64,000 bases of DNA from Geothrix sp. 21YS21S-2 (lineage in GTDB: Bacteria; Acidobacteriota; Holophagae; Holophagales; Holophagaceae): positions 1,088,001 to 1,152,000 of the forward strand of contig NZ_CP132910.1 of the NCBI RefSeq assembly GCF_030846775.1. The letters are read 5' to 3'. A model generated the notes under the pieces. That model saw only the letters and a list, made by a program, of their open reading frames with translations, was not told where the DNA came from and made no database searches. Every line of letters begins with the position of its first letter. Positions within the stretch are counted from its first letter, which is position 1. Made by a program: the position numbers and the translations under genes. This document shows positions 1 to 64,000 of the stretch, in pieces.

Positions 1-857
1 GGGACCGATTCCAGGGTGAGGAGGGTCTTTCCGCCCTGCTCGGCCAGGGTGAGGACGTTCAGGGTCCGCAGCGGCCAGGTGGCGCTCATGGGGTGGCGGG
101 TGATTCCGCCCTGCTCGTCGGAGAAGTGAAGCACCGTGACGATGCGGGACGGGGGGACGATCTCCCGGTACTGGATCCGGCCCCACATGCTGAAGCCTTC
201 GGGCGCCTTCATCCCGTAGTGGAAGCCGCCGCCGTCGCGGAAGTCCAGGTAGGCCACCTCCAGGGCGAAACCCCGGGGGCCCCACCAATGGGCGAGGCGC
301 TCCTCCTCGGACCAGGCCTTGAAGATCAGGTCCCGGGGGGCGTCGAACACGCGGGTGATGACGAAGGGGTCGGGCTCCATGCGCAGCGCCACGTGGGCCT
401 CCAGCCGCGCCAGGGTCTGGTTCCCCCCCTCGACGGCGTTGAACTCCCGCACCGCCAGGTCCCGCTCCTCCGCGGTGGGAAACACAGCGCGAAGGGTGAC
501 CCGCGTGCCCGCGCCCACCTCCTCGAACGCGGCCACGGCCTGGAACTGGCCGGGTTCGCCGGCCACGCCGGAGCCGTGGTCGTAGGCGATGCGCCGGGGC
601 GGGTCCAGCTCCCGGTAGCAGATGCGGTTGGGGTAGTCCCTGCCGTCGGGGCCGTGCATCGTGAAGATCCAGAGGCCCCCCGGGCGCACGTTCATCTCGC
701 GGATGGTGGTCGTGAAGCCGTTGGGCCCCCACCACAGGCCCGCCTGGGCGGGATCGGTCCAGGCCGCGTACACCAGGTCCCGGGGCGCTTCGATCAGGCG
801 GGAGACGGCCATCTCCCGGTCCAGGGTTTCCACGAGGGGACGGGGACGTTCGGCCAT
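1..857 (-). CDS. tandem SRPBCC (AHSA1/START-like) domain protein, C-terminus outside window
   Basis: One chain holds two consecutive SRPBCC domains, about residues 14-140 and 147-285. Each opens with the same pattern, an APRDL stretch followed by WWGP (APRDLVYAAW then WWGPNGF; APRDLIFKAW then WWGPRGF), so the protein is an internal duplication. The ATG at 857 follows AAGGAG by about six bases. There is no stop in the 285 visible codons; the end lies beyond the left edge. Members of this family form a helix-grip fold that binds hydrophobic ligands, and many are stress-related or act like polyketide cyclases. No substrate can be named here. Single-domain members are about 150 residues, so the doubled form is the notable feature. 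Confidence 0.88.
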   Translation of the reverse strand, partial: MAERPRPLVETLDREMAVSRLIEAPRDLVYAAWTDPAQAGLWWGPNGFTTTIREMNVRPGGLWIFTMHGPDGRDYPNRICYRELDPPRRIAYDHGSGVAGEPGQFQAVAAFEEVGAGTRVTLRAVFPTAEERDLAVREFNAVEGGNQTLARLEAHVALRMEPDPFVITRVFDAPRDLIFKAWSEEERLAHWWGPRGFALEVAYLDFRDGGGFHYGMKAPEGFSMWGRIQYREIVPPSRIVTVLHFSDEQGGITRHPMSATWPLRTLNVLTLAEQGGKTLLTLESV

Positions 858-959
858 GGGGGCTCCTTTCAATCCGCGACGTTGCGGTTGCGACTCAGGC
901 TCGATCGAGGGCCGGGGCAGACCGAGGTTAGACCACCCGGACGGGCAAGTCAACGGAGC

Positions 960-1661
960 TCAGGGCCTGTGCGCAACCAAGCGAACCCGGGTACGGGCGA
1001 CCGCCCCGTGGTGTTCGTACGCGAAGCCGGTGATGCCGATTCCCGGCGCGAATTCCAGGGTCCGCTGGTCCGGATTCGTGCTGAAGGAGGCCGTGAAAGC
1101 GGGGAAGGCAACTCCCCGGGCCACCCCGGGAGCCGAGAACGGCCTGGGTTCGCTGCCCTCCACCACCCAGGCGTACATGTTGTCGTCCCTGCCCGGGGCC
1201 TTGGCCCAGGTCTTGCCGGCCCGCAGGGGCAGATCCAGGAAGGGTTCCGCGCCCGGCGGCGGGTAGGCGCGGTCGGCCAGGAGCTGGCGGGCCTTGACCG
1301 TGGCGCCCTTCAGGCTGCGGGAGGACTCCTGGTAGAGCCGCCCCTTCCTGCAGATGATGACGGAGATGGAATTGCCCTTCCCGGGTTCGTACCAGGCCAG
1401 GTCCATGGGAAAGCCCCGCACCACCGCGGCGAAACCCCCTTCGCCGGGGATGAACTGCAGCACCTCCATCACGTTGCGCACCCGGCCGGCGCGCACCTTG
1501 TGGGTGTTCGGGATCGTCCACTCGGCCTCCCCCGCGTAGGTCCAGGAGGCGCCCTTGTTCAGGGGGAACTGCTGGAGCACGGCGGCCGTGTCCAGGGTGG
1601 GGCCGTCAGCCGCCTGGGGCGGCCGGGACAGGAGCATGGCAAGGAGCATGGGGAAAAGCAT
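960..1661 (-). CDS. exported protein of unknown function
   Basis: A 233-residue protein with a short hydrophobic N-terminus (MLFPMLLAMLLSRPPQAADG) that looks like a Sec signal peptide, so it is probably periplasmic. After it come a tryptophan-containing strand (KGASWTY) and a C-terminal G-I-T-x-F-x-Y-x-H-H-G pattern. I recall such an ending in uncharacterised exported beta-rich proteins, but I cannot name a family. There are three ATGs in the first nine codons and no strong ribosome site, so the start is uncertain by up to eight residues. It reads in the same direction as the SRPBCC gene, about 100 bases upstream of it. Confidence 0.7.
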   Translation of the reverse strand: MLFPMLLAMLLSRPPQAADGPTLDTAAVLQQFPLNKGASWTYAGEAEWTIPNTHKVRAGRVRNVMEVLQFIPGEGGFAAVVRGFPMDLAWYEPGKGNSISVIICRKGRLYQESSRSLKGATVKARQLLADRAYPPPGAEPFLDLPLRAGKTWAKAPGRDDNMYAWVVEGSEPRPFSAPGVARGVAFPAFTASFSTNPDQRTLEFAPGIGITGFAYEHHGAVARTRVRLVAHRP

Positions 1662-1712
1662 GGAATCTCGTATCGCCTTCCATAGTGCCAGAAAACCCGC
1701 TGGGCCGCCGGT

Positions 1713-2114
1713 TCAAGGCAGGAATCGTGCCTGGATGGAAGGAGGGACCCGGGGACAGGCGGATTCCGGCCGGCTGAAGAGCCTGTTGCGCGCCCGGGCC
1801 ACGACATCGTAGGCCCCGTCCCGAAGCCCCCTGGGCACACGTCCGCCCAGCCGGGCCAGGAGGGTCCAGCCTCCACCCAGGCCGAGCAGCAGGTGCAGCA
1901 CGGCCTCGGACCGCAGCAGCACCCGGTCCCCATGGACCACCACCACGCTCGCGGGCGGGTCCGCCTCCGGAAAGCGCTCCCGGAAGGTGGCGCCCCCCAG
2001 GGGCGCGAAGCGGCAGGTGCCGCTCCGCCGCGCCAGGAAGCGCACCAGACCGTGGCACAGTCCGCAGCCGCCGTCGTAGAACAGGAGGTCCGGGGCTTCC
2101 CGCGGCGTGGCCAT
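1713..2114 (-). CDS. DCC-family thiol-disulfide oxidoreductase (DUF393)
   Basis: A 133-residue protein with the family hallmark near the N-terminus: LLFYDGGCGLCHG, giving a CxxC pair at residues 17 and 20 directly after the YDG strand. The family (YuxK/DCC) is thioredoxin-like and predicted to carry out dithiol-disulfide exchange; its physiological substrates are mostly unknown. A mid-protein segment ending in SEAVLHLLLGLGG is also typical. Length matches the family (110-150 residues). It reads leftward, with the exported unknown protein downstream after 51 bases, so the two may share a transcript. Confidence 0.88.
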   Translation of the reverse strand: MATPREAPDLLFYDGGCGLCHGLVRFLARRSGTCRFAPLGGATFRERFPEADPPASVVVVHGDRVLLRSEAVLHLLLGLGGGWTLLARLGGRVPRGLRDGAYDVVARARNRLFSRPESACPRVPPSIQARFLP

Positions 2115-2235
2115 GGGAGCAGTGTAACCCGGTGTGACCGCCTCCGCATTTTCCCCGCGGGTGGTAGCCAGGGGCCGTTCCTTCCTTCAAGATCAAGGGG
2201 AGGCCGCCCCCCGGCCGGACAGCCCAGGAGGCCCC

Positions 2236-2577
2236 TTGAGACCCGAAACCGAAGCCACCCTCGTCACGGAAGCCGTCGCCGAGCTCATCGCCCTGGGCGC
2301 CGCCATGGCCGCCAACAACGAGGAAGCGTTTCAGCGCCACAACTTCCGCCTCCACAAGCTGGGCATTCCCAGGGAGGACCGCATCCAGGCCGTGAACATC
2401 GCCCTCCAGGTGAAGATGGCCCCCCACCGCAACCTGGTGGAGATGGCCGAGGGCTACCTCACCGGCGGCGCCGAGCCCGAAGGCGGCTGCTGCGGCGGCG
2501 AATGCGGATGCGCAGGCGAGGAGGAGGCCGCGGGCTCCTGCTGCGGCGGGGACGAAGGCTGCGGCTGCGGGCACTGA
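2236..2577 (+). CDS. AhpD/carboxymuconolactone-decarboxylase-like protein lacking CxxC, with Cys-rich tail
   Basis: The helical core (AVAELIALGAAMAANNEEAF) matches the AhpD-like/CMD family, where the usual reading is about A-A-N-C-E-P-C. Here both cysteines are replaced (N-N-E-E-A), so the peroxidase-reductant function is not expected. The last 30 residues instead hold eight cysteines in CC, CxC, CC and CxC groups separated by Gly/Glu, ending in Gly-His, which suggests metal binding. I chose the TTG at 2236 because AGGAGG lies four bases upstream; an in-frame ATG at 2134 has no ribosome site. The product is 113 residues. The domain call is firm; the metal role is inference. Confidence 0.8.
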   Translation: MRPETEATLVTEAVAELIALGAAMAANNEEAFQRHNFRLHKLGIPREDRIQAVNIALQVKMAPHRNLVEMAEGYLTGGAEPEGGCCGGECGCAGEEEAAGSCCGGDEGCGCGH

Positions 2578-2629
2578 TTTCCGCCGCTTTTCCATTCGCC
2601 GGAACGAGCGGCGCGGACAAACTGCCATC

Positions 2630-3757
2630 ATGGATTTCGCAGGCTGGCCCCTCCTCGCCCTTCTCGCAGGCCCCTGGGGCCTCGGACTCCTGACGGCCCT
2701 GGCGCGCATGCGGGACCTGCCCGCTCTTGAAGGGGTCCCGGCGCGCGGCGCGGCGCCGCGGGTCGCCCTGTGCATTCCGGCCCGGAACGAAGGGAAGGAC
2801 CTGGGCAAGGCCCTGGATTCCTGGCTGGCCCAGGACCTCCCGGGGCTCCGGATCCTCGTGGTGGACGACGGCTCCACGGACGGCACGCCCGGGATCCTCG
2901 CGGACCGTGGCGCGCGCCACGCGGGCCGGCTGCGGGCGCTGCGCAACGACCACCTGCCCGCGGGGTGGCTGGGGAAGAACCACGCCCTGCACCTCGCCTC
3001 CCAGCAGCCCGAGGCCCTGGAGGCCGAGTGGCTGCTGTTCGCCGATGCCGACGTGCAGGCCCCCCCGGACCTCCTGCGCCGGGCCTTCGCGTTCCTGGAT
3101 GAGCACCCCGCCGACCTCTTGGCCCTGGTGCCCGCGGTGGACACGGAGAGCTTCGCCGAGCGCGTGTTCCTGCCCTGGGCCTTCCTGGGCTTCCTGGTGG
3201 CGATCCCCTTCCGGAGGGTCCCGGTGCCGGGCGCCTGGGCCCACTGCGGGATCGGCGCGTTCACCCTGGTGCGCCGGGTCGCCTACGACGCCGTGGACGG
3301 CCACGCGGGAGCGCCCATGGAGGCCATCGACGACATGATGCTGGCCAGGCGCGTCAAGCTCGCGGGCTTCACGAACCGGGTGGCCCTCGGCGGCCCGGGG
3401 CTCCACCTGCGCATGTACCACGGGCTGGGCGACCTGGTGCGGGCCATGCGGAAGAACGCCCTGGCCTTCCCGGTCCTGGTGCCCCTGGTGCCCCTGGGCC
3501 TGGCCGGGGTCCTGGGCGCCTCCCTCGCGCCCGTCCTCCTCGCCCTGGCCGGGCATCCCGGAGCGGGGGCCGCACTCTGGGCGGGCGTGCCCGCGGCCAT
3601 GGCCGTGGTGCACAGGCGCCTCACCGGACGCGGACCGGACTGGGCCTGGGCCTTCTGGCCCGTGAACGGCTTCCTCATGGCCTGCGGCATCCTGTGGGCC
3701 CTGGGCGACCGCGTCAGGGGGGTCAACCACTGGCGGGGGCGGGAGGTCCGCCTTTGA
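2630..3757 (+). CDS. GT2-family glycosyltransferase, HpnB-like
   Basis: A 375-residue membrane-anchored family 2 glycosyltransferase. A hydrophobic N-terminal helix is followed by the nucleotide-sugar fold: IPARNEGKDL, VVDDGSTDGT, the metal-binding FADADV, and an acidic acceptor-site segment DDMMLARRVKLAG. Two or three hydrophobic helices lie near the C-terminus (about residues 280-360). The arrangement, including NHALHLAS before the DAD motif, resembles hopene-associated HpnB and carotenoid glycosyltransferases. No hopanoid or carotenoid gene is adjacent, so the acceptor is unknown. It starts 52 bases after the Cys-rich protein and ends directly against the stop of the convergent next gene. 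Confidence 0.87.
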   Translation: MDFAGWPLLALLAGPWGLGLLTALARMRDLPALEGVPARGAAPRVALCIPARNEGKDLGKALDSWLAQDLPGLRILVVDDGSTDGTPGILADRGARHAGRLRALRNDHLPAGWLGKNHALHLASQQPEALEAEWLLFADADVQAPPDLLRRAFAFLDEHPADLLALVPAVDTESFAERVFLPWAFLGFLVAIPFRRVPVPGAWAHCGIGAFTLVRRVAYDAVDGHAGAPMEAIDDMMLARRVKLAGFTNRVALGGPGLHLRMYHGLGDLVRAMRKNALAFPVLVPLVPLGLAGVLGASLAPVLLALAGHPGAGAALWAGVPAAMAVVHRRLTGRGPDWAWAFWPVNGFLMACGILWALGDRVRGVNHWRGREVRL

Positions 3758-4159
3758 TCAGGGCCTGGAGGGGCGCCCCTGCGCGTCCAGGAGCGTCACC
3801 GCGACCTCGCCTCGGGCGAGGGTCCGGGCCAGGAACTGCGAGCCCTGGCCCACGCCCACGAGGGTGAGGGCGTCGCCCCGCGCCAGGACCAGGCCAGCCC
3901 GCTTCAGCGCGCATTCGGGACCGGCCAGGACCTCCCAGGTGGTGGTGCCCGACTGGAACGTGAGGGTCACGAACGCGCTGGGTCCGCGCGTCTCCAGCTG
4001 CACCGCGGTGACGGTGCCCTGGAGCGTGACTTCCCGGGCGGCATCGTACGGCATCGCGGGCGGACGCCCTTCGCCGGAAGGGGGCGGCCCCCCGGGCTCC
4101 TGGGCGAAGAGCGCCAGGCCCAGCAGCAGGCCGGCGAGAAGGATGAGGGTTTGTTTCAC
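3758..4159 (-). CDS. small exported protein, unknown function
   Basis: A 133-residue protein with a clear signal peptide (KQTLILLAGLLLGLALFAQE) and a proline/glycine-rich stretch before a compact beta-rich domain (VTLQGTVTAVQLETRG, then VTLTFQSGTTTWEVLAGP). The pattern of short strands resembles small OB-like exported domains, but I cannot assign a family. The start is GTG at 4159: GCAGGAGG lies upstream with normal spacing and the signal peptide begins right there. The stop codon abuts that of the convergent glycosyltransferase, leaving no intergenic base. Confidence 0.78.
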   Translation of the reverse strand: MKQTLILLAGLLLGLALFAQEPGGPPPSGEGRPPAMPYDAAREVTLQGTVTAVQLETRGPSAFVTLTFQSGTTTWEVLAGPECALKRAGLVLARGDALTLVGVGQGSQFLARTLARGEVAVTLLDAQGRPSRP

Positions 4160-4303
4160 GGAGTGCCTCCTGCGGCAGAAGATGGCCCGGGCGGCTCCGA
4201 GGTTGCGCCTCTCCGCCCAACGGGCCCCGGTCCCGGCCGGATGGCCGCGGGCAGCCGCCCGGCGCCCTGGTAAGCTTGCGCGAGACCCCGGCCTGGAGAC
4301 CCC

Positions 4304-5080
4304 ATGAACAGCCGATCCCCTGCCCCCGCCCGCCGCCTGGAGCGCGCCCAGGCCCTGCAGAACGACCGCTTCACCCGGGCCGCCGGGGGCGCCAGCCGTC
4401 CCCTGGGAGGCGGTTTCGCCCACTGGCGGGGCGAGGGGCATCCCCTCAATCAGGCCCTGGGGCTGGTGGATCCGGTTTCGGAAGCGGACCTGGTGGCCGC
4501 GGAGGCGTTCCTCGGACAGGGCGGCCACCCGGTCGTCCTCGAGCTGAGTCCCGCCGCGGACCCCGCCCTCTGGATCCTCCTGGCGTCCCGGGGCTACCGG
4601 GTGGCCCAGTTCCAGCAGCTCTGGGTGCGGTCCCTCGCGGACGCCCCGGTCTCCCCGGAGGGCATCCGGGTCGCGGAGCCCGGGGAGGCGGACCTCTACA
4701 GCCGCCTGGTCGGTGCGGGATTTTCCGACACCGACGACTGGCGGGACCTGGAGCCTCCCTTCCGGACGACGCTCGACGTGGAGGACGCCTGGGGCTTCCT
4801 GGCCTTCGTGGAGGGGGAGCCCGCCGGAGGCGGGATGCTCGGCCTCGCCGGGGGCGTGGCCATGCTCAGCGGGGATGCCGTCCTCCCGCGGTTCCGGGGG
4901 CGCGGGATCCAGAAGGCGCTGATCGCCGCGCGCCTGGACCGGGCCCGCAAGGCCGGCTGCGACCTGGCCTGCGCGTCCACCCTTCCCGGCACGCCGAGCC
5001 AGGGCTCCTACGAGGCCTGCGGCTTTCGCGCGGGCTACCCGAAGCTGGAGATGGCACGGAGCCCGTCCCCGTGCGAGTAG
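4304..5080 (+). CDS. GNAT-family N-acetyltransferase
   Basis: A 258-residue protein. The C-terminal half carries the acetyl-CoA-binding motif A of GNAT enzymes (GDAVLPRFRGRGIQKALIAARL, with R/Q-x-x-G-x-G/A as RFRGRGI) and the following strand and helix ending in YEACGFRAGYPKLEM, where the bulged CGF is typical. The N-terminal 100 residues look like a degenerate second GNAT-like lobe (HPLNQALGLVDPVSEADL), as in other two-lobed members of about 260 residues. Substrate unknown. It ends one base before the stop of the convergent receiver gene. Confidence 0.85.
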   Translation: MNSRSPAPARRLERAQALQNDRFTRAAGGASRPLGGGFAHWRGEGHPLNQALGLVDPVSEADLVAAEAFLGQGGHPVVLELSPAADPALWILLASRGYRVAQFQQLWVRSLADAPVSPEGIRVAEPGEADLYSRLVGAGFSDTDDWRDLEPPFRTTLDVEDAWGFLAFVEGEPAGGGMLGLAGGVAMLSGDAVLPRFRGRGIQKALIAARLDRARKAGCDLACASTLPGTPSQGSYEACGFRAGYPKLEMARSPSPCE

Positions 5081-5081
5081 G

Positions 5082-5432
5082 CTAGGTTTCCGCCAGGACC
5101 GTCCGGATCTGCCCGAGGGTGAACGGCTTGGGGATGACCCGGGTGTGGGGGTCGCCCCGCAGGGCCTCCTCCACGGCGGCATCCACGTTGCCGGTGGCCA
5201 GGAGCACCGGGAGGTTGGGCTTGAGCACGCGCAGGCGCTTCAGCGTCTCCACTCCGCCCATGTCGGGCATGGTCACGTCCATGATCACCAGATCGGGTTC
5301 GGGCGAGGCTTCCAGCAGGGCCAGGGCCTTGGCGCCGCGGTCCACCGACTCCACGTGGTGGCCGAGGATCCCCAGCAGGCTGGGCACCGAGGCAAGGATG
5401 AGGTCATCGTCGTCCACGAGAAGAATGTTCAC
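5082..5432 (-). CDS. single-domain response regulator (receiver only)
   Basis: A 116-residue CheY-like receiver with no output domain. The acidic pocket is LLVDDDD at residues 4-10, the phospho-acceptor Asp lies in DLVIMDVTMPDMGG, the switch Thr in LLATG and the conserved Lys in IPKPF. Its GGVETLKRLR...LPVLLATG...PKPF segment closely resembles the receiver fused to the hybrid kinase at 23.2-25.8 kb, so the two are probably paralogues and this one may serve a distant kinase. No kinase is adjacent. Confidence 0.93.
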   Translation of the reverse strand: MNILLVDDDDLILASVPSLLGILGHHVESVDRGAKALALLEASPEPDLVIMDVTMPDMGGVETLKRLRVLKPNLPVLLATGNVDAAVEEALRGDPHTRVIPKPFTLGQIRTVLAET

Positions 5433-5563
5433 GCAACACCTCTGGCAGCGGGAAAGGGATCAGCCCCAGGATACCCCCGTTACGGCGCCCGGAAACCGCC
5501 TTTGCGGGGCATGCGGTATCCTGGAGCCTGGCGAAGCGGCCGAAACCCCCAGGAGTCCCGAAA

Positions 5564-6289
5564 ATGCGAATCATTCCCACCCTGCTCACGTCCGGCGCCC
5601 TCGTGCTGGCCGGCCTCGGCTGCTCGAAATCGAAGCCCGGGGCGCCCACCGCCTCCGTTCCCGCGGCCAAGGGCGTCCTCCAGGGCACCGTGCTCGAGAC
5701 CGTCCCCGCCCCGCCATACACCTACCTCCGCCTGAAGGCCGCCCAGGGCGAGGTGTGGGCCGCCGTGCCCGCCGCCGACGTCAAGGTGGGCGCGCCGGTC
5801 ACCGTGAACATCTCCATCACCATGGACAAGTTCGAGTCCCCCTCCCTCCACCGCACCTTCGAGCGGGTCTTCATGGGCACCCTGGCCGGCGCCGAAAGCG
5901 CCGCCCCCGTGGGCATGGGCATGGGGATGCCGCCCAAGGCCCCCGCCGCCCCCGCCGGCCCCGACGAGAAGGTGGCCAAGGCCGCCGGCGCCGACGCCCG
6001 CACCGTCGCCGAAGTGTGGGCCCAGAAGGCCGGGCTCAAGGAGAAGACCGTGACCGTCAAGGGGAAGGTCGTGAAGTACAACGAGGCCATCATGGGCCGC
6101 AACTGGCTCCACCTGCGGGACGGCAGCGGCTCCGACGCCGCCAAGGACAACGACATCGCCGTGACCACCCAGGACGGGTCCCGGGTGGGCGAGGTCGTGA
6201 CCGTCAAGGGCGTCGTGCGCATCGGCAAGGACTTCGGCTCGGGCTACACCTACCCCGTGATCATCGAGGACGCGAAGATCGTCCGCTAG
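5564..6289 (+). CDS. putative lipoprotein with OB-fold-like C-terminal domain
   Basis: A 241-residue exported protein. The N-terminus (MRIIPTLLTSGALVLAGLGC) ends in a Cys followed by SKSKPG, consistent with a lipoprotein signal, although the -3 position is weak. The C-terminal half contains TVTVKGKVVKYNEAIMGRNW, LHLRDGSG, DNDIAVTT, VGEVVTVKGVV and YPVIIEDAKI, the strand order of small exported OB-fold (tRNA-anti-like) domains. An alanine/proline linker with GMGMGMP separates it from a beta-rich N-terminal half that may be a second, degenerate OB unit. Its stop overlaps that of the convergent permease gene by three bases. Confidence 0.8.
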   Translation: MRIIPTLLTSGALVLAGLGCSKSKPGAPTASVPAAKGVLQGTVLETVPAPPYTYLRLKAAQGEVWAAVPAADVKVGAPVTVNISITMDKFESPSLHRTFERVFMGTLAGAESAAPVGMGMGMPPKAPAAPAGPDEKVAKAAGADARTVAEVWAQKAGLKEKTVTVKGKVVKYNEAIMGRNWLHLRDGSGSDAAKDNDIAVTTQDGSRVGEVVTVKGVVRIGKDFGSGYTYPVIIEDAKIVR

Positions 6290-8118
6290 TTGCTCCACCC
6301 CCACCGGGCCCCGGGGATCAAGGTACGGGAGGATCCCCCGGGCCCGGCGAGGTGGAGCCCGCCGCCGGCGCCCACGCGCAGGCGGCTGGCCAGCGGGCTT
6401 TCCGCATTCCGGGTGAACAGGCCCAGCGCCAGGGAGCCGTCCCCGGAGACCGTTTCCAGGGCGCCCTTGTCCAGGTCGGCGGCGACCACGCGGCCCTTGC
6501 GGCCAGCCATGCCCCCGGGGGAGGCGCCGGGTTCCGCGAGCGCCACGAGCACCCGGCCCGTCCCGGGTTCCGGCAGCAGCGCTGCGGTCATCCCCTTCGA
6601 ACCGTCCAGGGGCCGGTTCCAGCGTTCCCGGCCGGAACCGTCCAGCACCCGCAGCGCCAGCCCATCCGGACCTTCCTCCAGGACGGCGACGGAGCCGTCC
6701 CCGCAAAAGCGCGGCCGGATCTGCCGGCCCTTCCCGCTCGGGATCCGCCAGAGCTCCTCTCCCGTGCGGCCGTCACAGACGAGGATGCCGTCGGCGGCCG
6801 AGACCATGACCCGGCTGGCCGTCGCGTCGGGGATGGGCTGGCCGGTCCCGTGCATCCGGCCGGTTTCCGTCCAGACGCCGGTGGTCAGGTCCAGCTCCCG
6901 GATGGGCGCGGAGCCGTCCTTGGCGCGGCCGAATTCCCTGAGCAGCGTCCCGGAAAGGAAGGCGAAGCGGGATCCCAGGAACTCGCGCTTCCCCCTGGAC
7001 TGGTGGAGCACCTTGCGGGCCTGGACATCGGCCACCGTGAGGCAATCCGGGGTGATGATCACCGCCAGGCGCCCCTCGGACGAAAGGGCACGGACATGGC
7101 TCCATCCCTGGGGCCCCGGAATGGAGAGGTCCCAGGGGGGCTGGACCCTGGGTGGAGTCCGGCCCAGGTCGATGTCCACCACCTGGGACCTGCTCAGGTC
7201 GCAGGCCACGTAGCGGCGGCCGTCGGGTGAGAAGAGGCCTCCCGGCTCCCCGCCGACGGTGGCGGCGGTGGCGGTGTCGAGGAGGAACGCCTGCCTGTGG
7301 AAACGGCCCTCGCCCAGGACCGTGATCCAGCCGCCGGTGGGGGCGATGTCCACGACGCAGAACGTGGAAAGGGTGGTGGGACCCCCGGATCGGACCCAGG
7401 CGCAAAAGCCCGCCCCGGCAAGAGCGATCGCCCCGAGGCCCAGGGCCAGGGACACCGAGAGGACCTTGTGGCCGCGGCGCAGGTCGGCGCCTCCCCGGGA
7501 CAGCTGCAGGTGGACCGACACGGCCAGGACCGGCAGCACCAGCAGTGTGGCCGCGCCCAGGAACCAGGGCAGCGCCCGGAAGGCGCCGCCCTCGGCGATG
7601 CGCCCGGTCATCCAGGTCATGGACGCGCCGAAGGACCCCAGCACGGCGACGTCCAGCAGGAGCCATGCGCTCCGGGACCTGAACACCGTGCCCAGCACGT
7701 GGGCGGCGAGCAGGATGTAGACCGAGCCCACGGAGGAAAAGGCCGCAACCGCGCCCAGGCCTGCGGCGTTGCGGGGGACCAGCGCGGCCTGGGGCAGCGC
7801 CACCAGGAGCCCGCCGCCCACCACCAGGAGCCACGCGCCCAGGAACCGTCCCAGGAGCAACGTGCCGGCCGATACGGGGCGGGCGAAGTAGAAGCCCATC
7901 CTCCCGCCCTGCAGGTCTCCGGGAATCATGGAGGCGCCCAGCACCGCCGACATGGCTGCGACGAACCCCAGGTTGAGCCCCACCCCCAGGATCCCCCGGA
8001 TGTCGCCCATGGGCTTGAGCCAGGGCACCACGATCCCCGCCAGGGCCACGTAGCCCGCCGCGGCCCACACCAGCTTCTGTTCGGCCAGTTCCCTTTTCGC
8101 GATGACGAGCGCCTTCAT
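6286..8118 (-). CDS. ABC-2-type permease fused to a C-terminal beta-propeller-like domain
   Basis: A 610-residue protein. Residues 1-245 form about six membrane helices with the ABC-2 permease look (MKALVIAKRELAEQ at the start, GRFLGAWLLVVGG, long LLVLPVLAVSV helix); a further helix lies at about 225-250. From about residue 260 on it is soluble and made of repeated short units such as SPDGRRYVAC, GEGRFHRQAFLLD, WRIPSGKGRQ and RVLVALAEPG that look like PQQ/WD40-type blades. Its ATG overlaps the ATPase stop (ATGA), showing coupled translation. The permease role is well supported by that partner; what the propeller senses or binds is unknown. Confidence 0.82.
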   Translation of the reverse strand: MKALVIAKRELAEQKLVWAAAGYVALAGIVVPWLKPMGDIRGILGVGLNLGFVAAMSAVLGASMIPGDLQGGRMGFYFARPVSAGTLLLGRFLGAWLLVVGGGLLVALPQAALVPRNAAGLGAVAAFSSVGSVYILLAAHVLGTVFRSRSAWLLLDVAVLGSFGASMTWMTGRIAEGGAFRALPWFLGAATLLVLPVLAVSVHLQLSRGGADLRRGHKVLSVSLALGLGAIALAGAGFCAWVRSGGPTTLSTFCVVDIAPTGGWITVLGEGRFHRQAFLLDTATAATVGGEPGGLFSPDGRRYVACDLSRSQVVDIDLGRTPPRVQPPWDLSIPGPQGWSHVRALSSEGRLAVIITPDCLTVADVQARKVLHQSRGKREFLGSRFAFLSGTLLREFGRAKDGSAPIRELDLTTGVWTETGRMHGTGQPIPDATASRVMVSAADGILVCDGRTGEELWRIPSGKGRQIRPRFCGDGSVAVLEEGPDGLALRVLDGSGRERWNRPLDGSKGMTAALLPEPGTGRVLVALAEPGASPGGMAGRKGRVVAADLDKGALETVSGDGSLALGLFTRNAESPLASRLRVGAGGGLHLAGPGGSSRTLIPGARWGWSN

Positions 8119-8990
8119 GCGTTCACCTCTCCAGCGACGGTTGCGAGGAAGATCTCTTCGAGGGAGGCGCCCGCGGCGGCGTCGGGCGGAAGGCCCGCGG
8201 CCGCCAGGGCGGCTTCGCTGAACCGCGAGACGGTGGCCTCCAGGCCGAAGGCGCCCTGGGCGAGGTCCGCCGGCACCAGGGGCCCCAGGTCCGGGGCGTC
8301 CTGCGGCCCGCACCGGATGCGGCGGTGGCGGGCCTTGAGGTCCTCCATGGGTTCGTCCAGGAGCAGGCGTCCCCGGTGGAGGATGCCCACCCGGTCCGCG
8401 ATGCCCTCGATGCCGGCCAGGTCGTGGGTGGTGACGAACACGGTGGCGCCCCGCTCCCCAAGGTCATCCAGGACCTCCCGGTAGAGGTCCCGGCGGGCCA
8501 CGGGATCCAGGCCCAGGGTCGGGTCGTCCAGGACCAGCAGGTCCGGCCTGCCGCCCAGAGCCAGGGCAAGGGCGACCTGGGTCTGCTGGCCCCGGGAGAG
8601 GCGCCCGAAGGGCTGGCCGGGATCCACCCCGAACCGCTCGAGCCTCGCCGCCACGCCGGCAGCGTCCCAGGATGGGGCGAGGCTCCCGCAGAAGGCCGAG
8701 GCCTGGGCCGCGGTCATGCGCGGCGGCACCTGGGGCGTCTCGGGAACGACGCCGGTGCGCTCCATGGCGCGGGCCCGGCCGAGCCAGGCATCGGCGCCGA
8801 AAAGCTCGGCCCGCCCGGAGCGGGGCCGGTCGAGGCCCAGGAGGGCCTTCACGAAGGTGGACTTCCCGGCGCCGTTGCGGCCGAGGAGCGCATACACGGT
8901 GCCCGGCTCCACGGCCAGGTCCAGGCCCGCCAGGGCAACGGTGCGGCCGTAGGCCATGGTCAAGGCTTCACATCGCACAACCGCGGTCAT
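8115..8990 (-). CDS. ABC transporter ATP-binding protein
   Basis: A 291-residue ATPase with Walker A (LLGRNGAGKST), a Q-loop region (VVPETPQVPP), signature LSRGQQ, in which Arg replaces the usual Gly of LSGGQ, Walker B plus D-loop (LLVLDDPTLGLD) and H-loop (TTHD). The C-terminal extension of about 75 residues ends in GASLEEIFLATVAGE, a typical tail of ABC-2 exporter ATPases. It is flanked by ATGA overlaps on both sides, GntR regulator before it and permease after it, so the three genes form one operon. Substrate unknown. Confidence 0.95.
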   Translation of the reverse strand: MTAVVRCEALTMAYGRTVALAGLDLAVEPGTVYALLGRNGAGKSTFVKALLGLDRPRSGRAELFGADAWLGRARAMERTGVVPETPQVPPRMTAAQASAFCGSLAPSWDAAGVAARLERFGVDPGQPFGRLSRGQQTQVALALALGGRPDLLVLDDPTLGLDPVARRDLYREVLDDLGERGATVFVTTHDLAGIEGIADRVGILHRGRLLLDEPMEDLKARHRRIRCGPQDAPDLGPLVPADLAQGAFGLEATVSRFSEAALAAAGLPPDAAAGASLEEIFLATVAGEVNA

Positions 8991-9385
8991 CGGACCTCCC
9001 CCTTGCGTTCCAGTTCCGTCCAGGCCCCGTCCAGGGCGGCCGCGGCCTCCGGGTGCGGGAAGCCGAGGCTCCGCGCGAGGCCGGCGTACTTCGAGGCCCC
9101 TTCGGACAGCAGGAGCCTGCGCTCCTGCCCCATCGAGGCGGGATCGCCCTGGACGAAGGTGCCTTCGCCCCTGCGCATGGCCAGGAGGCCCGCCTCCACC
9201 AGCCGCTGGTAGGCCTTGGCCACCGTGGCGGGGTTCACCTGGAGGTCCCGGGCCAGTTCCCGCACCGACGGCACCGGCGCCCCCGGCCCCAGCGCGCCCG
9301 CGGCCACGAGCCTGTGGACGCCCTCCTCGATCTGTTTCCAGATGGGCACCGCCGAGGCGGGGTCCACCTGCAGGATTCCTCTCAT
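8987..9385 (-). CDS. GntR-family (YtrA-type) transcriptional regulator
   Basis: A 132-residue short GntR protein. The winged helix-turn-helix occupies residues 10-78 (PIWKQIEEGVHRLV, VPSVRELARDLQVNPATVAKAYQRL, GTFVQG), followed by only about 50 residues, which is the YtrA arrangement without a large effector domain. YtrA-type regulators usually repress the ABC operon they head, and here the gene is first in such an operon, overlapping the ATPase start by ATGA. An 8-4-8 palindrome lies 24 bases upstream and is the likely operator. Confidence 0.93.
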   Translation of the reverse strand: MRGILQVDPASAVPIWKQIEEGVHRLVAAGALGPGAPVPSVRELARDLQVNPATVAKAYQRLVEAGLLAMRRGEGTFVQGDPASMGQERRLLLSEGASKYAGLARSLGFPHPEAAAALDGAWTELERKGEVR

Positions 9386-9409
9386 GGTCGGCCTCTCGAT
9401 CCAAGTGTG

Positions 9410-9450
9410 TTACTGTAGTAATACAGTAATCCCCCGGCATCGGCTGTCAA
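9410..9450 (-). promoter_or_regulatory. promoter with palindromic operator for the GntR-ABC operon
   Basis: On the minus strand TTGACA (9450-9445) is followed after 16 bases by TACTGT (9428-9423) as a possible -10. A perfect inverted repeat, TTACTGTA-GTAA-TACAGTAA at 9410-9429, covers the -10 region. Bound repressor would block polymerase, which suits autoregulation by the adjacent GntR protein. The palindrome is seen directly; the factor that binds it is inferred from position. Confidence 0.72.
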
Positions 9451-9540
9451 CCTCCTATTTTCCAGGAGGGTGCAGGCCCCCCTGGACCTGCCCTTGGCAC
9501 CGGCGCCAGGAGCAGTCATGCTGTCGGGCAGGTGATCCCC

Positions 9541-10461
9541 ATGAGGCTCATTGAAGCGTTTTTTCCCCTCTGCCTGGCCCTCCTCATGGGGTGTTCCATC
9601 AGGCGCGTGGCCGTGGACCGCATCGGGAACGCCGTTGCCGGGAGCTCGGGAGTCTATGCCTCGGACGACGATCCGGAGCTGGTCCGGGACGCCACCCCCT
9701 TCGCCCTCAAGACCGTCGAGGGACTTCTCCAGGAGAGCCCGGCCCACCAGGGCCTCCTGCTCTCGGCCTGCTCAGGCTTCACCCAGTACGCCCACGCCTT
9801 CCTCCAGGACGAGGCGGACTATGCCGAGGCCAAGGATCCGGAGCGGGCCGCCGAATTGCGGGCCCGGGCGAAAAAGCTCTACCTGCGCGCCCGGGGCTAC
9901 GGCCTGCGGGGCCTGGAGGCCGCCCTGCCCGGGTTCGGGGACCAGCTGCGGACGGCCCCGGACGCCGCCCTGGCCCGGGCCGGCCGCAAGCAGGTGCCCC
10001 TGCTCTACTACACGGCGGCGGCCTGGGCCGCGGCCTTCGCCCTGGACGTCTCCGACTCCAGCCTCTCCGTGGACCAGACCCTCATGGAGAAGCTGGCCCG
10101 CCGCGCCCTGGCCCTGGACCCCGCCTGGGAGGGCGGCGCCGTCCACGAATTCCTCGTGGCCTGGGAGGCCGGCCACGCCCAGGCCGGGGGTTCCGCGGCC
10201 AAGGCCCGCGCCCACTTCCAGGAGGCGGTGCGCCTCTCCCGGGGCCTGCGGGCCTCGGTCTACGTCACCTTCGCGGAGGCCGTCGCCCTGGAAGCCCAGG
10301 ACCGCCCCGGATTCACCGCCCTCCTGGGCGACGCCCTCCGCGTGGACCCCGACCGGGATCCCGCCCGCCGAACCGCCATCCTGGTCGCCCAGCGACGGGC
10401 CCGGTGGCTGCTGGGCAGGTCCGGCGAACTCTTCAACGATCCAGAGGAAAAGCAGCCATGA
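9541..10461 (+). CDS. TatT-like TRAP-transporter-associated TPR lipoprotein
   Basis: A 306-residue exported protein whose N-terminus (RLIEAFFPLCLALLMGCS) ends in a lipobox Cys. The body is helical and repeats tetratricopeptide-like units (FALKTVEGLLQESPAHQGLL, AARAHFQEAVRLSRGL-type helices), with VYVTFAEAVALEAQDRPGF near the end, as in TatT (Tp0956 of Treponema pallidum). TatT trimers dock on the periplasmic TRAP binding protein. I chose the ATG at 9541, with AGGTGA five bases upstream, over a GTG nine bases earlier. The stop overlaps the DctP start by ATGA, so it belongs to the TRAP operon. Confidence 0.88.
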   Translation: MRLIEAFFPLCLALLMGCSIRRVAVDRIGNAVAGSSGVYASDDDPELVRDATPFALKTVEGLLQESPAHQGLLLSACSGFTQYAHAFLQDEADYAEAKDPERAAELRARAKKLYLRARGYGLRGLEAALPGFGDQLRTAPDAALARAGRKQVPLLYYTAAAWAAAFALDVSDSSLSVDQTLMEKLARRALALDPAWEGGAVHEFLVAWEAGHAQAGGSAAKARAHFQEAVRLSRGLRASVYVTFAEAVALEAQDRPGFTALLGDALRVDPDRDPARRTAILVAQRRARWLLGRSGELFNDPEEKQP

Positions 10462-11450
10462 AACCCTTCCGCATCGCGTCCCTCCTGCTCGCGTCCCTGC
10501 TGCCCCTGGGCGCCCAGGTGACCCTCAAGATGGCCACCCTCCTTCCGGAGAACTCCTCCTGGTTCCGCATCGTCAAGGACATGGGCGACACCTGGGCCAA
10601 GGTCTCGGGCGGCCGGGTCAAGGTCGTGTTCTACCCCGGGGGCCGCCAGGGCGACGAGCCCGACGTGGTGCGCAAGATGCGCCTGGGCTCGCTCCAGGGA
10701 GCCGTGCTCACCTCCCAGGGCCTGGCGGAGATCGACCGGTCCGTGTTCGCCCTGAGCATCCCCCTGGCCTTCGAAACGTCCGAGGAGGTGTACGCCACCC
10801 TGGAGGCCATGCGCCCCGGCCTGGAGGCCGGCATCGCGGCCCGGGGCTTCGTCCCCCTGAACTGGGCCGACGGCGGCTGGGTCCGCATCTTCTCGCGCAA
10901 GCCCGTGGCCACGCCCGACGACCTGCGCCACCAGAAGCTGTTCCAGTGGGCCGGCGACACGAAGACCCTGGAGATCTGGAAGACCGGCGGGTTCAACGCC
11001 ATCCCCGCCCCGGCCACGGAACTGGCGACGGGCCTGCAGACCGGGCTCCTGGATGCCTTCCTGACCTCGCCCCAGGTGGTCCTGGTCACACGGTACTACG
11101 AGCAGGCGCCCCACATGACCGACCTGAAGTGGGCCATCATCATGGCGGGGACCGTGGTCACGAAGGCGGCGTGGGACCGCGTCCCCGCGGACGTCCGCCC
11201 CGCCCTGCTCAAGGCCGCCCAGGACGCCGGGAACCGCCTGAGGGCCGACATGCGCGCCACCGAGGAACGGGACCTGCAGGCCCTGCGGGGCGCAGGGGTG
11301 AAGATCGTTCCGGTGGACGCCCACGGCCGGGAGCTGTGGCGGAAGATGGTGGCGGGCGCCGCCGGGAAGGTTCGCGGCGAGTTCGTGCCGGCCCAGGCCT
11401 ACGACGAGGCCCTGAAGGACCGGGACGCCTATCGGCGCGCCCACCGATGA
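10458..11450 (+). CDS. TRAP transporter periplasmic substrate-binding protein (DctP family)
   Basis: A 330-residue exported protein with signal peptide (residues 1-19, ending LGAQ). Family marks include VTLKMATLLPENSSWF at the mature N-terminus, the conserved Arg strand KVVFYPGGRQGDE, and LQTGLLDAFLTSPQVVL in the second lobe. It captures an organic acid or similar solute and delivers it to the DctQM membrane protein; the ligand cannot be told from sequence. ATGA overlaps at both ends place it between TatT and DctQM in one translationally coupled operon. Confidence 0.94.
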   Translation: MKPFRIASLLLASLLPLGAQVTLKMATLLPENSSWFRIVKDMGDTWAKVSGGRVKVVFYPGGRQGDEPDVVRKMRLGSLQGAVLTSQGLAEIDRSVFALSIPLAFETSEEVYATLEAMRPGLEAGIAARGFVPLNWADGGWVRIFSRKPVATPDDLRHQKLFQWAGDTKTLEIWKTGGFNAIPAPATELATGLQTGLLDAFLTSPQVVLVTRYYEQAPHMTDLKWAIIMAGTVVTKAAWDRVPADVRPALLKAAQDAGNRLRADMRATEERDLQALRGAGVKIVPVDAHGRELWRKMVAGAAGKVRGEFVPAQAYDEALKDRDAYRRAHR

Positions 11451-13270
11451 GGATCCTCAAGAAGCTGCTCCTCGCCGGCGAAGGCATCGTCCTGGTGGCC
11501 AGCTTCCTGGCGCTGTGCCTCCTGCCCCTGGTGGACACCGCGGGGCGGAGCCTGGGCGGCTTCCACGTGCCGGGGGCCGCGGACCTGGTGCAGGTCCTGA
11601 CCCTCTGGCTCACCTTCGTGGGGGCCCTGGCCGCCACCGGCCAGGGCGAGCACCTCACCCTCTCCACCTCCCAGTGGCTGGGGCAGGGCCGCCTGGGCCG
11701 GGCGGCGCACTGGGCCGCCGGGGCCGTCTCCGCGGCCGTGGCCGCCCTGCTGGCCTACGCGTCGGCCCAGGTGGTGCTGGCCAACCGTCTCGACCCGCGG
11801 ATGCTCTCCATCGGCATCCCCGAGTGGGCCCCGGAGGCCATCATGCCCCTGGCCCTTGCGGCCATGGCGCTGACCTTCGCCTACCGGGCCCACGGCACCT
11901 GGCGGGGCCGCGCCGCGGCCCTGGCGGCCGTTCCCCTCGCCTTCGCCGCGGGCCTCCTGCCCCCCCAGGCGGCCTCGAAGGCCTGGATCGCGGCGGCGGC
12001 CATCCTGGCCTCGCTCCTGGTGGGGACGCCGGTCTTCGTGGCCCTGGGCGGCGTGGCCATCTGCCTCTTCTTCGCGCAGGGCACGCCCGTGGCGGCGGTC
12101 TCGGCCGAGATCTACCGGCTCGTGGCCTCCCCCACCCTCCCGGCGATCCCGCTGCTGGCCGGGGCGGGCTACGTGCTGGCCGAGAGCGGCGCCTCGGAAC
12201 GGCTGGTGCGGTTCTTCCGGGCCTGGCTGGGCTTCCTGCCGGGGGGCATGGCGGTGATGGTGGCCATGGTGTGCGCCCTGTTCACCACCTTCACCGGCGG
12301 CTCCGGCGTGACCATCATCGCGCTCGGCGGACTGGTGTACCCGATGCTCCGGAAGGACGGCTACTCCGAAGGCTTCTCGCTGGGCCTCGTGACGGCCTCG
12401 GGCGCGCTCGGCCTGCTGCTGCCCCCGAGCCTCCCGGTGATCCTCTACAGCGTCGTCGCCAGCAGCCGGGACACGGTGGTGCCCGCGGACCGGCTGTACC
12501 TGGCCGGGCTGGTGCCCGGGCTCCTGCTCATCGCGCTCACCGCGGGCTATGGCATCTGGGTGGGGAGGAAGGTCGAGGGCCCGCGCTCCGCCTTCACCTG
12601 GAGCGAGGCCCTGGCCGCCACCTGGAAGGCCAAGTGGGAGCTGCTCCTGCCCCTGGTGATCATCGGCCTCTTCGCCAGCGGCCGCGCCACGATGCTGGAG
12701 ACCGCCGCGGGGGCCCTGGCGTACACCATCGTCGCGGAGTGCTTCATCACGAGGGACCTCCACCCCGCCCGGGACCTGCCCCGGGTGCTGCTCAAGGCCT
12801 CGGCCCTCATGGGCGCCGTGCTGATCCTCCTGAGCGTGGCCATGGGGCTCACCAGCTACCTGGTGGACGCCCAGGTGCCGGACGCGCTCCTGGCCTGGAC
12901 CCGCGCCCACGTGCATTCCCGCTTCGTCTTCCTCCTGGCGCTGAACGTCCTTCTCCTGGTGCTGGGAAGCGTGCTGGAGATCTACTCCGCCATCATCGTG
13001 CTGGCCCCCATCATCGCGCCCATGGGAGCGCTGTACGGCATCCACCCCGTGCACCTGGGCATCCTCTTCCTCGCCAACCTCGAGGTGGGCTTCCTCCTGC
13101 CCCCGGTGGGCCTCAACCTCTTCCTGTCCTCCAGCCGCTTCGGGATCCCCCTGCCCCGCCTCTACCGCACCGTCCTGCCCTTCCTCCTCATCCTCGGCAT
13201 CGGCCTCCTGCTCGTCACCTACGCGCCGGAACTCTCCCTGACCCTCCCGCGATGGGCCGGCAAAGGGTAG
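11447..13270 (+). CDS. TRAP transporter fused DctQ-DctM permease
   Basis: A 607-residue integral membrane protein. Residues 1-160 make the four-helix DctQ-type small subunit (including VLTLWLTFVGALAATGQGEHL), joined to a DctM-type large subunit with about 12 helices, including FTTFTGGSGVTIIALGG, LLLPPSLPVILYSVV, and the mirrored second motif FLLPPVGLNLFLSSSRFG. These are the two pseudo-symmetric substrate and sodium-site loops of TRAP membrane subunits. Fusion of Q and M in one chain is known in other bacteria. The ATG overlaps the DctP stop. Confidence 0.95.
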   Translation: MRILKKLLLAGEGIVLVASFLALCLLPLVDTAGRSLGGFHVPGAADLVQVLTLWLTFVGALAATGQGEHLTLSTSQWLGQGRLGRAAHWAAGAVSAAVAALLAYASAQVVLANRLDPRMLSIGIPEWAPEAIMPLALAAMALTFAYRAHGTWRGRAAALAAVPLAFAAGLLPPQAASKAWIAAAAILASLLVGTPVFVALGGVAICLFFAQGTPVAAVSAEIYRLVASPTLPAIPLLAGAGYVLAESGASERLVRFFRAWLGFLPGGMAVMVAMVCALFTTFTGGSGVTIIALGGLVYPMLRKDGYSEGFSLGLVTASGALGLLLPPSLPVILYSVVASSRDTVVPADRLYLAGLVPGLLLIALTAGYGIWVGRKVEGPRSAFTWSEALAATWKAKWELLLPLVIIGLFASGRATMLETAAGALAYTIVAECFITRDLHPARDLPRVLLKASALMGAVLILLSVAMGLTSYLVDAQVPDALLAWTRAHVHSRFVFLLALNVLLLVLGSVLEIYSAIIVLAPIIAPMGALYGIHPVHLGILFLANLEVGFLLPPVGLNLFLSSSRFGIPLPRLYRTVLPFLLILGIGLLLVTYAPELSLTLPRWAGKG

Positions 13271-13278
13271 AGTGGGGA

Positions 13279-13914
13279 ATGCCGCGCGCCGTACTCTTCG
13301 ATCTCGACGGGACCCTGGTGGACTCCAGGGCCGATCTGGCCACCGGGGTCAACCTCACCCGCGTGGACCTGGGCCTGCCGCCCCTGGAACCGGCCCAGGT
13401 GGCCGGTTTCGTGGGGGACGGGGTCCGGAAGCTGCTGACCCGGTCCCTCCCCGAATGCCCCGGGCGCCTGGAGGAGGCCCTGGAGCTGAACCGGGGCCAC
13501 TACGGACGGCACCTCCTGGACGCCACCCGGCTCTACCCCGGGGTCCAGGCCGCCCTCGAGGCCGTTCGTGCCGGGGGGTTCCGCCTGGCCGTGGTCACCA
13601 ACAAGCCCCGGGAGTTCACGCTGCCCATCCTGGAGGGCCTGGGGGTCCTCGGCCTGTTCGGCACGGTGGTTGCGGGGGGCGACTGCCCGGACCTCAAGCC
13701 CGACCCGAGGCCCCTGCTCCTGGCCCTGGAGCGCTGCGGGAGCGGGGCGGAGGGCTCCTGGATCGCGGGGGACCACCACACCGACCTGGAGGCCGGGAGG
13801 CGCGCAGGGGTCAAGCGGTGCCTGTGCCGGTACGGCTTCGGCACCCCCGGCGGCGAGGCCTGGGACCTGGCCGTGGAGAACCTCCAGGAGCTGGCGTCGC
13901 ACCTGGCGTCCTGA
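13279..13914 (+). CDS. HAD-family phosphatase, phosphoglycolate-phosphatase-like
   Basis: A 211-residue HAD hydrolase with all four motifs: DLDGTLVDS (nucleophile and acid Asp, residues 8-16), VVTNKP, the conserved Lys in LKPDPRP, and GDHHTD for the metal site. A helical cap lies between motifs I and II. The order and length suit Gph/PGP-type enzymes that dephosphorylate 2-phosphoglycolate, though related members take other small phosphates. It starts eight bases after the TRAP operon ends and may be co-transcribed. Confidence 0.9.
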   Translation: MPRAVLFDLDGTLVDSRADLATGVNLTRVDLGLPPLEPAQVAGFVGDGVRKLLTRSLPECPGRLEEALELNRGHYGRHLLDATRLYPGVQAALEAVRAGGFRLAVVTNKPREFTLPILEGLGVLGLFGTVVAGGDCPDLKPDPRPLLLALERCGSGAEGSWIAGDHHTDLEAGRRAGVKRCLCRYGFGTPGGEAWDLAVENLQELASHLAS

Positions 13915-13968
13915 TGCGCGGGCCCGAACGCGACTAAGATGGAGGGGAACCTCTCTCCAAGGCCACCC

Positions 13969-15795
13969 ATGAACCTGCGCAGACTCGTCCCGGTCGTCGT
14001 CTTCCTGATCCTGGCCGGAGCGGTGGGCGCGGGACTCTACCAGACCCGGGGCCCGGACGCCGCGCCGCCCCCCAAGCCCCTGCCCAAGGGGGCCGAGGCC
14101 CAGGTGGACCAGGAGCCCAACCTCACCGCCCGGCGCCTGGCCGCCTTCGCCTTCTCCCCGGAGGAGAAGCAGTTCGCCCGCGACGCGGAACGCCTGGCCG
14201 ACCATGAAGTGGATCTGGCCTTCAACGACGCCCTGCGCCAGGCCGCCTACGCCGCGCCTCCGCCCACCCCCGCCGTGCGCGAGCTCCAGGCGACCAAGGA
14301 CAAGCAGGAACGGGCCGTGGACGAGGGCGGGCGGAACGTCGCCCGGCTCACCAAGGCCGTGGCCGCGGCCCGGGAACAGGACAAGGACGACCTGGAGGAC
14401 CAGCTGGAGGTGGCCAAGGCCCAGCTCGAGCTGGACAAGGACGAACTGGACGCCACCGGGGCCATGCTCGAGAAGCTCGGCGCCGATCCCGTCGCCCGGA
14501 TCCGCCGCCTCAAGGCCTCGTTCACAGCCAAGGAGGAAGCCGCCGAAGACGAGGCCGCCGGGGCCCCGGCGCGCTTCCAGCCCGGCAGCCTCCTGCAGCG
14601 CCTGGACACCTGGAACCGGCTGCGCAGGAAGGCCGGACTCCTGGCCCAGGCCCGCGGGAACGCCCTGGCCAAGACCGAGGAGCTCAGCGCGCGCCAGCAG
14701 GCCCTGGAAAAGGACGTCGCCCAGGAAAAGGAGGACCGGGAATCCGCCCGCAAGCAGGCCAAGGGCTTCGCCCTCAACGAGCGGGGCGCCGCCGGGGCCG
14801 CCGGCACCTCCCGGGAGACGGCCCGGGCCACGCTCATGACGCTCAAGTACTTCACCGAGACGCAGCGCACCCTGGCGGACCTGGGCAAGCGCTACCAGGA
14901 CGAGAAGGAACTGGCGCGGGTCTACCAGGACTGGGGCAGCCTGGTGCGCCTGGACCAGCGCGCCGCGGCCCACGCCGTCCTCCAGCACGCCGCCTGGATC
15001 GTCCTGGTCCTGGTGCTCATCTGGTTCGCCGAGCGCATCTTCGAGGCGATCTTCGGCCGGATCACCGCCGGCCGCAAGCGCGTGAGCCGCAACCTGAAGG
15101 TGGTGAAGTTCGCCGCCCAGGTGGTGGGCGTCCTGGCCATCCTCCTCATCATCCTGGGCACGCCGAGCCAGCTCACCACGCTCTTCGGGCTCGCCGGCGC
15201 AGGCCTCACCGTGGCCCTGAAGGACTTCATCATCTCGTTCTTCGGGTGGTTCATCCTGGTGGGCCCCAAGGGCATCCACGTGGGCGACTGGGTGGAGATC
15301 CGGGGCGTCAGCGGCGAGGTCATCGAGATCGGCCTCCTGCGCACCCTGATCCTCGAGACGGGGAACTGGAGCGACGCCGGGCACCCCACGGGCCGGGTCG
15401 TCTCCTTCGTGAACAGCTTCGCCATGGAGGGGCACTACTTCAACTTCTCCTCCGCGGGCCAGTGGATGTGGGACGAACTCAACGTGAACGTGCCCGCCGG
15501 CAAGGACCCCTACCCCATGGTGGACGGCGTCCGGGCCCTGGTGGAGGCGCGCACGGGGGAGAACGCCGCGCAGGCCTTCAAGGAATGGGAACGGGCCGAC
15601 CGCGGCTACCGCATCCAGGGCCTCAAGGCCGAGCCCAGCATCAGCATCGTCCCCGCCGGCAGCGGCGTGGAGATCCGGGTCCGCTACATCACCCGGGCCC
15701 AGGACCGCAACGTCCTGCGCAAGGAGCTGAACGAGGCCGTGGTGGAGATGCTGCACGGCAAGCGGGAGGAACCGGCCCAGCCACCGGTCGTATAG
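13969..15795 (+). CDS. MscS-family mechanosensitive channel with large coiled-coil exported domain
   Basis: A 608-residue protein. An N-terminal hydrophobic segment (residues 4-22) is followed by about 300 residues rich in charged heptads (KDKQERAVDEGGRN..., LEDQLEVAKAQLELDKDELD) predicted to be coiled coil outside the membrane. Three helices follow at about 340-358, 380-398 and 402-428; the pore-lining one contains GLAGAGLTVALKDFIISFFG, the MscS signature, then the beta domain VGDWVEIRGVSGEVIEIG. It would open on membrane tension to release solutes. The start at 13969 gives a clean signal segment; an ATG 30 bases earlier is possible. Confidence 0.93.
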   Translation: MNLRRLVPVVVFLILAGAVGAGLYQTRGPDAAPPPKPLPKGAEAQVDQEPNLTARRLAAFAFSPEEKQFARDAERLADHEVDLAFNDALRQAAYAAPPPTPAVRELQATKDKQERAVDEGGRNVARLTKAVAAAREQDKDDLEDQLEVAKAQLELDKDELDATGAMLEKLGADPVARIRRLKASFTAKEEAAEDEAAGAPARFQPGSLLQRLDTWNRLRRKAGLLAQARGNALAKTEELSARQQALEKDVAQEKEDRESARKQAKGFALNERGAAGAAGTSRETARATLMTLKYFTETQRTLADLGKRYQDEKELARVYQDWGSLVRLDQRAAAHAVLQHAAWIVLVLVLIWFAERIFEAIFGRITAGRKRVSRNLKVVKFAAQVVGVLAILLIILGTPSQLTTLFGLAGAGLTVALKDFIISFFGWFILVGPKGIHVGDWVEIRGVSGEVIEIGLLRTLILETGNWSDAGHPTGRVVSFVNSFAMEGHYFNFSSAGQWMWDELNVNVPAGKDPYPMVDGVRALVEARTGENAAQAFKEWERADRGYRIQGLKAEPSISIVPAGSGVEIRVRYITRAQDRNVLRKELNEAVVEMLHGKREEPAQPPVV

Positions 15796-15886
15796 AAAAA
15801 AGAGGACTTGCCTCCGGACCGCCGCAGGCCCATCCTTCGGGGGATTTGTTCGTGGCCCCCTTTTCAGCCCATTTTAATGAGCCCCC

Positions 15887-17026
15887 ATGCACCCTGCGGC
15901 CCGCAGGGCCTCCATCCTGGCCCTGCTCCTCCTCCTGGTCCCCGCCTTCGGCCAGACGCCCCTGCGCCTGACCTTCTCCAACCGCACGCGGGGCCCCCTG
16001 GCGGAGCGCCCCGTCTACGTCACCGTCACCGCCCAGGACGATGCGGGGCGGTTCCTGCGCATGGATGGCGCGGGCGCCTTCCATCCGTGCCTCCCCGCCG
16101 ACAATACGGTTCCCCTGGCCGGCCGGCGTTGGTGCGCCTACTCCTTCCCCCTTCCCGGGGCCGTGGACCTGGACACGGGCCTCAACCTGCGCGGCGGGCG
16201 CATCTATCTGAGCATCGGCGCCCCCCTGTGGCTGCGGGTGGATGCCGCCACCGGGGGCCTGGTGCAGCCGGATCCGGGCAACGGGGAGGACCCCAACCGC
16301 CACACCCTCTTCGACTGGGCGGAGTTCGCCCTGGACCGCTCGGGGCTCCATGCCAACACCACCTGCGTGGACCAGTTCGGCCTGCCGCTCACCCTGCGGG
16401 CCCGGGACCGGGACGGGACCGCCGCGGGCCCCGTGGGGCTCGCCGCGAGCCGCTCGGACCTGATGCGGGACTTCAAGGCCACCGTCCCCGCGGCCTTCCG
16501 CCGCCTCGTCCAGGACCTGCGCATCCGCGCCCCCGGCCACGCCCCGGAGGGGCCCCTGCGCCGGCACCTGGACGGCTACATCCGGGAGATGTGGGAACGC
16601 TACCGCCGCGAACCCCTCGTCCTCACCCCGGACCAGGGCACCTTCACGGGCCGTGTGGAACCCGGCGGCGTCCTCGTCTTCACGCGCCCCGGGGACCCCG
16701 AGAGGCACCTGATCCGGGCCATGCCCACCACCCTCGAGGCCTTCCGCTGCGACGGCCCCCTGGCCCAGGGCAGCGCCCTGGAGAAGGTCCTGGGGGCCCA
16801 GCTCGCCGCGATGCTCAACCGCCACATCCTGGAGACGCCCTCGAGATGGCGGGACGCGTCAAGCTACTACGCCGCGGGCCCGGCCAACGCCTACGCGCGC
16901 TTCTGGCACCAGCGCGGGCTGGGGGGAAAGGCCTACGGCTTCGCCTACGACGACGTGAACGACCAGGCCACGCTCATCCACGTGGCTGAACCGGAGGAGC
17001 TGGACGTCGGGTTCAGGATCGACTAG
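15887..17026 (+). CDS. glycoside hydrolase family 64-like beta-1,3-glucanase
   Basis: A 379-residue secreted protein with signal peptide (ending PAFGQ). Family-64 traits: the thaumatin-like N-terminal barrel with LRLTFSNRT and RIYLSIGAPLWLRVD, the catalytic-cleft segment NRHTLFDWAEFALD followed by HANTTCVDQFGLPLTL, and the C-terminal FWHQRGLGGKAYGFAYDDVNDQ. GH64 enzymes cut beta-1,3-glucan (laminarin, callose-type, fungal walls) to oligosaccharides. The D/E-containing segments are intact by eye. Its stop overlaps the stop of the convergent barrel gene by three bases. Confidence 0.88.
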   Translation: MHPAARRASILALLLLLVPAFGQTPLRLTFSNRTRGPLAERPVYVTVTAQDDAGRFLRMDGAGAFHPCLPADNTVPLAGRRWCAYSFPLPGAVDLDTGLNLRGGRIYLSIGAPLWLRVDAATGGLVQPDPGNGEDPNRHTLFDWAEFALDRSGLHANTTCVDQFGLPLTLRARDRDGTAAGPVGLAASRSDLMRDFKATVPAAFRRLVQDLRIRAPGHAPEGPLRRHLDGYIREMWERYRREPLVLTPDQGTFTGRVEPGGVLVFTRPGDPERHLIRAMPTTLEAFRCDGPLAQGSALEKVLGAQLAAMLNRHILETPSRWRDASSYYAAGPANAYARFWHQRGLGGKAYGFAYDDVNDQATLIHVAEPEELDVGFRID

Positions 17027-17526
17027 AAGCTGTAAGTCACGCCCAGATTCAAGGTGGCCAGGGTGGCGCTGTCGATGTTGTGCGTCGTGTAGCGGGCCTG
17101 GATCCCCACGTGCCGGTCCAGGTCGTAGCCCACGCCCAGGTCGAGGCCCAGGCCGTTCCTCGAATCGGAATGGCCGTGGAGCGAGGTGCCGTAGCTGACC
17201 AGGGAAACGCCGCCCAGGAGGTAGACGCCGCGGCGGTTCCGGTCCGGGTGCCAGGTGTAGTCGGCGCCCACCCCGAAGCTGGTGGTGGAGGCGCCGTCCT
17301 TCGAGCCGAAGACCGTGATGTCGGCCCGGGCCATGAGGCCGTGGCCGCCCCCGAAGTCCCACCGCCCGTGACCGCCCGCCTGGAGCCCCAGGTTGGCCAC
17401 GTTGGTGAGGTCGTTCACGGGGAAGGCCAGGGCGCCCTGCACCCCGAACACGGGTTCCGCCGCCGAAGCCAGGGAACCGCAGCCCGCAATCAGGACCGTA
17501 GCAAGGAAGAAGCCGGAAGTTTTCAA
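17023..17526 (-). CDS. outer-membrane beta-barrel protein (small)
   Basis: A 167-residue exported protein. The TTG at 17526 is chosen since AGGAG lies seven bases upstream and the signal peptide (KTSGFFLATVLIAGCGSLASA) begins immediately. After it come alternating strands ending in aromatic residues (LGLQAGGHGRWDFGGG, FGVGADYTWHP, GIQARYTTHNID) and a terminal Phe after VTYSF, the classic C-terminal signature for barrel insertion. The size suggests eight strands (OmpA/OmpX-type). A chance lipobox-like IAGC lies in the signal, but the ASA-AEP cut site and barrel favour signal peptidase I. Confidence 0.83.
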   Translation of the reverse strand: MKTSGFFLATVLIAGCGSLASAAEPVFGVQGALAFPVNDLTNVANLGLQAGGHGRWDFGGGHGLMARADITVFGSKDGASTTSFGVGADYTWHPDRNRRGVYLLGGVSLVSYGTSLHGHSDSRNGLGLDLGVGYDLDRHVGIQARYTTHNIDSATLATLNLGVTYSF

Positions 17527-17655
17527 GGGAAGTCTCCTGGAATTGGCCGACAGGAACGGCTCTGGAAGCATTGTATATTCCAAGAGCGCCGATGCGGTTG
17601 CCGAAGTTCGGCACGCGCGATCAAACCCCGTCATTCCTTGAGGATCTCAAAAAAG

Positions 17656-18237
17656 ATGAAACCTCCTCCCGATCCCCTCCCACGCTGCGGCTGGTGCGGC
17701 ACCGACCCGGCCTACGTGGCCTACCATGACGAGGAGTGGGGCGTGCCGTCCCGGGACGACCGCCATCTCTTCGAGATGCTCATCCTCGAGGGCGCCCAGG
17801 CCGGCCTGAGCTGGTCCACGATCCTGCGCAAGCGGGAGGCGTACCGGCTCGCCTACGACGGCTTCGACCCCGCCGCGGTGGCGGCCTACGGCCCCGAGCG
17901 CCTGGAGGCCCAGCTGCGGGATCCCGGCATCGTCCGGAACCGGCTGAAGGTGGCCGCCGCCGTGGCCAACGCCCGGGCCTTCCTGGCCGTGCAGGCCGAG
18001 TTCGGCTCCTTCGCCGCCTACCTCTGGGCCTTCGTCGGGGACAGGCCCCGCGTGGAGCGGCGCCGGACCCTCGCCGAGGTCCCCGCCGTGAGCCCGGAGG
18101 CCGAGGCCCTCTCCCGGGACCTGAAGCGCCGGGGGTTCAAGTTCGTGGGGCCGACCATCATCTACGCGTTCATGCAGGCCGTGGGCATGGTGGATGATCA
18201 CGTCGACACCTGCTGGCGGCGTATACTGGCGCCATGA
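17656..18237 (+). CDS. tag: DNA-3-methyladenine glycosylase I
   Basis: A 193-residue base-excision enzyme that removes 3-methyladenine from alkylated DNA. It aligns by eye with E. coli Tag: CGWCGTDPAYVAYHDEEWGVP at the N-terminus, EGAQAGLSW, RGFKFVGPTIIYAFMQAVGMVDDH and a final Cys. The zinc ligands are all present (Cys11, His24, and His plus Cys of DDHVDTC). A GAGGA sequence lies about 12 bases upstream of the ATG, somewhat far. The stop overlaps the start of the next gene by ATGA. Confidence 0.96.
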   Translation: MKPPPDPLPRCGWCGTDPAYVAYHDEEWGVPSRDDRHLFEMLILEGAQAGLSWSTILRKREAYRLAYDGFDPAAVAAYGPERLEAQLRDPGIVRNRLKVAAAVANARAFLAVQAEFGSFAAYLWAFVGDRPRVERRRTLAEVPAVSPEAEALSRDLKRRGFKFVGPTIIYAFMQAVGMVDDHVDTCWRRILAP

Positions 18238-18539
18238 CAACCGAGACTTTCAAGGCCAGCCGCTGGACCAGGGGGAACCGCCTCTTCCCCACCTGCATCG
18301 AAGTCACCGACACGGCGGTGACCCGGTGGAAGCGCTCGTGGTTCACGCGCAACGAGATGACCATCCACCTGCTGCGGGTGGCCAGCGTGCGCATCAACAC
18401 CGGGGTGTTCTGGTCCGAGATCCTCATCGAGTCCACCGGAGGCACCGACCCCCTCACCAGCGCGGGCCACCGCAAGAAGGACGCCCTGCGCATCAAGGAG
18501 CTCATCGAGCTCGCCCAGACGCGCCAGCTCGCCCCGTGA
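18234..18539 (+). CDS. small PH-like domain protein
   Basis: A 101-residue soluble protein coupled to tag through an ATGA overlap. It has an early strand pair (LFPTCIEVTDTAVTRWKRSW), then NEMTIHLLRVASVRINTGVFWSEILIEST and a C-terminal helix (HRKKDALRIKELIELAQ). This order of strands followed by one helix is that of bacterial PH-like domains, where the central strand often reads as an I/V-x-x-V-x-x-x-G/T-F/L pattern. Binding partner unknown. No link to DNA repair is evident beyond co-transcription. Confidence 0.72.
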   Translation: MTTETFKASRWTRGNRLFPTCIEVTDTAVTRWKRSWFTRNEMTIHLLRVASVRINTGVFWSEILIESTGGTDPLTSAGHRKKDALRIKELIELAQTRQLAP

Positions 18540-18564
18540 ATGAGTAGTCTTTCCCCTTTTCCTT

Positions 18565-18594
18565 CCTCGGCGAACCTCGGTCACCTCGGCGATG
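18565..18594. repeat. CCTCGG-type short repeat outside the IS
   Basis: Three CCTCGG units spaced 10-11 bases apart and ending in CGATG lie just outside the left end of the IS630-type element. They resemble the arms of the inverted repeat inside the element (19154-19194), which also consist of CCTCGG units ending in CGATGG. It may be a relic of an earlier, related insertion or a target-side repeat; no protein is encoded in the roughly 70-base gap. Confidence 0.6.
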
Positions 18595-18613
18595 CATTCT
18601 GTTCCAAGAGCTA

Positions 18614-18643
18614 GTGTAGGCCGCCAGAAGAACAGGTAACACC
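18614..18643 (+). repeat. left terminal inverted repeat of the IS
   Basis: Begins with GTGTAGGCCGCCAGAA, identical to the complement of the other end; the inner 14 bases match at nine positions. The TA at 18612-18613 precedes it. Confidence 0.95.
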
Positions 18644-18673
18644 TTGTCCCCCCCCCTTCGCCTCGGGTCCAGT

Positions 18674-19093
18674 TCAGGGCTTGGTGTTGACGAGTCGCTT
18701 GATGCCCCCGTCCTTGAGGGGCCAGTTATGAAAATTGATCAGCAGGCCCACTTCGAAATTTGCAAAGTGGAGGCAGCTATTCAGTTGGGCGAAGTCGGCA
18801 TCCGAAAACTTCGCAATGGCCTTCGCCTCGACGACCACCTTGTGGTCCACCACGATATCCATGATGTAGGCATTCGCGACGCACAATTCCTTGTAGGTGA
18901 TGTCGAGGTGAACCTCGCGTAGGGCCTCGTGTCCGGCCAACCTGAGTTCATGGGCGAGGCAAGCCTTGTAGGCATTTTCCAGGAGTCCAGGCCCCAGAAC
19001 TATCTGCACCCTGATGGCAGCGAGGATGATGGCTTCGGTGATATCTCGATGGGGATAGTTGTCGCCCCAATCTTCGCCCCAATGCCGACCCAT
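18674..19093 (-). CDS. GxxExxY protein (PD-(D/E)xK-like), IS passenger
   Basis: A 139-residue protein. The naming motif is GLLENAY at residues 36-42. Further on, Asp79 (in YIMDIVVD) and Glu89-Ala-Lys91 (VVVEAKAI) fit the D...ExK core of the PD-(D/E)xK nuclease superfamily, to which this family has been assigned. Biological function is unknown. AGGAGG sits a few bases before the chosen ATG; an open frame continues further upstream but only through the repeat. It lies inside the inverted repeats on the same strand as the transposase and downstream of it, so it moves as cargo. In the deletion copy only its last 74 codons remain. Confidence 0.9.
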   Translation of the reverse strand: MGRHWGEDWGDNYPHRDITEAIILAAIRVQIVLGPGLLENAYKACLAHELRLAGHEALREVHLDITYKELCVANAYIMDIVVDHKVVVEAKAIAKFSDADFAQLNSCLHFANFEVGLLINFHNWPLKDGGIKRLVNTKP

Positions 19094-19153
19094 GACTTCC
19101 TCCTTCGGGTCAGGAGTGCGCTCAATCACGCCGGGACGTTCAGGCCAGAATTC

Positions 19154-19293
19154 TTTCCTCGGTATCCTCGGCCTCCTCGGCGCCTCGGCGATGGGCTTTT
19201 CGACGGGTGCTTCGGCGCATGTAATCTTTGCTCCGACTGATACTTGAGAAAGCCATCGCCGAGGCGCCGAGGAGGCCGAGGATACCGAGGAAA
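19154..19293. repeat. 41-bp-arm perfect inverted repeat (CCTCGG-rich) between transposase and cargo
   Basis: The arm at 19154-19194 is the exact reverse complement of 19253-19293, separated by 58 bases. Each arm consists of CCTCGG-type units (TATCCTCGGCCTCCTCGGCG in the middle). Transcribed, it would form a long stable stem between the transposase stop and the GxxExxY start. Possible roles are terminator or attenuator of read-through into the cargo, or a relic of nested insertion; the sequence does not decide. Confidence 0.93.
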
Positions 19294-19313
19294 AGAACAA
19301 GGCAGGTTCGCCG

Positions 19314-20414
19314 TCAACCCTTGGCAGAGGCCGTCCGAATGGCCGCGAGGGCCTGCCGTGCTCGTGTCATCTTGGCGAGGATATCGTTCGCGGACGCGGT
19401 CCAAACAAATGGTTTCGGAGCGGCATTGTGTCTCGCGATATAGGTGTGGATCGCTGCTTCGAGTTCCGGGACGGATCTGAAAATACCCCTTCGGATGCGG
19501 TTCTCCGTGATGTCCCGGAAAAATCGCTCCACCATGTTCAACCACGATGAACTGCTGGGGGTGAAGTGAACGTGGACCCTCGAATGGCCTTTCAACCAGC
19601 TTTTGACCGCCGGATGTTTGTGGGTGGCGTAGTTGTCGCAAATGATGTGCAGAGCGAGTCGCTTCGACGTACCCCGCTCAAGCCGCTTGAGGAACTTCAG
19701 CCACTCCTCATGGCGATGACGTGGCATCGTGGCCGAGATCACCGTACCATCCAGCGTGTTCATGGCCGCAAAGAGGGTGGTCGTTCCATTGCGCTTGTAG
19801 TCGTGCGTCATGGTGCCGCAGCGACCCTTCTTCATCGGTAGGCCAGGCTGAGTCCGGTCCAGGGCCTGAATCTGGCTCTTCTCATCTACGCTCAGCACGA
19901 TGGCATGCTCCGGAGGGTCCAGATACAGGGCCACGATGTCCACCAACTTCTCTTCGAAATGAGGATCGTTGCTTAACTTGAAACCAACGGTGCGGTGCGG
20001 CTTGAGGCCATTCTGACGCCAAATGCGTCCCACCGTGCTCTCGCTCACCCCGGTGGCCTGCGCCATGGAGGCCCGGCTCCAGTGCGTGGCATTGACGGGC
20101 TGCGTCGTCTTATGGAGCACCTCTTGCCCCTTCAAAGCAATCACCCAAGACTTCCGGCCTCGACCTGGGCGTTCCCTCTCGAGGCCATCGAAGCCCGCTT
20201 CCTCCCATCGCTTGAGGCATTGCCAAGCAGTCCGATGATCACAGCCCAAAGCCTGGCCGATGCCACGAAAGGACTCGCCAGAAGCTCGATGAAGAACGAT
20301 CTTGGCCCGCAAGACGCTGCGCGCAGGCAAGGTCCGGCTCCGCGCCATTTCCTCAAGGCGTCTGAATTGCTCCACAGTTAGATCAACTCGCCCCACTTGC
20401 GCCAAAGTTCTCAC
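19314..20414 (-). CDS. IS630-family transposase (DDE)
   Basis: A 366-residue full-length transposase. The N-terminus carries two helix-turn-helix segments (residues about 12-75, with GIGQALGCDHRTAWQCLKRW, and about 110-140, with ATGVSESTVGRIWRQNGL). The catalytic triad is Asp177 in VLSVDEKS, Asp260 in IICDNYATHK and Glu296 in SSWLNMVERFF, with 35 residues between the second and third acids. It cuts at the element ends and inserts at TA. The start is GTG at 20414, close inside the right inverted repeat, with no strong ribosome site, as common for transposases. No frameshift is needed. Confidence 0.96.
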   Translation of the reverse strand: MRTLAQVGRVDLTVEQFRRLEEMARSRTLPARSVLRAKIVLHRASGESFRGIGQALGCDHRTAWQCLKRWEEAGFDGLERERPGRGRKSWVIALKGQEVLHKTTQPVNATHWSRASMAQATGVSESTVGRIWRQNGLKPHRTVGFKLSNDPHFEEKLVDIVALYLDPPEHAIVLSVDEKSQIQALDRTQPGLPMKKGRCGTMTHDYKRNGTTTLFAAMNTLDGTVISATMPRHRHEEWLKFLKRLERGTSKRLALHIICDNYATHKHPAVKSWLKGHSRVHVHFTPSSSSWLNMVERFFRDITENRIRRGIFRSVPELEAAIHTYIARHNAAPKPFVWTASANDILAKMTRARQALAAIRTASAKG

Positions 20415-20442
20415 CTGCCGCTTGGATGCGACGAGCTGTATT

Positions 20443-20472
20443 GGCGTTACAGGTATTTCTGGCGGCCTACAC
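20443..20472 (-). repeat. right terminal inverted repeat of the IS
   Basis: Complement of the left end over the outer 16 bases. The last base (C20472) together with the following TA forms the TAG stop of the carbonic anhydrase gene on the minus strand. Confidence 0.95.
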
Positions 20473-21185
20473 TAGTGCGTCTTGCGCCCCTTGGCGGCGT
20501 GCGCCTCCTGGACTTCGGGCAGCCAGGTCACGGTGCCCGAGGACAGGTCGTAGAGCGCCGCCACGACCCTCAGGTGGCCTTCGGCCACCTTCTCCCGCAG
20601 GATCTCGCTGCGCGCCACCATGGCCTTGGCCTGGCGCTGGGCGTTCACCGCGGACAGGCGCTTCAGGTGGCTCTTCACGTCGTCCGACCCCCTGGGGGTG
20701 GTCTCCAGGAGCCCGGCCATGGAGGCCTGGAAGATCCACAGGTTGCCGGGCAGCGGCTTGCCGTTGGCCTCGGCCACGGCCGCCACGGCGCCGCAGGCGG
20801 TGTGGCCCATGACCACCACCACCGGACAGCCCAGGTGCTCCACCGCGTACTCCGCGGAGGCGAGGCCCTGCGTGTCGGGGCTGTTGCCGGCCTCGCGGAT
20901 GGTGAAGAGCCGGCCGAGTTCCTGGTCGAAGATGTAGTTGTCCGCGAGGCGGCTGTCGCTGCAGGTGACGATCACCGCCAGGGGATGCTGGCCCCCGGCC
21001 AGGAGCTCGCGCACCCGCGGGTCCTCGGCGCTGCGCAGGCTCCGGGAGCGGCGGCCCTCCACGAAGCGCTGGTTCCCGGCCTTGAGCTCGGCCAGGGCCG
21101 TCTCGGGCGAGAGGGCCTCGGTCGCCGGGGCGTGCTGGGCGGGCAGGGCGAAATAGAGGCCGGCGACCAGAAGGGAGGGGATCAT
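20472..21185 (-). CDS. beta-class carbonic anhydrase, exported
   Basis: A 237-residue enzyme interconverting CO2 and bicarbonate. Zinc ligands are Cys75 and Asp77 in CSDSR, and His128 and Cys131 in GHTACG; the Asp-Arg dyad of beta-class enzymes is kept. The first 20 residues (MIPSLLVAGLYFALPAQHAP) form a signal peptide, so it acts in the periplasm, unlike the second carbonic anhydrase at 30.4 kb. I chose the ATG at 21185 because AAGGAG is six bases upstream; the ATG six bases earlier touches the ribosome site. Its stop codon straddles the IS junction and would read TAG with or without the element. Confidence 0.93.
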   Translation of the reverse strand: MIPSLLVAGLYFALPAQHAPATEALSPETALAELKAGNQRFVEGRRSRSLRSAEDPRVRELLAGGQHPLAVIVTCSDSRLADNYIFDQELGRLFTIREAGNSPDTQGLASAEYAVEHLGCPVVVVMGHTACGAVAAVAEANGKPLPGNLWIFQASMAGLLETTPRGSDDVKSHLKRLSAVNAQRQAKAMVARSEILREKVAEGHLRVVAALYDLSSGTVTWLPEVQEAHAAKGRKTH

Positions 21186-21298
21186 GGGCATCTCCTTGAG
21201 GATTTCAACAATCTAGCCCATCGCGGCCCTGGGAGCACCCTTTTCCGCAGGCTTCCTTGCTACCATCACCTCCATACCCCGATATCTGGAGGCGGCCC

Positions 21299-22405
21299 AT
21301 GGCCCTCAACACCCGCTTCGGCGCAGCGATGGACACCGACCGCATGGTCTCCCAGTTCATGGAGATGGTGCGGATCGACAGCGAATCGGGAGAGGAGGCC
21401 GCGTTCATGGCCTGGCTCCTGCCGGTCCTGCGGGACCTGGGCGCCTCCGCGGACCTGGACGCCTATGGGAATCTCATCGCCAAGGTTCCCGGCAAGGGCA
21501 GTTCCGGCGCCCCGATCCTCCTCTCCTGCCACGGCGACACCGTGAAGCCCGGCAAGGGCATCCGCCCCGTGCTGGCCGACGGCGTGGTGCGGTCCGGGGG
21601 GGACACCATCCTGGGCGCCGACGACAAGGCCGGCATCGCCGAGCTGCTGGAGACCCTGCGCGTGGCGCCGGTGCACCCGCCCCTGGAGATCGCCATCAGC
21701 CGCCAGGAGGAAGTGGGCCTCCTGGGCGTCAAGAACCTGGACTACAGCCGCCTGACGGCCACCAGGGGCTTCCTGCTCGACAACGACACCCTGGACACGA
21801 TCATCACCGGCGGCCCCTCGTACTTCGCTATCGACGTGAAGGTCACCGGCAAGTCCGCCCACGCCGGCATGGAACCCGAAAAGGGCGTCAACGCCATCGT
21901 GGCCGCCTCCCGCGCCATCGCCGCGCTGCGCCTGGGGCGCCTGGACGCCGAGACCACCTCCAACGTGGGCATCATCCAGGGCGGCCTCATCCGCAACGGC
22001 GTGCCCGACCACTGCACCTTCATGGCGGAATGCCGCAGCCTCGACCACCCCAAGGGCCAGGCCCTCGCCGACGAGCTCGTGGCCGCCATCCGCAGGGAAG
22101 TGGAGGCCTTCGGCGCGACGGTGGAGATCACCGTGAACAACCTCTGCCGGGCCTCCCGCATCGACCCCGCCACGTCCTGGACCGTGGACGTGGCCACCCG
22201 CGCCCTGGCCACGCTGGACATCCAGGCCCAGCCCGCCCTCATGTGCGGGTTCACCGACGCCTCCATCTACAACAACCACGGCATCGAGATGGCCGTGGTG
22301 GGCATCGGCGCGCGCCAGGAGCACTCCACGGACGAGCACATCCTCGTGGAGGACATGGAGCGGGCCGTGGCCATGATGGTGGAGATCCTCCGCCTGAGCG
22401 CCTAG
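21299..22405 (+). CDS. M20-family metallopeptidase, PepT-like
   Basis: A 368-residue cytosolic di-zinc peptidase. Metal-ligand motifs appear in order: SCHGDTV (His), GADDKAG (bridging Asp), SRQEEVGLLG (catalytic Glu and ligand Glu), LLDNDTLD (Asp), and RQEHSTDEHI (His). A lid domain with GKSAHAGMEPEKGVNAI lies in the middle. This order matches tripeptidase T and its YqjE-type relatives. The start is ATG at 21299 after TGGAGG; a longer frame has no ribosome site. A terminator hairpin follows the stop, so the gene is transcribed alone or last. Confidence 0.93.
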   Translation: MALNTRFGAAMDTDRMVSQFMEMVRIDSESGEEAAFMAWLLPVLRDLGASADLDAYGNLIAKVPGKGSSGAPILLSCHGDTVKPGKGIRPVLADGVVRSGGDTILGADDKAGIAELLETLRVAPVHPPLEIAISRQEEVGLLGVKNLDYSRLTATRGFLLDNDTLDTIITGGPSYFAIDVKVTGKSAHAGMEPEKGVNAIVAASRAIAALRLGRLDAETTSNVGIIQGGLIRNGVPDHCTFMAECRSLDHPKGQALADELVAAIRREVEAFGATVEITVNNLCRASRIDPATSWTVDVATRALATLDIQAQPALMCGFTDASIYNNHGIEMAVVGIGARQEHSTDEHILVEDMERAVAMMVEILRLSA

Positions 22406-22415
22406 AAGGTTCCCT

Positions 22416-22434
22416 GGCGGGTTCCCGCTTTTTT
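22416..22434 (+). terminator. intrinsic terminator after the M20 peptidase
   Basis: A short GC stem, GCGG-GTTC-CCGC, is followed directly by six T. It begins 11 bases after the peptidase stop. Confidence 0.75.
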
Positions 22435-22613
22435 CACTTCCCGCGTTGCCCCAGGGGTCTGCCTGACCGATCTCATCCCCGTGCATCCCCGGCTGATTCC
22501 TGCCGGAGTGGGTCCAGGCGAGTGGCTCGATGGACGGGGAAAGGGACGACAGCCTGTTTGGCTAGATCCGAAGCCTCGTCAGAATGCAGGCCAAGGCCAC
22601 CATGGCCGCGAAC

Positions 22614-23213
22614 CTAGCCCATCCGGCCCGCCAGGTCCTCCGCCCCGGCCTGCCGGAGTCCCTCCACCACCCCCTCCCGGTTCCGCTCCGGCTGGTTCTG
22701 GCTCAGCTTCCACTTCCCCACCAGCCGGGTCACCTCGATCTCGATGCCCACCACCGCGGCGATCCGGCCTTCCAGGAAGTCGGCAGGCGCGTCCGCCGGC
22801 CTCCAGGGCGCGGGGAACGCCGCCTCGTGCTCCGCGGTCAGGTCGTCCAGGAGGCCGCGGACCCAGGCCGGATCGTCGTGGACCCGGAGCCGCCCGTGGG
22901 CGTGGACCACCAGGTAGTTCCAGGTGGGCACGGCCTTGCCGGTCTCGCGCTTGGTGGGATACCAGCCCGGACTGACGTAGTGCCCGGGCCCCTGGAAGAT
23001 GGCCAGGACCTCGGCGCCGTCGGCGGCCCGCCAAAGGGGGTTCGCGCGTGCCACGTGGCCGCGCAGGGTGCCCGCGGGACCCGTCAGCAGCGGGATGTGG
23101 TCGGCGGTGAGGCCTTCGGGACCCAGGGTCACGAGGGCGGCCAGCGGGTGCCGGCGCATGAGGCCCTCGAGGGCCTCGGGCCGGGATTCCTCGAAGTGGG
23201 GAGGCAGGTACAT
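22614..23213 (-). CDS. PaiB-like FMN-binding negative transcriptional regulator
   Basis: A 199-residue split-barrel flavin-fold protein of the PaiB family: MYLPPHFEESRPEALEGLMR at the N-terminus, LAIFQGPGHYVSPGWYPTK, VPTWNYLVVHAHGRLRV, and the C-terminal EIEVTRLVGKWKLSQNQPERNREGVVEGL. In Bacillus, PaiB is linked to control of sporulation and protease genes, although the fold is that of FMN-binding enzymes. No PaiA acetyltransferase is next to it. It lies 12 bases after the hybrid kinase stop on the same strand, so the two may be co-transcribed. Confidence 0.92.
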   Translation of the reverse strand: MYLPPHFEESRPEALEGLMRRHPLAALVTLGPEGLTADHIPLLTGPAGTLRGHVARANPLWRAADGAEVLAIFQGPGHYVSPGWYPTKRETGKAVPTWNYLVVHAHGRLRVHDDPAWVRGLLDDLTAEHEAAFPAPWRPADAPADFLEGRIAAVVGIEIEVTRLVGKWKLSQNQPERNREGVVEGLRQAGAEDLAGRMG

Positions 23214-23225
23214 GGCTCCAGCGTA

Positions 23226-25814
23226 TCAGGCCAGGTCCCGCGCCTTGGCCTGGAACTGGGGCATGGTGTAGGGCTTGGGCAGGACCGCCACGTCCGGCAT
23301 CCCCGCCAGCAGCGCCGCGGTGGCGTCGTCCAGATAGCCGGTGGCCAGGATGGCGGGAAGCGCCGGCCGGAACGCGCGGATGTTGACGAGCGTCTCCACG
23401 CCCCCCATCACCGGCATGTTGAGGTCCAGCAGCACGAGGTCCACCTCGAGTCCCCCCGCCAGCCGCGCCAGGGCCTGGGCGCCGCCGCCGGCGACCTCCA
23501 CATGGTGCCCGAGCTGGACGAGCATGGCGGGGACCGAGTCGCGGATCAGCGCGTCGTCGTCCACCAGGAGGACCCGCAGAGGCCTGCAAGGGGCCTCGGG
23601 ACCGCACGGGGGCGCCTCCCCGGGGGCCTCCAGCGGGGCCGCCGGGAGGTGGATCAGGATGGTGGTCCCCTGCCCCACGCGGCTCTGGATTTGCACGGTG
23701 CCGCCGTGGGCCTTGACGGTGTTGAAGACCATGGACAGGCCCAGCCCCGTCCCCTTCCCGAAGGGCTTGGTGGTGAAGAAGGGCTCCATGGCCCGGCGCA
23801 GCACCTCCGGCGGCATGCCTTCGCCGGAATCGGCCACCTCCAGCTGGGCTCCGCCGTCGGCGGCGCGGCGGGTGCGCAGGAGGAGCGTCCCGCCTCCGGG
23901 CATGGCGTCCCCGGCGTTCACGCAGAGGTTCAGGATGGCGCTGCCCAGGGTGCCGGATTCCCCCCGCACGGGCGGGAGCGTGGCGTCCAGGTCCTCCATG
24001 ACCTGCACCTTCTGGAACAGCGTCCGGCGGAGCATCGCGGCCTGCTCCCTCACCAGATCGTTCAGGTCCAGGATCCGGGCTTCGCGGAGCCCTTTGCGGG
24101 CGAAGTTCGTGAGCGCCTGGACCAGGCTCCGGCCGCGGTCGCTCGCGCGGTCGATGGTGCCCAGGGGGCCCGCCAGGTCCGCGTTCTCGCGGTGCACGAA
24201 CAGGAGGGTCTGGGCCACGGCCTGGATGGAGGCCAGGACATTGTTCATGTCGTGGGCGATGCCGCTGGCGAGGCTCCCCAGGCTCTCCAGGCGCTGGGTG
24301 TGCTCCAGCTCCTCCTGCATCTGGCGGTGCGCGGTGATGTCCAGGAGCGTGCCGAGCAGGCGCGATGCGCGTCCGCCCGCGCCCTTTTCCGCCCTGGCGC
24401 GGCTGTGCAGCCAGCGGACCTCGCCGTCCGGCCGGCGGATGGGATAGTCCATCTCCAGGGGCTCGAAGGTGGCCACGGCATGGCTGACCCCCGCGGCCAC
24501 CGCGCTCCGGTGGCTGGGCTCCACCAGCTCCAGCCACGTGCGGAAATCCTTCTGCCCCTCATCCTGGCCCAGGATGCGCGAAAGGGTGGGGCTGACCCGG
24601 ATCACCCCGGTGGCGAGGTCGTAGTCGTAGGTGCCCACCAGGGCCGCCTCCTGGGCCTCCCGCATGAGCCGCTCGCTTTCGGCGAGGGCGCGTTCGGCCC
24701 GGGCCCGGTTCCGGTTGACCACGAGCAGGGCCGCGATCAGGGCCGTGAGGATGGCGAAGAGGATCCCGGCGACGATGACGTAGGGCCGGAAAAGGCCCCA
24801 CAGGGTCGGTGGCCGGTTCACGAGGATGGAATCCGGCGGCAGGCTCGACAGGTCGCACCCCCAGCGCCTGAGCTGGTTCCAGTCGAACATGGGCCGCACG
24901 AAGGCGCCGGGGGACAGGGGCGGCAGGGGCCGCCCCTGCTGGATCTCCACCACGGCCTGCCCCAGGAGGGCTCCGGCGGTCTCCGGGTCCACCATCTCCC
25001 CGCCCACCACGCCTTCGCCCAGGAAGCTGGAGAGGATGCTGAAGACCGGGGCATTGGCCCCCTTGGTCAGGGCCCGCACCACATCCGTGGGCACGAACAA
25101 TTCCCCCGTGACGTCCGACGTCACGATCGAGAAGAGGATCAGGGTGTCCGGCGCCAGGTGCCCGGCCTGCGCGAGGACGTCCTTCACGCTCCGGCCGCTG
25201 GTGTAGTCGAAGTCGATCCGCCCCTCCCACGCCGCGAACGCCTTGCGGGCCTGCGCCTCGACGCGCAGGTTCGACTCGGCGTTCCCCGAGACGAAGAGCA
25301 CGTGGCGGGTGCGCGGGAACAGCGCCAGGGCGCGCTCCAGGGTGCCCTTCACCTCGAAGCGCAGGGGCAGCTGGAACGTCTCCCGGCCCTCCACGCCCGC
25401 GCCCTCCTGGCCGAAGAGCGTCACCGCCGGGGTCCCCGGCGACAGGTCCCGGCCCTCGCGCCCGAGGAAGTCCCGGGCCGGGTCGAAGACCGTGATGATG
25501 AGGCCGAACTTCATCCCGGCGTATTTCTCCAGCAGGAGGTCCCGCAGGTGCGCGCGCTGGCCGGGGGCCCGGGGCGGGTTGATGTCGAGGTACTCGGGAT
25601 GGAAGGTGCCGTACTCCAGCCTCCTCGAGGCGATGACCTTCCCCATGCCCGCGTTGATCTTCCCCTGGGCCGGAAGGTTCTGGCTGAAGGAATACAGGAT
25701 CAGGACATCCTGGGGCGGAGCCGGAGAAGCAAACGAGCAGACGCACGCAAACCCGACGAGGATACAAACGAACCACCGGTGCATCCAGGCCCTCGATCCC
25801 CAACGGGCAATCAT
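23226..25814 (-). CDS. hybrid sensor histidine kinase with exported substrate-binding-like sensor, PAS and receiver
   Basis: An 862-residue membrane kinase. Order: signal/anchor segment (about 12-30), an exported domain resembling ABC sugar-type binding proteins (36-330, VLILYSFSQNLPAQGKINAG, FGLIITVFDPARDFL), a membrane helix (346-368), a PAS domain (390-495), the His-phosphorylation helix (LGSLASGIAHDMNNVLASI), HATPase ([38 protein letters not shown]) and a C-terminal receiver (VLLVDDDALI, LVLLDLNMPVMGG, LPKPYT). A periplasmic ligand would control phosphate flow to the receiver. A start 30 bases later, with GAGGG upstream, is equally possible. No separate output gene is adjacent; the lone receiver at 5.1 kb is a close relative. 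Confidence 0.93.
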   Translation of the reverse strand: MIARWGSRAWMHRWFVCILVGFACVCSFASPAPPQDVLILYSFSQNLPAQGKINAGMGKVIASRRLEYGTFHPEYLDINPPRAPGQRAHLRDLLLEKYAGMKFGLIITVFDPARDFLGREGRDLSPGTPAVTLFGQEGAGVEGRETFQLPLRFEVKGTLERALALFPRTRHVLFVSGNAESNLRVEAQARKAFAAWEGRIDFDYTSGRSVKDVLAQAGHLAPDTLILFSIVTSDVTGELFVPTDVVRALTKGANAPVFSILSSFLGEGVVGGEMVDPETAGALLGQAVVEIQQGRPLPPLSPGAFVRPMFDWNQLRRWGCDLSSLPPDSILVNRPPTLWGLFRPYVIVAGILFAILTALIAALLVVNRNRARAERALAESERLMREAQEAALVGTYDYDLATGVIRVSPTLSRILGQDEGQKDFRTWLELVEPSHRSAVAAGVSHAVATFEPLEMDYPIRRPDGEVRWLHSRARAEKGAGGRASRLLGTLLDITAHRQMQEELEHTQRLESLGSLASGIAHDMNNVLASIQAVAQTLLFVHRENADLAGPLGTIDRASDRGRSLVQALTNFARKGLREARILDLNDLVREQAAMLRRTLFQKVQVMEDLDATLPPVRGESGTLGSAILNLCVNAGDAMPGGGTLLLRTRRAADGGAQLEVADSGEGMPPEVLRRAMEPFFTTKPFGKGTGLGLSMVFNTVKAHGGTVQIQSRVGQGTTILIHLPAAPLEAPGEAPPCGPEAPCRPLRVLLVDDDALIRDSVPAMLVQLGHHVEVAGGGAQALARLAGGLEVDLVLLDLNMPVMGGVETLVNIRAFRPALPAILATGYLDDATAALLAGMPDVAVLPKPYTMPQFQAKARDLA

Positions 25815-25958
25815 GGTTGAGCGTCTCCCAAAATCCCTGCTGTCTCAATTTTTGATTCGGCAGCAAGGCGGATTTACTTCAATTTCGATTCGGTTTCCAG
25901 GATTCATGGGAAAATTATCGTCAACTCACTCCTTGAATCGCCGATAAGTAAGGTGAGA

Positions 25959-25975
25959 TCAGGCGAACCGCCTGA
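25959..25975. other. small perfect hairpin in a relatively AT-rich intergenic stretch
   Basis: TCAGGCG-AAC-CGCCTGA lies in the 247-base gap between the divergent kinase and phosphatase genes. It is followed by CCTTTCC rather than a T run, so a terminator is doubtful; it could be an operator. The rest of the gap (25815-25958) is noticeably richer in A and T than its surroundings and probably holds promoters for both genes, but I see no convincing -35/-10 pair. Confidence 0.45.
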
Positions 25976-26061
25976 CCTTTCCTGCGCAGTCAGTCCGAGG
26001 TCAGCTCCCGGGACCGGCATGGACTGGACAACCGAAGCCCCTCGGCTCCCCATAGGTGCAC

Positions 26062-26559
26062 ATGCTCCCCCTCGCACTCGCCCTCCTCCTCCAACCGGCC
26101 CTGGCGGCTCCCGAGCCCCCCCGCACCGTCCTGGTGGAGCTTCGCCCGGGCCTTTTCATCCTCAACGGCCCCCCCACGTCCGACCTCTACAAGCTGGTCA
26201 AGCAGCGCCACATCACGCACGTCATCGACTTCCGCAACGACGCCGAGCTGGGCCCCGAGGGGATCCTGGAGAACGAGCGCATCCAGGAACTGGGCTCGGT
26301 CTACATGCGCTATGCCCTTGCCGAGGCGCCGCCGGCCCCGGACTTCGTCTCCATCCGCGCCATCCTCCAGGGACTGCCCGCCGGTTCCCGCGTCCTCGTC
26401 CACTGCGCCACCGGCAACCGGGCCGCCGCGGCCATCTGCCCCTGGCTGGTGCTGGACCGCGGCATGACGGCACCCGAGGCCCTGCAGACATGCAGGCAGG
26501 CGGGCATGCGTATCACCCGCACGGATGAAGCCGTCCGGAAGTATCTCGGCACGATTTAG
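26062..26559 (+). CDS. exported cysteine phosphatase, DUF442/dual-specificity type
   Basis: A 165-residue protein with a signal peptide (MLPLALALLLQPALAAPE). The phosphatase loop is VHCATGNRAAAA, a H-C-x-x-G-N-R form of the CX5R motif found in the DUF442 (beta-lactamase-hydrolase-like phosphatase) family; the general-acid region is likely HVIDFRNDAELGPEG. It would remove phosphate from protein or small-molecule substrates, here outside the cytoplasm. The ATG at 26062 follows AGGTG by five bases. Its TAG stop consists of the TA target duplication plus the first base of the deleted IS copy, and reads TAG also without the insertion. Confidence 0.82.
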   Translation: MLPLALALLLQPALAAPEPPRTVLVELRPGLFILNGPPTSDLYKLVKQRHITHVIDFRNDAELGPEGILENERIQELGSVYMRYALAEAPPAPDFVSIRAILQGLPAGSRVLVHCATGNRAAAAICPWLVLDRGMTAPEALQTCRQAGMRITRTDEAVRKYLGTI

Positions 26560-26617
26560 TGTAGGCCGCCAGAAGAACAGGTAACACCTTGTCCCCCCCC
26601 TTCGCCTCGGGTCCAGT

Positions 26618-26842
26618 TCAGGGCTTGGTGTTGACGAGTCGCTTGATGCCCCCGTCCTTGAGGGGCCAGTTATGAAAATTGATCAGCAGGCCCACCTCGA
26701 AATTTGCAAAGTGGAGGCAGCTATTCAGTTGGGCGAAGTCGGCCTCCGAAAACTTCGCAATGGCCTTCGCCTCGACGACCACCTTGTGGTCCACCTCGAT
26801 ATCCATGATGTAGGCATTCTCGACGCACAATTCCTTGTAGGT
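26618..26842 (-). pseudogene. GxxExxY gene remnant (C-terminal 74 codons)
   Basis: Corresponds to the last 74 residues of the intact cargo gene, including the MDI...VVEAK core, with small changes such as V to E and D to E. The GLLENAY motif and the start are deleted. An open frame continues upstream into rearranged transposase sequence in another frame, which is not a real protein. Confidence 0.85.
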
Positions 26843-26979
26843 GCGGCGCCTCGGCGATGGGCTTTTCGACGGGTGCTTCGGCGCATGTAATCTTTGCGCC
26901 GACTGATGCTTGAGAAAGCCATCGCCGAGGCGCCGAGGAGGCCGAGGATACCGAGGAAAAGAAAAAGGCAGGTTCGCCG

Positions 26980-27254
26980 TCAACCCTTGGCAGAGGCCGT
27001 CCGAATGGCCGCGAGGGCCTGCCGTGCTCGTGTCACCTTGGCGAGGATATCGTTCGCGGACGCGGTCCAAACAAATGGTTTCGGAGCGGCATTGTGTCTC
27101 GCGATATAGGTGTGGATCGCTGCTTCGAGTTCCGGGACGGATCTGCCCGCAGGACGCTGCGCGCAGGCAAGGTCCGGCTCCGCGCCATTTCCTCAAGGCG
27201 TCTGAATTGCTCCACAGTTAGATCAACTCGCCCCACTCGCGCCAAAGTTCTCAC
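26980..27254 (-). pseudogene. IS630 transposase remnant, internal 826-bp deletion
   Basis: Keeps the first 36 codons (27146-27254, the same start and RTLA...VGRVDLTVEQFRRLEE sequence) and the last 55 (26980-27145). The deletion is not a multiple of three, so the halves are out of frame, and all three catalytic acids are gone. The junction falls at a shared G-CCCGC-like sequence. Confidence 0.9.
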
Positions 27255-27311
27255 CTGCCGCTTGGATGCGACGAGCTGTATTGGCGTTACAGGTATTTCT
27301 GGCGGCCTACA

Positions 27312-28448
27312 CTAGCGCAGGCCTTCCACGACCTGTCCGTCCGGTTGCTTTGCCCAATGGATGTCCAGCCATGAGGCCACGGTCGGGGCGATGTCCCAGA
27401 GGGGAACGGCAGGCAGTGCGGTCGTCCGGCTGGTGCCCAGGGCCACCAGCCAGGTGTTCATGAGCGGGGTCCCGGCATCGAACCCATGGGCGCCGACCCG
27501 GCCGATCTTCTCCTTCTCGCCCGCCAGCGGTGACGTGGCGGACGCGATCCAGGTTCCCGCCGGGCCCTCCACGATGAGATCGCCGATGCGCGGGTTGGCG
27601 GCCAGGTGGAACTCCGCCGGCAGGTCCGCGCGGCGCCAGGCCTTCAGGCCTGCCGCGGCCAGGGCCCGCATCGCCTCGTCCGACACCGGGGCCTTCAGGT
27701 AGGCGTAGGCGCTGCCTCCGTGGGCGATCACCGTGGCGGGCTGGCCCAGCAGGGGCCGGATGTCCATCCGCCGCCCCATGGCCGCCATGCCGTGGTCGGC
27801 CAGGAGGAGGATGCGCAGGCCCGGGTGGTCGGCCAGCATCCGCTCCACCCGCGGCGCGATCTCCGCGTCGATCGTCCCGAGCTTGCGCCGCACCTCCGGG
27901 CTCGCGGGCCCGTTGTAGTGGCCCTCGGCATCGGTGCCGGACAGGTAGGTCATGACCAGGAGGGCCCCGTCCTGGAGCGCCTTCTCCGTGAAGTCCAGGG
28001 CCGCGCTGTCGGGCACGCCGTCCCTGTAGGCCTCGAGTCGCCAGGGGGCGACGCCCTGCCAGGGGGCGTCGCCGCAGGGCCAGCCATAGACGGCCGTGCG
28101 AACGCCGCTGCGGGTGGCGGCCACCCACAGCGGCTCCCGCTGGAGGTACGTGGCGCGGGCGGAATGGCCGACCAGCCCCAGTTCGGGATCGATGAATCCG
28201 TTGGCCACGATGCCGTGGTGCTCCGGCCAGCAGCCCGTGGCCAGGGTGGCGTGGCCGTTGAAGGTGGTGGCCGGGAAGGGCGGGCGCCCTTCACCCCGCT
28301 GGCCTTTCTGGCTGAGCGCCCAGAAGCGGGGCATGGTTTCGGCCGTGAACTGGGTGGCCCCCAGCCCGTCGAAGCTCATGACCAGCACGGGGCCGGCCGC
28401 GGAAAGGCCCAGGCAGGCCGCGAGGAGGAGGAAGATGAGTATTTTCAT
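27312..28448 (-). CDS. exported alkaline-phosphatase-superfamily phosphodiesterase/nucleotide pyrophosphatase
   Basis: A 378-residue enzyme with a signal peptide (MKILIFLLLAACLGLSAAG). Metal and nucleophile motifs of the type I phosphodiesterase family: VMSFDGLG (first Asp), FPATTFNGHATLATG (Thr nucleophile), SGTDAEGH (Asp and His), LLADHGMA (Asp-His) and a late GAHGFD (His). It would hydrolyse phosphodiester or pyrophosphate bonds of nucleotides or lipids in the periplasm. The stop is formed by the last base of the deleted IS copy and the flanking TA (TAG); the empty site would read TAA, so the protein is unchanged. Confidence 0.9.
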   Translation of the reverse strand: MKILIFLLLAACLGLSAAGPVLVMSFDGLGATQFTAETMPRFWALSQKGQRGEGRPPFPATTFNGHATLATGCWPEHHGIVANGFIDPELGLVGHSARATYLQREPLWVAATRSGVRTAVYGWPCGDAPWQGVAPWRLEAYRDGVPDSAALDFTEKALQDGALLVMTYLSGTDAEGHYNGPASPEVRRKLGTIDAEIAPRVERMLADHPGLRILLLADHGMAAMGRRMDIRPLLGQPATVIAHGGSAYAYLKAPVSDEAMRALAAAGLKAWRRADLPAEFHLAANPRIGDLIVEGPAGTWIASATSPLAGEKEKIGRVGAHGFDAGTPLMNTWLVALGTSRTTALPAVPLWDIAPTVASWLDIHWAKQPDGQVVEGLR

Positions 28449-28478
28449 GATTACTAATATACCTCGTCCTCACGTCCG

Positions 28479-30305
28479 TCAGGCAGGCAGCTCGGTACCC
28501 AGGGCGCCCGCGCTCACCGTGCGGTTCCGTCCCTGTCCCTTGGCCTGGTAGAGGGCCTGGTCCGCCAGGGTGATGAGCGCCTCCTGGCTGCGCGTGTGCT
28601 CGGGGTAACTCGCCAGGCCGACGCTCATGGTGATGTGCCGCCCCGGGGGAAAGGCCCCTTCCGGCAGTTCGAGCGCCTGGACGATGATCCGCAGGCGCTC
28701 CGCCAGGGCCAGCGCGAACGCCGCCCCGGCGTGCGGGAGGAGGATGGCGAACTCCTCGCCCCCGTATCGGGCCACCACGTCGCCGCTGCGCACATGGGCC
28801 TGGAGGCACTGGGCGAACAGGCGCAGCACCTGGTCCCCGCCTTCGTGGCCGAACTCGTCGTTGAAGGCCTTGAAATGGTCGATGTCCATCATGAGCAGCG
28901 AGAACGGCAGTCCGTTCCGCTGGCACTGGTCGAAGGTCTTGGGCAGGAACTCGTCCAGGAACCGGCGATTGAACACGCCGGTGAGGCCGTCCCGCAGGGC
29001 CCGCTCCCGGGCCAGATCCAGGGCACGGATGCCCTGGAAGGCCGACGTGGCGGCCCCCACCAGGGCCGTGGCGATGCGGAGGCGCTCCGGGGTCCAGTGC
29101 CCCGGGTTCCTCGCCTGCAGGTTCACCAGGCCCAGGATCCGCCCCGAGGCCACCATGGGCAGGCAGGCGTAGGCCCCCCCCTGGGGGACGCCCAGGGGGC
29201 AGACGCAGGCCGTGGCGGCATCGCTCGCCAGGCTCACGGGGGTGGACTGCCGGAAGGCGCGGCAGTGGTCCGCCTCGGCGAGCACCGGGTGGCGGGCCGC
29301 CTCCTCCGCGGTCATGGCCGGGAGGGCCGGGACCAGGCCCTGGCCTTCGTCCGGATGCAGGAGGATGCGCTGGGCGCTGGACTGCACCTGGCGCGCCAGG
29401 GCCTGGTCGAGGGCCGCCAGCAGGTCGTCCTCCCGGGTCAGGCGCTGCACGAGTTCCTCGAAGGCCCGGGTGGCCAGGGCCTCGTCATGCTCCCGGCGCA
29501 GAAGGCTCTCCCGCTCCCGGTTCCGCACATCGAGCTCGAAGAGGGCCCTGCCCAGGATCTCTACCTCCTTGACCGGCTGATTTTCGCCGGGCTCCGAATA
29601 GCCGTCGCCGGCTCTCGCCTGCTCGGCCAGGTCGGCCAGGGGCACCGACACCCGCAGCAGGAGCCAGCGGGCAAAGAGCAGCGCGGTGATGAAGAGCCCG
29701 GTCTCCGTGGAGTAGCCCAGCCAGCGGGCGTAGGCCAGGGTGCCCTCGATGCCCTGGAACCGCTCCTCGTCCCTGGCGTCCAGGAGCCGGGTGAGCTGGG
29801 CGCTGGCCGCCTTCACGGCGCCGAAGGCGCGGTTCTCCTGGGTCAGGGCGCCCTGGAGGTCCTTCAGGGGGCCCTGGAGGCGCTGCCGGATGAGGGGGAC
29901 GGCCGCCTTGTCCTGCCACTGGGTGATGAGGAACGCCAGGCGGTCCATCTGCCCCCGGTCCGCGGGGCCCGCGTTCTCGGGCAGGTTCCCGCGCAGGGCC
30001 CGGAGGGGCTCTTCCGTATTCCGTCCCCGCGTGGCGTAGGCCTCCAGGTAGGCCTGGTCGCCGCTCCCCAGGAAGCTCCGCAGATCGGCCTCCTGCTCCA
30101 GGAGCACCACCAGGAGCTCCTGCTGGGCCCGGTACCGCACCAGCGACCGCCCCTGGGCATTCACCTCCTCCACCAGCTGGGGGTGGACGAAGTTCCGCAA
30201 CTCCAGGGAAACCAAGAGGAAGGCCAAGCCCAGGGAACCCAGGCCCAGGAACAGGTAGGTGCGAAGGGAACGGGTCCGTCGGGAAAACAGCAAAATCGGC
30301 TCCAA
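28479..30305 (-). CDS. membrane diguanylate cyclase (CHASE3-like, GAF, GGDEF)
   Basis: A 608-residue enzyme making cyclic di-GMP from GTP. Order: membrane helix (16-36), an exported helical CHASE3-like sensor (40-190), a second helix (about 195-215) with a HAMP-like linker, a GAF domain (285-425; CPLGVPQGGAYACLPMVASGRILGLVNL), and GGDEF (435-595) with DGLTGVFNRRFL, MDIDHFKAFND, active-site RYGGEEF and DQALYQAKGQGRN. The A-site is intact. An RxxD inhibitory site is not apparent in the expected place before GGEEF. It stands alone between convergently and divergently placed neighbours. Confidence 0.95.
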   Translation of the reverse strand: MEPILLFSRRTRSLRTYLFLGLGSLGLAFLLVSLELRNFVHPQLVEEVNAQGRSLVRYRAQQELLVVLLEQEADLRSFLGSGDQAYLEAYATRGRNTEEPLRALRGNLPENAGPADRGQMDRLAFLITQWQDKAAVPLIRQRLQGPLKDLQGALTQENRAFGAVKAASAQLTRLLDARDEERFQGIEGTLAYARWLGYSTETGLFITALLFARWLLLRVSVPLADLAEQARAGDGYSEPGENQPVKEVEILGRALFELDVRNRERESLLRREHDEALATRAFEELVQRLTREDDLLAALDQALARQVQSSAQRILLHPDEGQGLVPALPAMTAEEAARHPVLAEADHCRAFRQSTPVSLASDAATACVCPLGVPQGGAYACLPMVASGRILGLVNLQARNPGHWTPERLRIATALVGAATSAFQGIRALDLARERALRDGLTGVFNRRFLDEFLPKTFDQCQRNGLPFSLLMMDIDHFKAFNDEFGHEGGDQVLRLFAQCLQAHVRSGDVVARYGGEEFAILLPHAGAAFALALAERLRIIVQALELPEGAFPPGRHITMSVGLASYPEHTRSQEALITLADQALYQAKGQGRNRTVSAGALGTELPA

Positions 30306-30363
30306 GTGATGAAGCGTACTCGGTTGCCAATTTATCGGTGCGGACGGGCCCGATATTGAGAAT

Positions 30364-30969
30364 TCAGGCCGCCGGCCCGTCGCAACTCACCTGGAGATCC
30401 CGGATCAACCCGTCCCCCAGGTCATAGATCCAGCCGTGAAGGGTCACCTGGTGGCCCCGCTCCCAGGCGCCGAGCAGGACCGGCAGGCGGCGGAGGGTGG
30501 CCACCTGGGCGATGACATTGAGCTCGCAGAGCCGCCGCAGGCGCGCGGCGTCATCCGGCAGGGCGGCCAGGTCGGAGGCGTGGGCCCGCCTCAGGCGGCG
30601 CAGGTGCTGGATCCAGCCTTCCAGGGGCTCCCGGGCGGGGGGGCCGAAGGCGGCCTGGACGCCGCCGCAGCCGTAGTGGCCGGTGACCATGACGTGGGAG
30701 ACGCCCAGCTCCTCCACAGCGAACTGAAGCACCGCCTGGCAGTTGGGGTCCTCCGGCAGCACCAGGTTGGCGATGTTCCGGTGCACGAACAGCTCTCCGG
30801 GCGCCAGGCCGACGATCTCGTTGGCGGGCACCCGGCTGTCCGCGCACCCGATCCACAGGTGCTCGGGCGCGTGGAGCGCGCAGAGCCGGGAGAAGAAGGC
30901 CGGGTCCCGCGCCACCTGCTCGCGGGCCCACCTGCGGTTGTTCTCGAACAGGGCTGGAAGGAAGCGCAT
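30364..30969 (-). CDS. can: beta-class carbonic anhydrase, cytosolic
   Basis: A 201-residue enzyme like E. coli Can (220 residues). Zinc ligands Cys42 and Asp44 (GCADSRVPANEIV) and His98 and Cys101 (TGHYGCGG); VHRNIANLV between them is diagnostic. There is no signal peptide, so it supplies bicarbonate for carboxylations in the cytoplasm. It is quite different from the exported copy at 20.5 kb (237 residues). It reads leftward, ending 58 bases from the cyclase start on the same strand. Confidence 0.96.
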   Translation of the reverse strand: MRFLPALFENNRRWAREQVARDPAFFSRLCALHAPEHLWIGCADSRVPANEIVGLAPGELFVHRNIANLVLPEDPNCQAVLQFAVEELGVSHVMVTGHYGCGGVQAAFGPPAREPLEGWIQHLRRLRRAHASDLAALPDDAARLRRLCELNVIAQVATLRRLPVLLGAWERGHQVTLHGWIYDLGDGLIRDLQVSCDGPAA

Positions 30970-31019
30970 GGACGGTCCTCGACCTCACGGTAGGCCAGGT
31001 GGAGGTCCCGGGGCAAGCT

Positions 31020-31208
31020 TCAGTTGTCGCCCGCCCGTACAGGAACCCGGCCGCCCGAGATCACGTTCAGGAGGCGCCCCAGCGGAAGCAGCGTAAGTCC
31101 ATAAACGAAGCGGTACATGGGGCTGCGCTGGCGGCGGTCGAACAGGGTCTTGCGGCGTTCGGGGGCGCTGCCGCCGATGCGGGGGGTATGCCTGTGGCGA
31201 CGGCTCAT
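31020..31208 (-). CDS. small basic protein, unknown
   Basis: A 62-residue protein rich in Arg at the start (SRRHRHTPRIGG, RRKTLFDRRQRS), then a hydrophobic stretch (MYRFVYGLTLLPLGRLLNVISG) that could be one short membrane helix. A GGAG lies six bases before the ATG. No family is recognised. It points in the same direction as the carbonic anhydrase, 51 bases before it. Confidence 0.5.
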   Translation of the reverse strand: MSRRHRHTPRIGGSAPERRKTLFDRRQRSPMYRFVYGLTLLPLGRLLNVISGGRVPVRAGDN

Positions 31209-31431
31209 TGGAACTCCAGTAGGCGAACGGATGGAAAGAAGCTTAACGGAAGGTACCCGGGCCGGGCCACGGATTATTCACGGCGCGCCGGCGTTCATGA
31301 CCTTTCCGGTTGTACACTTGCTGAAATTCCAAGCCTGACAGCCGCACAGACAATCGTTATGCTGGGTGCAGGGCCCGACGATCTGTCCGATGACGAACCG
31401 GTGGCCCTCGCTCACCAAATGGATATCGACC

Positions 31432-32730
31432 ATGACGCAACCTGAGGACTTCCTGGGCAACGGCACCGACCTGCACTGCCCGTGCATCCAGGACCGCAAG
31501 GTGCTGGTGATCGACGACAGCCGCATGGCGCGGCTGCAGCTCACCGCCATGGTGCGCAAGCTGGGCCCGGCCCAGGTGACCGAGGCCGCCGACGGCATCG
31601 AGGCCCTGGGCATCCTGGCGGAGGAACCGGACTTCCACCTGATCCTCTGCGACCTGCAGATGCCCCGCATGGACGGCGTGGCCCTGATCGGGCGGATCGC
31701 CGGCCTGGGGCTGACCCCTCAGCTCGTGATCACCAGCGGGCTTGAGACCGGCATCATCGAGACCGTTCGCCACATGTCCCGGAGCTACGGTTTCCCCTGC
31801 GTCGGGGTCCTGTCCAAGCCAGCCACCCTGCAGGACCTGGTGAACCTCCTGGCGTCCCAGGACTTCACGGAGGGCCTGGCCGCCTCGGGCCCCCGGGCCC
31901 CCGGCCACGAGACCCTGCCCCTGCAGGACATCCGGACCGGCATGCGCAACCAGGAATTCGAGTGCTACTTCCAGCCGCAGGTGTCCATGCAGGACAACCG
32001 GATGAAGGGCGTGGAGGCGCTGATCCGCTGGCAGCATCCCGAGCTGGGCCTGCTGCGCCCCGGCCGCTTTCTTCCCCAGCTGGAAGAGTCCCCGGAGGCC
32101 ATGTCCGAGCTGACCCTCCAGATCCTCCAGAACATCGCCGCCAAGCGGGCCCAATGGCAGAAGGACGGCATCGATCCGGACTTCTCCGTGAACCTGTCGG
32201 CGTCCTCCCTGAGCACCGAGGGGTTCGCGGACCGGATCTTCGACGCGGTCTCGGCCCACTCCCTCGAACCGGAGAAGATGGTGCTGGAGGTGACGGAATC
32301 GGCCAGCACCGCCAACCTGGGCCACTCCCTCTCGAACCTGGCCCGCCTGCGCATGCGCGGCTTCCGCCTGAGCATCGACGACTTCGGCACCGGCTACGCC
32401 ACCTATGAGCAGCTCGAGCGCATCCCCTTCACCGAACTCAAGATCGACATGTCCGTGACCCGGGAGCTGGGGAAGTCCAAGAAGCACGCCATCCTGGCCA
32501 AGAGCCTCCTCCGGCTGGCCCGCGACCTGCGGCTGCACACCGTCGCCGAGGGCATCGAGACCCAGGAGGGCTGGAACGTCCTCAAGAGCCTGGGCTGCAA
32601 CTGCGGCCAGGGCTACTTCCTGGCGCGGCCCATGCCGGCGGGCCAGCTGCCCGAGTGGAGCCGCCAGGAGCGCCCCCACCTGGATACCTTCCAGCCCGGC
32701 CATGACCGGCGCGCCGTCCCCCGCGCCTGA
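31432..32730 (+). CDS. receiver-EAL cyclic di-GMP phosphodiesterase
   Basis: A 432-residue cytosolic response regulator (RocR/PvrR-like order). The receiver spans about residues 22-140: VLVIDDSRMARLQLT, phospho-Asp in LILCDLQMPRMDG, Lys in VLSKPA. The EAL domain spans about 165-405: VEALIRWQHP (EAL itself), FSVNLSASSL (Asn), MVLEVTES (Glu), LSIDDFGTGYA (Asp-Asp), ELKIDMS (Lys) and VAEGIET (Glu). All catalytic residues are seen, so it should linearise c-di-GMP, opposing the cyclase at 28.5 kb. ATG at 31432 is chosen; an upstream GTG in frame lacks a ribosome site. No kinase is adjacent. Confidence 0.94.
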   Translation: MTQPEDFLGNGTDLHCPCIQDRKVLVIDDSRMARLQLTAMVRKLGPAQVTEAADGIEALGILAEEPDFHLILCDLQMPRMDGVALIGRIAGLGLTPQLVITSGLETGIIETVRHMSRSYGFPCVGVLSKPATLQDLVNLLASQDFTEGLAASGPRAPGHETLPLQDIRTGMRNQEFECYFQPQVSMQDNRMKGVEALIRWQHPELGLLRPGRFLPQLEESPEAMSELTLQILQNIAAKRAQWQKDGIDPDFSVNLSASSLSTEGFADRIFDAVSAHSLEPEKMVLEVTESASTANLGHSLSNLARLRMRGFRLSIDDFGTGYATYEQLERIPFTELKIDMSVTRELGKSKKHAILAKSLLRLARDLRLHTVAEGIETQEGWNVLKSLGCNCGQGYFLARPMPAGQLPEWSRQERPHLDTFQPGHDRRAVPRA

Positions 32731-32782
32731 CCGTGGCACACTGAGGATACGGACGCACGAGCGCCCGGGAATGGAGCGCCCC

Positions 32783-33208
32783 ATGGTCCGATGGTTGACT
32801 GCCCTAGCCCTGCTGGGACTGGCCTGCGCCCGTCCCCATCCCGAGATCGATCCTTACGTGGGCAAGGGGATCCAGGCCTTCCTGTCGCACAGCGCCCTCC
32901 GGCCCAGCCTGGTCCGGCAGGAAGCCGATGGCGCGACCTATGTCTTCGAGATCGTGGACGTGGCCTCGGCCCCCGTCCCGCCCGCGGCTCCCGCCGCGCC
33001 GCAGAACATCGAGAACCGGCCCGCCCCCATCCAGATGGGCCCGGGCAACGGCTTCATCCATGCGTTCGAGGGACCCCGGGTCGCCCCCGGCACGCCGGCG
33101 CCTGTGGCCCTGCGGCAGGCGCCGCAGTCCCGGACGCGCTACCTGAACGTCCGGACGGGCCCGGACGGGGTCATCCGGTCCTACACCTTCAGGAAATCCC
33201 TCAATTGA
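32783..33208 (+). CDS. small lipoprotein, unknown function
   Basis: A 141-residue exported protein: MVRWLTALALLGLACARP fits a lipoprotein signal with the lipid-bearing Cys at residue 16. The middle is a proline/alanine-rich linker (VPPAAPAAPQNIENRPAP). The end, RTRYLNVRTGPDGVIRSYTFR, looks like a short two-strand unit. The ATG at 32783 has GGAG six bases upstream. It overlaps the convergent small zinc-type gene by eight bases at the stop. Confidence 0.7.
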   Translation: MVRWLTALALLGLACARPHPEIDPYVGKGIQAFLSHSALRPSLVRQEADGATYVFEIVDVASAPVPPAAPAAPQNIENRPAPIQMGPGNGFIHAFEGPRVAPGTPAPVALRQAPQSRTRYLNVRTGPDGVIRSYTFRKSLN

Positions 33209-33404
33209 CCCGGATCCGGACGCCCCGCATGTCGGTGGAAGGGACCACCCCGCCGAAGAAGAAGTTCACGCACTTCCTGCAGATCACGTTGGCGTACCGT
33301 CCGGCCGCCTTCCTCCGGCGCTCGGCGATCCAGCCGCTGCCGGGGTTGATGAGGAAGCACCAGTTGCAGCGCACGGTCTCGGAGGATGTTCGCTTCTCGT
33401 TCAT
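33201..33404 (-). CDS. small CxxC/CxxC protein, possible zinc ribbon
   Basis: A 67-residue protein with two Cys pairs, RCNWCF at residues 13-16 and ICRKC at about 42-45, separated by a basic Trp/Arg-rich stretch (GSGWIAERRRKAAGRY). Two CxxC knuckles some 25 residues apart are usual for small zinc ribbons. AGGTGA lies about nine bases before the ATG. No named family recognised. An intrinsic terminator of the upstream channel gene lies just before it. Confidence 0.65.
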   Translation of the reverse strand: MNEKRTSSETVRCNWCFLINPGSGWIAERRRKAAGRYANVICRKCVNFFFGGVVPSTDMRGVRIRVN

Positions 33405-33446
33405 GGCAGTCTCACCTGGCGGATCGGAATCCTACAAACGGTCCCG

Positions 33447-33473
33447 AAAAACAGAAACCCCCGTGGCCGGGGG
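33447..33473 (-). terminator. intrinsic terminator for the Kir-type channel gene
   Basis: On the minus strand a six-pair stem, CCCCCG-GCCA-CGGGGG, is followed by TTTCTGTTTTT. It lies 81 bases past the channel stop. Confidence 0.8.
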
Positions 33474-33553
33474 CTGACTCAGCGGGCGGGGGCCCGCGTC
33501 GGATGGAGCACGGGTAGTATCGGCCCCTGAGGTGCCGTGTCAACCCGGCAGGA

Positions 33554-34483
33554 TCAGCCCGCCACCCCGTCCACCAGGTCGATGTCCAGCTCCAGGGCGC
33601 CATCCGCCGCGGGACGCGTCATGGGCGTGAACGGCGGCCCCCACAGCACCTCTTCGGCGGTGTAGGACGTGCGCTGGTAGATGGTCTGGGAGAACGTGTC
33701 ATCGAAGGCCTTAACCAGGACAATGAATTCCGCATTAATTTTTCGCAGGGCGGCATCGTCCATGCCGGCGAGGGGACTGGCGTCATCGATGGGGTGCACC
33801 ACCGTCCAGTTGGCGGGGAACAGGTTGATGCGGCTCCGCTCGAGCGCGAGGGTGTGGAAGCGCCGCGTGCCGGTCTCCGGGTCCAGCCGCGAGAGGACCA
33901 CGGTCGCCTCCACCTCGATGAGCTGGTTGCTGCGCTTGTTCACGAACCGGAACATGAAGCCGCTGCCGCCGCGGTAGGGGGCCACCAGGGCATGCCGGCT
34001 GAAGCGGATCTGGGCGTGGGGGCGGGAGAAGCGGCCGTAGAGCAGCCCGGTGGCCAGGGCGAAGCTCAGGAGCCCCAGCAGGGACTCCAGGGCCGCCACG
34101 GCGCTGGCCAGGTGGCTCTGCGGGCTGATGTGCCCGTAACCCACGGTGGTCAGGGTCTGGGCGCTGAAGAAGAAGGCGTCCAGCAGCCTGTCCACGAATC
34201 CGCTCCCCCCGGGCCGTATGAAGTGCTCCATGCCCACCGCCAGGTAGACGCCGGCGAACACCAGGTTGGTGAGCAGGTAGCCCAGGAAGAGCAGGGCCAG
34301 GAACCGGGCGCCCCCCATGGTGATGAGCCGATGGTACAGCTCGTAGGGGCGGAACCAGGGCAGGCCCACCCGGCGCACGTTGATGCTGCCGTCCTTGTTC
34401 ATCCACCGCCGGGCGCCGGACCGCAGGCCCAGGCCCAGGTCGTCGCCAGGCGGGAGCTTGTCGAAAGCGGAGGGGGCGGTCAT
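33554..34483 (-). CDS. inward-rectifier-type potassium channel (KirBac-like)
   Basis: A 309-residue channel. Two membrane helices (about 58-84 and 125-150) flank a pore helix and the selectivity filter TVGYG at 113-117. The C-terminal 160 residues are the immunoglobulin-like cytosolic domain of Kir channels (FMFRFVNKRSNQLIEVEATVVLSR, then IDDASPLAGM and EFIVLVKAFDDTFSQTIYQRTSYTAEEVLWG). It passes potassium through the inner membrane. The ATG at 34483 gives an N-terminus like the family; a TTG 39 bases earlier extends the frame without support. Confidence 0.93.
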   Translation of the reverse strand: MTAPSAFDKLPPGDDLGLGLRSGARRWMNKDGSINVRRVGLPWFRPYELYHRLITMGGARFLALLFLGYLLTNLVFAGVYLAVGMEHFIRPGGSGFVDRLLDAFFFSAQTLTTVGYGHISPQSHLASAVAALESLLGLLSFALATGLLYGRFSRPHAQIRFSRHALVAPYRGGSGFMFRFVNKRSNQLIEVEATVVLSRLDPETGTRRFHTLALERSRINLFPANWTVVHPIDDASPLAGMDDAALRKINAEFIVLVKAFDDTFSQTIYQRTSYTAEEVLWGPPFTPMTRPAADGALELDIDLVDGVAG

Positions 34484-34634
34484 GGGGCCCCAGGCTACCA
34501 CTTCCCGCCGCTGCGTGGCCAAATGGTCCTGTTTTGATCACATAGCCCTGCGCCGCAGAAAAGGGACCGGAGGCCTCCGCACTGCTACCCTGGGTGTTCG
34601 CATCTCCCGTCACCGTTGCAGGAAGGCGCATTGG

Positions 34635-36527
34635 ATGAACACCCCGGAAGAACTCGATCAATCCAGGACCCAGGATGAGGCCCTCCGACGTCTGGAGGAG
34701 GTCCGCCGCCAGGCGCGCCGGGACCTGGAGGCCGATCCCGCCCGGTCCGCCGCCTTCGGCGAGCAGGTCCCCAAGCTGCGCCTCAACGGCATGCAAGGCC
34801 GCAACCACAACCCCAAGGCCGTGACCCGGACCCTCGCCTCGGCGGGCGAGGAGGGCCGGTGGCTCCTGGCCCTCCTGGGCCCCGGCGACGGCCTCGCGAA
34901 GGTGGTCATGGAGTTCCTGCCCCACTTCGACCTGGCCCCGGAGCGGCGCTTCCTGGCGGCCCTGGCCTGCGCGGGGGAGGAGCCGGGCAAGACCCTGGAG
35001 TTGCTGGACCACGCGGCCCTCGGATCGCTGGAGGATACCCTCGCGGTCGTCCTGGCGGCCCTGGCCGGCCAGCCGGCCCTGGACTTCGAGGAGCAGAAGA
35101 AGATCGAGATCCTCTACCATTCCGGGGGAGACGAGGGCGCCCAGGACCTCCAGCGGCGCTTCGAACAGGCCCGCTCCCGCTTCCAGGTCCACGTGAAGCA
35201 CCACCACCTGCGGCTCGTCCCCGAAGCCGTGCGCCAGGACCCGGGCGCCTACGCCCAGGTGCTCCGGTCCCTCCTCCAGGCCGACCCCTACGGCACCCTG
35301 GAGTGCCTGCGCGACCCGGACCTGGCCCCGCCCTTCCGCGACATCCCCCAGGCCACCCGGCTTGAGCTGCTGGACGCCGCCGCCGCCTTCGGCCTGGGCT
35401 TCGCCTCGAACTACCTGGACCTCTTCGGGGTGCAGGACACCCCGGAGACCCGCGCGCGCCTGCAGGCCGTCTTCGCCCAGGACCTCACCGCCGGCTCCAG
35501 CATCTACGGGGCCTATGCCCTGGAGGGCATCCAGAACTATCCCTTCGGCCTGGGCAAGATCGAGCCCGTGTTCCCCCGGCGCATCTCCAACGCCGAGGCC
35601 CTGGCCTACCTGAAGAAGGACGACCCCGGCAGCGTCCTGCCCAGGACCTACAACGCCGTCGAGGTGGGCAACGCCGTGAACCTGCTCCAGGAGCGCGAGG
35701 TGCTCCGGTTCCTGGAGATGCTCAAGGCCGACATCTTCCTGGGGTGGAAGGCGCAGTATTCCGAGAACAAGCGCGCCGTGGTCTTCGGGGACCTGGACCT
35801 CAAGATCCGCAACATCCTGTTTCTCATCGCCCACGCCACCTTCCGGGACAACGCCTACTTCGACGACCTCCTGGCCTTCATCGCCGCCACCCACCCGTCC
35901 ACCGCGGGCAACGACGCCCAGCTGCACCTCCTGGCCAACCGCCACTTCTTCCTGGACGTCCTGGGCATCAACCCCGGCCTGCTCTTCAACAGCCCCCAGC
36001 GGGGCGCCGCGGCCCTGAAGGCCCCCATCGAGGAGGTGAAGAACTTCCGCATCCTCTACATGCTCCACGTGGCCATGTCCATCCACCTGCACGTGGGCGA
36101 CACCCTGTTCCGCAACGTCCCCATCGCCTGGAACATCCTCCAGAAGCAGGGCGACGGCCTCCTGGACACCGCCATGCAGGAGGTGCTGGGGTTCTTCGAC
36201 ACGATGGACACCCTGCTGGTCCTGGGCGGGCCCGTGGTGCCGGACCTGCGGAGCTGGCTCCCCAGGATCACCGACGCCCTCTCCCAGGCCCTGCCCGAGG
36301 TGCCCCTGGAGCCCGCGGAGCCCGGCCGGAAGCCCGCCCTGCGCCTGCTCACGCGGGAGGCCGTGGCCCGCCACCGGGACCTCCTGAACGCCTACTGCCT
36401 CCAGGTGCTGCGCGAAGGCGCCTCCCGCGCGGGCGTGGGCGTGACCAACGCCATCCAGAACCTCCGCCTGCCCCGCACCAAGACCGACAAGCTCTTCGCG
36501 CTGCTGGAGGAGGACAGGAAGCGTTAG
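34635..36527 (+). CDS. large soluble protein, not recognised
   Basis: A 630-residue protein with no signal peptide or membrane helix. It is mostly helical by eye (EELDQSRTQDEALRRLEEVRRQARRDLE at the start; DLLAFIAATHPSTAGND, LLDTAMQEVLGFFDTMDTL later) and ends in a basic tail (LPRTKTDKLFALLEEDRKR). A central segment (YGAYALEGIQNYPFGLGKIEP, FPRRISNAEALAYL) has unusual aromatic content. No catalytic motif or repeat family is obvious; alpha-solenoid is a guess. Neighbours are divergent or convergent, so context gives no clue. The reading frame is long and has normal codon bias, so it is certainly a gene. Confidence 0.85.
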   Translation: MNTPEELDQSRTQDEALRRLEEVRRQARRDLEADPARSAAFGEQVPKLRLNGMQGRNHNPKAVTRTLASAGEEGRWLLALLGPGDGLAKVVMEFLPHFDLAPERRFLAALACAGEEPGKTLELLDHAALGSLEDTLAVVLAALAGQPALDFEEQKKIEILYHSGGDEGAQDLQRRFEQARSRFQVHVKHHHLRLVPEAVRQDPGAYAQVLRSLLQADPYGTLECLRDPDLAPPFRDIPQATRLELLDAAAAFGLGFASNYLDLFGVQDTPETRARLQAVFAQDLTAGSSIYGAYALEGIQNYPFGLGKIEPVFPRRISNAEALAYLKKDDPGSVLPRTYNAVEVGNAVNLLQEREVLRFLEMLKADIFLGWKAQYSENKRAVVFGDLDLKIRNILFLIAHATFRDNAYFDDLLAFIAATHPSTAGNDAQLHLLANRHFFLDVLGINPGLLFNSPQRGAAALKAPIEEVKNFRILYMLHVAMSIHLHVGDTLFRNVPIAWNILQKQGDGLLDTAMQEVLGFFDTMDTLLVLGGPVVPDLRSWLPRITDALSQALPEVPLEPAEPGRKPALRLLTREAVARHRDLLNAYCLQVLREGASRAGVGVTNAIQNLRLPRTKTDKLFALLEEDRKR

Positions 36528-36575
36528 GAGCCCGGCCAGGTATTCGTCCGTGTCCCGGACTTGCGGGCCACCCTC

Positions 36576-37265
36576 CTAGCGCAGATCCAGCAGGAGCCTG
36601 CCCATGGTCTTCTTCACCGAGTCCCGGTGGATGGTGAAGATGGCGCTGATCTGGTAGTTCACCTCCACGTAGGTGATCCCCGCGGCCTCCGGATCCGGGA
36701 CGCCGTTGTGCGGCCTGCAGTGCGCGTCCGTGCCCTCCGCCAGCTGGGCGCGGCACACCAGGGGCCGCACCGGCCAGATCGCGCAGGCCCGGTCCGGGCC
36801 GAGGAACACGCAGGACCGGTCCGCATCGGGCTGGTCGTCCCAGGTGGTGGCGCCGGTGTGGTCCCCGGCGGCGTCGAAGTCCACGTAGCGCAGCTGCCGC
36901 TCGATCCTGGCGTAGTCGATGGGGATGCCGTGCTCCCTGCAGTGGGCATCGATCTCCCGGGCCTCCTCGCCGGTGCAGTACACCAGCTGGCGGCAGCAGT
37001 TGGCGCAGCCCTTGTGGCAGAACGGGGCCGGATAGCCGAACCGCGCGTCCCGCGCGAGCAGGGTCCGGATGGTCTCGTCCACCCGCGCCTGGGCCGCGCG
37101 GGCGCGGTCCCCGCCGCCGGCGGCGTAGGGCGCCGCGGCGCGCTTGAGTTCCTCCCAGAAGACGTCCGCCCCGGCCTCCTCAAGTTCGTCGTAGAGGTTC
37201 CCGTAGAACAGCATGTCGCCGTCTCTCATGACATGGTCCTCGACCCATCTGCGGGGGTCCTCCAT
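36576..37265 (-). CDS. YkgJ-family cysteine-cluster protein
   Basis: A 229-residue protein with the Cys cluster CHKGCANCCRQLVYCT at about residues 83-98 and further Cys in SCVFLGPDRACAIWPVRPLVCRA, the pattern of YkgJ/Fe-S (or zinc) cluster proteins of unknown biochemical role. The C-terminal 40 residues are not part of the core. Stands alone on the minus strand, convergent with the 630-residue protein. Confidence 0.85.
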   Translation of the reverse strand: MEDPRRWVEDHVMRDGDMLFYGNLYDELEEAGADVFWEELKRAAAPYAAGGGDRARAAQARVDETIRTLLARDARFGYPAPFCHKGCANCCRQLVYCTGEEAREIDAHCREHGIPIDYARIERQLRYVDFDAAGDHTGATTWDDQPDADRSCVFLGPDRACAIWPVRPLVCRAQLAEGTDAHCRPHNGVPDPEAAGITYVEVNYQISAIFTIHRDSVKKTMGRLLLDLR

Positions 37266-37354
37266 CGCGCCTCCCTGGCCAGGGTATCCGGAATCCCCGG
37301 CGGATTCCCCGCTGCGGGCGCATCCGGATCCGGGGCGTACCGCGCGTCACACCC

Positions 37355-38125
37355 CTACTTCCGCTCGTAGACGGCCGTCGCCTTCTCGTCCTCCTTGCCG
37401 GGCACCCAGAACGTGAAGGTCAGCGACTTCCCGTCCGCCGCCAGTCCGAGGGTCCCCAGGGTCATCACCTTGCCCCCCATCCGGGACTCGAAGCTGAACG
37501 TGCCGGCGTCCACCACCCTCCAGGCGTCCGTCGTGCCCTTGGCGACGGTCGGCCCCATCACCGGGATGGCCGTCCCGTCCGTGGGACCCTCCTCGGTCAT
37601 CTGGTACTCGGGCATCTCGAACCGGATCCTGCCCGGGGCCGGAACCGCCACGATGAGGGTCGCGGTGCTGGGCACGCTCTTGACGTTCTTCCACTTGCCC
37701 GGGAGGCCGGGCCCTCCCGACACCCGCTCGTACACTTCGGAGGACTCCACCTTGGAGCCGTCGGGGCGGAATTCCGTGTAGGAGCTGGACAGGAGCCTGC
37801 CGTCGCCGGAAACCGAGGTGAGGCCCTTCTGGATCACCTTGCCGCCGAAGGTCCACTCCCGGTTCCAGGCGTTCTCCCCGGCCCGGGTCCACGTCACCTG
37901 ATTGCCCCAGGGCGTGGCGCAGGGCTTCCCGTCCAGGGTGAAGTCGAACTCGGCGGTGCTGCCGTTGGAGAAGTGGATGCCACCCCCCGGGGTGGCCTGG
38001 TAGGTGAAGGTGTCGCCCGTGAAGACGCTGCGGGCAGGGTTCAGAACCCAGGTGCCGTCGAAGGGACTGGCGGCGAAGCAGGATCCGGCCGCGAGGACGG
38101 CCACGGCGAAGGTACGGAATTTCAT
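37355..38125 (-). CDS. exported beta-rich protein, unknown function
   Basis: A 256-residue protein with a signal peptide (KFRTFAVAVLAAGSCFAASP). Mature part starts with FDGTWVLNPARSVF, a phrase common in exported lipocalin-like proteins, then repeated two-strand units (FTYQATPGGGIHFSNGS, TWTRAGENAWNREWTFGGKV, MGGKVMTLGTLGLAADGKSLTF). Probably a periplasmic beta barrel fold; ligand unknown. AAGGAG precedes the ATG at 38125 with good spacing; the longer frame lacks support. Confidence 0.78.
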   Translation of the reverse strand: MKFRTFAVAVLAAGSCFAASPFDGTWVLNPARSVFTGDTFTYQATPGGGIHFSNGSTAEFDFTLDGKPCATPWGNQVTWTRAGENAWNREWTFGGKVIQKGLTSVSGDGRLLSSSYTEFRPDGSKVESSEVYERVSGGPGLPGKWKNVKSVPSTATLIVAVPAPGRIRFEMPEYQMTEEGPTDGTAIPVMGPTVAKGTTDAWRVVDAGTFSFESRMGGKVMTLGTLGLAADGKSLTFTFWVPGKEDEKATAVYERK

Positions 38126-38365
38126 GGGGAACTCCTTGGAAAAGAAGGGTTGGGAAATCCCCGGTGGGCCTGCACGCCTCCGCATGTTATTTCTGGTTGA
38201 AGGTGCGGATGGATGCGCCCTTCGGGACCGGTGCGACGAAGCGGACAGAATTAGACGATCATCCCCGCATCAAGTCAAGTGCCGGCCCGCGGAATCAACT
38301 ATGCTAGTGGCAATCCAATAACCAACCCCAATGGATGCGGCATTCCGCCCCTTCCCCGGTCCCCC

Positions 38366-39238
38366 ATGAACCCCAAAGACCTCCTCCAGTGCGGTGACGA
38401 ACGCCGGAAAGCCCGGGATTACCAGGCGGCCGTGCCCTACTACGCGCGGGCGCTGGAGCTCGCCCCGGCCAACCGGCGCGCCCATCTCTCCCTGGCGGAC
38501 GCCTACCGCGGCCTGGGCGAGACGGGGAAGGTCATCGAGATCCTGGAGCACTACCTGGTGACCAGCCCCGTGGACGCGGAAGCCCACTGCCGCCTGGCCG
38601 ACGCCCACAAGAAGTCCCGCCACCGCGAGCTGGCCGTGGCCCACTACCGGCGGGCCCTGGCCCTGGAACCCCGGAACCGCTTCGCCCTCATGGGCCTGGG
38701 GGACCTCCACCACAAGGCGGACGAGCCCGCCGAGGCGCTGGCCTGCTGGGAGCCCCTGCTGGAGCTGAATCCCGCCCAGGTGAACGTCCAGACCCTGGTG
38801 GGCAACATCCACCGCAAGGCGCAGGCCTTCGACCGCGCCGCCGCCTGCTACCGCCTCGCGCTGGCCCATGATCCGGGCAACACCTTCGCCATCTTCGGCC
38901 TGGCCGACAGCCTGCGCGGCCTGGGCCGCTTCGAGGAGGCCCGGCCGTTCTGGGAGGAGCTCCTGCGCCGGGACCCCAGCCAGCAGGTGCTGACCCGGGC
39001 CGGGGACTGCTTCCTGCGCCTGGGACTCCTGGACCGGGCCCAGGAGATGTTCGAGCGTAGCCTGGTCTCCGGGTTCGACAAGGCCACCCTCATGGGCCTG
39101 GCCAAGGTCCAGCGCCTGGGCGGCGAGTACGACGTCGCCCACCAGATCTACCGCCAGATCCTGGAGCGCCATCCCGGGGATCCCCGGACCCTCGCCCTCC
39201 AGGCGGAAACGGTCGCCGAACAGACGGCAGCCTCCTAG
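38366..39238 (+). CDS. TPR-repeat protein
   Basis: A 290-residue soluble protein of about eight tetratricopeptide repeats starting near residue 5 (DYQAAVPYYARALELAPANRRAHLSLADAYRGLG, then similar 34-residue units with the W/L-G-Y/F-A-P spacing). TPR arrays hold other proteins. Its stop is two bases before the next ATG, so it is translated together with the methyltransferase and may recruit its substrate; that link is inference. Confidence 0.92.
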   Translation: MNPKDLLQCGDERRKARDYQAAVPYYARALELAPANRRAHLSLADAYRGLGETGKVIEILEHYLVTSPVDAEAHCRLADAHKKSRHRELAVAHYRRALALEPRNRFALMGLGDLHHKADEPAEALACWEPLLELNPAQVNVQTLVGNIHRKAQAFDRAAACYRLALAHDPGNTFAIFGLADSLRGLGRFEEARPFWEELLRRDPSQQVLTRAGDCFLRLGLLDRAQEMFERSLVSGFDKATLMGLAKVQRLGGEYDVAHQIYRQILERHPGDPRTLALQAETVAEQTAAS

Positions 39239-39240
39239 CC

Positions 39241-39954
39241 ATGTTCCGGGACCATTACGAGGAGACCTACGCCCTGCGCGCGGCCGCCTATGACCGCCTC
39301 GTCGCCTGCGAGGACGAGGCCGGTTCGCTCCTGCCCGCCCTGGAGGCCGTCGCCCCCTGCCGGGGCGCGCGCATCGTGGAATGCGGCGCCGGCACCGGCC
39401 GCCTCACCCGCATCCTGGCCCCCCATGCCGCCGCCCTCCGCGCCTTCGACGCCAGCCCCGCCATGCTGGAGGTGGCGCGGCCGGGCCTGGCCCCCTTCCC
39501 CGCCGTGGCGCTGGCCGTGGCCGGGCACGGCCGCCTCCCGGTCGAGGACGGCTGGGCCGACCTCGCCCTGGAGGGCTGGGCCTTCGGCCACGCCGTGGCC
39601 TGGCACCCCGCAGACTGGCCGGAGCGCACCGGGCAGTGGGTGGACGAGCTGTTCCGGGTCCTGCGCCCCGGCGGCGCCGCCGTCCTCCTGGAGACCCTCG
39701 GCACCGGCACCCCATCCCCCGGGGCGCCCGGCGAAGGCCTGGCCGCCCTCTACGCCCACTGGGAGGCCATGGGGTTCCAGCGCCGGGTCCTACGCACCGA
39801 CTTCCGCTTCAGCTCCCTGGAGGAGGCCCGGACCCTGACCCGGGGGTTCTTCCGCAAGGACTTCGACTTCGAGGACCGGGACGGGGTGGTGCTGCCGGAG
39901 TGGACGGGCCTCTGGTGGAAGCGCAAACCCGCGGAAGGGGCCCCGCCTGCCTGA
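39241..39954 (+). CDS. class I SAM-dependent methyltransferase
   Basis: A 237-residue enzyme. Motif I is VECGAGTGRLTRIL (residues 46-59), followed by motif II acid in LRAFDASPAML, motif III region GWADLALEGWAFGHAV and motif post III VLRPGGAAVLLETLG. Family members of this kind methylate small molecules or lipids; substrate unknown. Starts two bases after the TPR gene, so both form an operon. Confidence 0.9.
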   Translation: MFRDHYEETYALRAAAYDRLVACEDEAGSLLPALEAVAPCRGARIVECGAGTGRLTRILAPHAAALRAFDASPAMLEVARPGLAPFPAVALAVAGHGRLPVEDGWADLALEGWAFGHAVAWHPADWPERTGQWVDELFRVLRPGGAAVLLETLGTGTPSPGAPGEGLAALYAHWEAMGFQRRVLRTDFRFSSLEEARTLTRGFFRKDFDFEDRDGVVLPEWTGLWWKRKPAEGAPPA

Positions 39955-40103
39955 CGCCGAAGTCATGTGACCTCCATACCGTGCGGACGGACAGTGAACC
40001 ATGACCGGAAAAATCACGATTCCTACCCCACCCGCAAGCGGTCCCTCCGGCATCCAAGGACGGGGAACTGGGCAAGGGCCCGGCCCCACTCCAAGGAGGA
40101 CCC

Positions 40104-40565
40104 ATGAAAGGCCAGGTTCGACCCATCCCCAAGGGCTACCACACCGTGACCCCCTACCTGGTGGTGCATGACGCATCCCAGGCCATCGCCTTCTACAAGA
40201 AGGCCTTCGGAGCGACGGAGAAATTCCGCATGGACGGGCCGGGCAACACCATCGCCCATGCCGAGATCCAGATCGGCGATTCCCGGGTCATGCTCGCCGA
40301 CGAGGTCCCGTCGATGAACGCCCTATCCGCCAAGACCATCGGCGCCACGCCGGTGACCCTCATGGTCTACGTGGAGGACGTGGATGCGGTGTTCAAGACG
40401 GCCCTCAAGGCCGGGGCCACCCAGACCCGCAAGGTGGAGGACATGTTCTACGGCGACCGGACCGGCTCCCTGACGGACCCCTTCGGCCATGTCTGGCACA
40501 TCGCCACCCACAAGGAGGACCTGACGCCGGAGGAGATCCAGCACCGGATGATGGCCGCCCACTGA
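40104..40565 (+). CDS. VOC-family (PhnB/glyoxalase-like) protein
   Basis: A 153-residue protein of the vicinal-oxygen-chelate fold. N-terminal YHTVTPYLVVHDASQAIAFYKKAFG, middle MLADEV, and C-terminal YGDRTGSLTDPFGHVWHIATHKEDLTPEEIQ with the conserved D-P-F-G-H-x-W. These features are those of the PhnB-like YdcE subgroup rather than true glyoxalase I. Substrate unknown. AAGGAGG lies six bases upstream of the ATG. Confidence 0.93.
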   Translation: MKGQVRPIPKGYHTVTPYLVVHDASQAIAFYKKAFGATEKFRMDGPGNTIAHAEIQIGDSRVMLADEVPSMNALSAKTIGATPVTLMVYVEDVDAVFKTALKAGATQTRKVEDMFYGDRTGSLTDPFGHVWHIATHKEDLTPEEIQHRMMAAH

Positions 40566-40618
40566 CCGGTGCGGAATGCGGCATGGCGACGGCGCGGCCA
40601 TCGGGCTAGGGTAAAAGG

Positions 40619-41308
40619 ATGGATATCGCTGGCCGCTCCCTCGCCCTGCTCCTGGTCACCGCCTCCCTCTGCGGGCAGGTCCCGCTGGACAGGATGGAGC
40701 TGCCGAACCGGATCCTGGCCGAGGAGATCCTCCGGAAGCCCCAGTTCTCCTTCCAGACGACCACCCCCCCGGTGGACGTGCGGGTGTCGACCATGGAGAA
40801 GCTGTTCGACCACCCGCGGCTGGCGGCGGCCATGTGGCGGGAGTGCCAGTTCGCGCCCCGGCTCTTCGCCTTCCCCCTGCCCTCCAGCGGCCTGATCGTG
40901 GACGACACCCGGGGGCTCAAGGGAACCCTGACCCTCGCCTACCGGGAGCCCGGCAAGCGGGTCTACCTCATCGACGGGCGGGTGGAGCGCTGGCGCATGG
41001 GCAACCCCTTCGCCGTGGGCGCGAAGATGGTGGTGATCTACTCCTACTGGCGCGGCCCCAAGGGCTTCCAGAGCCGCCTGCAGACCTGGACGGCCCTGGA
41101 CAGCGCCCTCCTGGGAACCCTCACCCGCCCCTTCAAGAAGTACATCCAGCACCGCCAGGAGGAGTTCATGGGCTACATCCTGGCCAACATGTCCCACGGC
41201 GGCGAATTCGCGGAGCACAGCTACGAGGACTTCCTCGGTCCCATCCGCCGGGAGGGGGACCCGGAGGCGGTGCGGGACTACCTGGAGGTCTTCGGCAAGC
41301 GCAGGTGA
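40619..41308 (+). CDS. exported protein, unknown function
   Basis: A 229-residue protein with a signal peptide (SLALLLVTASLCGQ). The rest is a mix of strands and helices (RVYLIDGRVERWRMGNPFAVGAKMVVIYSYW); the last 70 residues are helical. No family is recognised. The last 31 bases overlap, on the opposite strand, the end of the alpha/beta hydrolase gene. Confidence 0.7.
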   Translation: MDIAGRSLALLLVTASLCGQVPLDRMELPNRILAEEILRKPQFSFQTTTPPVDVRVSTMEKLFDHPRLAAAMWRECQFAPRLFAFPLPSSGLIVDDTRGLKGTLTLAYREPGKRVYLIDGRVERWRMGNPFAVGAKMVVIYSYWRGPKGFQSRLQTWTALDSALLGTLTRPFKKYIQHRQEEFMGYILANMSHGGEFAEHSYEDFLGPIRREGDPEAVRDYLEVFGKRR

Positions 41309-42111
41309 AGGCCGGCATCGAAGGCCCGCAGCGCGTCCAGGAACATCGCCGGCTCGTCCCACATGACCCAGTGCCTGGCCTTGGGGAAGGCCACGGTCCG
41401 GAAGTCGGGCAGGTCCTGGAAACCGAAGAAGGCCAGCGCCGCCTTGCGCCGGGCGGGGTCCGGGTCCTCGGTCCCGGCCTTGAAGTGCGCCACCGGCAGC
41501 TTCAGGCTCCCCTGGCGTCCCTTCAGGGAATCCACGGTCATGCCCCGCAGGTAGGCCTGGATCGCCGGAACCGGCACCAGGAGGGCCTCCGCCAGCACCC
41601 GCGCGCCCTGGGCCTCCCCTGACGTCATGGGCTTGAAGAACGACTGGAGGGCGCCCCGGGGGTCCGCCTCCAGGGCCTTGACCGCCCCATCGAAAAAGCC
41701 CGCCGGCACCACCCCCAGGAAACTGTCCACGAGCACCAGGCCCCGGAAGGCCCCGGGGTCCCGCAGCACCGCCAGCGCCGACAGGGGCCCGCCCATGGAG
41801 TGGCCCACGATGAGGCAGGGCTCCAGCTGCTCCCGGCGCACCAGGGCGGCCAGTTCCCCGGCGATCGGCTCGAAGGCCGCCGCCCCGTCCACGACGGCCG
41901 GCCCGTCGGATCCTGAGCTGCCCGGCAGGTCCACCCGCACCACGGTGTGATCCTTGGCCAGGGCCCAGGCCACCTCGGCCCACACCTCCCGGTTCCCGCC
42001 CAGCCCGTGCACCAGCAGGACGCCAGGCCCCTTGCCTTCCCGCACGAACGAAGGCACCGAGGCGAGAAGGCCCGTTGCCAGGACCAGGGGGAGAAGGGAC
42101 CGAAGGCGCAT
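41278..42111 (-). CDS. exported alpha/beta-hydrolase
   Basis: A 277-residue hydrolase with a signal peptide (RLRSLLPLVLATGLLASVPS). Fold motifs: oxyanion strand VLLVHGLGGNREVW, nucleophile elbow VGHSMGGPL (Ser in GxSxG), and the catalytic His in FPKARHWVMWDEP; a mid-protein Asp lies in FKAGTEDPDP. Substrate is unknown; peptidase, esterase and haloalkane dehalogenase are all possible in this family. ATG at 42111 with GGAG seven bases upstream. Confidence 0.88.
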   Translation of the reverse strand: MRLRSLLPLVLATGLLASVPSFVREGKGPGVLLVHGLGGNREVWAEVAWALAKDHTVVRVDLPGSSGSDGPAVVDGAAAFEPIAGELAALVRREQLEPCLIVGHSMGGPLSALAVLRDPGAFRGLVLVDSFLGVVPAGFFDGAVKALEADPRGALQSFFKPMTSGEAQGARVLAEALLVPVPAIQAYLRGMTVDSLKGRQGSLKLPVAHFKAGTEDPDPARRKAALAFFGFQDLPDFRTVAFPKARHWVMWDEPAMFLDALRAFDAGLHLRLPKTSR

Positions 42112-42203
42112 GGGGAACTCCGCTTTGGTCACCAGGGTATCCGGCAAACGGGCCAGCAACATTCCGTCCGAGAACCGCCCGTGCGCCCGAAGGCTGTTCT
42201 GTA

Positions 42204-42249
42204 TTGACGAATTCAACAAGAAACGTATCTTTGCAAAGCTAAATTTGCA
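42204..42249 (+). promoter_or_regulatory. predicted promoter of the polysaccharide operon with adjacent inverted repeat
   Basis: TTGACG (42204-42209), a 16-base spacer and TATCTT (42226-42231) form a plausible housekeeping promoter, 70 bases ahead of the oxygenase ATG. Right after it comes TGCAAA-GCTAAA-TTTGCA (42232-42249), an inverted repeat placed where an operator would be. The gap is clearly more AT-rich than the surrounding sequence. Confidence 0.6.
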
Positions 42250-42301
42250 CCAGAAGGGTTCCCTTGCAGGTCCACCGAGCCAACCATCCAGGACCCTTGC
42301 C

Positions 42302-43036
42302 ATGTTGAACATCCCGAAAATTTCTGGACATCCCCTGGAGGAGGTCCCCTTTTCGTGGGCCGCGATCGGACCGCTGTTCGAACCCGGAGATGCCGATGCG
42401 CTCCTCGCCTCCTTCCCCACGGATCATTTCAAGGACATCGCGGGCTACGACGGCGAGAAGGGCTATCGGTACCGCGCCCGCTCCCTGGTTCACATGGGCC
42501 GGGAAGGTCCTTCCCATGCGGCCAGCCTGAGCCCGGCTTGGCGCGGCCTGGCCGGGGATATTCTCTCACCCGCATACCGCCAGGCGATGATGCACCTGAC
42601 TGGGCTGGATCTCAGGACCGCGGTGATGGAGGCCAATATCACGGACTATGGGCCTGGGGCCTGGCTGGGGCCGCACCTTGACCTGCCCGCGAAGCTGGTG
42701 ACCCATGTGCTCTACTTCAACCGGGCCTGGACCCCCGAGGATGGGGGAGGCCTTCGCATCCTGCGCTCGCCCCTGGAAACCGACGTGTTCCAGGAAATCG
42801 TCCCGGTCGTGGGCAATTCCGCGGTGCTGGTGCGTTCCGATGCATCCTGGCATTCGGTGCCCCGGGTGTCCTGCGACCACCGCCGCGCCGTGAACGTGAT
42901 CTTCCATTCGCCGGGTTCCGCCAGTTCGATGTGGACGCCGCCGGAGGTCCGGCGCTCCACCGGCGAGATGGCCCCTCTGGCCTTCGTGGCCGAGCTTGTG
43001 CGGGCGGTGAAGCGGCGCGTGGAGGGTTTGCCATGA
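42302..43036 (+). CDS. 2OG-Fe(II) oxygenase family protein
   Basis: A 244-residue non-haem iron oxygenase. The facial triad is PHLDL (His and Asp, about residues 125-127) and His in SWHSVPRV, followed by Arg in RRAVNVIFH that would bind 2-oxoglutarate. Residues 1-90 are a leading domain. Such enzymes hydroxylate a substrate, and relatives often occur within surface-polysaccharide clusters, which fits the next gene; its stop overlaps that gene's start by ATGA. Codon use is less GC-biased than in the flanks. Confidence 0.84.
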   Translation: MLNIPKISGHPLEEVPFSWAAIGPLFEPGDADALLASFPTDHFKDIAGYDGEKGYRYRARSLVHMGREGPSHAASLSPAWRGLAGDILSPAYRQAMMHLTGLDLRTAVMEANITDYGPGAWLGPHLDLPAKLVTHVLYFNRAWTPEDGGGLRILRSPLETDVFQEIVPVVGNSAVLVRSDASWHSVPRVSCDHRRAVNVIFHSPGSASSMWTPPEVRRSTGEMAPLAFVAELVRAVKRRVEGLP

Positions 43037-45237
43037 TCCGCATCGCCCAGGTCGGCACATTCGATGTGGATAACCTGGGCGACCTGCTGTTTCCCGTGGT
43101 ATTCAGCCGGATCCTCGCGGAAGTGGGCAGCGAATGGGGAATGCCCATCGAGTGCTCCTTCTTCAGTCCCCAGGGACTCCCGGAGGGTACCCTGTACCGC
43201 GACCAGATCGGCACCCTGCCCCTCGGCGACCTGGACCGGCTGGATTCGGAAAACCCCTTCGATCTGATCTTCATCGGGGGCGGTGACATCGTGCGGGATG
43301 ACGACAGCTCCCTGGCTGCCATCTACGGACCGAACGGCTCCAACCTGGGGTTCTCGCACTTGATGTCGCCGACACGACGCCCGGATCCCCGGCTCGTGCT
43401 CCTGATGGCGGGCGTTCCCTTCGCCCTGGAGGCCGATTTCAGGGCCTACCTTGCCAACAGCTTCTCCCGGCTCCGCCTTGCCGCGGTGCGGGACCGCGTG
43501 TCGGCCAGGCGGCTCTCCGCCCTGGTTCCGGCAAACCTCCGGGTGCTTCCCGACCTGGTGCGTGGCTTGGCCCACATCCATTCCCGGACGGAGCTTCTCG
43601 GCCGGAAGGATTCGCTTGTCCCCCCGAACCTGGCGGAGTCGGGGTACCTGTGCTTCCAGACCAACGCGGCGCCGGGTGCGGATGTAGGGACGATCGGGCA
43701 GGCGCTCCTGCAGCTGGAGCAGAGGACGGGCCTCCCGGTGGTGCTGATGGAGATGGGCAGGACCGGCGGCGAGGGCATGGTCCTGACCCGATTGGAAAAG
43801 CGTTTCCATTTCAGGTACGCCCGCCAGGGGACCGGCCTCGGATCTGTGTTGCAGAGGGTCGCGGCCATCGCCGGGTCCCGGGGATTTCTCGGATCCAGCC
43901 TGCATGGGGCCATCCTGGCCCACACCTACGGGGTGCCGCATTTCTCCTACGCGGGAGGATCCCTGGACAAGATCAGGGGCTTTTATGAATGTTGCGGAAC
44001 GGGCCTCTGCTTCCCGGATTTCCATGCCTTCGAGGGGCAGCTGCCCGCCATCGCCGAGCGCATCTGCGGTTCCCCGGTCCCGGACGCCCCCGGCCCCTCG
44101 GATGATTATTCGGCCATTAAGGGTTTCATCCTCGAAGCGCTTTCCTCGGTCCGGGACGGGAAACCTCCTCCCGCCCCCTACGTCAGGCAGGTGGACAAGG
44201 ATTATCAGCGGTCCCATACCCGGCGGCAATGGCGCCTGGACGCGCGGATTACCCGGTTGCGCTTCCCCGCCCTGGCCATCCGGCATCCCCGGATCCACCT
44301 CGCCGTGATCCGCGCCATCAAACTCGCCTGGTGGACCGTCTCCTTCCAGCTCCTGGCCCGGTACCGGCAACGCCGGGATGCAAACCACTCGGTGATCCAT
44401 GAAAGCGCCCTGGTCACCCCCTTGCCGTGGCTGGGCGGAACGGACCGTCCCGCTCCGTCGATCGCCGTGGTCTGCCACCTGTACTACGACACCCTGGCCG
44501 ATGAGATCCGGACCTACCTGCTGCACATCCCTTTCGGCTTCGATCTGTTCATCACGACCGACACCGAGGTGAAGCGCCGGAGTATCGAAAAGGCCTTCCT
44601 GGACTGGAACCAGGGCCGGGTCGAGGTAAGGCTCGCCGAGAACCGCGGGCGCGATATCGCCCCGATGCTCATCACGTGTGCGGACGTCTTCGACCGTTAT
44701 GAATTCTTCCTTCACATCCACGGCAAGCGGTCACCCTACGGCAAGCCCTACACGCATTGGCGGAAATACCTCCTGGACACGCTCGTGGGATCCGCGGGGA
44801 TCGTTTCCAGCGTATTCGAGATATTCCATGAATTGCCGAACGTCGGGATGATCGGACCCCAGAACCCGAAATGGATCCGACCCCAGCCTACCCTGACCTC
44901 GGATTACGACTTGGCGGTGCAGTTTCACCGCCGGATCGGCCTGGAACTGGACTTCCGGCGCCGGATCGAATTTCCGGCCGGATCCATGTTCTGGGGCCGG
45001 TCCCTGTCCCTGCGCAAGCTTCTGGACGCGGGCCTCACCCTGACGGACTTCGCACCGGAACTGGGCCAGACCGGTGAAACCCTCGCCCACCTGATCGAAC
45101 ACCTGTTCTTCCGGATCTGTGAAGGCTCGGGCTATTCCTGGTTGAAGATCGCCCATCCGCTGCAGAGCGGGGAGAACCGGGAGCTGGTGAGGTTGACCCG
45201 GCGGGAGGAGATGCAGTTCCTGCTACTTCCCGGTTGA
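43033..45237 (+). CDS. polysaccharide pyruvyltransferase-RgpF glycan fusion protein
   Basis: A 734-residue two-domain protein. Residues about 5-345 are a polysaccharide pyruvyl transferase (WcaK/AmsJ) domain: IAQVGTFDVDNLGDLLFPVVF at the start, IFIGGGDIVRDD, and GSSLHGAILAHTYGVP near its end. A linker rich in Arg follows, then residues 475-715 are a rhamnan-synthesis F (RgpF) domain (IAVVCHLYYDTLADEIRTYL, NRGRDIAPMLITC, FFLHIHGKRSPYGKPY, WGRSLSL). Such a chain could both make and pyruvylate a rhamnose-like chain. It overlaps the oxygenase stop by ATGA and, at its end, the flippase gene by 15 bases on the other strand. Confidence 0.85.
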   Translation: MIRIAQVGTFDVDNLGDLLFPVVFSRILAEVGSEWGMPIECSFFSPQGLPEGTLYRDQIGTLPLGDLDRLDSENPFDLIFIGGGDIVRDDDSSLAAIYGPNGSNLGFSHLMSPTRRPDPRLVLLMAGVPFALEADFRAYLANSFSRLRLAAVRDRVSARRLSALVPANLRVLPDLVRGLAHIHSRTELLGRKDSLVPPNLAESGYLCFQTNAAPGADVGTIGQALLQLEQRTGLPVVLMEMGRTGGEGMVLTRLEKRFHFRYARQGTGLGSVLQRVAAIAGSRGFLGSSLHGAILAHTYGVPHFSYAGGSLDKIRGFYECCGTGLCFPDFHAFEGQLPAIAERICGSPVPDAPGPSDDYSAIKGFILEALSSVRDGKPPPAPYVRQVDKDYQRSHTRRQWRLDARITRLRFPALAIRHPRIHLAVIRAIKLAWWTVSFQLLARYRQRRDANHSVIHESALVTPLPWLGGTDRPAPSIAVVCHLYYDTLADEIRTYLLHIPFGFDLFITTDTEVKRRSIEKAFLDWNQGRVEVRLAENRGRDIAPMLITCADVFDRYEFFLHIHGKRSPYGKPYTHWRKYLLDTLVGSAGIVSSVFEIFHELPNVGMIGPQNPKWIRPQPTLTSDYDLAVQFHRRIGLELDFRRRIEFPAGSMFWGRSLSLRKLLDAGLTLTDFAPELGQTGETLAHLIEHLFFRICEGSGYSWLKIAHPLQSGENRELVRLTRREEMQFLLLPG

Positions 45238-46605
45238 CGCCGCATCCCGCGCCTCCTGGCGCATCATCCGGGCGATTTCCGCATAGGCCGCCAGGGTCCG
45301 CGCGAGACGCCCCAGGAGGGATCCCGTGACCACCGCCAGGGTACCGCCCAGGTACGGCCCGAGCAGGCAGGCGCTGACCGGGAACACCACCAGCCCGGCC
45401 AGGACGCCCCGGCCATAGGGCCACGACCGCCCCGTGGCGAACAGCGTGTTCAAGGGCAACGAGCCGGCCTTGATCACGGAGAACCAGAGGCAGACCTTCA
45501 TGATCGGGATCCCGTCCACGTAGCGGGGGATCGCCAGGGGCACCAGGTGGGGCAGCAGGGACGAGCCCAGGAGGACCAGGGGCACCATGACGACCGCCAG
45601 TCCGATCGCGAACGGCAGGGACCCGGCATAGGCGAGCCTGACACTGCCGTCACGCGCATAGGCCGCAACGACGCGGGGGGTCATGGCCTGGTTGACCGCC
45701 TGGGGAACGATGAGCATGCCTTCCCGCAGAACCGAGGCCACGGCGAACAGGCCGAGCCCGCCCGCCCCGCCCAGCCAGAAGATCAGGACGCTCTCGGTCG
45801 CCATCCAGACGGTGGTGTAGAGTGCGTTCCAGAAACTGTAGGGAAGGCCCATTCCCACCACTTCCTCCAGGGCGGCCCGGCCGAGCCGGAGCGGCACCTT
45901 CAGGGGGCGGAACCGGTGGTAGAGCCAGATTCCGGCCATGGCGGGGAGCGCAGCCCGGATGCAGAGGCCGTAGATGCCCGTGAACGGCAGGATGAAGACC
46001 AGTCCGAACCCCATGGCCGCCTGAAGGAACTGGATCCGAGCCATGGCCACGAACTGGTGGGTCGCACGGTAGGTCGCGTTAAGGTAGCCCCCGTAATAGA
46101 CGTTCCAGCAGAGAACGGCCTGGGACGTCCAGCCCGCCAGGGCGATGAAGTCATTCCGGAAAAGGGCCATGAAGGCGAACACCAGGAAAACGAAGGAAGC
46201 CAGGCCCGAAACACCGGCGTTCCACGCGCCGGCGACCGAGGCCGCAGCCTCGGCCTTGTCCTGCCTGTCCGTTCCGGCGTAAAAGGGGATCTGGCGCCCG
46301 ATACCGTCGAACGTGCCCAGCTGAAGGAAGGTGAGATACATGATCGGAAGGGTGAAGACCCGGAACAGGCCGGTCTCCTCGGGTCCGAGGAAGCGCGCCA
46401 CCAGCAGGCCGCCCAGCGCCCCCAGAAGCGAGGTGGAGATGCTGCCCCCGGAGAGCGCGGCCACGGACCCGAAGAGCTCCCCATGGCCCATGAACGCTGC
46501 CCTGCCCTGGGCCAGCCACCCGCCTGCGCCCTTGGCCAGGGCCGCCCGCCAACCCTCAGGCCCCTCGCCGCGAGGTAGGCTCGGAGGGGCGGACGGTGAG
46601 CGCAT
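45223..46605 (-). CDS. oligosaccharide flippase (Wzx/MATE-like)
   Basis: A 460-residue membrane protein with about 12-14 helices starting near residue 45 (GSVAALSGGSISTSLLGALGGLLVARFLGPEETGLFRVF), the opening typical of Wzx and other polysaccharide biosynthesis exporters; a long GLPYSFWNALYTTVWMATESVLIFWLGGAGGLGLFAVAS follows at mid-protein. It would flip lipid-linked sugar units across the inner membrane, probably those made by the neighbouring fusion protein and oxygenase. The start at 46605 is weakly supported; an ATG 114 bases inside is possible. Confidence 0.86.
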   Translation of the reverse strand: MRSPSAPPSLPRGEGPEGWRAALAKGAGGWLAQGRAAFMGHGELFGSVAALSGGSISTSLLGALGGLLVARFLGPEETGLFRVFTLPIMYLTFLQLGTFDGIGRQIPFYAGTDRQDKAEAAASVAGAWNAGVSGLASFVFLVFAFMALFRNDFIALAGWTSQAVLCWNVYYGGYLNATYRATHQFVAMARIQFLQAAMGFGLVFILPFTGIYGLCIRAALPAMAGIWLYHRFRPLKVPLRLGRAALEEVVGMGLPYSFWNALYTTVWMATESVLIFWLGGAGGLGLFAVASVLREGMLIVPQAVNQAMTPRVVAAYARDGSVRLAYAGSLPFAIGLAVVMVPLVLLGSSLLPHLVPLAIPRYVDGIPIMKVCLWFSVIKAGSLPLNTLFATGRSWPYGRGVLAGLVVFPVSACLLGPYLGGTLAVVTGSLLGRLARTLAAYAEIARMMRQEARDAASTGK

Positions 46606-46698
46606 GCCTCATCGTCGGCATCGAGGCGGCCATGTCAAGCGGGACGCGCGCACCAGGACCAGGCCTGGCGATGCCCTCCGCCTCCGCTGGCGCAGAGA

Positions 46699-46872
46699 TC
46701 AGTGCTCCGGCTGGACGATCCGGATCTGCGCGTCGATCTCGGCCTGGAGGATCTTCGCGGCCTCGAGGTAGGAAGGATCGCCGGTCGCCTTGGCCGCAGC
46801 ATCCAGCCGGAGCAGGAGCGTTTCCGCAAAGTCGAAGGAAATATGCAGCAGGGGCGTCGTAGTGGAAGACAT
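46699..46872 (-). CDS. small protein, unknown
   Basis: A 57-residue acidic-helical protein (SFDFAETLLLRLDAAAKATGDPSYLEAAKILQAEIDAQIRIV). AGGAGG lies four bases before the ATG at 46872. No family is recognised. It stands about 90 bases upstream of the flippase on the same strand. Confidence 0.6.
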   Translation of the reverse strand: MSSTTTPLLHISFDFAETLLLRLDAAAKATGDPSYLEAAKILQAEIDAQIRIVQPEH

Positions 46873-46986
46873 GGGACCTCCTGTGGCCAGACTCCCCAAG
46901 TTAGGCCGAAAAACCCCGGAGCACCATGTGTTGAGGCGAGGGAATGCGAGGGATGGCCGAGGTTCCCAGGTGCCGATGGCCAGCCT

Positions 46987-47742
46987 TCAGCCGTTCAGGC
47001 ACCGGCGCAGGGCGGGCATGCGTTCGCGGCTCACCGGGATGCGCTCGCCGCCGGACGTGGTCAATTCGCCGCCCCCCCCGGTCTCGACGGCCAGTTCCCT
47101 GATGGCCGCCACGGCCACCATGGCCCCCCGGTGGCAGCGGAAGAAGGCCGGGGAGAGCATGGCCTCCAGCTCGTCCAGGGTGCGGTCGAGGGGGAAGCGG
47201 CCTTCGGCGGTGTGGGCGAAGAGCAGGCGGTTCTCGGTGGACAGGTGGCTCACGTCGCTCCAGGCGAGCACGCGCAGGCGGCCCTTCCGGGTGACGATGA
47301 ACCGCTCGGGCGCCTCCTTCTTCCGCACGGCCTCCATGGCCTGGAGGAGCACCGCGACGTCGGGCTGGGCCAGGAGGCGGCCTTCCACCCGCCTCAGGGT
47401 CTCCTCCAGCCGTTCCGTGACCAGCGGCTTCATGAGGTAGTCCCAGGCCTCCCAGCGGAAGGCCTCGATGGCGTGGTCGCCGTAGGCCGTGACGAAGACG
47501 ATGGGCGGAAGCTTCAGGTTCTCGGCCCGGGCGGCCCTCAGCAGCCCGAAGGCGCCCGCGGGCGGGAACTCGATGTCCAGGAAGAGCACCTCCGGCTGGA
47601 TCCGGCGCAGGAGCGCCAGCCCCGAAATGCCGTCCTCGGCCTCGCCCAGGCAGCAGCTGCCCGGCCTGAGCTCCTCCACCATGTCCTGCACGCGGGAGCG
47701 CGCCAGGGGTTCATCTTCGATCAGGGCATAGTTCAGGGACAC
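46987..47742 (-). CDS. LytTR-type response regulator
   Basis: A 251-residue regulator. Receiver (residues 1-120): YALIEDEPLARSR, phospho-Asp in LFLDIEFPPAGAFG, VTAYGDHAIEAFRWEAWDYLMKP. DNA-binding LytTR domain (150-250): FIVTRKGRLRVLAWSDVSHLSTENRLLFAHTAEG, LDRTLDELEAML, FFRCHRGAMVAVAAI. Binds direct repeats upstream of target genes. The start is GTG at 47742, which overlaps the kinase stop by ten bases and has GGAG at normal distance. Confidence 0.93.
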   Translation of the reverse strand: MSLNYALIEDEPLARSRVQDMVEELRPGSCCLGEAEDGISGLALLRRIQPEVLFLDIEFPPAGAFGLLRAARAENLKLPPIVFVTAYGDHAIEAFRWEAWDYLMKPLVTERLEETLRRVEGRLLAQPDVAVLLQAMEAVRKKEAPERFIVTRKGRLRVLAWSDVSHLSTENRLLFAHTAEGRFPLDRTLDELEAMLSPAFFRCHRGAMVAVAAIRELAVETGGGGELTTSGGERIPVSRERMPALRRCLNG

Positions 47743-48725
47743 AGCCTCAGCTCCACGACACAACCGGAATCCACGTCCGGCCATTGTAACCGACCGCCCA
47801 TCGCTTCCAGGCGGTGGCGGACCGTGCGCAGGCCGATGCCCTCGGGCGCGCCCGCCTGGCGCCCGACCCCGTCGTCCACCAGGCGGATCAGGGGTCCCTC
47901 CACCGTCAGGTGGAGGCTGCAGGATCCCACTTTCGGACGGAAGCCGTGCTTGAGGCTGTTCTCCACGAGGGGCAGCAGGAGCAGGGGCGGGATGGACCGC
48001 CCCCGGCTGGCCTCCGGCAGGTCGAGGACGAAATTCAGCCGCGCGCCGAACCGGAGCTTCTCCAGTTCCAGCAGGTGGCGGAGCAGGTCGAACTCCTCGC
48101 CGAGCGTCCAGTTCTCCCGCTCCAGGGCCTCCAGGATCTTCCGCAGCAGGAGGGAGAGGTGTTCGATGGCGCGCTCCGCATCCTTCGGCGCCTTGGAGAC
48201 CAGGGAGGCGGCCGCGTTCAGGGCGTTGAACAGGGTGTGCGGGCTGAGCTGGGACTTGAGCGCCAGCAGGTTCGCACGGGCGCTGGACTGCTCCAGGGCG
48301 CGGGCCATGGCCACCTGGGACGAGGTGCTCCGCACGCTGACCACCAGGCTCGAGAGCAGGAGACCCATCGTCACGACGAAGAAGGCCGAAAGCTGGAGGT
48401 GGAGGACGTGGTCGGCCGTGAAGAGCAGGACCCCGACGAGGACCAGGTACACCAGCATCCACTTGCCCAGCGAGAGGATGGCGGCCCAGCCGGGGTCGAG
48501 CCGGGGTGGATGGGCGAGGATCCAGGGGCTCAGCGCCTCGTAGCTCCCCCACAGGACCACGGTGCACACCGAGCCCACGCAGAAGCTGAGAAGCAGGTAA
48601 TGGGGCACCGGTCCGGAAAGGAGGGCCTGGGCGAGGGCGCTGGGGATGCCCCCGAGCAGGACGGCCCTCGGCACCCAGCGGAGGAAGGCTCCCTGGAAGG
48701 GGCGGATGTCGGGATTCCAGTCCAT
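47733..48725 (-). CDS. LytS/YesM-type sensor histidine kinase
   Basis: A 330-residue kinase. About four membrane helices in residues 15-150 (LLLSFCVGSVCTVVLWG, MLVYLVLVGVLLFTADHVL, FFVVTMGLLLSSLVVSV), then the His-kinase phospho-site helix LKSQLSPHTLFNALNAA (NPHFLFN type with Ser-Pro-His) and the HATPase box LLPLVENSLKHGF, DDGVG and EGIGLRTVRHRLEAMGG. No extra input domain, so signals are membrane-derived. Overlap with the LytTR gene marks its partner. Confidence 0.93.
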   Translation of the reverse strand: MDWNPDIRPFQGAFLRWVPRAVLLGGIPSALAQALLSGPVPHYLLLSFCVGSVCTVVLWGSYEALSPWILAHPPRLDPGWAAILSLGKWMLVYLVLVGVLLFTADHVLHLQLSAFFVVTMGLLLSSLVVSVRSTSSQVAMARALEQSSARANLLALKSQLSPHTLFNALNAAASLVSKAPKDAERAIEHLSLLLRKILEALERENWTLGEEFDLLRHLLELEKLRFGARLNFVLDLPEASRGRSIPPLLLLPLVENSLKHGFRPKVGSCSLHLTVEGPLIRLVDDGVGRQAGAPEGIGLRTVRHRLEAMGGRLQWPDVDSGCVVELRLCP

Positions 48726-48743
48726 GGGTTCGATCCTGTCTTC

Positions 48744-49250
48744 CTAGAAATGGACACCGACCCCGATGCCGAGATTGTTGACGGTGATCGCGGGCCGGCC
48801 GAAGACGTACTTCGAGTCGTAGCCGATGGACCAGGTGAGGGCGCCGGCCCGCTTCTCGTACCCCACGAAGGAGACCAGGCCGAAGGGATTGGTCCCGCTC
48901 CGGTCCCCCCTCCCGATGAAGCCCACCGTGCCGATCTCCATGCGCAGCCACCGGTGCACCACCATCTCCAGCACGACGCCCGTGCAGAGGTAGCGCTCGT
49001 GCCTGCCTCCGACGTCGAGATCCAGGGAGGAGACCCTCAGCCCGTACCGCTGGGAGGCGTTCGCGGACAGCAGGAGGTCGCCGCCCAGCTCCAGGTTCCC
49101 GTGGCGGGCCCCGTCCTGGGTGGCCTGTCCGCCGCCCAGGTTGAGCCGGAGGAACACCGTTTCGGGCGGACGGCCACCGGCGGGTTCCTGGGCCGGCAGG
49201 GGGATCCCCATGAGGAGGACCGCAAACAGGACGCTTCGAGAAAGGAGCAT
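48744..49250 (-). CDS. outer-membrane beta-barrel protein, unknown
   Basis: A 168-residue exported protein with a signal peptide (LLSRSVLFAVLLMGIPLPAQ) and alternating strands (FLRLNLGGGQATQDG, YGLRVSSLDLDVGG, LEMVVHRWLRMEIGTVGFIG) ending in Phe (GIGVGVHF), the outer-membrane insertion signal. About eight strands. It lies 18 bases before the sensor kinase, so the barrel and kinase are co-transcribed. Confidence 0.78.
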   Translation of the reverse strand: MLLSRSVLFAVLLMGIPLPAQEPAGGRPPETVFLRLNLGGGQATQDGARHGNLELGGDLLLSANASQRYGLRVSSLDLDVGGRHERYLCTGVVLEMVVHRWLRMEIGTVGFIGRGDRSGTNPFGLVSFVGYEKRAGALTWSIGYDSKYVFGRPAITVNNLGIGVGVHF

Positions 49251-49276
49251 GTCGCCTCTCCTGGGTTGAAAGACCA

Positions 49277-49918
49277 TTACCATCTCCCCGTCACTGCGAA
49301 CTGGACGTTGAGGGCCTTGCGGAGTTCGGTCGGGACCTCGCCGGTGGGGACCTGGAGGCCGCCGGCCGCGGGACGATCGTACTGGGAGAGCACGGCCCGG
49401 GTTTCGAAGCCCAGGTGCCGGTTGACCTGGTAGCCCAGGCCCAGGGCGGCCCAGGGGCTCACGCGGTTCTTCCGGGTGTCCGAGCGGTAGTCGCCGTCCG
49501 GGTCGTGATTCCAATGGTCCGTGATGGTGAAATGTTGGAACCATTGAAGCACCCCGGCCCCTGCCAGGCAATAGAGGCCATTCCCGGCCGTGCCGTCGAA
49601 GGCGTAGAGCAGGTCCGCCCCGGCCCCGGCCGAGAAGAAGGTGCGCTCCTGCACGTAGTTGGAAAAGGGCCGATGGTACCGGGAGACCCGGAAGAGATCC
49701 AGGTCCAGGCGGGGGCGCACCGACAGGCGCTCCCCGGTCCTGACGGTGACCTGGAAGCTGGTGCCGAGCCCCACTTTGTCGTTGAGATCCGTCCTCAGGT
49801 CCGAAAGGGGCGCGTCCACCGAGACGGCCCCCCCGAACTGGACGGGCAGCTGGGCCCCCAGGGCGGGGCCGAGCCCCAGCAGGAGAAGGGGAAGGAGGGT
49901 CAAGGGACTGCGCAACAT
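49277..49918 (-). CDS. outer-membrane beta-barrel protein, unknown
   Basis: A 213-residue exported protein: signal peptide (SPLTLLPLLLLGLGPALGAQ), then barrel-like strands (GTSFQVTVRTGERLSVRPRLDLDLFRVS, LLYAFDGTAGNGLYCLAGAG, AALGLGYQVNRHLGFETRAVL) and the C-terminal FAVTGRW. Probably 8-10 strands. AAGGAG precedes the ATG at 49918. It heads a string of four leftward genes: barrel, barrel, kinase, regulator, with gaps of 26 and 18 bases and then a ten-base overlap. Confidence 0.78.
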   Translation of the reverse strand: MLRSPLTLLPLLLLGLGPALGAQLPVQFGGAVSVDAPLSDLRTDLNDKVGLGTSFQVTVRTGERLSVRPRLDLDLFRVSRYHRPFSNYVQERTFFSAGAGADLLYAFDGTAGNGLYCLAGAGVLQWFQHFTITDHWNHDPDGDYRSDTRKNRVSPWAALGLGYQVNRHLGFETRAVLSQYDRPAAGGLQVPTGEVPTELRKALNVQFAVTGRW

Positions 49919-50136
49919 GGGGTCTCCTTTCGGGAAGAGGACTTCGGACCAGGAAGGCCGGGCGGTGCCCGCCCAAATCACCATGAACGAAGAATGACCC
50001 CGGGAGGGAAACGATCGGACCAACCCCACCTATCGCGCGACGAATGGAGGCAAAAAACCTACGGGGATGGGGCCGTTGTGACCGATGCACCCGGAGCTCC
50101 GGCCATAATAGGACGAACAGGTAGTTTGAGGTGACC

Positions 50137-50478
50137 ATGAGTGAATGGCGGCACATCGCAACCGCCCCGAAGGACGGGAGCATTCTTATCGGACGCGGGT
50201 CCTTCGGACCGGGCGACGAGGACGGCATGCTCGCCGTCGCCATGCGCTGCCAGGACGGGAAGTGGCTGCGGGACCAGGACGGGAACGGGTTCACCGTCCC
50301 CTGCTTCCCCACCCACTGGATGCACATGCCCGCGCCGCCCAAGCCCCAGGACCGCCTGGTGGCGTTCAAGGCCTGCGACCGGGACCGGGAGGAGTTCTTC
50401 ACCGAAGGCAAGTCCTGGGAACGCTGCTGCGACGCCGACGCCGAGGCGTGGTTCACCTGGCCGGTCAAGCCGTCCTGA
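50137..50478 (+). CDS. DUF551-like small protein
   Basis: A 113-residue protein with the DUF551 pattern: EWRHIATAPKDGSILIG at the start and FPTHWMHMPAPPKPQDR in the middle, as in many phage and bacterial proteins of unknown role. The ATG at 50137 has GAGGTG three bases upstream. Stands alone in front of the kinase cluster. Confidence 0.8.
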   Translation: MSEWRHIATAPKDGSILIGRGSFGPGDEDGMLAVAMRCQDGKWLRDQDGNGFTVPCFPTHWMHMPAPPKPQDRLVAFKACDRDREEFFTEGKSWERCCDADAEAWFTWPVKPS

Positions 50479-50708
50479 GCCCTGGATGGCCGAAGGACCG
50501 GGGCCTGCCTTGAGGGCCCCACGTACCTGGCGTCCCCGAAGGCGAGGACCGGACCGAAGCTGAAGGTCTCCTGGCCGCGTCCGGGCCCATATAAAGTACT
50601 GGTTCCATTTGCCCGACTTGCTACCCTTGGGGAAGTCTCCGCCGACGGTTTCCTGAACATCCAGGCCCTTCCGCGCCGAAGACTCGATCGGAACGGAGAC
50701 GCCAGCCA

Positions 50709-52589
50709 ATGCCCCGCCTTCATAGCATGGTGCTGTGGAAAGCCATCGTCCTCACGACCCTGTGCGCCGCGGGGATCTGGAGCCTCTGGTGGTGGGGCCT
50801 CGTCCATTCTCCGAGGACCCAGGTCCGCGACCGGGCCCGGCAATCCCTGGTGCAGATGGACCGGACCATCGGCCGCGAGCTCAACCGGGCCGAAACCACC
50901 GGCCTCGCCTTCGGCGCCTGGTGGTCCCGGGAGGAAGGCCGGCTGGACGACCCCGCGCGACTGCAGGGCGTCATCGCCTTCCTGGAACGGGGAGCGATCA
51001 TCACCAACCTCATCCTCAGCCGGGAGGACGGCGATTCGGCCTGCGTCGTGAGGAGGGACGGCGAATGGAACCTGGTCCTATACCGGGCGGGCCGGCATCC
51101 CAGACGGTTCATGATGCGTTCGGGGAAATGGGTGCCCGGTCCCGCGGATGACCGCGAGGTCTACGATGCCCGGCAGCGCTACTGGTACCGGTTCGGGGCG
51201 GCCCACGCCCGCCCGGCCTGGACGCCGGAGGCCTACCGCTACTACACCTCCATGGTCGGAGGGTTCACCTACACGGTGCCGGTCCGCAATTCCCAGGGCC
51301 GTCTCGAGGGCGTCATCGGCGTGGACGTCTCCCTGGAGGAGCTGACGGCCTTGATCTGGGAGCACCAGCCGACCCCCGGCGCCCGCTTGATGGTGACGGA
51401 CCTGTCCGGCCGGCTCCTGGTCCCGCCCAGGACCCCGGAGATGCTCGACCAGGGGACCCGGTTCAGGCACCAGCTGACGCCCTCCACGCCCCCGGGCGAC
51501 AGCCGCCCGGGCTCCAGCGCGGCCGTCGTCAGGGCGGACGGCGCGTATTCCACCGCGGGAACGCCGCAGATGCGCCTGCAGGTCGCCATTCCCGAGGAGG
51601 ACCTCTTCCCCGGCCTTCACCGCCGGCGGATCGCCACCTTCCTCCTGGCCCTCGCCCTGGTCCTGGGGGTGGCCTGGAGCCTCCTGGACCTGCACCGCCA
51701 CCTCGTGCGCCCCATGCGCGAGCTTGCGGCCGAGGCGGGCCTGCCCGGGTCCGGAAGCGCCCCGGGGAAGGACTACCACTCCGACATCTGGGAACTCGAG
51801 CAGGTGGGCCGGCAGCTGCGCGACGCGGGCCGGGCCGTCCAGGAGAAGGAGCTCCTCCTGAGCCGGGCCGAGCACAACCAGCGGATGGATTCGGTGGGCA
51901 TGATGGCGCCGGGCATCGTGCACGACGTGAACAACCATCTGGCCGTGGTGCTGGGCCAGCTCACGCTCTGCCGGAGCCAGTCCGAGGGCCACCCCGCCCT
52001 CCAGCCCCGTCTTCGGGCGGCGGAGGGAGCGACCATCAAATGCGCCGAGGTGCTGCGCGGGCTCCTGGACTACAGCCGCCCGGATCCGGGCCAGCGCGTG
52101 CTGATGAACCTGAACACGTCCCTGGAGACCGGCATCGGGCTGCTGCGGGGCGTGCTGGGCAAGGGCATCCGGGTGGAGCTGGACCTGGATCCGGAGCTGC
52201 CGATGCTGTTCGGGGACCCCGTCAAGATCCAGCAGATCATCGTGAATCTGGGCATCAACGCGCGGGACGCCATGCCCCTTGGCGGCCTGCTGAGCTTCCG
52301 GACGTTCTCCTCCGAGGGGAACGCCTGCCTGGAAGTGCGGGACACCGGCTGCGGCATGGACGACGACGTGAAGCGGCGCATCTTCGAGCCCTACTTCTCC
52401 ACCAAGGAGCCCGGGAAGGGCACCGGTCTCGGCCTGGCCATGGTCGCCAACATCGTGACCGGCCACGGGGGGCGGATCCAGGTGGATTCGGAGCCCGGCG
52501 CCGGGACCACCTTCCGCATCGAGCTGCCGCCCTCGCTGCGCAAGGGCGCGGAGCGGACCTCGCGGGAGGGCCGGCCGGCAACGGTCTGA
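50709..52589 (+). CDS. membrane sensor histidine kinase (copy A of a paralogous pair)
   Basis: A 626-residue kinase. Helix 1 at about 9-30 ([23 protein letters not shown]), a periplasmic domain (about 35-305) containing [16 protein letters not shown] and [30 protein letters not shown], which is dCache-like, helix 2 at about 308-328, a linker, then the phospho-site helix [21 protein letters not shown] and HATPase ([41 protein letters not shown]). No receiver is attached. The kinase at 56.3 kb is a clear paralogue, and a Ser/Thr kinase gene separates them. Confidence 0.94.
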
Positions 52590-52642
52590 ATGGATGTTTG
52601 CTCCGGCCGGAGGGTAGACTGGGTTCAACACTGGAACGGAAC

Positions 52643-55600
52643 GTGGACGCACAGGGGGGGGACATCGGGGAAGGCGGAGTGCCTGTCGGGGGTCCGGAAA
52701 CGGCCCCGGACTTCGGCTCGCAGCCCACCCTCTTCGGCGAGAACCCGGGCGCCGCCACCATCCAGCCCGCGTCCTGGACCCATTACGCGGACCTCCAGCT
52801 CCTGGGCGAGGGCGGGATGGGACGGATCTACCGGGCCTTCGACCTCGTCCTCAAGCGGGAGGTCGCCCTGAAGTTCCTCGCCCGGGACGACCCGCGGCGC
52901 ATGCGCCGGTTCATCCAGGAAGCCCAGAACCAGGCCAAGGTCGACCATCCCAACGTCTGCAAGGTCTATGAAGTGGGCGAGCTGAACGGCCAGGCCTTCA
53001 TCGCCATGCAGCTGATCAAGGGCCGGACCCTGGCCGCCGCCCGGAAGGACCTCAGCCTGCCGGACCTGGCCTCGGTGATGGAGACCGTGGCCGCCGCCAT
53101 CCACGCCGCCCACCGCCAGGGCCTCGTGCACCGGGACCTCAAGCCCGCCAACATCATGGTCGAGGAGGACGAGCGGGGCCTGAAGCCCTACATCCTGGAT
53201 TTCGGCCTGGCCCGGTCCCTGGAGAGCACGGGCCTCACCCAGCAGGGCCTGGTGATCGGCACCGCCGGCTTCATGGCCCCCGAGCAGGCCGCGGGGCTGG
53301 AAGACCAGGTGGGCGTCCCGACCGACATCTACGCCATGGGCGCCACCCTCTACGCCCTCCTGGCCGGCCAGGCGCCCTTCGCGGGACGAACCGGCCTTTC
53401 CTGGCTCAAGGCCACCCTGGAGGAGGCGCCCGTTCCCCTGCGCGAAGCCGTCCCGTCCCTTCCCCGGGACCTGGCGACCATCGTCGAGAAGTGCATGGAG
53501 AAGGAGCCCAGGCGGCGCTACGCCTCCGCCCTGGCCCTGGCCGAGGACCTGCGGCGGTTCAAGGAGGGCGAGCCCATCCTGGCCCATCCGCCCACCCTCG
53601 TCTATCAGGCGGGCAAGCTCGCCCGCAAGCACAAGGCGCTCGTGGCCGTGACCGCGGCCGCCCTGGCCGCGGTGCTGGCCCTGGTGGCCGTCAACGTCCA
53701 GGCCCGGCGCACCGCCTCCGCCCAGGCCTGGTGGGCCCAGCGCTTCGGCCAGGAGGCGGAACGTTACGAATCCCTCATGCGCTATGCCCACCTCCTCCCG
53801 GCCCACGACATCCAGCAGGAGATGGCCCAGGTCCGCTGGCGCATGGCGCAGCTCGAGCCCAACGTCGCCGGCCCCTCCAACGTGATGGCGGGCCCGGCCT
53901 GCTACGCCCTGGCGCGGGGCCACCTCGCCATGGGCGACCTCGCCCGGGCTTCGGCCTACATGGACAGGGCCCTGGCCAAGGGCTTCCGGTCCCCGGAGGC
54001 GTTCTACATGCACGGGCGGATCCTGGGCTACCAGTACCTGGCCGAGCTGGACCAGATCCGGAAGGTCGCCGACCCCGCGGTCCGCGAGGCCCGGCTCCGG
54101 GCCGCCGACCAGGGCCTGCGGAGCGCGGCCATAAGGAACCTGGAGCAGGGACGGAGCGCGGCCCTGGAATCCCCCGACTACACCCTGGCGCTGCTCGCCT
54201 TCTACGGCCGCCGCCTGGACGAGGCCCTGGCCCGGGCCCGGGCCTCCTTCAGCCAGACCCCCTGGTTCTACGAGGCCAAGGGCCTCGAAGGGGACATCCT
54301 CCTGGACCAGGCCGGGACGGCCCGCCCGGAGGCATTCCGGGGCCTCCTGGAAGCCGCGGTCGCCTGCTTCCAGTCCGCCCAGGCCATGGCCCCCAGCGAC
54401 CCCGACCTGTTCCTCGCCGAAGCGCGCGCCTGGCGGCTGGCCATGGACAAGCACTGGCTTCACGGCGAGGACGCCGCAGTGCCCTTCGCCCGGGGGCTCG
54501 CGGCCCTGGACCGGGCCAAGGTCCTGGATCCGTCCCGCCTCGGCACCCAGGCCCTCGAGGCGTGGTTCCATTTCGGCCGGGCCCGCGCCCTCAACAACAA
54601 GGGGCAGGACCCCACGGAGGAGCTGGACCGGGCCCTGTCCGCCTCCGCCGAGGTCCTGCGCCAGGACCCCGCCTACCCTGGCGCCCAGGAAACCCGCATG
54701 GCGGCCCTCGGCGAAACCGCCCTGGTGCGCTGGCGCACCGGGGGCGACCCCGTCGGTCCCTGGGAACAGGCCATCGAGGCGGGGGAAAAGGCGGTGGCGT
54801 CAGCGCCGAACGATCCCCTGCTCCTGCCCGCCCTGAGCCGCATCCACCTCCGGCTCATGGTCTACAGGGCCCAGCGGGGCCAGGACGCCACCGCGTCCTG
54901 GACGGCCGCCCGCACCCTCATGGAACGGGCGGTCAAGGCGTACCCGGACCTGGCGACCTTCCACGTCGGCCTGGGGGCCGCCCACGAGGAGTGGGCCGAG
55001 CAGGAACTGGCCCACGGCCGGGATCCCTCCCGGAGCGCCGAGACGGCCATCACGGCCCTGGAACAGGCCATCCGGCTGGACCCCAACCTGGTGGACGGCC
55101 ACTACTACCTGGGCCTTGCAGCCAAGCTCCTGGGCGAGTATCAGCTGGCCGCCGGGCAGGATCCCCGGAAGGCCCTGGCCCAGGCCAGGGTGTCCCTCGA
55201 GCGGGCCGTGGCGGTGAAGGGCGACTTCGTGGCCGCCCTCGTGGACCTGTCGGGCTGCCACCTGGCCCTGGCCAAGGCGGAACTCGCCCAGGGCCGGTCC
55301 CCCCTGGACGAACTGGCCGCCGCGCGGCTCGACCTCGCCGAGGCCGTTCGCCGGAACCCCCGCGCCCCCTTCCCCCGGTTCTTCCGCGCCCTGTGCGACC
55401 TGGTGGAAATCCGGTGGCTGCTCGCGCACCAGCCGCCGGCCCGGATGATGCCCCTGTTCCAGCGGGCCGAGGCCGACATCCTTCGGTACCTCCGGATCTC
55501 CAGCGACAAGGTGACCTGGGCCGCCCTGGCGGAGCTGTACGCGACCTGGGCCTCGGCCGTCCCGCGGGCCGGCGTACGGGAATCCGGCCTCCGGGCGGCC

Positions 55601-55804
55601 CGGAAGGCCGTGGAGCTCGATCCGTCCTACGGCGAAGGGTATCTCCGCCTGGGCGATCTGGAGGTTCTCTCGGCCGCGGCGGAGGCCGCGGAGGACCGGC
55701 GGGCCCGGGCCCTGGAGCGCGCCCGGCAGGCCTACCGGCGCGGCACCGGACTCGGTCCCCTGGTCGCCGCCGCCGCCCGGGCCCGCCTGGAGCGGCTCAG
55801 ATAG
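52643..55804 (+). CDS. transmembrane Ser/Thr protein kinase with C-terminal TPR array
   Basis: A 1053-residue protein. Kinase domain at about 48-310: glycine loop GEGGMGRIYRA (55-65), Lys77 in VALKFLA, catalytic HRDLKPANIM with Asp165, Asp187 in LDFGLAR, and GTAGFMAPEQ. A single helix follows at 332-352 (KALVAVTAAALAAVLALVAV), and the remaining 700 residues form many TPR-like helix pairs on the far side of the membrane (ALDRAKVLDPSRLGTQALEAW, ATFHVGLGAAHEEWAEQELA). The start is uncertain; GTG at 52643 or 52679 are candidates. It lies 53 bases after kinase copy A on the same strand, hinting at one transcript. Targets unknown. Confidence 0.93.
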   Translation: MDAQGGDIGEGGVPVGGPETAPDFGSQPTLFGENPGAATIQPASWTHYADLQLLGEGGMGRIYRAFDLVLKREVALKFLARDDPRRMRRFIQEAQNQAKVDHPNVCKVYEVGELNGQAFIAMQLIKGRTLAAARKDLSLPDLASVMETVAAAIHAAHRQGLVHRDLKPANIMVEEDERGLKPYILDFGLARSLESTGLTQQGLVIGTAGFMAPEQAAGLEDQVGVPTDIYAMGATLYALLAGQAPFAGRTGLSWLKATLEEAPVPLREAVPSLPRDLATIVEKCMEKEPRRRYASALALAEDLRRFKEGEPILAHPPTLVYQAGKLARKHKALVAVTAAALAAVLALVAVNVQARRTASAQAWWAQRFGQEAERYESLMRYAHLLPAHDIQQEMAQVRWRMAQLEPNVAGPSNVMAGPACYALARGHLAMGDLARASAYMDRALAKGFRSPEAFYMHGRILGYQYLAELDQIRKVADPAVREARLRAADQGLRSAAIRNLEQGRSAALESPDYTLALLAFYGRRLDEALARARASFSQTPWFYEAKGLEGDILLDQAGTARPEAFRGLLEAAVACFQSAQAMAPSDPDLFLAEARAWRLAMDKHWLHGEDAAVPFARGLAALDRAKVLDPSRLGTQALEAWFHFGRARALNNKGQDPTEELDRALSASAEVLRQDPAYPGAQETRMAALGETALVRWRTGGDPVGPWEQAIEAGEKAVASAPNDPLLLPALSRIHLRLMVYRAQRGQDATASWTAARTLMERAVKAYPDLATFHVGLGAAHEEWAEQELAHGRDPSRSAETAITALEQAIRLDPNLVDGHYYLGLAAKLLGEYQLAAGQDPRKALAQARVSLERAVAVKGDFVAALVDLSGCHLALAKAELAQGRSPLDELAAARLDLAEAVRRNPRAPFPRFFRALCDLVEIRWLLAHQPPARMMPLFQRAEADILRYLRISSDKVTWAALAELYATWASAVPRAGVRESGLRAARKAVELDPSYGEGYLRLGDLEVLSAAAEAAEDRRARALERARQAYRRGTGLGPLVAAAARARLERLR

Positions 55805-56072
55805 GACCGGTTCCGCACTCGGGGTACTTGATCATGACGACAGGCAGCGTGCCGTCCGCCTTGGCGGTATTCCAGGCCTCCAGCACGCCGGAAGGAGTCT
55901 GGCCGGTCGGATTGGGCAAGCCGGAGCGGTAGTAGCTGCCCAGCAGGTTCTCGACCGTGTGGTCCGTCCAGAAAAGGGCGGAAGCCTTGGCGGGGTCCAC
56001 CTCCACGGTCACGGGCCGGCCTTCCTGCTCGTAGGTGAGGGTGATCTTCAGAAGCTTGGGGCGGGTGGGCAT
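55797..56072 (-). CDS. small protein, unknown
   Basis: A 91-residue protein (KLLKITLTYEQEGRPVTVEV, AKASALFWTDHTVENLLG, VVMIKYPECGTGPI). GGAG lies five bases before the ATG. It has no recognised family and may be a compact alpha/beta domain. It overlaps the Ser/Thr kinase gene end by eight bases on the opposite strand. Confidence 0.65.
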   Translation of the reverse strand: MPTRPKLLKITLTYEQEGRPVTVEVDPAKASALFWTDHTVENLLGSYYRSGLPNPTGQTPSGVLEAWNTAKADGTLPVVMIKYPECGTGPI

Positions 56073-56253
56073 GGATTCTCCATGGAAAGGGGGTTGAGGA
56101 ATTCGGGTCCCCAGCCAGTGGGACCACGGGCGTCATGTTTGAATTAAACGAAACGGAGGGAACAACCACGTATTATGGGGGAGATTGCCGCCATTTCACT
56201 CGCAATAACCACCCCTTTCGCCTGGGTTTCGGCCCGAACGGAGCAACCGATCG

Positions 56254-58176
56254 ATGCAGCGACCCAATAGCATGGTGCTGTGGAAGGCCATCCTCCTTAC
56301 CGCCTTGTGTTCCACCGCCGTCTGGGGACTCTGGTGGTGGGGGCTCGTCCATTCCCCCAGGACCCAGGTGCAGGCCCGCGCCAGGGCCTCCCTGGCCGAG
56401 ATGGAACGGACCATCGCCCGCGAGCTGTCCCGTGCGGAAACCACCGGCCTCGCCCTGGGCGCCTGGTGGGCCCAGGAACACGCCAGCCTGGAGGACCCCG
56501 CGAAACTGCAGAGCGTCATCGCCTTCCTCGAGAAGGGAGGCATGGTCACCAACCTCATCCTGGGCCGGGAGGATGGCGATTCCGCCTGCATCGTGAAAAA
56601 GGATGGGGAATGGAACCTGATCCTCTTCCGGGCGGGCCTGGTTTCCAGGCGGCTGCTGTTGCGGGAAGGGCAATGGGTGGCCGGACAGGGAAATGACCGG
56701 GAGACCTACCGGCCCCAGGAACGCCACTGGTACCGGTTCGGCGCGGCCCTGGGCGCACCCGCCTGGACGCCCGAGGCCTACCGGTTCTTCACGACCCGGG
56801 CCGGCGGCTTCTCCTACGTCGTTCCGGTCCGGGACGCGCGCGGCCGGCTGGAAGGCGTCGTGGGCGTGGACGTCTCCCTGGAGGAGCTGACCCAGTTCAT
56901 CTGGGACCACCAGCCGACCCCGGGCACCCGCATGGTCGTGTCGGACGCGGGGGGACGGCTCCTGGTCCCGCCCAGGATTCCCGAAATGCTCGATCCGGGG
57001 GCGCGCGTCGACCACCAGCTGATGCCGGTGCCGCCATCCTTCCCGGAAGCGGAGCCGGCCGGCCCCAACGCGGTCCGGGCTCCGGTGGGCGCCTTCATCG
57101 CGGCCGGCGGCGCGTACGCCGTCCCCGGAAAGCCGCGGATGAACCTGCATGTCGCGATTCCCGAGGAGGACCTCTTCCCCGGGCTGCGGCCGCGGCGGAT
57201 CGCCGTCTTCGTCCTGGCCCTGGCGATCGTGCTGGGCGTGGCCTGGAGCCTCCTGGACGTCCACCGCCGGTTCGTGCGCCCCATGCGGGACCTGGCGCTC
57301 GAGGCCAGTTCGCCCTCCACCGACGACGGGTCCAGCGAGGACTATCAATCCGATGTCTGGGAGATCAAACAGGTCGGGCAGCAGCTGCGCGTCGCCGGCC
57401 GGGCGGTCCAGGAGCGCAACCGCCTGCTCAACCAGGTGGAGCACAGCCAGCGGGTGGATTCGGTCGGGATGATGGCTCCGGGCATCATGCATGACGTGAA
57501 CAACCAGCTGGCGGTGGTCCTGGGCCAGATCGCCCTCTGCCAGACCTTGTACGAGGATCATCCCGCGCTCCAGCCCCGCCTCCGGCAGGCCGAGGAGGCC
57601 GCCGCCAAGTGCAGCGAGGTCCTGCGCGGGCTGCTGGACTACAGCCGCCCCGACCCCGGCGAACGCGAGCCGATGAGCCTGAACGTCTCGGTGGAGCACG
57701 TGGTGGCCCTGCTCGGCCCCGTCGCCGGACCGTCCATCCAGGTCCGGAAGGACCTGGACCCCGAGTCGCCCGTCATGTTCGGCGAGCCCCAGAAGATCCA
57801 GCAGGTCCTGGTGAACCTGGGAATGAACGCCCGGGACGCCATGCCGGAAGGCGGCCTGCTCACGTTCCGCACCTTCCGCTCGGAGGGCAACGTCTGCCTG
57901 GAAGTCCGGGACACCGGCTGCGGCATGACCCGGGAGGTGATGGAGCGGGTCTTCGAACCGTTCTTCTCCACCAAGGCGCGCGGGAAGGGCACCGGGCTCG
58001 GACTGGCCATGGTCGCCAACATCGTGGCCGCCCACGGCGGGAGCATCCGGGTGGATTCCGTACCTGGCGAGGGCACCGCGTTCCGGATCGAATTCCCCTG
58101 TTCCCTCCGCAAGCGCGGGGAGACGCGGGCCGCCGCCAAAGCAGAAGAAGGTCTGGCATCCCCATACACAAAGTGA
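56254..58176 (+). CDS. membrane sensor histidine kinase (copy B of a paralogous pair)
   Basis: A 640-residue kinase, colinear over its length with copy A: the same SMVLWKAI start, [72 protein letters not shown] (helix 2), MMAPGIMHDVNNQLAVVLGQI and [15 protein letters not shown]. Differences are spread along the protein, so the duplication is old. Its last residues are an Ala/Glu-rich tail. It may sense the same or a related periplasmic ligand. Confidence 0.94.
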   Translation: MQRPNSMVLWKAILLTALCSTAVWGLWWWGLVHSPRTQVQARARASLAEMERTIARELSRAETTGLALGAWWAQEHASLEDPAKLQSVIAFLEKGGMVTNLILGREDGDSACIVKKDGEWNLILFRAGLVSRRLLLREGQWVAGQGNDRETYRPQERHWYRFGAALGAPAWTPEAYRFFTTRAGGFSYVVPVRDARGRLEGVVGVDVSLEELTQFIWDHQPTPGTRMVVSDAGGRLLVPPRIPEMLDPGARVDHQLMPVPPSFPEAEPAGPNAVRAPVGAFIAAGGAYAVPGKPRMNLHVAIPEEDLFPGLRPRRIAVFVLALAIVLGVAWSLLDVHRRFVRPMRDLALEASSPSTDDGSSEDYQSDVWEIKQVGQQLRVAGRAVQERNRLLNQVEHSQRVDSVGMMAPGIMHDVNNQLAVVLGQIALCQTLYEDHPALQPRLRQAEEAAAKCSEVLRGLLDYSRPDPGEREPMSLNVSVEHVVALLGPVAGPSIQVRKDLDPESPVMFGEPQKIQQVLVNLGMNARDAMPEGGLLTFRTFRSEGNVCLEVRDTGCGMTREVMERVFEPFFSTKARGKGTGLGLAMVANIVAAHGGSIRVDSVPGEGTAFRIEFPCSLRKRGETRAAAKAEEGLASPYTK

Positions 58177-58198
58177 GACCCTGGTGCCAGCAGCCCGG

Positions 58199-58214
58199 GG
58201 CCTCCAGGCCTTTT
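58199..58214 (+). terminator. weak intrinsic terminator after kinase copy B
   Basis: GGCC-TCCA-GGCC followed by TTTT, 22 bases after the stop. The stem is short, so efficiency is doubtful. Confidence 0.5.
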
Positions 58215-58270
58215 GTAATCGACCTGGGAACTTCGCGGCTTATCACCACCCCTTTTCCCGAGGACGTGAA

Positions 58271-60022
58271 GTGCTCACTCCACGCTTATCTGATCCCCAG
58301 GAGGGACAGGCCCGCTCTGCACATGCGGGCTGGACGCCCCTCATGGACGCCCTGAGCCAGGGCGTGCTGCTCCTGGATCCCGAGGGCCGGTATCTGGAAG
58401 CCAACCGGGCCGCTTCCCGGATCCTGGGGCTGGACCGGGAAACCCTCCTGGCCGAGGGCCTTGAAGGAAGCCAGACGGGCCTCTTCGAACACGGCGGGGC
58501 GATCCTGGCCCTGGATGAGGCTCCCGGCCGGGTCGCCCTCAGGACGGGACGGCCCGTGCGGGGCCGGGAACTCGTCTGGGCCGGGAAGGACGGCCGCAGG
58601 CAATGGCTGGAGGTCACGGCGGAACCCCTCGACGGCGGCGGGGTCCTGGTCAATTTCATCGACATCACCCGGCGCAAGCTCGCCACCGAGACCCTCAGGG
58701 CCTCGGAGGAGAAGTTCAGCCGGAGCTTCCACGGGAACCCGGACAGCGTGACCATCACCCGGCTTTCGGACGGGGTCTACCTGACGGTGAACGAAGGGTT
58801 CATGCAGACCACGGGCTATGGCACGGAGGAAATCCTGGGCCGGTCCTCCCAGCCCGGCGGGGTCGGCATCTGGGTGGACAGCCGGGACCGGGCGCGCTTC
58901 CGGGAGCTCCTGCACCGGGACGGGAAGGTCCTGGGTTTCGAGGCCCAGTTCCGGCGCAAGGACGGCGGCGTGCTCACGGGCCTGGTTTCCGCCAGCACGA
59001 TCGAGGTGGAGGGGGTTCCCTGCGCCTTGACGATGACCCGGGACATCACGGACCTCCGTTCCCAGGCGCGCCAGCTCGAGCGCATGACCCAGCTCTACGC
59101 CGCCCTGAGCCACGTCAACCAGGCCATCGTCTGGGCCCGCACCCCGGAAGCCCTGATGGACCGGATCAGCGATGCCCTGGTCAGGGAGGGCCGTTTCGCC
59201 TTCGCCTGGATCGGCTGGGCCGCGAACGGGGAGATCCGGATCGCCAGCCGCTGCGGCGACGCGCAGGGCTGCCTCGACGGCCCCGGGGGCGGGGAATCGG
59301 GCCCGGCGGCCCTGGCCCTCCGGGAAGGCCGTCCCGTGATCGAGAACGATTTCGCCCCGGACGGGACCGGGTTCAAGGCCGCGGCCGCGTTCCCCGTCCG
59401 GAAGGCCGGCGAGGTCTGCGCCGTCCTCATGGTCTACGCGAACGAATGCGGCTGGTTCGGCCGCAACGAGGTGGCCCTCCTGGCGGAGGCCGCCAGCGAC
59501 GTCTCCTTCGCGCTCGAGCATCTGGACCTCGACGCCAAGCGCAAGCAGGCCGAGGCCTCCCTCCTGCGGATCTCCACCGCGGTGGAACAGAGCCCGCTGA
59601 GCATCGTGATCATGGACGCCGCGTGGAGGATCGAGTACGTGAACTCCTCCACCCCGTCCGGGGCGACGCCGGGGCGATCGCCAACGCGTTCCTGAACCTC
59701 TGCGTCAATGCCCGGGACGCGATGCCCGACGCCGGCACCCTGACCCTCCGGACCCGCAACGTCGACGGCCGGTGGGTCGAGATCCAGATCGAGGACAATG
59801 GCACCGGGATGACGCCCGAAGTCCTGTCCAGGGCCCTGGAGCCCTTCTACACCACCAAGCCCCAGGGCAAGGGGACCGGGCTCGGCCTCTCCATGGTCTA
59901 CGGCACCGTCAAGGCCCACCAGGGGGAACTGGACATCCGCAGCCAACCGGGGTCGGGGACCCTGGTCAGCCTGCGGTTCCCCGCGGGGGACCCCCACCCT
60001 GCCCCCGCCGCCGGCCCGAACG
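58271..60022 (+). pseudogene. PAS-GAF-PAS sensor kinase, broken by internal deletion and 3' truncation
   Basis: The first part, from GTG 58271 with GAGGA upstream, encodes two PAS domains (MDALSQGVLLLDPEGRYLEA, SEEKFSRSFHGNPDSVTITR), a GAF domain (TQLYAALSHVNQAIVWA) and the first strands of a further PAS (STAVEQSPLSIVIMDAAWRI). At about 59640-59665 it jumps, in another frame, to HATPase sequence ([60 protein letters not shown]). The rest of the PAS and the phospho-His helix are missing, and the first frame stops at 59695. The HATPase frame meets no stop before running into the convergent cyclase gene. A misassembly is the alternative explanation. Confidence 0.85.
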
Positions 60023-62746
60023 CATGGATTCAAGGATCCGGGCCGCCAGCGTGGCGCCCAGGGAACGGTCCAGGCGCCGGGCCACCACCAGGAACTCCTC
60101 GCCGCCCCAACGGACCACCGTATCGGAAGTCCGGGCGACCTCCTGCAGCCGGTCCCGGACCTGCCGGAGCACGTGATCGCCCGCGGCATGGCCATGGCCG
60201 TCGTTCACACCCTTGAAATGGTCGATGTCCACCATCAGGAAGACCATGTCCACGTTGCCCCCCAGGCGCCCGCCGTCGGGCGTGGAACGGTGGTCCCGGC
60301 GCACCAGGGCCAGGTCCTCCTCCAGGGTCAGGTCCAGGAACCGGCGGTTCTTGAGGCCGGTGAGGGGGTCGGTTACCGTGAGCTGCTGAAGGGCTTCGTT
60401 GGCCTCGGCCAGCGCGACGGTGCGCAGCTCCACGACCCGCTCCAGGTCCCGGTTCCGCTCCCGCATGGCCTTCAGCCTCAGACGGAGCGCGAAAAAGCCC
60501 AGGACCAGAAGGCCCGCCGCCCCCAGGAGGCGGGACCACCAGGCCTGGTACCAGGCCGGCAGCACCCGGAAGGTGAACGAGGCGACGGGGCCCCAGGATC
60601 CCTCGGCCAGGCCCGATCGCACCTCGAACCGGTACGCCCCGGGAGGGAGGTTGGCGTACCGGACCTCCCGGACCTTCGTGGTCCTCCAGGCGTCCTCCAG
60701 CCCCACGAGGCGGACCTGGTTCAGGACCCTGCCCTCGTTGAGGTAGGTGAGTCCCGTGACGTGGAATTCGAGGGTCGCGTCCCGGTTGGGGACCTCCGCG
60801 ATTCCCTCGAAGGGGAAGGCGAGGTGCGTCCTTCCGTAGGTCGCCGACAGGACGAAGGCGGCGGGCGGCGGGGCCGAACCCGCGAACCTGTCCTGGTGGA
60901 ACCTCGCAAGGCCCCCCAGGGTTCCCACCCACGCATCCCCGCCCGGCTCGGCGAGAAAGGCGCTGCCGTTGCATTCGTCCCCGGGGAGGCCATCCATGGT
61001 CCCGAATTCCTGGAAGCGGACGCCGTCGTACCGGACGACCCCCTGGGACGTCCCCACCCAGAGCCGGCCCAGGGTGTCCTGGCGCATGAAGTAGGCCTTC
61101 CGCGCCGTGAAGCCGCCCGCCGCGTCGACATGCTTCACCAGGACGAGCCGGCCCGGTTCGTACCGGTACTGGCTCAGCCCCTGCGTATCGTGGTAGCTGA
61201 CCCAGAGGTCCCCGCCGGAGCGCTCATAGACCGCGCGCACATCCGGGTCCACCAGGCCTTGCGCCTTGCCCAGGCGCCGCCAGCGGCCGTCCTCCAGCAC
61301 CAGGAGCCCGTTCGAACTGGCCAGCCAGATGCGGCCCGACGCGCCGATGGAAAGGGCCGTCGTCTTCTCCCCGGGCACGGCCCCCGGGAGCGGGACGGGC
61401 TCGACGGCGAAGGACGCGCCCCGTTCCACCACCCTGAAAAGCCCCTGGCGCCGGGTCGCCACCCATAGGACGCCCCGGTCGTCGAACGCCAGGCTGATGA
61501 TGGTCGACGAGGGCCGGGGCCATTCCTGCCACCGGGAGGTGCCGGGAACCCAGCGCCGCAGCCGGGCCGGCGCGCCTCCCATCCAGAGCGCGCCGTCCGG
61601 CGCCACCGCCAGGGCGAGGAAGGCCTGGTTGGCCGTGCCGGGCACCAGGGCCCATCGCCCGTCCCGGGTCTCGCAGAGGCCGTTGCTCGTTCCGGCCCAG
61701 AGCCGCCCCTGCCGGTCATGGGTGATGGACCACACCACGCCCCCGGCGATGCCGTTCTGATAGGTGTACTGCCCCCAGGCCTCCCGGCTCAGGGTCCGGT
61801 GGAGGCCCAGGCCGCCGATCCAGAGGCAGCCTTCCCGGTCCTCCAGCGCGCGGTTGACGAAGGGCGTGGGCAGGCCCCGGGCCTGGCCCAGATGCTCCCA
61901 GCGCCCGTCCCGGACGCGCACCAGGTCATCCACGGTCGGAATCAGGAGGGTCCCCGCGGGGGTCAGTTTGAGACAGCCGTCGTAGGCGGCCGGCCCCACG
62001 CGCCGCGACAGGTCCTGGAACGGACCGGCCTCGCCCGGGCGCATCCAGAGCCCGCTCCGCGAACGCACCCACAACCGTCCCCCGCCGTCCTGGAGAACGG
62101 CGTCCAGCCTTTCGCGCCACGGTCCCGCCACCTCCGCCGGGGGCCCCTCGCTTTCCGGGCCGTACCGCAACAGGCGCTCCTGGGACCCCACGTACATGGC
62201 GTTCCCCGCACGGCCCAGGCAGCGGGCCGGTTCCTCCCCCCGCCAGCCCGGCGCGGGTTCGAAGGTCATCCGCCCGGGGCGCTGCCGGAACAGTCCGCGT
62301 TCCGTCGCCACCCACAGAAGGGAGCGGGAATCCAGGGCCAGGGCGAAGACCTCCGCCTGGGGGATCCCCTGCCCGGGGCCGAGGGCCTGGATCCTCCCCT
62401 GGTCCCTCAGGGCCAGCCCCCGGGCCGTGCCGATCCAGAGCCGGCGGCCCTCGGCGGCGCACAGGGCCCGCACCCAGACGTCCTGGAGGCCCGATTCGCC
62501 GCGGAAGGCCTGGAACTTCTGGACATCATAACGAAACAGGCCGTCCTCGGTGCCCGCCCAGAGGAACCCGTCGGAATCCTGTTCCAGGCACCAGATGGAG
62601 AGGTTCTCCAGGCCCTGGCCGTTCCCGTAGCTCTGGAAGGGCGTCTGTTCCGGGGGAACCCCCGGGGCCCCTCCCAGGGCCGGGAGGGGCCCGAGGGAAG
62701 CCACCAGCAGGAATGCCGCGGAGCGGATGAACGGCCGGAACCCCAT
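59966..62746 (-). CDS. propeller-sensor diguanylate cyclase, GGDEF C-terminally truncated
   Basis: A 926-residue protein. After a signal peptide, residues 35-640 contain about 12-14 short two-component-propeller repeats (DSDGFLWAGTEDGLFRYD, GRRLWIGTARGLALRD), then a Y_Y_Y-type immunoglobulin-like domain (about 640-760, LEFHVTGLTYLNEGRVLNQV), a membrane helix (LLGAAGLLVLGFFALRLRL), a coiled coil and GGDEF with DPLTGLKNRRFL, MVDIDHFKGVNDGHGHAAGD and RWGGEEF. Sequence ends some 45 residues after GGEEF in an Arg/Gly-rich tail. The usual following 60-70 residues (the SIG strand and AD-ALY-AK segment) are absent, so cyclase activity is doubtful. The end coincides with the kinase scar. Confidence 0.88.
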   Translation of the reverse strand: MGFRPFIRSAAFLLVASLGPLPALGGAPGVPPEQTPFQSYGNGQGLENLSIWCLEQDSDGFLWAGTEDGLFRYDVQKFQAFRGESGLQDVWVRALCAAEGRRLWIGTARGLALRDQGRIQALGPGQGIPQAEVFALALDSRSLLWVATERGLFRQRPGRMTFEPAPGWRGEEPARCLGRAGNAMYVGSQERLLRYGPESEGPPAEVAGPWRERLDAVLQDGGGRLWVRSRSGLWMRPGEAGPFQDLSRRVGPAAYDGCLKLTPAGTLLIPTVDDLVRVRDGRWEHLGQARGLPTPFVNRALEDREGCLWIGGLGLHRTLSREAWGQYTYQNGIAGGVVWSITHDRQGRLWAGTSNGLCETRDGRWALVPGTANQAFLALAVAPDGALWMGGAPARLRRWVPGTSRWQEWPRPSSTIISLAFDDRGVLWVATRRQGLFRVVERGASFAVEPVPLPGAVPGEKTTALSIGASGRIWLASSNGLLVLEDGRWRRLGKAQGLVDPDVRAVYERSGGDLWVSYHDTQGLSQYRYEPGRLVLVKHVDAAGGFTARKAYFMRQDTLGRLWVGTSQGVVRYDGVRFQEFGTMDGLPGDECNGSAFLAEPGGDAWVGTLGGLARFHQDRFAGSAPPPAAFVLSATYGRTHLAFPFEGIAEVPNRDATLEFHVTGLTYLNEGRVLNQVRLVGLEDAWRTTKVREVRYANLPPGAYRFEVRSGLAEGSWGPVASFTFRVLPAWYQAWWSRLLGAAGLLVLGFFALRLRLKAMRERNRDLERVVELRTVALAEANEALQQLTVTDPLTGLKNRRFLDLTLEEDLALVRRDHRSTPDGGRLGGNVDMVFLMVDIDHFKGVNDGHGHAAGDHVLRQVRDRLQEVARTSDTVVRWGGEEFLVVARRLDRSLGATLAARILESMRSGRRRGQGGGPPRGTAG

Positions 62747-62750
62747 CGGA

Positions 62751-63419
62751 CTACAGGGGCCGGAAACGGCCGGCGATCCGGTGACGGATCCGGGTCAGGC
62801 TGAGGCCCTGGGGGACCCAGAACTCCAGGAGGGTGCCACCGGGAAGGCCGCCCGCGACCGGCTCCAGCTTCAGCTGCCCCGTGCCGGAATCGTCGGAGAG
62901 GATCCGGGGGGAGTTCACCCAGGACCCGCCCTCATCCCAGGACCACCGGAACCAGATGGAGGACGCGGCGAACTTCCCCGGACGGAGCAGCACCCAATCG
63001 ACGGACGCACCGGCCCCGTTGGCCGAATCGACGAACTCCATGACCGGCGGCGCGAGGTCGAGGGGGGTCTCCAGCCGGGCCAGGACCTGGTTTCCCCGGA
63101 CCACCTTCAGGCTCCGGAGGGTGGTGCCCACCGGCACTTCCACCCGCCAGGCGGCCGTATCGCCCCGGTCGCCGCCGAGGGCATACATCTCCACCTCGCA
63201 GGCCACCTCGAAGTCCTTGCCCGCGGCGTCCTTCAGCATCGCCCGTCCGGCCATCGGCGCGCCCTCCCGCGGGGCCCGCTGCTGGATGCTCCCCACCGCC
63301 GTCGACTGCAGGGTTCCATTCCGAAGCACCGAACTACCGAACAGCACCACGACTTCGCCCGCACAATGGCCGATGGCCAGGACCCCGAAGGCCAATCCCA
63401 AAATACGCATGGACATCAT
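62751..63419 (-). CDS. exported protein, unknown function
   Basis: A 222-residue protein with a short signal peptide (RILGLAFGVLAIGHCAG). The mature part is beta-rich (VLFGSSVLRNGTLQSTAVG, WRVEVPVGTTLRSLKVVRGNQVLARL, FRWSWDEGGSWVNSPRIL). No family recognised. GAGG lies seven bases upstream of the first of two adjacent ATGs. It precedes the propeller cyclase by four bases on the same strand, so both are one operon and it may be a periplasmic partner. Confidence 0.72.
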   Translation of the reverse strand: MMSMRILGLAFGVLAIGHCAGEVVVLFGSSVLRNGTLQSTAVGSIQQRAPREGAPMAGRAMLKDAAGKDFEVACEVEMYALGGDRGDTAAWRVEVPVGTTLRSLKVVRGNQVLARLETPLDLAPPVMEFVDSANGAGASVDWVLLRPGKFAASSIWFRWSWDEGGSWVNSPRILSDDSGTGQLKLEPVAGGLPGGTLLEFWVPQGLSLTRIRHRIAGRFRPL

Positions 63420-63928
63420 TTAGAACCTCAATTCGATACCCTTCCAGTCTCCCAGAAACATGTTGCAGAAGTGTGACGAATGGAACAATTAGGCAGAGGA
63501 ATACCGCCGGGGCGGCGGTACCCGGCCCGGCCTCCACCCCTGCCGGCCAAGCACCTCATGGTGATAACCCAGGCAGCGGGAGAAAATACCCGGGAGGAAT
63601 TCCGGCCACGCTTAAAATTCCTCAAGAATCGATGCAGGGCTTGCAATCCAGGCTCAAGTCGGCAATAATTTCCACTTCTGGTCCTGCGAGCAAGCGTGGC
63701 GGAGAGATCGGATTCAGATGCTTCCCCGGGATCCGCCCGGCCAGGTGCACCGCCCCGTGCCATGGCCAGCAGGACGCTTGAGGGACCCGACGCGGATGCC
63801 CATCCCCCCGATGGGCAATGGCCATCTGGATGTCTGCTTCAAGGCCTCACGAATTTCCTTCATACCCTCAGCGGCCCCTTCGCCCATGGGCCATGCGGAC
63901 CTCTTGTCCCCCCCCGCTTGGAGAATCG
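63420..63928. other. 509-bp non-coding stretch between divergent genes
   Basis: No frame here has convincing codon use or a ribosome site. It contains two perfect hairpins: 63502-63520 (eight-pair TACCGCCG stem with GGG loop) and 63797-63817 (TGCCCATC-CCCCC-GATGGGCA), neither followed by a T run. The stretch near 63600-63680 is comparatively AT-rich. It probably holds promoters for both flanking genes; I recognised no riboswitch or tRNA. Confidence 0.55.
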
Positions 63929-64000
63929 ATGAAACGAACCATCCGGCCTTATGTTCCGGTCCTGCTCAGCGAAATGGAGCTCCACTGGCTCATCACCCAA
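63929..64000 (+). CDS. start of a gene running off the right edge
   Basis: ATG with GGAG six bases upstream opens a frame of 24 codons without stop to the window end (KRTIRPYVPVLLSEMELHWL). Too short to assign. Confidence 0.55.
   Translation, partial: MKRTIRPYVPVLLSEMELHWLITQ

Follow-up and report, generated by a model that had tools for sequence, protein, structure and literature searches.

The pyruvyl transferases Pvg1p and CsaB are stand-alone enzymes, and RgpF of streptococci is a rhamnosyltransferase. Modules of the RgpF type also occur in proteins of Proteobacteria and Selenomonadales (L004–L083), in many of them fused to glycan enzymes. The closest described system as regards gene content is the wbbY–wbbZ locus of Klebsiella pneumoniae O1, a small unlinked locus with a sugar transferase and a pyruvyl transferase, which extends, and then caps with pyruvate, a chain made by another locus, and which was judged to be laterally acquired (available text of PMC10629545). 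The locus described here, from the soil acidobacterium Geothrix sp. 21YS21S-2, is similarly small and unlinked, but where wbbY and wbbZ are two separate divergent genes (available text of PMC10629545), here a putative pyruvyl transferase and an RgpF module form one polypeptide, encoded together with an oxygenase. By this analogy, which is one of gene content and from which chain capping may be surmised, we propose with moderate confidence that the locus is an accessory cassette for glycan modification, patchy in its distribution, which works in trans on a chain built elsewhere. It lies in a 64,000-nucleotide stretch of the chromosome, referred to as the window, and comprises or adjoins the following features.

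41278–42162, minus strand: alpha/beta hydrolase gene, divergent from the oxygenase gene (Abhydrolase_6, E 1.7e-19)
42163–42301, plus strand: AT-rich intergenic region with a sigma-70-like promoter match at 42204–42231 (GC content, motif scan)
42302–43036, plus strand: 2OG-Fe(II) oxygenase gene, 244 aa (PF13640, HxD...H motif, PDB matches)
43033–45237, plus strand: fusion gene, 734 aa, with a pyruvyl-transferase domain, a helical linker and an RgpF module (Pfam; linker helices from models)
43258–43953, plus strand: PS_pyruv_trans (PF04230) match, residues 76–307 of the fusion (E 6.7e-11)
44452–45123, plus strand: RgpF (PF05045) match, residues 474–697 of the fusion (E 9.3e-46; GT-A fold modelled)
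45223–46605, minus strand: flippase-like membrane protein gene, 460 aa (hydropathy, relatives; Pfam blank)
41310–46698: segment to which nothing corresponds at this site in the same-genus genome G002; about 0.5 kb carrying a DUF1801 gene lies there instead

The coordinates and lengths given in an earlier note on this DNA, as well as the ATGA coupling of the oxygenase to the 734-residue protein, were all confirmed. The ATGA at 43033–43036 is the oxygenase stop codon overlapping the start of the fusion gene, and owing to this overlap the two genes probably constitute one transcription unit. The flippase-like gene converges on the fusion gene, tail to tail, with a 15-base overlap of the ends, and thus lies outside that unit. 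The neighbours, previously called housekeeping genes, fit this name loosely, as they include the alpha/beta hydrolase, a LytTR response regulator and a histidine kinase (Pfam); the statement that no glycosyltransferase or polymerase is near holds for the 17 neighbouring proteins scanned with Pfam (33.5–55.8 kb), among which there are also no integrase or transposase domains. Whether the hydrolase, located within the variable segment, belongs to the cassette is uncertain: 4.8% of 186 size-matched genes have a codon distance at least as large, and a 63% identical relative occurs in G003 in a different context. Three other readings were rejected: a tRNA-linked island, the window containing no tRNA; a defence island, since PADLOC gave a generic 2OG match only; and phage cargo, with no PHROG match and no relatives of the pyruvyl part or the oxygenase in viral contigs (three phage records match the RgpF part alone). 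Elsewhere in the window, an inward-rectifier-type potassium channel gene (33554–34483) has relatives 76–89% identical in G002, G003, and G005, and the two sensor-kinase genes at 50727–52589 and 56272–58176 are alike, both products starting with MVLWKAI. A single G002 gene matches both of them (66% and 59%), which makes a local duplication likely.

In the Geothrix genome (5.25 Mb, sampled GC content 69.2%) the PF04230 and PF05045 families occur only at the fusion gene. A search for the same domain fusion, suggested by the earlier note, revealed none in any of 59 relatives, five of the same genus included, nor in the other genomes of a phylum set of 396 (own genome included), three of which gave partial matches only (residues 464–705, 169–309, and 678–730). 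Seventy-six plasmid records match the fusion, none over more than 80% of its length. Genome contigs were scanned with six patterns, three of them from the N-terminal half, and the best 80 of the 219 loci were kept. The matches in these fall in the RgpF part, the longest one starting at residue 400 and none earlier; given this limit on what was kept, a second copy may exist elsewhere. These 80 loci were all checked by tblastn and two small HMMs, and 28 of them by Pfam. In none of them did tblastn find the oxygenase, the flippase-like protein, or the pyruvyl part, and the small HMMs likewise found no oxygenase there; in one locus (L058) the HMMs detect a pyruvyl-type fragment that lies about 7.6 kb away from the RgpF gene and on the other strand. 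PF04230 was found in none of the 28 Pfam-scanned RgpF relatives, various of which have GT2, GT4, methyltransferase, WbsX, HAD, PIG-L, or sulfotransferase partner domains. A limited literature search yielded no description of the fusion and no co-mention of "polysaccharide pyruvyl transferase" and "rhamnan synthesis protein F". To judge from these sequence searches, the pyruvyl–RgpF pairing is new within the data searched, with no second copy there. The view that it joins two activities usually separate thus stands for this particular pair, though not for RgpF modules in general, which are promiscuous; since they fuse to many partners, the pairing is new as a combination, but its type is familiar.

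The pyruvyl-transferase part scores 43 bits with PF04230 (gathering cut-off 25.3), and the relatives found for it are only 26–28% identical. The motifs N14-L-G16-D17, just upstream of the PF04230 match, and R153-D-R-V-S157 and H291, inside it, correspond to the NxGD, RxxxS/T, and His conserved in pyruvyl transferases according to the available text of PMC10629545. They were placed by eye and by alignment with three PF04230-family relatives, WbbZ not being in the alignment, and are common to the fusion, Pvg1p, and CsaB. Unlike CsaB, the fusion misses the cut-off of the CsaB equivalog model (22 versus 213 bits), and all its NCBIfam matches are sub-threshold, the comparison with the two enzymes being made by motifs and family score. 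Two residues ahead of H291 stands Ser289, at what we take to be the spacing of the phosphate/phosphoenolpyruvate-contacting Arg337 of Pvg1p from the conserved His. The Arg337 position is conserved in WbbZ and similar in the WcfO and CsaB models (available text of PMC10629545). A two-Rossmann, GT-B-like fold would be expected of the family; the fold model of the pyruvyl part, obtained by folding the whole fusion, is unreliable (pLDDT mostly below 50). A sequence search of PDB gave no match for the whole fusion and, for the pyruvyl and RgpF profiles, best E values of 0.63 and 0.47, respectively. The modest PF04230 score, the distance from the CsaB equivalog, and the serine in front of the conserved His would all be expected if the N-terminal domain had kept the scaffold without pyruvate transfer, serving some other transfer or acceptor binding only. 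This we regard as possible yet rather unlikely, because all three pyruvyl-transferase motifs are present and two enzymes putatively catalyzing the same pyruvylation share just 14% identity (available text of PMC10629545).

The RgpF module is much better matched, with 157 bits against a cut-off of 25, and the match is confined to positions 269–499 of the 503 of the Pfam model. With the N-terminal half of the model unmatched, the fusion is an RgpF-module protein and not a full RgpF; compared with the streptococcal protein, it matches the C-terminal half of the model and has a pyruvyl domain in place of the N-terminal one. All 23 residues invariant in 37 aligned relatives (29–38% identity) are present, including H482, N537-x-G539-R540-D541, H563-x-K565, and FPAGSMFW at 647–654. 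A model of the module folded with an alignment of relatives (pLDDT 85.5, pTM 0.78) gave Foldseek and VIA matches mostly to enzymes of the fold that we take to be named GT-A. The best VIA match was BcsA (9fmv_A; Z 13.1, rmsd 3.3, 185 aligned residues), followed at Z 11.8 to 12.1 by mannosylglycerate synthase, the WrtF fucosyltransferase, and the rhamnosyltransferase RmlT (Z 11.8, rmsd 3.7, 177 aligned). The modelled fold points to a glycosyltransferase and says nothing of its donor sugar.

The weaker GC bias described earlier was borne out for the oxygenase and fusion genes, which are atypical in a GC and codon-usage scan. Third-position GC is 0.803 in the oxygenase gene, 0.828 in the fusion gene, and 0.880 in the long form of the flippase-like gene, against a mean of 0.941 (sd 0.037) in 340 called genes from the window and twenty 20-kb genome samples, those outside the window being called by a simple in-house caller. 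The codon distance of the oxygenase gene is equalled or exceeded by none of 169 size-matched genes, that of the fusion by about 1 of 72, and that of the flippase-like gene (422-aa form) by about 11 of 166, fractions that are somewhat too small, as genes of very atypical composition are dropped by the caller. The AT-richness of the promoter region was likewise confirmed: the 42163–42301 interval has 54% GC, and when 6390 overlapping 100-base windows are ranked by GC, one window in it is the 10th lowest (the lowest being number 0). Its sigma-70-like match agrees at 9 of 12 positions, two such matches being present in a 5.8-kb region versus 0.5 expected. The inverted repeat next to the promoter (TGCAAA-N6-TTTGCA, 42232–42249), earlier taken as a sign of horizontal gain, was rejected as a signal, since similar repeats arise in 16% of shuffles of the stretch.

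The corresponding site differs in relatives of the same genus. In G002, about 0.5 kb separates the matches to 40579–41309 and 46699–46912, and the response-regulator and kinase genes lie some 16 kb off, while in G005 the match to 40571–41320 directly abuts that to 50072–50478, 8.75 kb (41321–50071) being absent. The two junctions differ, so the site is a variable spot. A junction alone fits loss in the relatives or gain here equally, and it is the codon use of the oxygenase and fusion genes that favours gain. The horizontal acquisition put forward earlier is therefore supported for the oxygenase–fusion pair, by its codon use, its absence from five same-genus genomes, and the flank-to-flank junction of G005. 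Two of these five genomes are incomplete (G003 81%, G005 83% complete) and one is contaminated (G004, 8%), so absence is less sure there than in G001 and G002. Gene order and content over 40619–50137 vary with respect to both G002 and G005, and no mobile element was seen.

The three genes need not all have been imported as one unit, as the flippase-like gene is convergent and nearer to the native composition, with relatives found only in the same family. Neither Pfam nor NCBIfam matches its product up to E 1, nor does Pfam match the G035 relative, and for this reason the product is named flippase-like and not filed as Wzx. By hydropathy it is a polytopic membrane protein, with 14 overlapping hydrophobic stretches and a GRAVY of 0.64, values close to those of the two flippases in this genome that match a family model, one MurJ-type (16 stretches, 0.71) and the other Polysacc_synt_3 (13, 0.69). 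Relatives with 53–63% identity occur in 3 of 59 genomes (G035, G030, and G021), the similarity starting at residue 34 in one of them and at 41–43 in two; since the first of these extends beyond the inner Met39 on the upstream side, the long start is mildly favoured. In G035 a Wzy_C gene directly adjoins the flippase-like relative, with Wzc/Wzz and glycosyltransferase genes within 10 kb, and G030 has the same gene order, judged by size and start sequence; this polysaccharide context was domain-scanned in one of the three (G035), the gene calls in G021 being poor. Neither the oxygenase nor the fusion was found in the three stretches by tblastn, and of the G035 locus, tested over 8.2 kb, only the flippase-like gene and one 51-base stretch have DNA-level matches in the Geothrix genome. 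The flippase-like gene thus seems to be of an origin other than that of the pair. Given its relative in a polysaccharide locus, the variation of the site between species, and the mixed orientation of the three genes, the three could be read as what a larger polysaccharide locus left behind on decaying, with neither the flippase nor the two modification genes having a function at present. This appears unlikely in view of the three intact reading frames, the retained catalytic motifs, and the promoter-like match upstream; moreover, since the flippase-like gene differs in composition from the other two, a common source locus is not required.

The oxygenase matches 2OG-FeII_Oxy_3 (PF13640) above the cut-off (E 1.8e-10) and has a complete iron triad, H125-L-D127 with the distal H184, and an Arg-Arg pair downstream. 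Its closest solved structures by sequence are 9ei6 (E 4.9e-23) and 9blq (E 1.6e-11), labelled prolyl-4-hydroxylase-like and putative hydroxylase; a literature search for 9ei6, 9ei7, and 9blq found no paper. Weak matches exist in 6 of the 59 relatives (best E 2.8e-7, 29% identity), with none in the five same-genus genomes. Among 20 matching plasmid records, those of Mesorhizobium and Nostoc show 32–38% identity and those of Pseudomonas 28–29%. In the three of these 20 records that were inspected, the neighbours were radical SAM and aminotransferase genes, nif genes, and aminotransferase and sulfotransferase genes, respectively, with no glycan locus among them. On a Mesorhizobium plasmid (L119:5658–6937) two adjacent genes match the oxygenase, the first annotated as hypothetical only. 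The sole glycan tie of the oxygenase here is the overlap of its gene with the fusion gene. That the genes serve a small secreted or lipid-linked glycoconjugate instead of an O-antigen or capsule, with the oxygenase acting on its amino-acid or lipid part, would agree with the hydroxylase labels and with the radical SAM, aminotransferase, or sulfotransferase genes near two of the plasmid relatives, but is very unlikely, as no assembly-line or amino-acid-activating domain was found in the 17 neighbouring proteins scanned. Surface-glycan work by the oxygenase–fusion pair, as first suggested, is supported by the domains.

The accessory cassette that we favour would depend on a chain made elsewhere, and the search for the rest of the glycan genes revealed three polysaccharide loci, to none of which the cassette, at 1.13 Mb, is linked.

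2.18–2.20 Mb: polysaccharide locus with Wzy_C, the MurJ-type flippase, and glycosyltransferases (median third-position GC 0.89)
2.85–2.87 Mb: polysaccharide locus with Wzy_C and the Polysacc_synt_3 flippase (median third-position GC 0.96)
3.00–3.03 Mb: polysaccharide locus with rmlD, a dTDP-sugar epimerase, and three GT2 genes (median third-position GC about 0.80)

The rmlD match at 3.02 Mb exceeds its cut-off, and 22 of the 25 called genes of the 3.00–3.03 Mb locus have third-position GC of 0.83 or less, like the cassette; the locus has no Wzy_C, both Wzy_C matches of the genome lying outside it. An 8-kb part of it gives scattered 65–83% identical stretches in four of the five same-genus genomes and none in the fifth, and was never found there as a block. 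The large polysaccharide locus at 2.99–3.03 Mb (L156, L157) is low in third-position GC and carries genes for rhamnose and other sugar nucleotides. The shared codon composition and the supply of rhamnose make the 3.00–3.03 Mb locus the best guess for the source of the acceptor, a guess and no more.

Starting from the gene anatomy, families, motifs, GT-A model, patchiness, and composition observed, we infer the donor sugar, the acceptor, the order of the steps, and the roles of the oxygenase and the flippase-like protein as follows. The RgpF module would attach a sugar, L-rhamnose perhaps, to a surface polysaccharide, lipid-linked or still growing, which is made elsewhere, the rhamnose-gene locus at about 3.00–3.03 Mb being the best candidate. 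The N-terminal domain, by what its family does, would then move pyruvate from phosphoenolpyruvate onto the sugar, forming a ketal cap. In the weakest step, the oxygenase may hydroxylate the same glycan, the lipid of that glycan, or a precursor. As for the flippase-like protein, its role may be export of the modified unit; alternatively, it may have persisted on its own from a polysaccharide locus specific to the family. A bolder version, decidedly unlikely, would make the fusion a self-limiting capping enzyme, adding the last sugar and closing it with pyruvate, and the oxygenase the source of a third, previously unseen change of the cap; extension and termination would then be coupled within one polypeptide.

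To our knowledge, the surface glycans of the Acidobacterium group are little described. If the proposed reading is true, an acidobacterium may alter its outer coat by means of a tiny cassette acting on a chain made elsewhere, and pyruvate capping can set chain length and alter phage recognition. The fusion would then also offer a convenient way of studying, in a single protein, how sugar addition is coupled to capping with pyruvate.
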